Part shown: positions 1-32,832 of the stretch, in pieces
Layout of the letters: each line of letters starts with the position of its first letter
Numbering within the stretch: the stretch's first letter is position 1
Assembly: GCA_007695365.1 (NCBI GenBank)
Contig: REDV01000075.1
Coordinates: 1 to 32,832 of the forward strand
From: Cryomorphaceae bacterium
GTDB taxonomy: Bacteria; Bacteroidota; Bacteroidia; Flavobacteriales_D; SKUL01
Reading direction: 5' to 3'
DNA: 32,832 nucleotides
Translations under genes and position numbers: made by a program
Notes under the pieces: model-generated
Seen by the model: only the letters and a program-made list of their open reading frames with translations
What the model was told of the DNA's origin: nothing
The model's database searches: none

Positions 1-70
1 GATAGGTTGCAGGTGTAAAGGCAGTAATGTCAAAGCCGAGCAATACTAATTACCCGTAGGCTTTGAGAAA
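1..70 (+). rRNA. rrl: 23S ribosomal RNA, 3' end (partial)
   Basis: The first bases match the conserved end of bacterial 23S rRNA domain VI: the stretch around GGCAGTAATGTCAAAGCCGA, then TACTAATTACCCGTAGGCTT. The gene runs in from the left edge, so only its tail is visible. The exact 3' end is uncertain by several bases. It lies upstream of a 5S gene on the same strand, the normal rrn operon order. Confidence 0.93.
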
Positions 71-149
71 CGTTGGAATTTCAATTTATCGAGGTTTAGC
101 TTAAACAATTTGTCAATCTTATTGGCACCCGCATTTTAGGGTCACGATT

Positions 150-259
150 TTTGGTGACTATTGCGGTGGGGTACACCTCTTCCCATTCCGAACAGAGTAG
201 TTAAGCCCACCAGCGCAGATGGTACTGGAGTTACATCCGGGAGAGTATGTCGTCGCCTC
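150..259 (+). rRNA. rrf: 5S ribosomal RNA
   Basis: The stretch carries 5S landmarks: GGGGTACACCTCTTCCCATT, then CCGAACAGAGTAGTTAAGCC and the 3' part GGGAGAGTATGTCGTCGCC. The ends pair as helix I (GGTGAC near 152 with GTCGCC near 257, one G-U pair). The length of about 110 nt fits. It is about 80 nt downstream of the 23S end, and a terminator follows within 10 nt. Confidence 0.95.
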
Positions 260-264
260 TTTTA

Positions 265-300
265 AAAAACCCCAGTCGAATTTTCGGCTGGGGTTTTTTT
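265..300 (+). terminator. Rho-independent terminator of the rRNA operon
   Basis: A 14-bp stem pairs 265-278 with 285-298 (one G-U pair) around a six-base loop, and ends in a run of T. It sits directly after the 5S gene and would end rrn transcription before the intergenic repeats and the convergent secA. Confidence 0.93.
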
Positions 301-317
301 ATTTGAGCTGGTTGAGG

Positions 318-597
318 CCCCGCCATGCGGCGGGATCTCTTCGTGTAGCCGATTGTCAGCGACCTGCGGTCTTGTCAATTCGCGCACTCAGATGATCGGT
401 TTATCCGGCTGGGTTTTTTTATTGAATGAATTTGGATAGTCCCGCAATGCTGCGGGATCCCTCCGCCTCAGTGGATAGACTTCGACTGCGTCTTGTCTAT
501 GCACTAGCTCAGAAGACCCCGCAATGCTGCGGCATCTCTTCGTGCAAGTGAATCGCCAGCGACCTTCGGTCTTGTCAATTCTCGCACTCAGACGATT
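318..597. repeat. Three diverged copies of an intergenic structured repeat
   Basis: Copies lie at about 318-397, 439-512 and 517-597. Each begins with a palindrome of the form CCCGCMATGCKGCGGG, continues with ATCTCTTCG or a variant, and carries a second segment containing TCTTGTC and a GCACT...CAGA end. Copies 1 and 3 are the closest pair and contain a small hairpin GACC-TKC-GGTC (361-371 and 561-571). Copy 2 has a related hairpin ATAGAC/GTCTAT. The downstream half of the rrn terminator (285-303) is partly repeated at 406-423 just ahead of copy 2, so a segment including the terminator tail seems to have been duplicated. No coding potential is evident. Confidence 0.75.
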
Positions 598-626
598 GGA
601 CTGGTAAAGCGTGGGGATTGTTCGCA

Positions 627-827
627 ATGCATAATTGGATGCTTGATGAAAAGGATTCAATCACAGCAGTATTTGTGGAAGCAAGCATGGAGGGTTTTCT
701 GGCCGTGTCGATCAAAAGGTTATTCAACAGGAACCTCGAAAAAGAGATGCAAAATTGGTTGATTCTTCCCAAACGGAAATGCGAAAGGCAGCAAGTTAAC
801 AGGCGTGCAGAAAGCATAAACAGATGA
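627..827 (+). CDS. Doubtful small open reading frame (66 aa)
   Basis: An ATG-started frame of 66 codons in an otherwise gene-poor gap. The predicted peptide begins MHNWMLDEKDS, has a short hydrophobic-amphipathic middle, and ends in a basic tail. I do not recognise a family, see no signal peptide or promoter, and cannot exclude chance. It may be part of a decayed gene together with the frame fragment just downstream. Confidence 0.15.
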   Translation: MHNWMLDEKDSITAVFVEASMEGFLAVSIKRLFNRNLEKEMQNWLILPKRKCERQQVNRRAESINR

Positions 828-871
828 ATATTAAGCTAAAGTCATTCGTAACTCATAGGATGGCGAGATAA

Positions 872-1024
872 AAATGCCTCCGTTTGATAACGTTCATATA
901 CAGGCATCTGAGATTTGATGAGCGCTTAGTGGAACAACAGGATTCTCAGCCGAATTGCTTGAAGTCCATCCCACAGGATGAAGAATTTCGCCAACCATTT
1001 CACTTATGTCAAAGTTTCCGTTGA
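872..1024 (+). pseudogene. Possible decayed coding remnant
   Basis: A 50-codon open stretch with no start codon in a sensible place. It is bounded by TAA (869-871) and TGA (1022-1024). It encodes a charged peptide that includes RFDERLVEQQ and IPQDEEFRQP. Its composition looks more protein-like than the surroundings, and neighbouring frames continue with short open pieces up to about 1150, as expected of a gene broken by frameshifts. I considered a transposase N-terminus but could not confirm it. The rest of the 300-1224 gap shows no clear gene. Confidence 0.2.
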
Positions 1025-1224
1025 CTACATTTTGACCGCATATCAGTGGGAGGTGAAAGAAATAATGTAGAGCCAGTAATGCGCTATATTGTAGTGTTGG
1101 ACGTGTTTTCGTTGTGCAACATAATTGATTCCGAGTTCCACTATGGTAGAACGACTATTTGGCGAAATTGACGGGGTTCGTGCCGAGTGTGCTCAAAATC
1201 AGACTCGACAGACTTCCAATCTTC

Positions 1225-4200
1225 CTACGCCGAAACATTCTGTGTTTTGCCGTGGCACTGCTTGTACTTCTTTCCACTTCCACAAGGACATGGGTCATTC
1301 CGCCCAATTTTCTGCTCGGTGCGAACGGGCTGAGGTTTGGGGCGCTCTTGTGGCATGCCTGGAGTTTGCTGTTGATTGCCTGTTGCAGATGAAGCTCCAC
1401 CGGGCCTACTGGTTTGCAATCCGCTCATATCATCGCGCTTGGGGGCTTGCGTGGTTTGAACAGCCTGGTCGGGCTGACCAGTGGCCAATGTACATTTCGA
1501 CAAGAACGCAACCACCTCGCGATTCAGCCGCTGAACCATGGTTTTGAATAGCTCAAAAGACTCAAATTTGTAGATAAGCAAGGGGTCTTTTTGCTCGTAC
1601 ACGGCGTTTTGTACCGAAGTGCGCAGTTCGTCCATCGCGCGAAGGTGGTTTTTCCACTCCTCGTCAATGATGCCGAGGGTTACATTTCGCTCTACTGCCC
1701 GGATAAGCTCTTCGCCCTCGGTTTGAATGGTTTTCTCAATATTGCTGATCACCTGCAAAGCCTTCACACCATCGGTAAAAGGCACCATGATGTTACTGTA
1801 TTGCGTTTGTGTTTCATGTACATTTCGGATAATCGGCATAGCCTTTTGCCCGAGCCACTTCGATTTTTCAATGTAATGCTCCCGTACTTTCTTGAAAAGC
1901 TCCATGGTGAGTTCCGCAGGTTGACCTGAAAGCAATGTTTCTTCGTCGAATGGCGACTCCATTCCGAACTGGCGCAGCATTTCAAGCTTAAAGCCTTCGA
2001 AATCTTTCGCGCTTTGATGGAAGTTAACTACTTCATCCACTACTTCAAAGAACATATTTTCAATATCGTAGCTCAATCGGTCTCCGTGCAATGCGTGTCG
2101 GCGACGTTTGTAAATCACCGTACGCTGGGCATTCATCACATCATCGTATTCGAGCAGTCGCTTACGAATACCAAAGTTGTTTTCTTCCACCTTGCGCTGG
2201 GCGCGCTCAATAGAGCGGGTAATCATGCGGTGCTGAATCACTTCGCCCTCTTTGAGGCCGAGGCGGTCCATCATTTTGGCAATGCGGTCGGAACCGAAAA
2301 GACGCATCAGGTTATCTTCCAGCGAAAGGTAAAACTGCGATGAACCGGGGTCTCCCTGGCGACCTGAACGTCCGCGCAACTGTCGGTCAACCCGACGTGA
2401 TTCGTGCTTTTCGGTACCCACAATGGCAAGCCCGCCGGCTTCCTTCACACCTTGCCCAAGCTTGATATCCGTACCACGACCCGCCATGTTGGTGGCGATG
2501 GTAACCACACCTGCCTGACCTGCACGGGCCACGATATCGGCCTCTTGTTGGTGTTTCTTAGCATTCAGCACCGAATGTTCAATGCCGCGGAGTTTCAACA
2601 TGCGGCTCAGCAACTCCGATACATCAACCGAGGTGGTACCCACCAGAACCGGTCTTCCGGCTTTGCTCAGAGCAACAATCTCCTCAATAGCAGCATTGTA
2701 TTTTTCTCGTGCGGTTTTATATACCTTATCTTCCATATCCGCGCGCTGCACGGGTCGGTTGGTAGGGATAATCACCACATCCAGTTTGTAGATGTCCCAG
2801 AATTCACCTGCTTCCGTTTCGGCTGTACCGGTCATACCGGCCAGCTTGTGGTACATCCTGAAGTAGTTCTGCAGGGTAATGGTGGCGTAGGTTTGTGTGG
2901 CGGCCTCAACCTTCACATTTTCCTTTGATTCAATGGCCTGGTGCAGGCCGTCGGAGTAGCGGCGGCCTTCCATGATACGACCGGTTTGCTCGTCCACAAT
3001 CATCACCTTGTTGTTCATCACTACGTATTCCACGTCCTTCTCAAAGAGGGTATAGGCCTTGAGAAGCTGGTTGATGGTGTGAATGCGCTCTGATTTTACC
3101 GAGAAATCCTGCAGTAGCTTGTCTTTGAGCTTGATGCGCTCATCAGCATCGGTGGTTTCGTTTTCGATGCGGGCAATTTCAGAACCAATATCGGGCATTA
3201 AAAAGAAGTCGCTGTCTTCAATATTGGTCGAGATAAGGTCCACCCCTTTTTCTGTGAGATCAATGGTGTTGTTTTTCTCGTCGATGGTGAAATAGAGAAT
3301 CTCATCGGCCTTGTGCATTTCCTTGCTTTGGTCCTGCATGTAGAAGGCTTCGGTTTTAAGCATGCGCTGCTTGATACCGGGTTCACTGAGAAATTTAATA
3401 ATTGCCTTGTTTTTGGGCAAACCACGATAACTGCGGAAAAGCGCCAAATCGGCAGCGGTTCTTTCCTCTTTGGTGGCGTTCTCGTTGGTGAGGGTTTTTT
3501 TGGCTTCGGTAAGGAGTTGGGTAATGAGTTTTCGTTGCTCCTGAACCAGTTTCTCAACCTTGGGTTTGAGTTGGTCAAACTCGTGAATATCACCACGCGG
3601 CGTAGGGCCTGAAATAATAAGCGGCGTACGGGCATCGTCAATCAATACCGAATCCACCTCATCCACAATGGCGTAGTGGTGTTTGCGCTGTACAAGTCCT
3701 TCGGTTGTAGATGACATGTTGTCTCTGAGGTAGTCGAAACCAAATTCGTTGTTGGTTCCAAACACGATGTCGCAGCGGTAGGCATTCCGGCGATCATCAG
3801 AATTGGGTTGATGCTTATCAATGCAATCTACAGACAATCCGTGAAATTCATAGATGGGCCCCATCCATTCAGAGTCACGACGAGCGAGGTAATCGTTTAC
3901 GGTAACCAGGTGCACGCCTTTCCCGGCCAAAGCGTTCAGAAACACAGGGAGGGTAGCCACGAGGGTTTTTCCTTCACCGGTTTGCATTTCCGCAATTTTA
4001 CCCTTGTGAAGCGCCACTCCACCAATCAACTGCACTTCGTAGTGAACCATATCCCAGCGGATGGGTGATCCGGCTGCCATCCAGGTAGATTTCCATGTGG
4101 CTTTTTCTCCCTCAATCAGAATATGATCCTTGTGGGCGGCAAGATTGCGGTCAAACTCAGTGGCGCTCACCTCCAAAGCTTCATTCTCTTTGAAACGTCG

Positions 4201-4569
4201 GGCGGTTTCGCGAACCAACGCAAAGGCCTCTGGCAAAATTTCCAGAAGTACACGCTCTATTTCTTCGTCAATCTTTTTCTCAATGCGATCAATTTCATCG
4301 TAAATAGCCTCCTTTTCTTGCGGAATCATTAATGGGTTTTGCTCAATTTTATCTTTGAGCGCTGCTATTTCTGCTTCCTCGTCGGAGATTTCATGCGCAA
4401 TTTTCTTCTTCATTTCGGCCGAGCGCGCGCGCAATTCGTCGTTGCTCAGACTCTGAAGCTTATCGTACTCAGTCAGCGTGGCGTGAACAAGTGGGGAAAT
4501 CTCTTTAAGATCGCGGGTTGATTTGTCGCCAAAAACGGCCTTAACTATCTTGGTAATTGAGTCAATCAT
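1225..4569 (-). CDS. secA: Preprotein translocase ATPase SecA
   Basis: SecA is the motor ATPase that pushes unfolded preproteins through SecYEG at the inner membrane. The 1114-residue product shows the DEAD-like motor: Walker A in MQTGEGKT (GEGKT at 198-202), [14 protein letters not shown] for the Walker B region, and [14 protein letters not shown] and [12 protein letters not shown] in the second motor domain. The C-terminus has the zinc/SecB-binding motif [13 protein letters not shown] (Cys1094, Cys1096, Cys1105, His1106). It is longer than the roughly 900-residue Escherichia coli protein; Walker A lies about 95 residues further in because of charged, probably helical N-terminal insertions, a feature known from Bacteroidota SecA. 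The ATG at 4567-4569 fits the family N-terminus. It converges on the rRNA operon. Confidence 0.98.
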
Positions 4570-4610
4570 GTAGAGTTACTTTGGGTTTCCGGGGGTTCGG
4601 AAAGGGAGTG

Positions 4611-4618
4611 CAAAAATA
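4611..4618 (-). promoter_or_regulatory. Putative secA promoter -7 element
   Basis: Read on the minus strand this is TATTTTTG, matching the Bacteroidota -7 consensus TAnnTTTG. It lies about 40 nt before the secA ATG. No good -33 TTG is present at the usual spacing, so the call is moderate. Confidence 0.5.
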
Positions 4619-4690
4619 GCCCAAATACTTCATTCGGTTGAAGGCAGGGGGCAGTAACTGTGCCATTGGTTTTGGCCTGACATTATGGCA

Positions 4691-4716
4691 AAGAAAAAGG
4701 CCGGCATAACCGGCCT
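4691..4716 (-). terminator. Rho-independent terminator after the DUF2795 gene
   Basis: On the minus strand a perfect 7-bp stem (AGGCCGG with CCGGCCT, five-base loop) is followed by TTTTTCTTT. It lies about 20 nt past the stop of the DUF2795 gene and separates it from secA. Confidence 0.85.
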
Positions 4717-4738
4717 GTTCATTCACGTAATGAATGTG

Positions 4739-4960
4739 TTAGTATTCGTCTTCGTTAAAGAAGAAATCTTCTTTGGTGGGGTAGTCGGGCCAAATATCCT
4801 CTATGGACTCGTAAATCTCTCCGTCCTCTTCAATGGCTTGAAGGTTCTCTACCACTTCCAGCGGTGCACCCGTTCTCATAGCGTAGTCAATCAACTCATC
4901 TTTGGTGGCGGGCCAGGGAGCATCTTCAAGGTAAGAGGCCAATTCTAACGTCCAGTACAT
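4739..4960 (-). CDS. DUF2795 domain-containing small protein
   Basis: A 73-residue acidic protein beginning MYWTLELASYLEDAPWPAT. The segment WPATKDELIDYAMRTGAP followed by VVENLQAIEEDGE is typical of the DUF2795 family, small cytosolic proteins of unknown function common in Bacteroidota. The C-terminus is very acidic and aromatic (DIWPDYPTKEDFFFNEDEY). The gene stands alone: it has its own promoter with good spacing and its own terminator, so it is a monocistronic unit and probably well expressed. No biochemical role can be given. Confidence 0.85.
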   Translation of the reverse strand: MYWTLELASYLEDAPWPATKDELIDYAMRTGAPLEVVENLQAIEEDGEIYESIEDIWPDYPTKEDFFFNEDEY

Positions 4961-4991
4961 ATTGCCAGTTTTTAGTGTGGTTTACAAAACG

Positions 4992-5021
4992 CAAAAATAG
5001 ATTTTTTAGTACCAATTGCAA
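4992..5021 (-). promoter_or_regulatory. Bacteroidota-type promoter of the DUF2795 gene
   Basis: On the minus strand TTG (5021-5019) is followed by a 19-nt spacer and TATTTTTG (4999-4992). This fits the Bacteroidota sigma-ABfr pattern of TTG, about 19 nt and TAnnTTTG. The ATG follows about 30 nt later. Confidence 0.75.
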
Positions 5022-5083
5022 GGTTGCTGAAAAAAAGGATTAAAACGCACATATACAGTGTTCTGTGTGGTTATTTTTGCTCG

Positions 5084-5632
5084 TTACATTTTGGGAACCC
5101 ATGGCGTTTCTGCCGCGTTTTTCAACTTGGTTGCCCATCTTGACAGCACAAACAAATAATCCGACAATCGGTTCAGATAGGGTATAATCAAAGCGGGAAT
5201 GGCTTCGGCTTTGGCCAGACTCACCACTCTGCGTTCTGCCCGCCTGCAAATGCAGCGCGCAACATGGCAGTGCGATACTAAAGGGTGGCCTCCCGGAAGA
5301 ACAAAGCTGCGCATTTCGGGAAGTTCTTCGTTCATGCGGTCAATTTCCTGCTCAAGTGAGGTGATGTCAGAGTCGAAGAGCTCCGGCACCTGCAGATTGG
5401 TTTTCGATGGGTCGGATGCCAGATGGGAACCAATGGTAAACAGCCTGTCCTGAATGGTTATAAGCATTTGAATGGAGCGGTCGTCGATGCCGCTGTCGCG
5501 CACCAGTCCTATGTAGGAGTTGAGCTCGTCTACTGTTCCGTATGCTTCAATGCGAAGCTCGTCTTTGTGGAGACGTGCGCCTCCAAACAGACCGGTTTCT
5601 CCCTGATCACCGGTTTTCGTGTAAATCTTCAT
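5084..5632 (-). CDS. Cob(I)yrinic acid a,c-diamide adenosyltransferase, PduO type
   Basis: The enzyme transfers the adenosyl group of ATP to cob(I)alamin, giving coenzyme B12. The 182-residue product has the PduO N-terminal signature [20 protein letters not shown] (residues 2-21), then [16 protein letters not shown], the CRRAERR motif of the active site, and the [13 protein letters not shown] helix near the C-terminus. Length and motif order are full. Its ATG overlaps the stop of the upstream ABC ATPase gene in an ATGA, implying translational coupling. No cobalamin riboswitch or other B12 gene is visible, so it most likely serves imported cobalamin used by enzymes such as methylmalonyl-CoA mutase encoded elsewhere. 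Confidence 0.93.
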
Positions 5633-6345
5633 GTAGTTGCGGGTTTTTGGGTTTCAACGGAAGCCATTTCGTCCGATTCTACCACACCATCGCGAAGACG
5701 AACAATTCGTTTGGCGTGTTGCGCGATATCTTCTTCGTGGGTGACGAGCACAATGGTATTTCCGTTTTGGTGAATTTCGTCAATCAACGCCATAATCTCG
5801 TAAGATGTTTTGGTGTCGAGGTTTCCGGTAGGCTCGTCGGCCAGAATAATAGAGGGGCGATTCACCAGTGCACGGGCCACAGCCACGCGTTGCCGCTGTC
5901 CGCCCGAGAGTTCATTGGGTTTATGATCCATTCGGTCACCAAGACCAACCTGCTCCAACACCTCTGTAGCACGCAAGGTGCGCTCTTTTTTGCCCATCCC
6001 TGCGTAAACCAGGGGTAAAGCCACATTCTCCAGGGCGCTGTAGCGCGGTAGTAGGTTAAAAGTTTGAAAAACAAAACCAATCTCCTTGTTTCTGATCACG
6101 GCCAGTTCGTCGTCTTCCATTCTACTTACATCTTTCTGATTGAGAATGTAGCTGCCGCCGGTGGGCGAGTCGAGGCATCCGATGATATTCATCAGGGTTG
6201 ATTTCCCCGAGCCTGAAGGCCCCATCAGGGCAACAAATTCATTTTTGTGCACATTGAGGTCTACTCCGTTAAGGGCACGCACAATCTGGTTACCTACTTT
6301 GTAGAACTTGGTAATCTCGTGCAACTGCATGATTGGGCTGCTCAT
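5629..6345 (-). CDS. ABC transporter ATP-binding protein, LolD/MacB type
   Basis: A 238-residue single nucleotide-binding domain. Walker A is GPSGSGKST (42-50), the Q-loop lies in [10 protein letters not shown], the signature is [15 protein letters not shown] (146-160), Walker B is [12 protein letters not shown] (166-177) and the switch histidine is in LVTHEE. The motif set and the [12 protein letters not shown] stretch place it with ATPases that partner FtsX/MacB-like permeases in lipoprotein release or efflux. No permease gene is adjacent, so its partner is presumably encoded elsewhere. It overlaps by 4 nt (ATGA) with the methyltransferase gene before it and with pduO after it. Calling it lolD would be a guess. 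Confidence 0.9.
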
Positions 6346-7160
6346 AGCTTTATTTTGAAGTGTTCAGGAGCCTGATCGGGACGAAGGTAAACCAGGCCAA
6401 AGTAAAACAGGTCAATGGTGATTTGATTTTGACGCGACACGATTTCTTTCCACGCTTTTTTCATTCCCTCAGACCAGTATATGTCATCAAAAACCATCAA
6501 AGCGTTTGGGGGCATGTGGCTTTTAAGGAGTTCATAGTAGCGAATGGTGGCGTCATAACGGTGATTCCCATCAACAAAAGCGAAGTTGCACCCGGAATGT
6601 TCGCGCAAAAAGTCGGGTAGCAGCTCGTCAAAATGTCCGCAGAGCAAGTGGATGTTTTGCGATTCCGTTTCCTTGAGGTTCTGACATGCAAGGCTGTGGA
6701 TGTTCGGGCAGCCCTCCATGCTGAAAACAGGCCTTTGGGTGGCTGCCAGGTATGCCGTGGTAATTCCAAGTGAGGTTCCCAGTTCCAAAATGCTCCCGGG
6801 AGCCTGGTGCATGGCGAGCCGATACAACAGCCTGCATCGCTGCGCAGGTTGAAGGCTGGTTTTCGCAATCTCGCGAATCTGCCTTTCCGGGGTGCTTGTT
6901 TTTCTGCTTCCGGCACCAAAATCAGTGATTTGAATGGATTCTGAACGCGAAAGCATATGGGCGCGAATCCCCTCAGCCGTATTGAAAATTTCAGCTTGCT
7001 GATCGGGCAATACACGCGTGGCAAGCTTGTACACAAAAGGCGAGTGAATGCCGTGCCCCGCTTTGGACCGCGCCGTAATATGGTGATTCAGATAATGCCG
7101 TAGTTGCAGAAAGGACAAGCCAAAAGGTTTTGCCTCAAAGTTACGACAACACGCCGCCAC
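6342..7160 (-). CDS. Class I SAM-dependent methyltransferase
   Basis: Residues about 115-135 carry a Rossmann glycine motif, [16 protein letters not shown], followed by the acidic strand end [29 protein letters not shown] and [15 protein letters not shown] resemble the metal/SAM-proximal segments of O-methyltransferase-like enzymes. The N-terminal part includes [20 protein letters not shown]. The substrate is unknown. The longest frame starts at a GTG immediately next to the stop of the lipoprotein gene; a TTG at about 7118 ([10 protein letters not shown]) is an alternative, so the start is uncertain. The 3' end overlaps the ABC ATPase start by 4 nt. A small-molecule or catechol-like substrate is possible but not shown by the sequence. 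Confidence 0.8.
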
Positions 7161-7643
7161 TTACTGCACTTCATACACCTGATTGTCGAAAACAGGGTTG
7201 GTTGGCTCTTTGATGATGATGAACGGATACTTCGAAGCCAGGTGACAGCTGTTACAGGCCTGAACAAAGATGTTGTAAGAGGTTTTGAAATCCTCGTTGC
7301 TCTCAATGGCTTTTTCAAACACTTCAAGCTGATCGAGTCCGAAGAGCTTGATATTGGTGCTGATATCCACGCCGTCGTGGGTTACCTCACCATCGCGTAT
7401 CTCCTCCATGATTTCTTCCATTTCATGGATGTAGAAGTCGCGCAGGGGTTCATTGTTGTGTATGCCAGCAAAATACAGCTTGTTCATATACAGCTGCATA
7501 CGACCCATAAGTACGGCCAATTCTATTTCGGGTGATGGTGCGCTCACTTGCTGCACTCCCGGAGGCGACTGGGGTTGCTCGGTGCATGCGAAGGGGAGCC
7601 AAAGCAGGGAAGCCAAAGCCCCTATTACATAAGTTTTCTTCAT
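7161..7643 (-). CDS. Lipoprotein with a c-type heme CXXCH motif
   Basis: A 160-residue exported protein. The N-terminus MKKTYVIGALASLLWLPFAC is a lipoprotein signal with the lipobox cysteine at residue 20, followed by a Ser/Pro-rich tether. The rest is predicted helical and acidic. The motif CNSCH (130-134) fits covalent heme attachment and lies near the C-terminus, as in class II cytochromes c (cytochrome c'/c556 four-helix bundles). About 26 residues follow the motif, longer than usual for that class, and no distal ligand is obvious, so a heme role is inferred. It lies between the hemerythrin gene (25-nt gap) and the methyltransferase gene (no gap). It would sit in the periplasm, anchored to a membrane. 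Confidence 0.7.
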   Translation of the reverse strand: MKKTYVIGALASLLWLPFACTEQPQSPPGVQQVSAPSPEIELAVLMGRMQLYMNKLYFAGIHNNEPLRDFYIHEMEEIMEEIRDGEVTHDGVDISTNIKLFGLDQLEVFEKAIESNEDFKTSYNIFVQACNSCHLASKYPFIIIKEPTNPVFDNQVYEVQ

Positions 7644-7668
7644 TTTTCGCTTTTTCGGATGATGCGTG

Positions 7669-8313
7669 CTATTTGAGCATGGGCATCAGTAGTTTCTCTT
7701 CCACAAAGGTGTGAATTTTCAAATCATTGGAGAGATTCTGTAAGCGGAGAACGAGTATGTGGCACGGATCAAATGACTTAGATGTAGTTTGTTCGCTCAG
7801 CATTTCAATAATCTGATCGAGCGCAGCTGTTTCATCGTGGTGCGCATGAAAGCAGTCCTGACCCGCTTTTAATCCCTTATTGAAGGCTTGAAAATCATGT
7901 TCTTCTTCGCGAATATGTTCAATAAGGGCTCTTTCAAATACCTCGTATAGAGTGTGGCAGAGATGCAGTGAAAAATGCTCAGGACGGTCAGCAAGCACTC
8001 GAGAGAACGATAAACTGATTTGCGGCAGAGCGTGATTCAGGTAGTAATTGTGGTTGCGCTGTAGCTCTGCAATTACGGCTTGTTTGGTGAGCACCCGGGT
8101 GGCAGGACGGCCTGTATCGTTGTTTCCGAGTTCTACAAGGGTGTGAAGTAGCTCTGTGTCGGGTGTGTGATTTCCGCAATAGTCCATTACACATTGGCTC
8201 CAGTTGCTCTCCTGCTGGTTGAGGATGTTGAGAATTTCTTTTCTGCGTGTGCTCATACCGTTGGCGGCTTGAACAGGCTCTGTTTTTCGGTTTGCTTTCT
8301 TTCGTTCGTTCAT
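7669..8313 (-). CDS. Hemerythrin (HHE)-domain di-iron protein, Ric/YtfE-like
   Basis: A cytosolic 214-residue protein without signal peptide. The C-terminal two thirds carry the spaced ligands of a hemerythrin-like four-helix bundle: NHNYYLNH (His88, His94), HIREEE (His133, Glu137), FHAHHDE (His158/159, Glu161) and KIHTFVEE (His201, Glu205). The layout resembles the RIC/YtfE/ScdA family, which binds a non-heme di-iron centre and is linked to repair of Fe-S clusters after nitrosative or oxidative stress. The N-terminal segment has two cysteines (41, 46), but not the ScdA CXXC arrangement that I know. Met20 is an alternative start. It lies between hemN and the CXXCH lipoprotein on the same strand, suggesting a redox or NO/O2 stress context. 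Confidence 0.8.
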   Translation of the reverse strand: MNERKKANRKTEPVQAANGMSTRRKEILNILNQQESNWSQCVMDYCGNHTPDTELLHTLVELGNNDTGRPATRVLTKQAVIAELQRNHNYYLNHALPQISLSFSRVLADRPEHFSLHLCHTLYEVFERALIEHIREEEHDFQAFNKGLKAGQDCFHAHHDETAALDQIIEMLSEQTTSKSFDPCHILVLRLQNLSNDLKIHTFVEEKLLMPMLK

Positions 8314-8389
8314 AGCTCAAATTTCTTTGATTCGTTTCGTACTTCCACTACCACATTTATGGTATTCAATTGGTTTTTATTCACATCAC

Positions 8390-9742
8390 TTATACTGTTT
8401 GGCTAAACATGGGGGTTTCTGCCCGTTTTTCAGCCAGTAAGGGGTCAAGGGCCATACATACATTGCGCACAAAGGGCTTTCCGGCCTCAGTTATCCACAA
8501 TTTGTCAGGAGTCAGTACAACCAGTTCATCCTTCAACAGAGAATCCAGGCGCCGTTCCAAATCGTTCCAACCGGCCAGTGAGGCTTCCTTCTCCGTCCAG
8601 GTGGTTTCGAAACGTGTCATCAGGCTGAGGATTTGCTTGCGGATGATCATGTCTCTTTCGGACAACAAGTGCCCGGCAGTGATGGACATCTTGCCGGCAA
8701 AAGCTGCCTCCATATATACCTCAATGGTTTTTTCATTCTGCACAAAGGCATCCCATGAATCGCTGATAGAGCTTGCTCCAAGTCCGATGAGCAATTGGGT
8801 TTGACCAGTGGTATAACCCATAAAGTTCCGGTGAAGTCTGCCTTCATCCGATGCAATGCAAAGCTCATCGTCGGGTAAGGCAAAGTGATCCATTCCAATT
8901 TCGCGGTATCCGTTTTCCTCAAACATCTTTTTACCGAGGTCGTACAGGGCGCGTTTCTCTTCGTTATTGGGCAGGTCTGCTTCGGTAAACATTCGCTGCA
9001 CTTTTGATTTCCACGGCACATGCGCATAACTGTAAAAGGCAATGCGTTCAGGCCGGAGCTTGTTAACCAGCTGAACAGTGTTCTCAACACTGCTCAGCTT
9101 TTGAAGCGGAAGCCCGTAAATCAGATCGAAATTGATAGACTCATAGCCGCAATCCCTCGCTTCTTCCACCGCTTTTTGCACTTGCTCAAAGGGTTGTATG
9201 CGGTTCACTATCTGTTGCACATTCGGGTCAAAATCCTGAATGCCCAGACTCAAGCGACGGAATCCGTGTTTGTAAAGTACTTCGAGATGTGCGCGTGTAG
9301 TATTGTTGGGATGGGCCTCAAAGCTCATAGCGTATTGCGGGTGCAGAGATGCTTCCCTGAGCAAGGCTTTCATCAAAAAGTCGAGGTTTTCCGGCGAAAA
9401 GAAGGTAGGAGTGCCGCCCCCGAGATGAATCTCGCGGATAAGGGGTTTTTCGCCCCAGTGGTCGAGATAGATCTGCCACTCAGCCAGCAAGGCATCAATG
9501 TAGGGCCGCTCTACAGCGTGGTTGCGCGTTATGCGTTTATTGCAACCGCAGTATGTGCAAAGGCTTTCGCAATAGGGAAGGTGCAGGTACAGACTGATAC
9601 CCTCGGTTTTGTTAGAGGCATCAAAAGCCAATGCTGCGCAACGCATCCAGGTGTGCTGATCCGGAAGATTACTCCAAAACGGAACGGGTGGATAGCTGGT
9701 GTAGCGCGGGCCGGCTACATTGTATTTTCTAAAGAGATCCAA
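8390..9742 (-). CDS. hemN: Oxygen-independent coproporphyrinogen III dehydrogenase
   Basis: A radical-SAM enzyme that decarboxylates coproporphyrinogen III to protoporphyrinogen IX when oxygen is low. The 450-residue product starts with the HemN-specific KYNVAGPRYTSYPP and holds the CX3CX2CXC cluster motif as CESLCTYCGC (Cys58, 62, 65, 67). EIHLGGGTPTFFSPENL and the NFDLIYGLPLQ strand follow. This N-terminus distinguishes true HemN from HemW. The start is a TTG at 9740-9742: no ATG or GTG lies between the in-frame upstream TAG and the conserved KYNVAGP. It follows folC by 65 nt and precedes the di-iron gene by 76 nt. I saw no clear FNR box upstream. Confidence 0.95.
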   Translation of the reverse strand: MDLFRKYNVAGPRYTSYPPVPFWSNLPDQHTWMRCAALAFDASNKTEGISLYLHLPYCESLCTYCGCNKRITRNHAVERPYIDALLAEWQIYLDHWGEKPLIREIHLGGGTPTFFSPENLDFLMKALLREASLHPQYAMSFEAHPNNTTRAHLEVLYKHGFRRLSLGIQDFDPNVQQIVNRIQPFEQVQKAVEEARDCGYESINFDLIYGLPLQKLSSVENTVQLVNKLRPERIAFYSYAHVPWKSKVQRMFTEADLPNNEEKRALYDLGKKMFEENGYREIGMDHFALPDDELCIASDEGRLHRNFMGYTTGQTQLLIGLGASSISDSWDAFVQNEKTIEVYMEAAFAGKMSITAGHLLSERDMIIRKQILSLMTRFETTWTEKEASLAGWNDLERRLDSLLKDELVVLTPDKLWITEAGKPFVRNVCMALDPLLAEKRAETPMFSQTV

Positions 9743-9807
9743 GAGCGCTGTTTTGCGGTGATGTGTACAAAACTACAGCGATTGAGCACTCTGAAAAATG
9801 ATGCTTG

Positions 9808-11046
9808 TCAGCTTTGGCTGGCCGGAATCACTTCTGCTACGGTAAAGAAACTTCCTCCTACAAAAATGAGGTCTTCAGTGGGGTGGGCGAGGGCTTTGGC
9901 TGCTTGCAATGCGCTCTGAACAGACGGATAAACTTCACCGTGCAGCCCAAAGACAGCCGCCTCCAAGGCCAGTTCTTCGGCTTTTTTGGCCCGTGGAATC
10001 TGTGCTGCACAGAAAAAGTACGTGGCCTCCTTGGGGAAGAGGGGAAGCGATTTAGCAAGGTCTTTGTCGTTTACCACGCCCAACACAATCAGAAGCTTGC
10101 GATACTTTTCTTTGCTGATTTCTGCGGTTACGAGGCCTAGACCGTCTTCGTTGTGGGCAACGTCGCAAACCACGCGTGGTGTTCGGCTCAGCCATTCCCA
10201 TCTTCCGCGAATGCCGGTGTTGGTTACTACATGTCCCAAGCCTTTTATCAGGGCATCCTGCGTAATGTTTGTAAATGTTTCTGAAAGCAGAGTGAGTGCT
10301 GCGAATGCCGTACGCAGGTTCTCTTGTTGCCAGCCACCTTTCAAATCGGTTTGAATGTTTTCAGGGAGAAACATTGGAGCAAGGGTCAGCGGGCTGTTTT
10401 GTTCCTTTGATTTGCTTCGAATGACCTCGAGCGCTACAGGACGCATGTTGCCGGCTACAATGGGCACTTCGGGTTTGATAATTCCGGCTTTCTCAGCGGC
10501 AATGCTCTGGATAGTGTTTCCTAGAAACTGACTGTGATCCATACCAATATTGGTAATGACTGAAACCAGTGGCGTAATGACGTTGGTGGAATCCAGCCTG
10601 CCGCCCATTCCCGTTTCGAGCACAGCAAAATCAACGCTTTCATCCTTAAACACCTGGAAAGCAAGTGCAGCTGTCATCTCAAAAAAGGAGGGTTGGATGG
10701 CTTCAAAGTGTGCGCTGTTTTCTGTCACAAAGTTCACCACGGTTTCCTCGCTGATAGGTGCGCCGTTGATTCGGATGCGCTCCCTGAAATCACGCAGGTG
10801 GGGTGAGGTAAAGAGGCCTGTTTTGTACCCAGCTTCCTGCAGTACTGATGCAATCATGTGACTTACGGAGCCTTTTCCATTGGTTCCGGCTATATGGATG
10901 TAGCGAACCGATGATTTTTCAGGATTGCCGAGGGCATGTAGCAGATGTATGGTGGTACTGAGGTCGGCCTTATATGCTGCTGCCCCTATTCGCTGGTACA
11001 TAGGCAACTGGCTGAACAGGTAGTTCAGGGTTTCAGCGTAGGTCAT
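9808..11046 (-). CDS. folC: Bifunctional dihydrofolate/folylpolyglutamate synthase
   Basis: The cytosolic enzyme adds glutamate to dihydropteroate and to folates, using ATP. The 412-residue product has the Mur-ligase-type P-loop AGTNGKGSVSHM (GTNGKGS at 54-60) and the FolC stretch TGLFTSPHLRDFRERIRING. VLETGMGGRLDSTNVI carries the family's GMGGRLD motif, followed by NIGMDHSQFLG and AAEKAGIIKP. CDVAHNEDG lies in the C-terminal domain. Length is normal. Its ATG follows the stop of the tonB-like gene with no gap, so it is translated from the exbB-exbD-tonB transcript. Confidence 0.96.
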   Translation of the reverse strand: MTYAETLNYLFSQLPMYQRIGAAAYKADLSTTIHLLHALGNPEKSSVRYIHIAGTNGKGSVSHMIASVLQEAGYKTGLFTSPHLRDFRERIRINGAPISEETVVNFVTENSAHFEAIQPSFFEMTAALAFQVFKDESVDFAVLETGMGGRLDSTNVITPLVSVITNIGMDHSQFLGNTIQSIAAEKAGIIKPEVPIVAGNMRPVALEVIRSKSKEQNSPLTLAPMFLPENIQTDLKGGWQQENLRTAFAALTLLSETFTNITQDALIKGLGHVVTNTGIRGRWEWLSRTPRVVCDVAHNEDGLGLVTAEISKEKYRKLLIVLGVVNDKDLAKSLPLFPKEATYFFCAAQIPRAKKAEELALEAAVFGLHGEVYPSVQSALQAAKALAHPTEDLIFVGGSFFTVAEVIPASQS

Positions 11047-11850
11047 CTACTTCAGTTCGAAAATAAAGCGAATCTTACCTCGTTGCTCTACCGCTGCCTG
11101 GCTGTTGGGGCTGAATTTGTATTTGAGTGCTGCATTTACAGCCTTGTTCGTGAGGTAATTGCTCGTAGTGGTGCTTTCGGAGTTCCATCGCGCAGTTAGG
11201 ACATTTCCTTGCCTGTCAACAGTAATATCCAGCACAATGGTTCCATCTTCCTTCGTGTCTTTGATGGCAAATCCGCTTACCAGCCCTCGCCCGGCCAGCT
11301 CCCAGTCGCCCTGTCCACCGCCTAGAACACCTTTACCGGGGCCGCCATCGGGGCTGCCTTGGTTTCCGGGGCCTTCTGTACTGCCCGAACTACCACCTCC
11401 GGCCGGAGTATTCCAGATGTTTTCAAGGGCTTGGCTCAGGTCTTCGCTGATGGTGGGCTCAGGGTCGGGTACGGGCTGTGGTGCGGGTTGTGTTTCGGTG
11501 GGTGCGCTGACGGGGCTTTCCTCCTGGGTGACGGTTTCTTCTACTGTTTCGGTAACAGGAGTAGGTGCAGGGGTGGTGGTGGGTTGTGGCGTAGGAGCCT
11601 GCACCGGAGCTTGAACCTTGGTTTCGGAGTCACCGCTTCCCGTATCAGTCCATCCGAATTCAATGGTGGTACCGCGGTCTTCAGGGATCGGTACCGGGGT
11701 TTCGAGTCCAAAAAACAAAAACAACAGCAACACGAGGATGTGGAACAGGATGGTTCCTATTACCCCGGTGCGTTTGTCTCTGTCCTGAATCAGTTCCACT
11801 TGGTGCAAGTTTATCTTTCGGCGGGTCGTGTTTTCAACACAATCTTCCAT
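11047..11850 (-). CDS. TonB-like energy transducer
   Basis: A 267-residue inner-membrane protein that would couple ExbB/ExbD to an outer-membrane receptor or envelope partner. One membrane segment lies at about 29-48 (VIGTILFHILVLLLFLFFGL). A Pro/Thr/Glu-rich periplasmic spacer follows at about 75-140, then a Gly-rich stretch with GGGSSGSTEGPGNQGSPDGG, and a C-terminal beta domain (DGTIVLDITVDRQGNV...KAVNAALKYKFSP) of TonB/TolA type. The ATG at 11850 overlaps exbD by 40 nt. A GTG at 11797-11799 (VELIQDRDKRTG) lies just after the exbD stop and fits the compact N-terminus common in this family, so the true start may be there. The role could be iron/nutrient uptake or a Tol-like function. Confidence 0.85.
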   Translation of the reverse strand: MEDCVENTTRRKINLHQVELIQDRDKRTGVIGTILFHILVLLLFLFFGLETPVPIPEDRGTTIEFGWTDTGSGDSETKVQAPVQAPTPQPTTTPAPTPVTETVEETVTQEESPVSAPTETQPAPQPVPDPEPTISEDLSQALENIWNTPAGGGSSGSTEGPGNQGSPDGGPGKGVLGGGQGDWELAGRGLVSGFAIKDTKEDGTIVLDITVDRQGNVLTARWNSESTTTSNYLTNKAVNAALKYKFSPNSQAAVEQRGKIRFIFELK

Positions 11851-12209
11851 TTGTTTCGCTTGGCGATGTCAAGCACCCTGACCATGGTTCCGGTGGGTAC
11901 TGATTGATCAACGCTCAGAAGAATACTTTCGTCTGATTTTGTTGCCAAAACCTGTGCCAGTTCTGCTTCGAGGTTGTCGGGGCTCACCACGCGGTTGTCA
12001 ATAGAATGAACCAAATCGGCTCCAATGCGAAGCGATGTGGTTTGCTTATCCTTGGTGCGGTTGCTGCTTTCGGGCAAATCTACAGGTAGGGCGTAGGGGC
12101 TCACCAGGGTTGACACGATGATGAAAAAGATAAGCAGCAGAAACACAAGGTCTGTCATAGACGACATGCTGAAGGCTGCATTCACTTTATTTCTGGATCG
12201 CAGATTCAT
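11811..12209 (-). CDS. exbD: ExbD/TolR family biopolymer transport protein
   Basis: A 132-residue protein with a short cytosolic N-terminus and one membrane helix (about 19-37) beginning SMTDLVFLLLIFFIIVS. Asp20 in this helix is the conserved proton-path residue of ExbD/TolR. A periplasmic domain follows, with LPVDLPESSN and the C-terminal VPTGTMVRVLDIAKRNKW. It forms the proton-motive complex with ExbB and acts with TonB. It starts 6 nt after the exbB stop and overlaps the annotated tonB-like start by 40 nt. Family members in Tol-Pal and TonB systems are hard to tell apart by sequence alone; tonB next door favours ExbD. Confidence 0.92.
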   Translation of the reverse strand: MNLRSRNKVNAAFSMSSMTDLVFLLLIFFIIVSTLVSPYALPVDLPESSNRTKDKQTTSLRIGADLVHSIDNRVVSPDNLEAELAQVLATKSDESILLSVDQSVPTGTMVRVLDIAKRNKWKIVLKTRPAER

Positions 12210-12215
12210 AACTGC

Positions 12216-12932
12216 TTATTTTCCGGGTTCGTCAAGCAGATCGAGGAACTCAATCGTCTTGGCTTCCATGTTGTGAACCACCTTATCTACACGGCTAACA
12301 AGTGTGTTGTAGGCGATGTATGCGAGGATACCGATTACGAGTCCGGCAACAGTTGTGACCATGGCCTGCATGATACCTCCGGACAGCTCACTGATTTCAA
12401 CCCCGGTATCACTGATTTTCATCGCGTGGAAGGTTACAATCATTCCAATTACCGTTCCGAGGAATCCAATCATCGGCGCAGCTCCGGCTACAGTAGCGAG
12501 TGTTGAAAGACCTTTTTCAAGCTTGTACACTTCCAGCTTTCCTACGTTTTCAATGGAGCCTGCAATGTCGTTCAGAGGCTTACCGATGCGCATCACACCT
12601 TTCTCCAGCATTCGCGCAACAGGGGTGTCGTTGGAGGCGCACAGGGTTTGGGCCGATTCAATTTTGCCGTCGTGGATAAAGTCTTTGATTTTGTTCATAA
12701 AGTCCTTATCCACTCTAGAGGCCCTGTTGATGGCGAGTAGCCTCTCGATGAAGATGTACACCGCAATGACTGATAGCACAGCAAGAGGTATCATAATGTA
12801 CCATCCGCCATCTAAAATCATTTGCCAGATGGAAAGCGTTTCAATGGTTGGAGTAACCTCATCCATTGCAGCTGCATCATCTGCCACTGCGCTACCTGTT
12901 TCAGTTAGTTGGTAAAAAAGTAAGAGCGACAT
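12216..12932 (-). CDS. exbB: ExbB/TolQ/MotA family proton channel protein
   Basis: A 238-residue inner-membrane protein. Three membrane segments are visible: about 43-65 (GGWYIMIPLAVLSVIAVYIFIE), 150-170 (GAAPMIGFLGTVIGMIVTFHAM) and 188-210 (AMVTTVAGLVIGILAYIAYN). The second and third carry the MotA/ExbB core motifs GFLGTVIGM and TTVAGLVIGI. A cytosolic loop lies between helices 1 and 2. With ExbD it forms the ion-driven motor that energises TonB. It is the first gene of the exbB-exbD-tonB-folC run, 55 nt after nhaD. The hydrophobic start MSLLLFYQL may be a small extra helix or re-entrant segment. Confidence 0.93.
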   Translation of the reverse strand: MSLLLFYQLTETGSAVADDAAAMDEVTPTIETLSIWQMILDGGWYIMIPLAVLSVIAVYIFIERLLAINRASRVDKDFMNKIKDFIHDGKIESAQTLCASNDTPVARMLEKGVMRIGKPLNDIAGSIENVGKLEVYKLEKGLSTLATVAGAAPMIGFLGTVIGMIVTFHAMKISDTGVEISELSGGIMQAMVTTVAGLVIGILAYIAYNTLVSRVDKVVHNMEAKTIEFLDLLDEPGK

Positions 12933-12987
12933 ACGAGTTGGGTTTCAGGTTTGTGTAACGCGTTTTTATGGGTTGAAATTACATGTT

Positions 12988-14277
12988 TCAGGAAAACATC
13001 AGGTAATAGGTTCCTGCTCCGGCCAGGTAACCACTAATGGCCAATAATGAGAATTTTTTCATGTACCACACAAAGTCAATCTTCTCAAGGCCCATCACCG
13101 CCACTCCGGCGGCCGATCCGATAATCAAAGCACTACCTCCTGTACCTGCGCAGTATGCCAGGAACTGCCAGAATCTTCCGCTCGCTTCAAAATCAGTATC
13201 GGGAATCATTGGGTACATACCTTGGGCAGCAGCCACGAGCGGTACGTTATCTACAATGGCCGAAAGCAGTCCGATGGTCATGTTGATGGCGTATAGGTTG
13301 CCTATTTTCTCGTCGAGAAACTTGGCGGCTGCTCCAAGGTGTCCAACTTCTTGTAAGGCAGAAACGGCCAAAAGAATTCCCAGAAAGAAGAGCACAGATG
13401 CAGTGTCAATTTTTTGAAGAACATGCAGCACTGAGAGTTTCGATTTTTGCTCGCGGTTTTTGTTGCGGTGAATGATTTCAGTGGTAGCCCAAAGAACCCC
13501 CAAACTCAGCATCATTCCCATGAAAGGAGGAAGATGGGTAATGGTCTTGAAGAATGGTACAAACAGCAAACCTGCCAATCCCAACCCGAAAATAAAGCTG
13601 CGCTCAAAATTGGTGGTGGGGTTGGTGTAATGATCAATACCTTCCGCTTTTCGAGGTCTGGCTACGTTTCCACGCAGCATAAACGACATGATGGTTAGGG
13701 GCACAATCATGGCTACAAGACTGGGGATGATGAGGTGCGAAACAATGATTCCCACATCGGGTAACTGACCTTTAATCCACAGCATGGTAGTGGTTACATC
13801 ACCAATCGGCGACCATGCTCCACCTGCGTTGGCTGATATAATGATGATTCCGGCAAATACCCACCTTGATTGTTTGTTGGCGATCAGTTTCCTGAGCAGC
13901 GAAACCATCACGATAGAGGTAGTCAGGTTGTCGAGCGCGGCCGAGAAAAAGAAAGTGAGGGTACATAAAATCCACATCAACTTCACCTTATTGGTTGTTT
14001 TGATGCGGTTGGTTATGACGGCAAATCCTTCGTGGGCATCCACCAGCTCCACAATGGTCATCGCCCCCATCAGGAAGAAAAGAATGTTGGCAATGTCGTA
14101 GAGGTGGTGCATCAAACCTTGCTCAACTTCCAACGGCTCAACATGGGTAAAAACAAAAAGCGCCCAACAAACCATACCGGTGATGAGCGAAGTTGCGGCT
14201 TTGTCAATTTTTAAAGGGTGTTCAAGTGCTATGGCTATGTAGCCCAACACAAACACCACAATCATTGCTATTTCCAT
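12988..14277 (-). CDS. nhaD: Sodium:proton antiporter NhaD
   Basis: A 429-residue polytopic inner-membrane antiporter of the ion transporter superfamily, exchanging Na+ (or Li+) for H+. About 11-12 hydrophobic segments are visible, starting with IAMIVVFVLGYIAIALEH. Family motifs include ALDNLTTSIVMVSLL, ISANAGGAWSPIGDVTTTMLW and, in the second half, IVDNVPLVAAAQGMYPM, the inverted counterpart of the first DN motif. I chose the ATG at 14277 (MEIAMIVV) because an upstream ATG at 14301 would overlap the dehydrogenase gene by 17 nt and add residues not expected before the first helix. It lies 7 nt after the dehydrogenase stop, so they are cotranscribed. It suggests a marine or saline niche. Confidence 0.94.
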   Translation of the reverse strand: MEIAMIVVFVLGYIAIALEHPLKIDKAATSLITGMVCWALFVFTHVEPLEVEQGLMHHLYDIANILFFLMGAMTIVELVDAHEGFAVITNRIKTTNKVKLMWILCTLTFFFSAALDNLTTSIVMVSLLRKLIANKQSRWVFAGIIIISANAGGAWSPIGDVTTTMLWIKGQLPDVGIIVSHLIIPSLVAMIVPLTIMSFMLRGNVARPRKAEGIDHYTNPTTNFERSFIFGLGLAGLLFVPFFKTITHLPPFMGMMLSLGVLWATTEIIHRNKNREQKSKLSVLHVLQKIDTASVLFFLGILLAVSALQEVGHLGAAAKFLDEKIGNLYAINMTIGLLSAIVDNVPLVAAAQGMYPMIPDTDFEASGRFWQFLAYCAGTGGSALIIGSAAGVAVMGLEKIDFVWYMKKFSLLAISGYLAGAGTYYLMFS

Positions 14278-14284
14278 TCCAGGT

Positions 14285-15511
14285 TTATATAAGTTGCTCA
14301 AGCGCTATTTCGAAAGCGGTACTCGCAATGCCGGTTGTTTGTGGGTTGCGGGCTTTTACTTTTTCAAGCGCCTGATAGATGGTTTCAGAGGTATCTTCAA
14401 AGACGGCTGCGTCTGTGAGTTCAATGTTGTTTTTCATGCAGTAAGCAAACACACGTGCCATGCCGCAATTGGCAATAAAGTCGGGGATGAGGCTCACGTG
14501 TTGATCTACATACTCGGCAATAGGACCATAGAAAATTTCAGGGTCGGCAAATGGCACATTAGCTCCGCACGAAATCACCTCAACACCCGAGCGAATCATG
14601 CGGTCGCACTGGTCTTTGGTAACCAACCGCGAGGCTGCGCACGGAAGAAAAACTTCGGCCTGAACATCCCAGATGCGCTCATTTACTTCCTCAAATGTCA
14701 ACATGTTGACAGCCACCAATTCGTTGCCTTTTTTGTTGAGGTACAGGTTTTTTACAGTCTCTTTACTGAGGCCTTCAGGCTCAATGATTCCTCCCACGCG
14801 GTCAATAATTCCAACGATTTTGCATCCGCATTGTGCAAGGTAATAGGCAGCAGCAGAGCCTACATTTCCCCATCCCTGAACCACAACGCGCTTCCCCTGA
14901 AGTCCGCCGTGGTAAAGGTTGTAAAAATGAATAACCGATTCGGCCACACCAAAACCGGTGATGAGGTCGGCAACAACGTACTTTTTGCTCGCGTCGGGTG
15001 TGTAGGTTACATCTTCAACCACCTTGGAAACGCCAAAGCGCAACTGGCCAATTTTTTTGATTTTTTCACTTTCACGCGGGTTGAAGTGTCCGTTCACAAC
15101 CCCTTCCTGCGGGTGCCACAATCCGTAGCTCTCAGTGATGGGAATAACGTCGTGAACTTCGTCCACATTGAGATCGCCTCCGGTTCCGTAGTAGCTCTTT
15201 AACAGGGGGATAACGGCTTTGTACCACCGCTCCAGTACACCGCGTTTTCTAGGGTCTCGGGGGTCAAAGTTAATACCCGATTTGGCCCCTCCGATGGGTG
15301 GACCCGAAACTGTGAACTTAACCTCCATGGTTTTGGCCAGCGACTCCACTTCCCGCTTGTCCAGTCCTTGCCGCATGCGCGTTCCGCCACCGGCTGCACC
15401 CCCTCTCAGTGAGTTGATAACCACCCATCCTTCAGCTTCAGTTTCAGCGTCTTTCCACTCAAACACAATCTCGGGTTGTGACTCTTCAAAACGCTTCAGC
15501 AGGTCCTTCAT
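14285..15511 (-). CDS. Glu/Leu/Phe/Val dehydrogenase (glutamate dehydrogenase-like)
   Basis: A 408-residue NAD(P)-dependent amino-acid dehydrogenase that interconverts an amino acid and its 2-oxo acid with ammonia. The substrate/catalytic segment is SGPPIGGAKSGINFDPRDP, with the conserved Lys of GGAKSG. The Rossmann domain shows VVVQGWGNVGSAAAYYL, then FLPCAASRLVTKD and CGANVPFADPE, family hallmarks. Residue choice in the substrate pocket cannot be settled by eye; glutamate is the usual assignment in Bacteroidota. The longest frame would start at TTG 15532, but that codon lies inside a TATATTTG promoter element, so I use the ATG at 15511 (MKDLLKRFEESQ). It is cotranscribed with nhaD downstream. 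Confidence 0.9.
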   Translation of the reverse strand: MKDLLKRFEESQPEIVFEWKDAETEAEGWVVINSLRGGAAGGGTRMRQGLDKREVESLAKTMEVKFTVSGPPIGGAKSGINFDPRDPRKRGVLERWYKAVIPLLKSYYGTGGDLNVDEVHDVIPITESYGLWHPQEGVVNGHFNPRESEKIKKIGQLRFGVSKVVEDVTYTPDASKKYVVADLITGFGVAESVIHFYNLYHGGLQGKRVVVQGWGNVGSAAAYYLAQCGCKIVGIIDRVGGIIEPEGLSKETVKNLYLNKKGNELVAVNMLTFEEVNERIWDVQAEVFLPCAASRLVTKDQCDRMIRSGVEVISCGANVPFADPEIFYGPIAEYVDQHVSLIPDFIANCGMARVFAYCMKNNIELTDAAVFEDTSETIYQALEKVKARNPQTTGIASTAFEIALEQLI

Positions 15512-15529
15512 GCGGTCTGGAATTTGTGG

Positions 15530-15537
15530 CAAATATA
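15530..15537 (-). promoter_or_regulatory. Promoter -7 element of the dehydrogenase gene
   Basis: Minus-strand TATATTTG matches TAnnTTTG exactly, 18 nt before the ATG at 15511. The -33 region is poor (TGA rather than TTG at 19 nt). Its position also argues against the longer TTG-started form of the gene. Confidence 0.65.
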
Positions 15538-15610
15538 GTAAGGATAAACTCTGCGCTCAGCCACGGTTAAAATAATACCCACGTAGTTTTCAACCATAGG
15601 TGGTTCTCTG

Positions 15611-16675
15611 TTAGCCAAGGTGAATTTGTCCTGAAATGAGCTCGCGTGATGCTCCGGTGTACGATTGCAGGCAGTTGGATACTCCATTCAACCTGAGAAG
15701 TCCTAAATAGGCAAAAACCAACGCTTCTTTGAAATCAACAATGGTGCGCTCCGGCACCTCAATACTGGCCTCGCTGTGAAAACGGATGCGCTTCATGAGG
15801 AAGCTGTTGTGGGCGCCCCCACCCGTGACAAGGACATCTGCCTGGCCGGAAGTTCCAATAGCCGTTCCTATCTGCATGGCAATGTGCTCGCAAAGTGTGG
15901 CGAGGGTATCTCGAACATCCAGAGCAGCTTGTTCAGCTACGGGCCTGAAACACTCAAGGTACCATTCTCTTCCCAATGAGCGCGGAAAAGGCTCGCGGTA
16001 AAACTGAAGCGAATTCAGCACATTTAACAAACCCCTTCTCACGGTGCCCGATGCCGCAATGTGCCCATTTTTATCAAAAGTCTTTTGTATGCGCGACACC
16101 CAGTCGTTCAGGGCCATGTTAGCCGGACAAATGTCATAGGCAACCAGTTGCTTTTCGGCGGTGTAGCTGATGTTCGCAAATCCACCGAGGTTCAGACAAG
16201 CGCCGTAATGGGGAAACAAATCCCTGTCGCCAATGGGTACCAGCGGAGCACCTTGACCGCCAATGGCCACATTTGCCGAGCGGAAATCATTCGCTACCGC
16301 AATTCCCGTAGCCGCAGCCAGCGCTGCTCCCGACCCAAGCTGAAAAGTGAAACCCAAATCGGGCCTATGAAATAGTGTATGCCCATGAAATGCCAAGAGT
16401 TCGGGTGCTTCAAGTTCAGCCTCACGGTGAAAGTCTTTGATGCATTGCGCCACGTATTTAGCATAGTCAAAATGCATCTTGGCCAATGTGGTGCCGGTTG
16501 CGAGTTCGGCTTCGCGAAGGCTCTGTTGCCATTTAGCCGGGTAGGAGATGGTTTTTGCGTGAACAATCCTGAAGTCGGAAAGGTTTTTAGCAGGAAAGGC
16601 ACAGTATGCCAAATCCAGTCCGTCGAGCGATGTGCCCGACATAATACCTGTGACGCGTCTTACTGTCTCTGCCAT
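15611..16675 (-). CDS. anmK: Anhydro-N-acetylmuramic acid kinase
   Basis: The enzyme opens and phosphorylates 1,6-anhydro-N-acetylmuramate to MurNAc-6-phosphate during cell-wall recycling. The 354-residue product begins with the family signature TGIMSGTSLDGLDLAYCAF (ATP-binding GTSLDGLD at 14-21). FHGHTLFHRP, ANDFRSANVAIGGQGAPLVP and LNLGGFANISY follow, and VTGGGAHNSFLMKRIR lies near the end. Length is normal. It is divergent from the acyl-CoA dehydrogenase gene, and a 99-nt gap carrying a separate promoter separates it from the next gene, so it may be transcribed alone. The minus strand near 16701-16695 reads TATTTTG, one base short of the promoter consensus. Confidence 0.96.
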   Translation of the reverse strand: MAETVRRVTGIMSGTSLDGLDLAYCAFPAKNLSDFRIVHAKTISYPAKWQQSLREAELATGTTLAKMHFDYAKYVAQCIKDFHREAELEAPELLAFHGHTLFHRPDLGFTFQLGSGAALAAATGIAVANDFRSANVAIGGQGAPLVPIGDRDLFPHYGACLNLGGFANISYTAEKQLVAYDICPANMALNDWVSRIQKTFDKNGHIAASGTVRRGLLNVLNSLQFYREPFPRSLGREWYLECFRPVAEQAALDVRDTLATLCEHIAMQIGTAIGTSGQADVLVTGGGAHNSFLMKRIRFHSEASIEVPERTIVDFKEALVFAYLGLLRLNGVSNCLQSYTGASRELISGQIHLG

Positions 16676-16714
16676 GGAGTGTTTGTTGGTGCGGCAAAAT
16701 AGAATTTTTAAGGC

Positions 16715-16722
16715 TACATTTG
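16715..16722 (+). promoter_or_regulatory. Putative promoter -7 element of the acyl-CoA dehydrogenase gene
   Basis: TACATTTG matches TAnnTTTG, 46 nt before the ATG. The nearest upstream TTG (16686-16688) has a 26-nt spacer, longer than usual. It lies in the 93-nt divergent region shared with anmK. Confidence 0.5.
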
Positions 16723-16768
16723 CAGCCGCCTCGCAACACAGTTTTTAACCTGAATAACAAAGCTACAA

Positions 16769-17911
16769 ATGGACTTTTTATTGACCGAAGAGCAGATGGC
16801 CGTGCGTGATGCGGCCCGTGATTTTGCCCAAAATATTCTCAAGCCGGGTGTCATTGAACGCGATACCCACCAGCGTTTTCCCGAAGCAGAAATCAAACAG
16901 CTTGGTGAGCTGGGTTTTCTCGGAATGATGGTGGACCCCAAGTACGGTGGCGGCGGAATGGACACTATCAGCTATGTGCTGGCCATGGAGGAAATCTCCA
17001 AGATTGACGCCTCGGCATCGGTGGTGATGTCAGTAAACAACTCGCTTGTGTGCTGGGGTCTTGAACAATTCGGTTCGGAAGAACAAAAACAAAAATTCCT
17101 GGTTCCGCTGGCCAAAGGCGAAATCATCGGTGCATTTTGCCTGTCGGAGCCTGAAGCCGGTTCGGACGCTACCTCGCAGCGCACCACGGCTATTGACAAA
17201 GGCGACCACTACCTGCTGAACGGAACCAAAAACTGGATTACAAACGGAGGAACTGCTTCGGTATATCTTGTGATGGCACAAACCGATGTGGAAAAAGGTC
17301 ACCGTGGAATCAATTGCCTCATCGTAGAGAAAGGCATGGAAGGATTTACAGTTGGCGCAAAAGAAGACAAACTCGGCATTCGCGGCTCGGATACGCACAC
17401 GCTGATGTTTCAGGATGTGAAGGTTCCCAAAGAAAACCGCATCGGTGAAGATGGGTTTGGATTTAAATTCGCCATGAAGACACTGAGCGGCGGCCGTATC
17501 GGTATCGCGTCACAGGCTTTGGGAATTGCATCAGGAGCATACGAACTCGCGCTTGCATACTCTAAAGAGCGCACTACCTTTGGCAAGCCCATTTCGCAGC
17601 ACCAGGCCATTGCCTTTAAGCTTGCCGACATGGCCCTTGAAATTGAAAACGCACGCAATCTGTGCCTGAAAGCCGCCTGGTTAAAAGACAGTGGAATGGA
17701 TTATGAGTTGGCGGGCTCTATGGCTAAAGTGTACTCCTCGGAAGTGGCGATGCGCGTTACCACTGAAGCTGTTCAGGTGCACGGTGGCTACGGGTACGTG
17801 AAAGAATACCACGTAGAGCGATTGATGCGCGACGCCAAGATTACCCAGATTTACGAGGGTACTTCAGAGATTCAGAGGATTGTGATTTCGCGGGCAATTT
17901 TGAAGGATTAA
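16769..17911 (+). CDS. Acyl-CoA dehydrogenase, short-chain/butyryl type
   Basis: A 380-residue FAD enzyme that introduces the alpha-beta double bond in acyl-CoA during fatty-acid or branched-chain amino-acid breakdown. Domain order is normal: an N-terminal helical domain (MDFLLTEEQMAVRDAARDF), a beta domain with AFCLSEPEAGSDA and NGTKNWITNGG for FAD and substrate, and a C-terminal helical domain with RTTFGKPISQHQAIAFKLAD and QVHGGYGYVKEYHVERLMRD. The predicted catalytic base is Glu363 in IYEGTSEIQR, the position used by short- and medium-chain enzymes rather than isovaleryl-CoA dehydrogenase. It is monocistronic, and its stop overlaps the murF stop tail to tail in TTAA. Confidence 0.95.
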   Translation: MDFLLTEEQMAVRDAARDFAQNILKPGVIERDTHQRFPEAEIKQLGELGFLGMMVDPKYGGGGMDTISYVLAMEEISKIDASASVVMSVNNSLVCWGLEQFGSEEQKQKFLVPLAKGEIIGAFCLSEPEAGSDATSQRTTAIDKGDHYLLNGTKNWITNGGTASVYLVMAQTDVEKGHRGINCLIVEKGMEGFTVGAKEDKLGIRGSDTHTLMFQDVKVPKENRIGEDGFGFKFAMKTLSGGRIGIASQALGIASGAYELALAYSKERTTFGKPISQHQAIAFKLADMALEIENARNLCLKAAWLKDSGMDYELAGSMAKVYSSEVAMRVTTEAVQVHGGYGYVKEYHVERLMRDAKITQIYEGTSEIQRIVISRAILKD

Positions 17912-19218
17912 GCACCCAGTAACGGTACAAGTCCCTCCAGTTGAATGCCTCTGGAGCCTTTCACAAGAATAAGCTTACCCACAGGTCGGTTTGTATCGAG
18001 ATACGAACCGGCCTTTTTGTTGTCTTCAAAGGCAGGGAAGGGAAGTGCAGCTTTTTCAATTGCGTGACAAAAAGCCGATCCAACAAAAACCCCTTCGAGG
18101 CCCAGGGTACGCACGAGTTGCGCAATGCGGATGTGCTCTGTTTCCTCGTCGTCGCCAAGCTCCAGCATATCACCCAGAATACACATTTTGGAGAGAGGGG
18201 TTGATGTGCGTGCCAATTCCTGGAGGGCCGCCTCGGTGCTGGTAGGGTTGGCGTTGTAGGCATCCATGATGAGCGTGTTTGAACCTGCCCGAACTACCTG
18301 AGAGCGATTGTTGTCGGGCGTATAGTTCGCCAGTGCATCGCAAATAGTCTTGCCGGGTACATCAAAGTAATGGGCTACGCAAACGGCGAGCATAAAATTG
18401 GGAACGTTGTAAGCCCCGCTCAACTGTGTTTGGATTATGTCAGAGCTGAAATCATTCGACGACCAGCGAAAAGCCATGCAGAGCCCACTGCCTTCGCTTT
18501 GGCCACAAACGGAAGCTTCGTCGTGCATTCGTGTTGCGTAAGTAATGCGCTCCATACCTTCAGACATTTGCATCAGCGTGGCGTCGTTGCAATGAACAAA
18601 GAGCTTGCCCTTGTGGGTGCGATGATAGTCGTACATCTGACCTTTGGCTTTTCGCACCCCTTCTTTTCCGCCAAAGCCTTCGAGGTGCGCAGAACCTATG
18701 TTGGTTATAATGCCAAAATCTGGTTCGGCGATTGCACAGAGCTCACCGATATCATTGGGTTGGTTGGCACCCATTTCAATGATGGCGATTTCTGCATCGT
18801 GGCCCATAGCCAGCAGGGTAAGCGGCACACCAATGTGGTTGTTGAGGTTGCCCCTGGTGGCGTGAACGCGAAAAACCGGTGCCAGCGCTGCAGCCATCAG
18901 CTCTTTGCTGGTGGTTTTGCCATTGCTTCCGGTGAGGGCGATAACAGGAATGCTGAATTGCCGACGGTGGTGTGTAGCTAGTTTTTGGAGCGTTTCCAGC
19001 GCCGAATCCACGCGGATAAAGCGATCGTCCCACTGCTCAGGATCCTCATCAATCACGGCGTAGTTACTTCCTTCGCTCAGGGCCTGTGCAGCAAAGGTAT
19101 TTCCGTTGAATCGCGCTCCCCTCAGGGCGAAAAAAATACTTCCCTTAACGATGTTGCGAGTATCGGTGCACACACCGTTGCCCGCCTTAAAACGCGTGTA
19201 TAGCTCTTCGATTGACAT
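17908..19218 (-). CDS. murF: UDP-N-acetylmuramoyl-tripeptide--D-alanyl-D-alanine ligase
   Basis: MurF adds D-Ala-D-Ala to UDP-MurNAc-tripeptide, the last cytosolic step of the peptidoglycan precursor. The 436-residue product has the Mur-ligase P-loop VIALTGSNGKTTSKELM (GSNGKTT at 97-103), GNLNNHIGVPLTLL, EMGANQPNDIGELC, ITNIGSAHLEGFG with the central-domain histidine, and in the C-terminal domain DAYNANPTS and LGDMLELGD, which are MurF-specific. It starts 12 nt after a strong terminator that follows gldJ, so its expression depends on read-through or on a promoter not clearly visible. gldJ-murF adjacency is also known in other flavobacteria. Confidence 0.96.
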   Translation of the reverse strand: MSIEELYTRFKAGNGVCTDTRNIVKGSIFFALRGARFNGNTFAAQALSEGSNYAVIDEDPEQWDDRFIRVDSALETLQKLATHHRRQFSIPVIALTGSNGKTTSKELMAAALAPVFRVHATRGNLNNHIGVPLTLLAMGHDAEIAIIEMGANQPNDIGELCAIAEPDFGIITNIGSAHLEGFGGKEGVRKAKGQMYDYHRTHKGKLFVHCNDATLMQMSEGMERITYATRMHDEASVCGQSEGSGLCMAFRWSSNDFSSDIIQTQLSGAYNVPNFMLAVCVAHYFDVPGKTICDALANYTPDNNRSQVVRAGSNTLIMDAYNANPTSTEAALQELARTSTPLSKMCILGDMLELGDDEETEHIRIAQLVRTLGLEGVFVGSAFCHAIEKAALPFPAFEDNKKAGSYLDTNRPVGKLILVKGSRGIQLEGLVPLLGA

Positions 19219-19230
19219 GGGCTAAAAATA

Positions 19231-19261
19231 AACAACCCCGACCTCAGTGGTCGGGGTTGTT
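19231..19261 (-). terminator. Strong rho-independent terminator between gldJ and murF
   Basis: A perfect 13-bp inverted repeat (19231-19243 with 19249-19261) around a five-base loop. On the minus strand it is followed by a T-rich run ending about 12 nt before the murF ATG. It lies 25 nt past the gldJ stop. Confidence 0.9.
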
Positions 19262-19286
19262 AAAGAATTTTATTGACGGGTTTCGG

Positions 19287-21026
19287 TTAATTGGCGCCGA
19301 GTCCGCGGGGGCTACCCACACGAGCCATTGCACATCGGAAACCAATGGTGGCCGTTGACTGGCGCTCATCCAGAAAACGACGTGTTCCGGGGTGGAGGTA
19401 GTATGCACGGTCTCTCCATGAGCCGCCTTTGTAAACACGGGCGCGGTTGCTAACCAAGGTAGCTGTTTGCCAGTCGTACATCATGTTGCCCTCGGGTGCT
19501 TCCTGCGCAAAATAGATGCTTGAGCGGTGGTCGCCGTCAAGGAAGTCGATATTGTCGGCAATTTGGTAGTTGCGGCGGTCAATGTTTTCTTCCTGGGTTA
19601 CGTTTCGCATACGGAGCTGACCGGGGGTTTGCACTACAAAATCAGAGATTCCTTTCAGCAATTTGGGGGCAATCCTCAGGTCAGTAGATTTGATCAGGTC
19701 CACTCCGTCCTGAATGCGCATGTAGGCAGCATCGTCTTTGCGGGCTTCCAGCAGTTCGTTTGCTTCCTCGGCGTAGTTTACGAGAGTTTCAAGGAGTTGA
19801 TCTTCTTCGGGAACCAGGCGGTTTTTGGTTGACTCACCAAATTTGTCGAGGTATTCCTGGATACCTTGCACATCGTACACCACTACGTCGAATTTGTCTT
19901 CGATGGCACCATCGCTGTTCAGCACTTTGGTTTGGAAAACGTTTCCGCGGTAGGGATTCAAGTCATCTTTGTCTTCGGGTGAGAGTGGACGATAAACATC
20001 CATTACCCATTCACTTACATTTCCGGCCATGTTGTAAAGGCCGTAATCGTTGGGTGCATAGCTGAACACAGGTGCAGTAATATCGGCGTTGTCATTCAGG
20101 CTTCCGGCTACTCCCATGTAGTCGCCTCGTCCGCGAACAAAGTTGGCCATCATATCGCCGTAGTAGCGGCTGTTGTTATCTCCGTTACGCACAAAGTGTC
20201 CGTTCCAGGGGTAAATTCTTCGTTCGTTGATTAATTCCTGGTAGGAGTTTCCAACAAGTCCGAAAGCAGCAAACTCCCATTCGGCTTCGGTGGGCAGGCG
20301 GTAACGGGGTAGAAGAATACCGTCTTCCATGCGCACATTGCGGGTTTCGCGGTTGGGGTTGAAGTCAATCACACCATCCACACGCTTTCCGGCTTCATAT
20401 TGGCCGGCTAGATATGCATCCGTCGAAAAGTTTTCTTCATTGGTTTGTTGCGGGAAGTGTTCAAACAGACCTTCGCGGATAAGGATGGCCTCATTTACGC
20501 GGTCGGTTCGCCAGGCGCAAAAATCGTTTGCCTGAAGCCAATTTACACCTACCACAGGGTAGTCGCGATAAGCCGGGTGACGGAGGTAGTACTCGACGTA
20601 AGGCTCGTTGTAGGCGAGCTTGCTCCTCCAAACAAGGGTATCGGGGAGGGCTTTTTTGTAGATTTCGGGGTAGTCCATGCCGTACACCCGACGCAGCCAG
20701 TAGAGGTACTCCAGCCAGTAGAAGTTGGTTACTTCGGTTTCGTCCATATAGAATGACGACACAGTAACACGTCGCGGCATGTGGTGCCATTCGTACATAA
20801 CGTCTTGTTCGGCGCGCCCCATGGAGAATGTCCCCCCCTCAATGAGTACAAGCCCCGGCCCGGTTTCTTGCTCCAGGAAGGGAGCTTTCTCGAAACCACC
20901 GTTTCTTTCGTCGTTGTAATTCCAGCCTGTTGCACCAGATTGATCGTATTTACACGAACTCACCAGCACAGCGATACCGCCGGTCAGCATAACTCCAAAA
21001 AGGAAGCTTTTCACGGATTGTTTCAT
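19287..21026 (-). CDS. gldJ: Gliding motility/T9SS lipoprotein GldJ
   Basis: GldJ is an essential lipoprotein of the gliding and type IX secretion machinery and stabilises GldK. The 579-residue product has a lipoprotein signal ending VSSC with Cys25, then a sulfatase-modifying-factor-like (FGE/SUMF1) fold: LVLIEGGTFSMG, FYMDETEVTNFYWLEYLYW, YPVVGVNWLQANDFCAW, YRLPTEAEWEFAA and NMAGNVSEWVMD. The fold closes near the C-terminus with RVYKGGSWRD and IGFRCAMARV. About 170 residues are inserted before the last FGE segment, as in GldJ rather than simple FGE proteins. The FGE catalytic cysteine pair is absent, so a structural role is expected. It follows the porP/sprF gene by 31 nt and is adjacent to murF and near porU. 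Confidence 0.93.
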   Translation of the reverse strand: MKQSVKSFLFGVMLTGGIAVLVSSCKYDQSGATGWNYNDERNGGFEKAPFLEQETGPGLVLIEGGTFSMGRAEQDVMYEWHHMPRRVTVSSFYMDETEVTNFYWLEYLYWLRRVYGMDYPEIYKKALPDTLVWRSKLAYNEPYVEYYLRHPAYRDYPVVGVNWLQANDFCAWRTDRVNEAILIREGLFEHFPQQTNEENFSTDAYLAGQYEAGKRVDGVIDFNPNRETRNVRMEDGILLPRYRLPTEAEWEFAAFGLVGNSYQELINERRIYPWNGHFVRNGDNNSRYYGDMMANFVRGRGDYMGVAGSLNDNADITAPVFSYAPNDYGLYNMAGNVSEWVMDVYRPLSPEDKDDLNPYRGNVFQTKVLNSDGAIEDKFDVVVYDVQGIQEYLDKFGESTKNRLVPEEDQLLETLVNYAEEANELLEARKDDAAYMRIQDGVDLIKSTDLRIAPKLLKGISDFVVQTPGQLRMRNVTQEENIDRRNYQIADNIDFLDGDHRSSIYFAQEAPEGNMMYDWQTATLVSNRARVYKGGSWRDRAYYLHPGTRRFLDERQSTATIGFRCAMARVGSPRGLGAN

Positions 21027-21057
21027 GGCTATGGTTTTGCAGATTTGTCTTAACTAA

Positions 21058-22023
21058 CTAAAAAGATGGGCAATTTATTACCCGGAACTTTCTTTTGGCT
21101 GGCTTGCAGTTAAACTGATAGGCCGCAGAAATTTCGTGTGAGCCACCGGTTCCGATGCCCAAGCGGTTCAGCGTGAGGTCGTAGCTGTAACCGAAGCGAA
21201 TGGAATTGGTTTGTACCCCCAACATAATAATTAAAGCATCTTCCCATCGGTACCAGGCACCCAGTACAAAGGGATACTTGTTTACGTACATTCCCAAATT
21301 AAGTTGCTGAAAATCTCCCTGAACCATGTAAAGGATGTTGGGAGAGAGTGTTACGTCGCTGTCGCGACCTCCAACGGGGTAGGTAGCTCCTGCGTGAGCA
21401 GTCCAGCGTCGGGGAAGACGGCTTGTACCTACAATCAGCGATTCGTTGGGTTGAGTGAGGTGGTGTGTGGCAAATCCAAAGAAGTAAGTCTCATTAAAGA
21501 GCAAAAGACCACTCGAGAAGTCGATGTTACTCACGGTACCACCACGAGGAATATCCTGTGTGGCGTAAATAAACCCTTGACGCGTGTCAATCTGGTCGCC
21601 GAACTTGAGTTTATTCCAGTCAAGAGACTTATTAAAATAGGTCACTTCAAAACCGGCCTTAATAGACCATGTTTTAGAGATAGGACGTTGGTACGAATAA
21701 ATACCGCTGATCCGGGTATTGGTTAATGTACCCGTTCCGGCCACGTCGTTTGTTACCAACAGCCCTAAACCTCCTGAAAGCGGATCTACGTGCTGGTCGT
21801 ACGACGCACTGTAGGTCACAAAGTTTCCGGAAATTGCCGGCCACTGGTTGCGATAATTCATCACAAGCCGCGGGCAACGGGCACTACCGGCAAAAGCGGG
21901 GTTCAGGTACAGAGGATTCGCGTAGAACTGGGAAAATTGCGGGTCCTGGGCCTTTCCTTCCTCTTGCCAGAATACTGTAAGTACCACTGTCACAAGTGCT
22001 ACCGGCAAATATCTTCTCAACAT
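21058..22023 (-). CDS. PorP/SprF family type IX secretion outer-membrane protein
   Basis: A predicted outer-membrane beta barrel of 321 residues. The family N-terminus is plain after the signal peptide: QDPQFSQFYANPLYLNPAFAG. Repeated amphipathic strands follow (for example WSIKAGFEVTYFN and GVQTNSIRFGYSYDLT), ending SHEISAAYQFNC. PorP/SprF proteins attach to the PorK-PorN/GldK-GldN ring or partner specific adhesins. I use the ATG at 22023 (MLRRYLPVALVTVVLTVF), which gives a clean signal peptide ending GKAQ; the upstream ATG at 22056 would add 11 polar residues. It heads a minus-strand unit with gldJ and is divergent from porU. Which member of the family it is cannot be decided here. Confidence 0.92.
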   Translation of the reverse strand: MLRRYLPVALVTVVLTVFWQEEGKAQDPQFSQFYANPLYLNPAFAGSARCPRLVMNYRNQWPAISGNFVTYSASYDQHVDPLSGGLGLLVTNDVAGTGTLTNTRISGIYSYQRPISKTWSIKAGFEVTYFNKSLDWNKLKFGDQIDTRQGFIYATQDIPRGGTVSNIDFSSGLLLFNETYFFGFATHHLTQPNESLIVGTSRLPRRWTAHAGATYPVGGRDSDVTLSPNILYMVQGDFQQLNLGMYVNKYPFVLGAWYRWEDALIIMLGVQTNSIRFGYSYDLTLNRLGIGTGGSHEISAAYQFNCKPAKRKFRVINCPSF

Positions 22024-22106
22024 ATCGCTCAAATGTGCAATTTTTTGAAGCTCCAATAATACGAATTATTTTGAAATGCCATCATTCGTTAAAATTGCAG
22101 CAATAT

Positions 22107-22114
22107 TATTTTTG
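22107..22114 (+). promoter_or_regulatory. Putative promoter -7 element for porU
   Basis: TATTTTTG matches TAnnTTTG about 75 nt before the porU ATG, in the 166-nt divergent region shared with the porP/sprF gene. No TTG lies at the normal spacing. No equally good element was found for the opposite direction. Confidence 0.4.
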
Positions 22115-22189
22115 ACTGTGCGTTTAGGCAATGTTTACTCTGAAAACTAAGTCCAACTAACGCGGCAAGATAACCATTTTAGAGGTACA

Positions 22190-25100
22190 ATGAGAAATAG
22201 GCTTTTTTACCTTTCCTTTTGTGTGGTGCTCCTGTTGATATTGCCGGAGTTTGTTTTGGCTCAACGCTCACGTGCAGAAACTCCTGCGCGAACGGAAACG
22301 CGGGGAGAAAAAAGTGCTTACCTGCTTCAATGGGAAGGTGTCAAAGAAGAGAAGCTTTCTGAAACGGCCTACATTAAGCTGTTGATGCTGCACGGGGCCC
22401 AGTACCGGCTCGAACACCACAAAAATCCCATTGTAATTGTGGAGGTGCCCGTGAATGGTCGTCCTGAAAGATTAAATGTTACGCTCACCGATATGGTTTT
22501 TGAACCGCTCTCCTCAGCAGAGGTGGCAGCGCTTGATGCCGATTCCATTGCGGACGATATTACAGTTCAGACGCACATTGGTATTCAGCGCGGCAAGTTT
22601 ATCGCGAAGGCCGAATTTGTTCCCATCCGCAGAAATCAGCGCAGTGGCGGATATGAAAAACTGGTTTCATATGACTACACCCACTATGTGAGCGGCACGG
22701 TGCCTGCGCCGCCCAGAGCAGCGAGAACAGGTTCGTCGGTGTTGTCGTCCGGAGAGTGGTACCGGGTTGGCGTGCCACGCGACGGGATGTACCGTATTAC
22801 CTATCAATACCTGAAGGATATTGGCGTAAACGTGGAAGCCATCACACCCGATCAAATCAACATCTACGGCAACGGAAGCGGTTTGCTACCCTTTCAGAAC
22901 AGCGTTTTTCGGCACGACGACCTTCAGCCCAACGCGATTCAGGTCGTCGACGGAGGTGATGGCTCTTTTGACCCCGGTGATCATATCCTGTTTTTTGCCA
23001 AAGGGCCTCACCGATGGCGCTACGATTCTCAAAACGATGAATTCCGACATGTAAAACACCTGTACTCGGATACGTCCTATTATTTTATTGGTATCGACGC
23101 CGGGCCGCCCAAGCGCATCGCTACGGAGCCTTCGCTTCCACAACCACCCACGCATCAGGTGAGCGTTTTTGATGATTATTCCTTTCACGAGCTCGATCAG
23201 GTGAATCTTATTAAGTCGGGGAGGAATTTTTTCGGTGAGCTGTTCGATATCCAAACCTCTTACAGCTTTTCGGGCGATCGCTTTACCTTTCCCAATATCC
23301 GCACTGATCAAACGGCCAAGGTTAGGGTGCAGGCTGCTGTTCGGCATATTCAGGTAGGAGGCTCCAGTACGGTGTTTGTGAATGTAGCCGGTCAGACCAG
23401 CGGGTCGTTTGCGGTTTCAGGCGTATCGGGCAACTACGCTCAAAGCTTTGCAAGGCTGGGCAGTACCCGGCTTGATTTCAATCCTTCGAACCCGGAGTTC
23501 AATATTGAAGTGTCCTATCAGCCGCCATCCTCAAATAGCAGGGCGTGGCTCGATTTTATCTCGGTGAATGTTCGCCGCAATCTGGCAATGTCAGGAAACC
23601 AAATGCTGTTTCGCGACCAGCAATCGGTAGGAGCAGGTAATATTGCACAGTTCAACCTGAGTTCTGCCAGCTCGGTAAGGCGCATTTGGGATGTTACCGA
23701 CCCCACTACAGCGGTTGCTATTGATTACGGTCCGGATGGCCCCGGTATTTCATTTACTCGCTCGGCATCACAGCGCAGAGAATATGTGGCCATTACCAAT
23801 TTCAACTACCCGACACCGACCTTTTTCGGAAAGGTGCCCAATCAGAACTTGCACGCCTTGGTGTCAGGTCAAACCATTGATATGATTATTGTAACCCACC
23901 CGCGGTTTTATGCCGAGGCAATGGAACTTGCAGCATATCATACCCATCACCCTGTAGACCCTGTTTACACAGAAGTGGTTACCAACCAACAGGTCTACAA
24001 TGAGTTTTCGTCGGGAACACCTGATATAACGGCCATCAAAGATTTGATGCGCATGTTTTACGACCACGCCAACGGCAACGAGGACCTGATGCCGAAGTAT
24101 TTGCTGTTGTTTGGTGATGGCTCATTCGACAACCGGAGTCGCGCAGAGAGCAATACCAATTTTGTATTGACTTATCAAACCGAGAACTCTACAGATCCGA
24201 TTGGCTCTTTTGTATCCGACGATTATTTTGGTTTGCTTGATTTTAATGAAGGAGAAGGCAACAACGATCTGGTTGATATCGGAATTGGTCGTCTTACCGT
24301 GAAAACGCGTCAGGAGGCGCAGGCTGTGGTTCGCAAAATAAAGAACTATACCACCAGTGATTTCGGCAGCGAGGTTGCTCATTGCTCAGGAGTGGGCTCC
24401 AATGTTTTTGGGGAGTGGAGAAATCGCGTGATGTTTATCGGTGATAACGGTGATAATAATCTGCACATGAGCCACGCACGGGATCTGGCCGCGATTGTTG
24501 AGGAGAATCATCCAGACTACAATATAAGCCTGGTGTTGCTCGATGCCTATCCGCGTATCACAACCCCCGGCGGAGATCGTATTCCTGAGGTTAATCGCAT
24601 CATACGCGAAGGAGTAGATCGCGGGATGTTGCTCGTAAACTATTCCGGACACGGGGGAGAAGTGGGCTGGGCGCACGAGCGGATTCTGGATGTTTCAACC
24701 ATTCGAAACTGGACGAACTTTAACGCTCTTCCGCTTTTCGTGACAGCCACCTGCGAATTTACGCGCTTTGATGACCCCGGCCGGACCTCAGCCGGTGAGT
24801 ACGTGCTGTTAAACCCCGATGGAGCTGGAATTGCACTTCTTTCAACCACCCGGCTTGTGTTTGCGAGTGCCAATTTCTTCCTTAATCAGGCGTTTTACGG
24901 CGTTGCGCTCAACAACAATGTTTTTGAAGACCTCCGACTGGGGGATATTGCGCGATTGACCAAAGTAAATGGTCCTCCGGGAGCCAATACGCGCAGTTTT
25001 TCACTGGTGGGCGACCCTGCCGTAAAACTGGTATATCCCCAGCAGAAAATTTACACCACCTCCATTACCGATACCCTGGGGAATCCGCTGGATACGCTCA

Positions 25101-26116
25101 AAGCACTGGGGAACGTAAAAGTAACCGGCTATGTTGGCGATTTGAATGGATCCGTGCTATCGGATTTCAACGGCGTGCTGACGGCCACCATTTTCGACAA
25201 AGCATCGAATGTAACAACCCTAGCCCAGGCAGGGCCGCCATTTGAATTCTCTACCCATCAAAATGTAATATACCGTGGCAAGGCGAGTGTGAGTAACGGG
25301 CAGTTCAGCTTTTCGTTTATTGTGCCCAGGGATATTAACCTCGCAGTGGATTCAACAGGGCGTTTCAGTTATTATGCTGTGGGCGAAGAGTACGATGCAC
25401 ACGGCCACGCGGCCAATGTTACGGTAGGTAGTATTGATGAAAATGCAGCCATCGACGAAGAAGGCCCAGAGATAAAGCTGTTTATGAACGACGAGAATTT
25501 TGTGTTTGGCGGGATGACCGATGAGAACCCTGTTATTTTTGCCAAACTTTTTGACGACAGCGGTATTAATATGGTAGGAACCGGAATTGGCCATGACATT
25601 ACGGCAATTAAGAACAATGATTCGTCCAACCCCATTATCCTCAACGATTTTTACGAATCGGATTTGGATACCTATCAGAGCGGCACGGTGCGCTACCAAC
25701 TGAACGACCTGGAAGAGGGGCGCTACACCCTCAACCTCAAGGCCTGGGATGTGCACAACAACTCGGGCGAGGCATTCACCGAATTTGTGGTTGCCGAAAG
25801 CGATGAGTTCGCGCTCTCACACGTACTGAATTACCCCAACCCCTTTACCACATATACCGAGTTTTTCTTTGAACACAACCAGGTTTGTACATTTTTAAAC
25901 GTACAGATTCAGGTGTTCACTGTTTCCGGCAAGCTCGTAAAGACCATCAATACAGTTTCCAACACAAATGGCTTTCGGGTAGAGCCCATTGCGTGGAATG
26001 GTTTGGATGACTATGGCGACCAACTCGCCCGTGGTGTGTACGTCTATAAAGTAAAGGTACGAACACCTTCCGGCGACAGAGCAGAGAAGTTTGAGAAGTT
26101 GGTAATTTTGAAATGA
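22190..26116 (+). CDS. porU: Type IX secretion system sortase PorU
   Basis: PorU is the cell-surface sortase that removes the C-terminal signal of T9SS cargo and links it to A-LPS. The 1308-residue product has a signal peptide (to about residue 24, FVLAQ), a long N-terminal beta-rich region, and a gingipain-type C25 peptidase domain. The dyad is seen as His821 in YSGHGGEVGWAHERIL and Cys855 in VTATCEFTRFDD, followed by AGIALLSTTRLVF and FSLVGDPAVKL. The C-terminal about 80 residues are FlgD/CTD-like (NYPNPFTTYTEF, WNGLDDYGDQLARGVYVYKV). The stop lies at the promoter of porV. The ATG at 22190 gives a proper signal sequence. Confidence 0.96.
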   Translation: MRNRLFYLSFCVVLLLILPEFVLAQRSRAETPARTETRGEKSAYLLQWEGVKEEKLSETAYIKLLMLHGAQYRLEHHKNPIVIVEVPVNGRPERLNVTLTDMVFEPLSSAEVAALDADSIADDITVQTHIGIQRGKFIAKAEFVPIRRNQRSGGYEKLVSYDYTHYVSGTVPAPPRAARTGSSVLSSGEWYRVGVPRDGMYRITYQYLKDIGVNVEAITPDQINIYGNGSGLLPFQNSVFRHDDLQPNAIQVVDGGDGSFDPGDHILFFAKGPHRWRYDSQNDEFRHVKHLYSDTSYYFIGIDAGPPKRIATEPSLPQPPTHQVSVFDDYSFHELDQVNLIKSGRNFFGELFDIQTSYSFSGDRFTFPNIRTDQTAKVRVQAAVRHIQVGGSSTVFVNVAGQTSGSFAVSGVSGNYAQSFARLGSTRLDFNPSNPEFNIEVSYQPPSSNSRAWLDFISVNVRRNLAMSGNQMLFRDQQSVGAGNIAQFNLSSASSVRRIWDVTDPTTAVAIDYGPDGPGISFTRSASQRREYVAITNFNYPTPTFFGKVPNQNLHALVSGQTIDMIIVTHPRFYAEAMELAAYHTHHPVDPVYTEVVTNQQVYNEFSSGTPDITAIKDLMRMFYDHANGNEDLMPKYLLLFGDGSFDNRSRAESNTNFVLTYQTENSTDPIGSFVSDDYFGLLDFNEGEGNNDLVDIGIGRLTVKTRQEAQAVVRKIKNYTTSDFGSEVAHCSGVGSNVFGEWRNRVMFIGDNGDNNLHMSHARDLAAIVEENHPDYNISLVLLDAYPRITTPGGDRIPEVNRIIREGVDRGMLLVNYSGHGGEVGWAHERILDVSTIRNWTNFNALPLFVTATCEFTRFDDPGRTSAGEYVLLNPDGAGIALLSTTRLVFASANFFLNQAFYGVALNNNVFEDLRLGDIARLTKVNGPPGANTRSFSLVGDPAVKLVYPQQKIYTTSITDTLGNPLDTLKALGNVKVTGYVGDLNGSVLSDFNGVLTATIFDKASNVTTLAQAGPPFEFSTHQNVIYRGKASVSNGQFSFSFIVPRDINLAVDSTGRFSYYAVGEEYDAHGHAANVTVGSIDENAAIDEEGPEIKLFMNDENFVFGGMTDENPVIFAKLFDDSGINMVGTGIGHDITAIKNNDSSNPIILNDFYESDLDTYQSGTVRYQLNDLEEGRYTLNLKAWDVHNNSGEAFTEFVVAESDEFALSHVLNYPNPFTTYTEFFFEHNQVCTFLNVQIQVFTVSGKLVKTINTVSNTNGFRVEPIAWNGLDDYGDQLARGVYVYKVKVRTPSGDRAEKFEKLVILK

Positions 26117-26145
26117 TTGATTTAAGCCGAAATACCTTATATTTG
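26117..26145 (+). promoter_or_regulatory. Bacteroidota-type promoter for porV
   Basis: TTG (26117-26119), an 18-nt spacer and TATATTTG (26138-26145) match TTG-N18/19-TAnnTTTG. The TTG begins directly after the porU stop codon. Transcription would start near 26152, placing the true porV start at 26158 or later and allowing porV to be made independently of porU. Confidence 0.75.
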
Positions 26146-26157
26146 CAACCCTTTTTA

Positions 26158-27465
26158 ATGACCACGATGATGCGACAATTTGTAGTCCTGACATCGCTTG
26201 TAGGCCTAAGCTTAGGCGCCTATGCGCAACAGGATATTTGCTCGGGAGTTAGTACCAATGCTATTACCGGGCGCAACGACTGCAGTAATCCGAACGTGAT
26301 TACCACGGCAGTTCCCTTTCTTACCATTGCCCCCGATTCTCGCTCAGGCGCTATGGGAGATGCCGGTGCCGGACTATCACCTGATGCCAACAGCCAGCAC
26401 TGGAATGCCTCCAAGCTTGCATTTGCCGAGAAAGACATGGAGGTTTCACTGTCGTACAGCCCGTGGTTGAGAAACCTGGTAAACGACATGCACATGGCCT
26501 ATCTGGCGGGTTATAAAAAACTCGATAAGCGCTCGGCTTTGGGTGTGTCTCTTAGATATTTTAACCTGGGTAACATTCAGTTTACCAATGATGTTGGGCA
26601 GGAAATCCGCGATTTTAAGCCCAATGAGTTTGCTTTTGATGTTTCGTACTCGCTGCTGCTCTCCGACCGCTTTTCCGGAGGTATTACTGCGCGCTACATC
26701 AACTCAAACCTCACCGGCGGCGTGATGGTAGGTGGTGCTGATTCTCGTGCAGGACAGGCATTTGCGGTGGATGTATCTGTGTTCTATATGAATGATGATA
26801 TCCGCGTGGGTGATATGCCCGCTACTTTTGCCATGGGTGCCGTAATAAGCAACATTGGTAATAAAATGGCCTACACCAACACGGCCGACAGAGATTTCAT
26901 TCCGATTAACCTGCGTTTAGGTCCGGCCTTTACCGTCGAAATTGACCGATACAATAAGTTTACGGCTGCCGTGGATTTCAACAAATTACTGGTACCGTCT
27001 CCTCCTCTTTACAATCCGCAAACAGGAGAGGTTGCTGCCGGTCTCGATCCTGATGTAGGGGTAGCCACAGGAATCATCCAATCATTTTATGATGCACCCG
27101 GTGACCCGGTTCGTGATGACGATGGAAACCCCGTTTTTAACGAAGACGGCACGGTTCAAATCCGTCCTGGAACAGTTTTTCGCGAAGAATTGCGCGAAAT
27201 CACCATTGGAGGAGGTCTTGAATACTCTTACGCCGACCAGTTTTTTGTGCGCGCAGGGTACTTCCACGAGCACGCTACCAAAGGAAACCGCAAGTTCATC
27301 ACCGCCGGCGTAGGGGTGGCTTTCTCCATGTTTGCCATAGACTTCAGCTACATCGCAGCGGTAAACAGAATCAACCCCTTGGCCAACACCCTTCGCTTTA
27401 GCCTCCGTTTGCGTTTTGATGACCTCAAGAACGCTGGACGTACTCGTGAAATCGCACCCGACTAA
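26158..27465 (+). CDS. porV: Type IX secretion outer-membrane protein PorV
   Basis: PorV (LptO) is a FadL-like barrel that carries cargo from the translocon to PorU. After a signal peptide ending GAYAQQ, the family signature follows: TAVPFLTIAPDSRSGAMGDAG, then SQHWNASKLAFAEKDMEVSLSYSPWL. Amphipathic strands and a final FSLRLRFDD segment complete the barrel. A longer frame opens at ATG 26113 and overlaps the porU stop by 4 nt, but a promoter lies inside that extension, so I place the start at 26158; ATGs at 26167 and 26170 give even tighter signal peptides. An Asp-rich loop (DDDGNPVFNEDG, about residue 320) might bind calcium. ispF follows after 2 nt. Confidence 0.94.
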   Translation: MTTMMRQFVVLTSLVGLSLGAYAQQDICSGVSTNAITGRNDCSNPNVITTAVPFLTIAPDSRSGAMGDAGAGLSPDANSQHWNASKLAFAEKDMEVSLSYSPWLRNLVNDMHMAYLAGYKKLDKRSALGVSLRYFNLGNIQFTNDVGQEIRDFKPNEFAFDVSYSLLLSDRFSGGITARYINSNLTGGVMVGGADSRAGQAFAVDVSVFYMNDDIRVGDMPATFAMGAVISNIGNKMAYTNTADRDFIPINLRLGPAFTVEIDRYNKFTAAVDFNKLLVPSPPLYNPQTGEVAAGLDPDVGVATGIIQSFYDAPGDPVRDDDGNPVFNEDGTVQIRPGTVFREELREITIGGGLEYSYADQFFVRAGYFHEHATKGNRKFITAGVGVAFSMFAIDFSYIAAVNRINPLANTLRFSLRLRFDDLKNAGRTREIAPD

Positions 27466-27467
27466 GA

Positions 27468-27950
27468 ATGAAGATTCGGGTAGGATTTGGTTATGACGTG
27501 CATGAACTACGCGAGGGTCACCCTTTTTGGATAGGCGGTGTACAACTCGAACATCACAAAGGTGCTTATGGCCACTCCGACGCGGATGTGCTGCTTCACG
27601 CTATTTGCGATGCAATTCTGGGTGCACTCAGCCTGCGAGATATCGGTTACCACTTTCCCAATACCGACCCTAAATACGCAGGTATCGACAGCAAGGAATT
27701 GTTGCGGGAAGTGATTGAGCTGATGCGCAGCAAGGACTTTGAAGTAGGTAACATTGACTCAACCGTTTGCCTGGAAGCCCCCAAGGTGAACCCTCATATC
27801 CCCGGGATGCAACAAGCCATTGCCGAAATATGCGGCATTGAGAGCTCAGATGTAAGCATCAAAGCCACCACCAGTGAAAAGCTGGGCTACGTAGGCAGGG
27901 AAGAAGGAGTGTTTGCGCAAGCAGTGGTGCTGCTTCAATCCAACCACTGA
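27468..27950 (+). CDS. ispF: 2-C-methyl-D-erythritol 2,4-cyclodiphosphate synthase
   Basis: IspF makes the cyclic diphosphate in the MEP pathway of isoprenoid synthesis. The 160-residue product starts RVGFGYDVHELREGHPFWIG, with metal ligands Asp10 and His12 and the third ligand His44 in GHSDADVLLHAICDA. DIGYHFPNTDPKYAGIDS and, at the end, IKATTSEKLGYVGREEG are family signatures. Length and motif order are complete. It starts 2 nt after porV and is probably cotranscribed with it. It converges on the DUF4956 gene with a 13-nt gap. Confidence 0.97.
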   Translation: MKIRVGFGYDVHELREGHPFWIGGVQLEHHKGAYGHSDADVLLHAICDAILGALSLRDIGYHFPNTDPKYAGIDSKELLREVIELMRSKDFEVGNIDSTVCLEAPKVNPHIPGMQQAIAEICGIESSDVSIKATTSEKLGYVGREEGVFAQAVVLLQSNH

Positions 27951-27963
27951 TTTCTACATCAAT

Positions 27964-28710
27964 TTAGTCAACTCTTGAGTCGCGGTCCTCGTAAGAGTGC
28001 GTTTGCTCGTCTTCGTAGTAGTAAATGCGGATATTGGCTGTATCGCGAAGAAAATCAATGTTTCCTATCTCCACACGGTTGATATTAAGACCTGTTCGTA
28101 CTTTCAGGTCGGCCATCAGGTCTTCATACTTTTCAGGCAGTATAAGGTCAATACGCTCATAGGTAATTTTCTTGGTGGTTTCGTGTTTAAGAAGGAAAAC
28201 ACGCTCCAGGGCATAGGCCACAATGATGATGGCACCATTGGTAACAACCAACTCGGTGAGACTTACTTTTTCGTTGGCCAGGGCGTTCATCACGGAAACC
28301 CCAATCACAAGGAATAGGTAGGTCATTTCCTTAATCGGGATGGTATCCGTACGGTATCGGATTATGCCGAAGATGGCAAACAGACCCAGTGCAAAACCCA
28401 GTTCAAGCTTCACGTTCTCGAGCAGCGAGCACAAGAAGAAGATACTTACGCTGATCAGCACGTAGGTAAACAAATAGTCTTTGCGTTTAGTGATGGGATA
28501 GTAAATCATCCTCACCATAATAAGCACCGCGATCAGGTTAAAAGCAAAGCGCGTAATTGTGCGAACAAAGCTATTGGCCTCAAATATGGGTGTGCCCATA
28601 AACTCCAAAGCACCGGAGCTTCCTCTTCCAAACCATTCAACACCCGATTGAACAGCCGGACTAAAGCCCGCGGACTGAAAATTCAGCAAAAAGTCATGCA
28701 ACCAGGTCAT
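27964..28710 (-). CDS. DUF4956 domain-containing membrane protein
   Basis: A 248-residue inner-membrane protein with about five hydrophobic segments: 50-70, 79-97, 103-118, 128-146 and 152-174. Between segments 3 and 4 lies the family-typical loop FGIIRYRTDTIPIKEMTYLF, basic at one end. The soluble C-terminal part, about 75 residues, is charged (ILPEKYEDLMADLKVRTG) and ends in an acidic-aromatic tail (YYYEDEQTHSYEDRD). The function is unknown. Its ATG overlaps the end of the VTC-domain gene by 17 nt, so the two are translationally coupled. This pairing is recurrent for the family as I know it and suggests a joint role with polyphosphate. Confidence 0.88.
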   Translation of the reverse strand: MTWLHDFLLNFQSAGFSPAVQSGVEWFGRGSSGALEFMGTPIFEANSFVRTITRFAFNLIAVLIMVRMIYYPITKRKDYLFTYVLISVSIFFLCSLLENVKLELGFALGLFAIFGIIRYRTDTIPIKEMTYLFLVIGVSVMNALANEKVSLTELVVTNGAIIIVAYALERVFLLKHETTKKITYERIDLILPEKYEDLMADLKVRTGLNINRVEIGNIDFLRDTANIRIYYYEDEQTHSYEDRDSRVD

Positions 28711-29449
28711 TACTCAATTTTTTGATGGTTCTAATCTTTGGTTTGAAATTATTGGCTTTCAGGTGCTTGTTTAACATGGCGGAGCCAACACAGTACTTGC
28801 TGAGCCGGGTGGGGCGTATCTTCAATTTTTTGGCGGCCTCGGCAAAAGGGCTCAGTCGATCCATACGCTCTTGTTTCAGCTCGGCTATCACGACGTCGTG
28901 TAACTCCAAACGTTGGTCGCCAAACGAAAATTCGAGGTCGAAATCAATGGTAAGGCGCTCTTTTCGCTCATTGTTTACGAAGGTAATGCGCTTGAAAGAG
29001 TTCCACAAACGAGGTAATAAATGTTCATGCACTCCTGCATGATTCAGCACAAACTCCTGCTGTTCTTTACTTAGCTCTTCACGAAAGTCGTCCACAACAA
29101 TTCGCTGCTTGATGGTTTCGTCTTTATTGGTTTTTCTCTTAACTTCCAAAAAACAAAGGTCGCTGTCCACATACTTTCGGAATCTCACCTTGCTTCGGTT
29201 GCGTTTACCGTTTTGATGTTGAATGTAAAATGACCTTTCGGGGGTATCGAGATATAATGTCCGGTATCGGTTACAGCGCACGCCATTCACCTCCAGCACG
29301 CGGTACTCACCGGCAATACCCTCAATAACTTCAGCAATCAGTGAGCGCGCAAACAGGTACTTGGTGTCCGTGCGCTGCATCAGGCGCACAGCATCCATTT
29401 CAGCAAGCGAAATCGGCTGAAATCCGGCTATAAGGGTTTCAATGTTCAT
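28694..29449 (-). CDS. VTC-domain polyphosphate polymerase-like protein
   Basis: A soluble 251-residue protein of the triphosphate-tunnel fold found in the catalytic part of yeast Vtc4, which makes polyphosphate from ATP. Tunnel-type residues appear in the expected order: Lys30 (RTDTKYLF), Arg63 with RTLYLDT, Arg89/Arg91 (SKVRFRKY), Glu102/Lys104/Lys106 (LEVKRK), Arg116 (KQRIVV), Arg165 (KERLTIDFDLEF), Glu190/Lys192 (IAELKQE) and Lys218 (RLSKYCVG). There is no SPX sensor domain and no membrane segment. The membrane part may be supplied by the DUF4956 protein, whose gene overlaps it by 17 nt. Polymerase activity is inferred from the family. Confidence 0.88.
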   Translation of the reverse strand: MNIETLIAGFQPISLAEMDAVRLMQRTDTKYLFARSLIAEVIEGIAGEYRVLEVNGVRCNRYRTLYLDTPERSFYIQHQNGKRNRSKVRFRKYVDSDLCFLEVKRKTNKDETIKQRIVVDDFREELSKEQQEFVLNHAGVHEHLLPRLWNSFKRITFVNNERKERLTIDFDLEFSFGDQRLELHDVVIAELKQERMDRLSPFAEAAKKLKIRPTRLSKYCVGSAMLNKHLKANNFKPKIRTIKKLSNDLVA

Positions 29450-29462
29450 GCAGGTAAGCCTG

Positions 29463-29470
29463 CAAAATTA
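29463..29470 (-). promoter_or_regulatory. Putative promoter -7 element of the VTC-DUF4956 unit
   Basis: Minus-strand TAATTTTG matches TAnnTTTG, 13 nt before the VTC-domain ATG. The only nearby TTG is 11 nt upstream, too close for a standard -33 element. Confidence 0.45.
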
Positions 29471-29560
29471 GAATTATTCCGCAATCATGTTACGAAATTG
29501 AGAACATCGTGTTATCAGCAAACCACTTCGGAAATGGAAATTCGTAATTTGGCCCACCTA

Positions 29561-30052
29561 ATGAAAGCGCAAACCATCGAGATTAAAGTTGAGGTTTTTC
29601 CCGACAGGGATGCCCTGCCAGGGGTTCAAAAACAATTGCTGGATATGGCTGACGAGGCCTCAGGGCGAGCTTATGCACCATACTCCCGCTTTCATGTTGG
29701 AGCGGCGGTACTCCTGGAGAATGGCGAAACCATTACCGGAAGCAACCAGGAAAACGGAGCTTACCCGTCTGGACTTTGCGCCGAACGCGTTGCCCTTTTC
29801 GCTGCTAAAGCCCGCTTTCCCTCTGTTCCTATTGTTGCGCTTGCCATTTTTGCCGACGGAAAGGATATGCCCGTCTCTCACCCGGTTTCACCCTGCGGGG
29901 GTTGCCGCCAGGTGATGAGCGAATATGAATTAAATCAACCCGGCCCATATCCTGTTGTTTTTCAAGGTGGAAAAGGGGAGGTGTACCGCACCGGATCGGC
30001 TGCCGCGTTGCTCCCGCTGCAATTCCGCGGTAACTTCCTTAAAAAGGACTAA
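29561..30052 (+). CDS. cdd: Cytidine deaminase
   Basis: The zinc enzyme of pyrimidine salvage converts cytidine and deoxycytidine to uridine forms. Counted from the chosen ATG (163 residues), the motifs are AYAPYSRFHVGAAV (38-51), the CAE active-site motif (Cys73, Glu75) in GLCAERVALF, and the second zinc motif PCGGCRQVM (Cys112, Cys115). That is the small homotetrameric CDD arrangement with three cysteine ligands. Upstream in-frame starts exist (TTG 29498, ATG 29534), but the family begins near KAQTIEIKV, and the AT-rich TAATTTGG just before 29561 looks like a promoter remnant. It precedes pdhA, an order also known from F. johnsoniae near porV. Confidence 0.93.
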   Translation: MKAQTIEIKVEVFPDRDALPGVQKQLLDMADEASGRAYAPYSRFHVGAAVLLENGETITGSNQENGAYPSGLCAERVALFAAKARFPSVPIVALAIFADGKDMPVSHPVSPCGGCRQVMSEYELNQPGPYPVVFQGGKGEVYRTGSAAALLPLQFRGNFLKKD

Positions 30053-30079
30053 TCGAGGCAGCTTTTTGCCCGATAGGCC

Positions 30080-30087
30080 TATATTTG
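30080..30087 (+). promoter_or_regulatory. Promoter -7 element of pdhA
   Basis: TATATTTG is an exact TAnnTTTG match about 30 nt before the pdhA ATG at 30118. The -33 region lacks TTG. A TTG that would lengthen the pdhA frame (30085) lies inside this element and is therefore unlikely as a start. Confidence 0.6.
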
Positions 30088-30117
30088 TACCCCGAAACCC
30101 TTTTGACGACCCGAAAT

Positions 30118-31152
30118 ATGTCAACCAAAACTGCAAGTAACAAAAAGAAAAAAGCAGCTAACTCCAACGAGTTCAGTAAAGAAACATACGTAAACTGGTT
30201 CGAGAGCATGCTCCTGATGCGCGTTTTTGAAGAGCGTTGTTCCGCCCTTTACATTCAGCAAAAATTTGGAGGCTTTTGTCACCTGTACATTGGTCAGGAA
30301 GCCATTCTTGCCGGTATGGTTTCTGCCATGAAAAAAGACGATAACGTGATTACGGCCTACCGCGACCACGCTCATCCTCTGGCCCTCGGTACCGATCCAA
30401 ACCTCGTAATGGCCGAGTTGTACGGAAAGCAAACCGGACTTTCAAAAGGTAAAGGTGGTTCGATGCACATGTTCGATGTTTCTCGCCGGCTTTTTGGCGG
30501 CCACGGAATTGTAGGAGGCCAGATTCCCCTCGGAGCGGGTATCGCACTTGCAGAGCAGTACAAAGGCACCAAAAATGTAACCTACTGCTTTATGGGCGAC
30601 GGAGCCGTGCGTCAGGGTGCTTTGCACGAGACTTTCAACATGGCCATGACCTGGAAATTGCCTGTGGTCTTCGTGATTGAAAACAACAACTACGCCATGG
30701 GAACCTCGGTGGAACGCACTTCCAATGTACACGAATTGCACAAAATCGGCCTTTCGTACGATATGCCCTCCATGCCCGTTAATGGTATGCGCTGCGAAGA
30801 TGTGCACCACGGCTTTGCCGAAGCCGCAGAACGCGCTCGAAAAGGCGATGGACCTACGCTGCTCGATGTGAAAACCTATCGTTACAAAGGGCACTCCATG
30901 AGCGACCCTCAGCATTACCGCACCAAAGAGGAAGTTGCCGAATACAAAGCGCAGGACCCCATTGAGCAGGTGCTGAAAACCATCAATGAAAATAAATACC
31001 TGAGCGAAAAGCAAATTGAAGCCATTCGCAAAAAGGTGAAAGAGCAGGTAGATGAAGCTGTGAAATTTGCTGAAGAATCACCGTTTCCACCGGCCGAAGA
31101 GCTCTACAAAGACGTGTACCTGCAGGAAGATTACCCATTTGTGAACGACTAA
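30118..31152 (+). CDS. pdhA: Pyruvate dehydrogenase E1 component, alpha subunit
   Basis: The thiamine-diphosphate-binding alpha chain of the pyruvate dehydrogenase complex. The 344-residue product has a Lys-rich start (SNKKKKAANSNEF), YRDHAHPLALG, GKGGSMHMF, and the ThDP motif beginning CFMGDGAVRQGALHE (Gly160-Asp-Gly) and closing at ENNNYAMGTS (Asn189/190). The phosphorylation-loop-like YRYKGHSMSDPQHYR follows. The beta subunit (pdhB) is not in the window, so the heterotetramer needs a partner encoded elsewhere, a known arrangement in Bacteroidota. pdhC follows after 17 nt. Confidence 0.96.
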   Translation: MSTKTASNKKKKAANSNEFSKETYVNWFESMLLMRVFEERCSALYIQQKFGGFCHLYIGQEAILAGMVSAMKKDDNVITAYRDHAHPLALGTDPNLVMAELYGKQTGLSKGKGGSMHMFDVSRRLFGGHGIVGGQIPLGAGIALAEQYKGTKNVTYCFMGDGAVRQGALHETFNMAMTWKLPVVFVIENNNYAMGTSVERTSNVHELHKIGLSYDMPSMPVNGMRCEDVHHGFAEAAERARKGDGPTLLDVKTYRYKGHSMSDPQHYRTKEEVAEYKAQDPIEQVLKTINENKYLSEKQIEAIRKKVKEQVDEAVKFAEESPFPPAEELYKDVYLQEDYPFVND

Positions 31153-31169
31153 AAACACCACGCAATAAC

Positions 31170-32456
31170 ATGGCGGAAATTGTACGAATGCCCAAATTGA
31201 GCGACACCATGACCGAAGGAGTGGTGGCCGAGTGGCATAAGAAAGTAGGAGATGAAGTAAAGTCGGGTGAGCTGCTCGCGGAGATTGAAACCGACAAAGC
31301 CACCATGGAGTTTGAATCCTTTCAGGATGGTGTGTTGCTGCACATTGGTGTGGACAAAGGAAAATCGGCACCCGTGGATTCCATTCTCGCCATTTTAGGA
31401 GAGAAAGGCGAAGACGTGGAGAAAATCCTCAAAGAGGAAAAAGAAAGCGCGGCAAAGGAGGAACCCAAAGAAGAGAAGAAAGCAGAGCCCGCCAAAGAAG
31501 AACCCAAAAAAGAAGCTGCGAAAGCCGCTCCTGAGAAATCAGCGGCACCTGTTGCTGAAAAAACGAAAGATTCTGCTCGTCCTGCGGCGGCATCCATACT
31601 CTCAGACAACGGCGCTGATCGCGTAAAAGCATCTCCGCTGGCGCGCAAACTGGCCGAAGACCGCGGAATCAACATGAACGTACTGCGCGGAACCGGCGAA
31701 GGAGGACGTATTGTAAAGCGCGACATTGAGAACTACCGTGGGGCCGCTTTTGCAGGTATTGAATCGTATGAAGACCGCGAAGTTTCGCAAATGCGCAAAA
31801 CCATTGCCCGCCGATTGTCGGAGAGCAAGTTTGAGGCCCCCCATTTTTACCTCACCATTGAGATGGACATGGAGCCCGCCGTTGCGGCGCGCGAGTCAAT
31901 CAACGCAGCTATCAAGCCGGCCAAAATTTCATTCAACGACCTGGTGGTGAAAGCTGCGGCCATGGCGCTCAGAAAGCACCCGCAGGTAAATGCATCGTGG
32001 CACGGCGACTATATGCGCTTCAACAAGCACATTCACGTAGGTGTGGCTGTGGCAGTGGACGAAGGACTGCTGGTGCCTGTAGTGCGATTTGCCGATGGCA
32101 AAACCCTGACCCAGATTGGCGATGAGGTGCGCGACTTTGCCGTAAAGGCCCGCAACAAGAAACTTCAACCGCAGGATTGGGAAGGCAATACCTTTACCAT
32201 CTCCAACCTCGGTATGTTTGGAATTGACGAGTTCACTGCCATTATCAACCCACCTGATGCCTGTATTATGGCTGTAGGAGCCATCGTTGATAAGCCCGTG
32301 GTGAAAAACGGACAGGTGGTGCCGGGTAAAACCATGAAAGTGACCCTCTCTTGCGATCACCGCATTGTGGACGGTGCCGTGGGTTCGGCTTTTTTGCAGA
32401 CCTTCCGCACCTATATCGAAAACCCGGTGGTGCTGCTCGGTGAGCACAACATCTAA
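31170..32456 (+). CDS. pdhC: Pyruvate dehydrogenase E2, dihydrolipoamide acetyltransferase
   Basis: The core of the pyruvate dehydrogenase complex transfers the acetyl group from lipoyl to CoA. The 428-residue product has one N-terminal lipoyl domain with the lipoylation site Lys43 in EIETDKATMEF, a Lys/Glu/Ala/Pro-rich flexible linker (about 85-140), a peripheral-subunit-binding domain (KASPLARKLAEDRGINMNVL) and the catalytic domain. The active site is seen in LSCDHRIVDGAVGSAFL near the C-terminus. It has a single lipoyl domain, whereas many E2 proteins have two or three. It forms an operon with pdhA and ends at a terminator. Confidence 0.96.
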   Translation: MAEIVRMPKLSDTMTEGVVAEWHKKVGDEVKSGELLAEIETDKATMEFESFQDGVLLHIGVDKGKSAPVDSILAILGEKGEDVEKILKEEKESAAKEEPKEEKKAEPAKEEPKKEAAKAAPEKSAAPVAEKTKDSARPAAASILSDNGADRVKASPLARKLAEDRGINMNVLRGTGEGGRIVKRDIENYRGAAFAGIESYEDREVSQMRKTIARRLSESKFEAPHFYLTIEMDMEPAVAARESINAAIKPAKISFNDLVVKAAAMALRKHPQVNASWHGDYMRFNKHIHVGVAVAVDEGLLVPVVRFADGKTLTQIGDEVRDFAVKARNKKLQPQDWEGNTFTISNLGMFGIDEFTAIINPPDACIMAVGAIVDKPVVKNGQVVPGKTMKVTLSCDHRIVDGAVGSAFLQTFRTYIENPVVLLGEHNI

Positions 32457-32480
32457 AAGCGCTCGTTTTTGACATTTCTC

Positions 32481-32510
32481 AAAGCCGTTCTGAAAAGAGC
32501 GGCTTTTTTT
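32481..32510 (+). terminator. Rho-independent terminator after pdhC
   Basis: An 11-bp stem (32481-32491 with 32496-32506, one G-U pair) with a GAAA tetraloop, followed by a T run. It lies 25 nt past the pdhC stop. Confidence 0.92.
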
Positions 32511-32560
32511 GTGACGGTTTCGGAGCACCTGGTGTGCAATCACCATGCATGGCTTCAATG

Positions 32561-32756
32561 TCTCATCACCACATCATCTCTTTGGCTGAAGCCTGTTCAG
32601 CGTAGCGTCTCGCTACGCGGTAGTTTCCAAGGCGTCCCCGCCTGCTTTTGGAGACCCCTTCAGAGCCTTTGTTTACAATCACCCGTCTTAGCTTCATTAT
32701 CTAATTATCTCATTATCTAATCATCTCATCACCAAATCATCTCATTGGCTCAAGCC
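32561..32756. repeat. Direct repeat and short low-complexity ATCT repeats
   Basis: A 33-nt sequence at 32561-32593 (starting TCTCATCACCACATCATCTC) recurs at 32724-32756 with 30 of 33 bases the same. Ahead of the second copy, 32694-32728 is built of TCATTATCTAAT/TATCTCAT units. No coding frame of note is present. This accounts for most of the 32511-32825 gap. Confidence 0.7.
32600..32618. repeat. Perfect intergenic palindrome
   Basis: GCGTAGCG and CGCTACGC pair as an 8-bp stem with a TCT loop, between the two copies of the 33-nt direct repeat. There is no T run, so it is not a standard terminator. Confidence 0.6.
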
Positions 32757-32789
32757 CCCACTCTCGCGCATGCAATGGCGCAGCGGTGC

Positions 32790-32820
32790 TTGTGTGCCGA
32801 AACCAAAAATTCGTAAATTC
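32790..32820 (+). promoter_or_regulatory. Possible promoter at the right edge
   Basis: TTG (32790-32792), a 21-nt spacer and TAAATTC (32814-32820) resemble the Bacteroidota promoter with a weak -7 element. An ATG follows 5 nt later. Confidence 0.35.
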
Positions 32821-32825
32821 AAAAC

Positions 32826-32832
32826 ATGAGTG
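32826..32832 (+). CDS. Possible first codons of a truncated gene
   Basis: ATGAGTG at the very end of the window, preceded by a promoter-like sequence. Only two codons are visible, so nothing can be said about the product. Confidence 0.3.

Follow-up and report, generated by a model that had tools for sequence, protein, structure and literature searches.

The described systems closest to the gene pair studied here are the VTC complex of yeast, the TTM (CYTH) hydrolases and cyclases, the Pel loci of Gram-positive bacteria and the tripartite HlyD-type exporters. In yeast VTC, according to the section cited, the first membrane helices contribute basic residues that line the channel and are required for vacuolar polyphosphate (PMC9911596). 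K458 of Vtc4p is named as catalytic, and TTM hydrolases have four glutamates at sites that are basic in Vtc4p (both from cited parts of PMC4641920).

Accessory genes of Gram-positive Pel loci include CotH, polyphosphate polymerase and DUF4956 genes (PMC7112168, passage cited), and the association of VTC and DUF4956 genes is already published for these loci. A Clostridium perfringens locus has VTC genes near CotH (PMC2879425, passage cited). The cited parts of PMC12345266 report that in S. intermedius aggregation persists upon deletion of SIR_1593 (VTC), that deletion of SIR_1592 gives less aggregation and more Pel, and that a CotH mutant shows reduced Pel; they interpret SIR_1592 as MgtC plus ACT, and state that the CotH-VTC-DUF4956 arrangement is not found outside Pel loci. 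From its position and description, SIR_1592 is apparently the DUF4956 gene. Our literature search returned no paper naming DUF4956 together with the VTC domain, and in open PMC full text, phrases on the export, secretion or translocase of polyphosphate led to 11 papers of which, judging by title, one is bacterial (PMC11604172, on polyphosphate accumulation in Lacticaseibacillus, where 'polyP export' occurs once).

The locus

The window, i.e. the whole stretch of 32,832 nucleotides analysed here, carries the following features around the pair.

26113-27465, plus strand: PorV gene (Pfam search)
27468-27950, plus strand: ispF (YgbB), flanking context (PF02542, E 2.6e-67)
27964-28710, minus strand: DUF4956 membrane protein, 248 aa, with five predicted helices and a C-terminal ferredoxin/ACT-like domain (PF16316)
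28694-28710, minus strand: 17-bp overlap of the VTC and DUF4956 frames
28694-29449, minus strand: VTC-domain (triphosphate-tunnel) protein, putative polyphosphate polymerase, 251 aa (PF09359)
29463-29470, minus strand: TAATTTTG, -7-box-like, 13 nt upstream of the VTC ATG
29498-30052, plus strand: cdd (cytidine deaminase), flanking context (PF00383, E 2.8e-14)
30085-31152, plus strand: E1 dehydrogenase gene (Pfam search)

The original prediction described two overlapping genes, VTC and DUF4956, on the strand opposite to their neighbours porV-ispF and cdd-pdhA. Both points hold: the two reading frames are intact on the minus strand with ATG starts, their Pfam matches are strong, and the plus-strand neighbours identified with Pfam are those expected. 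The 17-bp overlap suggests translational coupling. Upstream, TAATTTTG resembles the Bacteroidota -7 box, TAnnTTTG, a likeness that could arise by chance.

Searches of the 3.5-Mb source genome give a single match for each of the two families, both at this locus. PPK1 also has one match. CotH-family matches number nine when this genome is searched alone, spread over contigs C41, C73, C76, C78, C102, C117 and C145, and eight when the phylum is searched. The genome also holds four DUF2490 matches away from the pair. A DUF2490 gene beside CotH in this genome is not claimed, the copy most similar to our DUF2490 profile being about 3 kb off a CotH-profile gene with other genes between. The genes neighbouring the pair include no HlyD-like adaptor, TolC-like channel, DUF2490 barrel or CotH gene, and its direct neighbours, ispF and cdd, are not pel genes. 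Near the pair, at 19287-27465, FGE-sulfatase-type, C25 peptidase and PorV genes form a type IX secretion cluster; we presume the first to be GldJ/GldK-like and the second PorU-like.

Linkage of VTC and DUF4956 genes

Co-occurrence, proposed with the original prediction as a check, was surveyed in 247 genomes of the phylum, with plasmid records and 14 control genomes covering other groups. VTC is present in 43 of the 247 and DUF4956 in 68, and all 43 VTC genomes have both. Of 48 VTC hits, 45 immediately precede DUF4956 on a shared strand; two others have DUF4956 on the opposite flank, no more than 4 kb away, and the last is a fragment on a contig devoid of a DUF4956 hit. The placement of the pair is thus more than chance, given that each family has a single match in the source genome and that adjacency recurs in 45 of 48 cases. 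On the other hand, DUF4956 is not solely a VTC subunit, because 25 of the 68 genomes that carry it lack VTC. Replacement of PPK1 by VTC was considered and rejected, PPK1 being found in 223/247 genomes and, as counted by eye, in 41/43 VTC genomes (G134 and G078 are those missing it).

A second sample, the best 80 of 536 loci found with DUF4956, leans to close relatives. There VTC lies directly upstream in 74 of 80, two loci being at contig edges and four having no VTC. Overlap of the frames is frequent among these 74 pairs, most commonly by 11 bp and by 17 bp in seven. In one of them, L145, the VTC gene that precedes DUF4956 is split in two ORFs, either because the gene is broken or through an error in the sequence. 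DUF4956 frames of 315-316 aa occur at L124 and L163. The 778-aa VTC frame of L106 is no natural VTC-DUF4956 fusion: it holds the VTC domain alone, at 518-743. A MAG titled Euryarchaeota (L143) shows VTC, DUF4956, ispF and porV in the order of Bacteroidota and is possibly mislabelled.

Among plasmids, one and the same set of 17 records matches both VTC and DUF4956, with the two genes adjacent and their order variable: two from Deinococcus, 12 from Alphaproteobacteria (Aminobacter nine, Shinella two, Nitratireductor one), two from Actinomycetota and one from Pseudoalteromonas. The latter carries at 7661-9657 (L119) a C-terminal VTC remnant that looks broken, beside DUF4956 and Porin_O_P genes. 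Three of the 14 controls, Bacteroides ihuae, Corynebacterium glutamicum and Methanosarcina acetivorans, possess both families. Moreover, subtypes of the two proteins pair unmixed, giving 19 pairs of type A and 26 of type B, the pair G022:C91, cut by a contig start, having been assigned to type B by hand.

The VTC protein

The window protein matches PF09359 with E 7.8e-27 and 94.8 bits (cut-off 23). As predicted, it lacks SPX and membrane domains: at a Pfam E of 0.001, PF09359 is the only domain in its 251 residues. NCBIfam assigns it no family, and alone it finds no match in a PDB sequence search; a profile of 34 VTC sequences including the window protein has Vtc4 (3g3q, E 1.6e-15) as first PDB match. 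Its predicted structure (pLDDT 95.1) is closest in Foldseek to yeast Vtc4 (3g3r, E 1.3e-11, TMq 0.60). In VIA it is compared best with Vtc3 (9umg_E, Z 17.7) and Vtc4 (3g3r, Z 17.2, rmsd 3.2 Å over 211 aligned residues), against Z 15.3 for a cyclase-like entry and 15.2 for a hydrolase, the top non-Vtc matches; Vtc4 entries fall to Z 13.3 and overlap this range, so that the margin in favour of Vtc is modest.

The basic tunnel residues, which the original prediction held to be kept, are so for the most part. In the alignment, with Vtc4 numbering, R264, K281, R361 and K458 are identical in 34/34 sequences, R196, R266, K294, E426 and K428 in 33/34, and K200, R373 and S457 in 32/34. Conservation of the tunnel in relatives, on which the original prediction could have failed, is therefore found at these twelve positions. 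Two others depart from it: T198 is replaced by an acidic residue in all 34 sequences (Asp in 20, Glu in 14), and R253 is not kept, being His in 22 and Lys in nine. In the window protein R26 and K192 are basic, and K218 is invariant across 34/34.

The acidic position bears on another reading, in which the tunnel of the VTC protein serves other chemistry, performing hydrolysis or transferring phosphate from ATP or a triphosphate to another acceptor, for instance a glycan or lipid that is exported afterwards. The T198 site should correspond, from the spacing of the motif, to one glutamate of the hydrolase AtTTM3, and Asp or Glu there in every sequence recalls the patch of acidic residues in TTM hydrolases (PMC4641920, passage cited). 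Hydrolase and cyclase folds also score nearly as high as Vtc folds, and there are the published links to Pel loci (PMC7112168, passage cited) together with one locus lying among sugar-polymer-like genes. We nevertheless hold this chemistry to be rather unlikely: the R196 position is basic in 34/34 sequences and that of K428 in 33/34, the lysine catalytic in Vtc4p, K458, is kept throughout (catalysis as named in the passage cited from PMC4641920), and Vtc subunits remain the best fold matches. Taken together, model and alignment show a soluble protein of the triphosphate-tunnel type that has the Vtc4 fold and most of the tunnel residues. That it is a polyphosphate polymerase is our best guess rather than an established fact.

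The DUF4956 protein

The partner matches PF16316 with E 2.2e-54 and 184.2 bits (cut-off 30.6), and Pfam gives it no other domain at E 0.001. Its predicted structure (pLDDT 84.7) displays helices at 45-74, 78-98, 103-120, 126-143 and 151-170, followed by a soluble ferredoxin/ACT-like domain at about 177-244. The membrane protein of about five helices with a basic loop that had been proposed is thus recovered in the model, the loop being TKRKD at 74-78. From the distribution of charge, we suggest that the N-terminus is outside and the C-terminus cytoplasmic.

R118 and R120 are present in 42/42 Bacteroidota rows of the alignment. When plasmid rows are included, R120 is found in 36/36 and R118 in at least 90%, the latter being absent from the alphaproteobacterial rows L116 and L122. 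Type A rows (21) mostly retain R54, R67, K77 and K127, whereas type B rows (15) do not.

Neither the single protein nor its profile gives a significant match to a solved relative by sequence. The model has no Foldseek match with E at or below 0.001 among solved folds, and in VIA reaches a Z of at most 5.4, scattered over unrelated proteins; neither program points to a known channel fold. This does not show that the predicted structure is a new fold. NCBIfam gives weak, unrelated matches only.

The ACT-like domain raises the question of whether DUF4956 might instead be an MgtC-like ACT regulator or sensor of the VTC enzyme or of envelope export, offering no conduit, with polyphosphate made in the cytosol. 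One type B relative has a weak match to MgtC (E 4.1e-5, 24.3 bits, below the cut-off of 31.4), the model weakly resembles aspartokinase ACT-containing entries, and in the cited parts of PMC12345266 SIR_1592 is read as MgtC plus ACT and its loss raises Pel, as would fit a regulator. The window protein itself has no match to MgtC (PF02308) at 0.001. The two arginines found in every Bacteroidota row speak against such a role, as do the adaptor and channel genes that follow DUF4956 at L213, L217 and L232, where no other inner-membrane pump gene is evident nearby. We regard a purely regulatory DUF4956 as rather unlikely.

Envelope partner genes

Gene neighbourhoods were compared in a set of 41, comprising the window and L071-L110, which holds 39 of the 45 adjacent pairs and two DUF4956-only loci and spans 19/19 type A and 20/26 type B pairs. 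In 32 of the 41 there is a gene for either a HlyD-like adaptor or an outer-membrane barrel of the DUF2490 family. The HlyD-like cluster is found in 18 and the DUF2490 cluster in 14, never both together (0/41), and they follow the subtypes, barrels being confined to type A (14/19) and adaptors to type B (18/20). These groups, like that of CotH, are BLAST clusters of which few members were checked against Pfam: adaptors of L093 and L096 reach HlyD_3 and those of L092 and, from outside this set, L235 stay below any HlyD cut-off, while barrels of L073, L074 and L077 reach DUF2490. According to the passage cited, DUF2490 is a putative porin family of function not established (PMC4827864); a DUF4956-DUF2490 pair of B. 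thetaiotaomicron is one row of an iron-response table (PMC10434189, table cited). Among the best 80 of 536 loci, 41 have DUF2490 no further than 2.5 kb away and on the same strand, and one has a HlyD-like adaptor at up to that distance.

One locus, L232 (G062), brings together CotH, DUF4956, a HlyD-like gene, OEP (TolC-like), VTC and a lamin-tail protein gene, in this order and on a single strand. The gaps or overlaps between them are short, and each exceeds its own Pfam cut-off. The surroundings of DUF4956 were also inspected in 18 of the 25 genomes having DUF4956 without VTC. Adaptor-like and channel-like genes follow DUF4956 in 13 of them (L213-L225) as judged with our own profiles, that of the OEP channel having been built from the same proteins that it then detected; Pfam OEP is reached in L217, L230 and L232 and not in L213 or L225. 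L230 has an OEP gene and no adaptor hit, and L226-L229 have neither. This counts against a role limited to polyphosphate: since adaptor and channel genes follow DUF4956 where VTC is lacking, its cargo need not be polyphosphate.

Porin_O_P genes follow DUF4956 in the Pseudoalteromonas plasmid (E 2.4e-47) and at L231 (E 2.5e-7), both of them loci with no adjoining intact VTC.

CotH and phosphate-related neighbours

CotH-family genes are present in 42/43 VTC genomes versus 54/204 others (Fisher p 1.8e-19, ignoring kinship). Counted by genus, they occur in 32/33 with VTC and in 40/89 without it (p 2.3e-8, from tallies and again ignoring kinship). G238 is the one VTC genome of the phylum sample where CotH is absent. 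It is also absent from the control Bacteroides ihuae, which has the pair, and present in the controls Corynebacterium glutamicum, Methanosarcina acetivorans and Bacillus subtilis. Closer to the pair, CotH clusters c2 (13) and c49 (2) account for 15/41 neighbourhoods, with Pfam confirmation in L075 and L097. A CotH-profile hit is found anywhere in the locus in 28 of the best 80 of 536 loci, a number that may include other domains as the profile, made from whole proteins, also catches these; weak hits were left uncounted.

On visual inspection, a signal-like stretch stands at the N-terminus of many of the CotH-type proteins encoded close to the pair, and those of L097 and L235 have matches to type IX sorting tails, one of the two below cut-off. 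Because of these signal-like starts and sorting-tail matches, the proteins are probably located outside the cytoplasm. At L085 and L235, proteins that resemble arylsulfotransferases and match type IX sorting tails are encoded near VTC and CotH genes. In L234 (7923-12039), the gene of a 900-aa protein matching CotH (E 7.8e-9) lies between VTC and DUF4956, in surroundings that by eye resemble a polysaccharide cluster.

In Deinococcus taeanensis, CotH, VTC and DUF4956 stand in a row, and the 14.7 kb viewed there contain no pel-annotated gene. This row qualifies the statement, in the part of PMC12345266 cited above, that the three-gene arrangement does not occur outside Pel loci.

Genes related to phosphate are also met around the pair. 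All four alphaproteobacterial regions viewed have a gene annotated as phytase-like after the pair (Pfam-tested in one), and one of the four has a PHO4 phosphate transporter in between; Deinococcus sp. QL22 has HAD acid phosphatase and phn-type transporter genes nearby. SdiA-regulated or phytase-like propeller proteins adjoin the pair at L093 and L094. One could imagine from such neighbours, the transporters, phosphatase and phytase-like genes and the Porin_O_P genes mentioned before, that the module imports phosphate, porins, transporters and phytase-like proteins feeding a polyphosphate store made by the VTC enzyme. Adaptors of the HlyD-like kind and OEP channels belong to export machinery, however, PHO4 appears in just one viewed plasmid region, and storage is already covered by PPK1 in 41 of the 43 VTC genomes. 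Phosphate import therefore appears very unlikely to us.

Proposed mechanism

Our preferred reading, which we put forward tentatively as somewhat doubtful on the evidence of sequences and models, is that the two proteins form a polyphosphate polymerase coupled to the membrane, and that the polymer would leave the cytoplasm, perhaps for CotH proteins at the surface. In its favour are the fold and tunnel residues, the linkage and the unmixed subtypes, the conduit genes of relatives, the PHO4 and phytase-like neighbours in Alphaproteobacteria and the frequency of CotH in VTC genomes. The VTC protein would extend a phosphate chain from ATP on the cytoplasmic face. The chain would then meet the basic cytoplasmic side of DUF4956 (KRK 75-77, R118 and R120) and could pass through or along its helices (R54, R67, helix 1) as in the helices of yeast Vtc1/3/4. 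In relatives it might be carried onward via the HlyD-like adaptor and TolC-like channel, or via the DUF2490 barrel, and polyphosphate would be used outside the cytoplasm, for example by CotH-family surface proteins or in the matrix. The window locus would supply the first two parts only, VTC and DUF4956, the remainder being a property of relatives.

Of the polyphosphate synthase-translocase originally predicted, the synthase half is well supported by inference from fold and tunnel residues, and we consider it likely; the translocase half is possible, plausible but unproven, and rests on the tight linkage, the conserved arginines of DUF4956 and the envelope genes beside many relatives. The minimal picture of two small subunits agrees with the window locus, where only the pair is found, but it looks incomplete because many relatives add envelope and CotH partners.

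Several observations count against export of polyphosphate by the pair: the aggregation that persists in the S. intermedius VTC deletion (as reported in the cited part of PMC12345266), the acidic residue at T198, the loss of R118 in L116 and L122, the presence of PPK1 in nearly all VTC genomes, the missing CotH in G238 and B. ihuae, the two Porin_O_P genes that follow DUF4956 only where no intact VTC adjoins it, the lack of the additional partners at the window locus, and a DUF4956 model devoid of a known channel fold.

ATP is scarce outside the cell. A bolder extension, which we judge distinctly unlikely, is that polyphosphate exported through DUF4956 and a conduit would serve as donor for secreted CotH-family kinases, which would be without an ATP supply there, in phosphorylating surface proteins or glycans. 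The VTC enzyme would make polyphosphate from cytosolic ATP, DUF4956 would carry it through the inner membrane, and the adaptor-channel or the barrel would carry it over the outer membrane.

These questions bear on how bacteria could bring polyphosphate to their surface and on how kinase-family proteins could act outside the cell. If export by the pair were true, this widely kept polymerase-membrane pair, with the conduits linked to it, would allow both questions to be tested in strains used in the laboratory and would suggest functions for DUF4956, DUF2490 and bacterial VTC proteins.

Comparison with known systems

The pair shares with yeast VTC the tunnel fold and most tunnel residues of Vtc4 and, as we infer, an arrangement in which a tunnel enzyme in the cytosol is coupled to a membrane component of basic character. 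It differs in that the window chain has neither SPX nor a VTC-type membrane domain, and in the family's acidic T198 position and mostly His R253 position. Our searches found no sequence link between the yeast Vtc membrane parts and DUF4956; the likeness between their helices would be functional, and no shared descent is claimed.

With hydrolases and cyclases of the TTM (CYTH) group, for instance AtTTM3 and ygiF, the VTC protein has in common the tunnel fold and, if the correspondence is right, one acidic residue of the N-terminal motif. Unlike the hydrolases, the window protein is basic at R26 and K192, and K218 is invariant in the family.

Some relatives recall tripartite HlyD-type exporters through the HlyD-like and OEP genes following DUF4956. 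The inner-membrane part would here be DUF4956, which is no known pump, and such genes are absent at the window locus.

Finally, Gram-positive Pel loci also bring both protein families together with CotH nearby (PMC7112168 and PMC12345266, passages cited). The window pair, in contrast, sits between ispF and cdd with no adjoining pel gene, and the adaptor and barrel genes of many relatives are not mentioned in those passages. The wider module, an envelope conduit and CotH partners around the pair, is the part that we did not find in the passages cited and so report as new.
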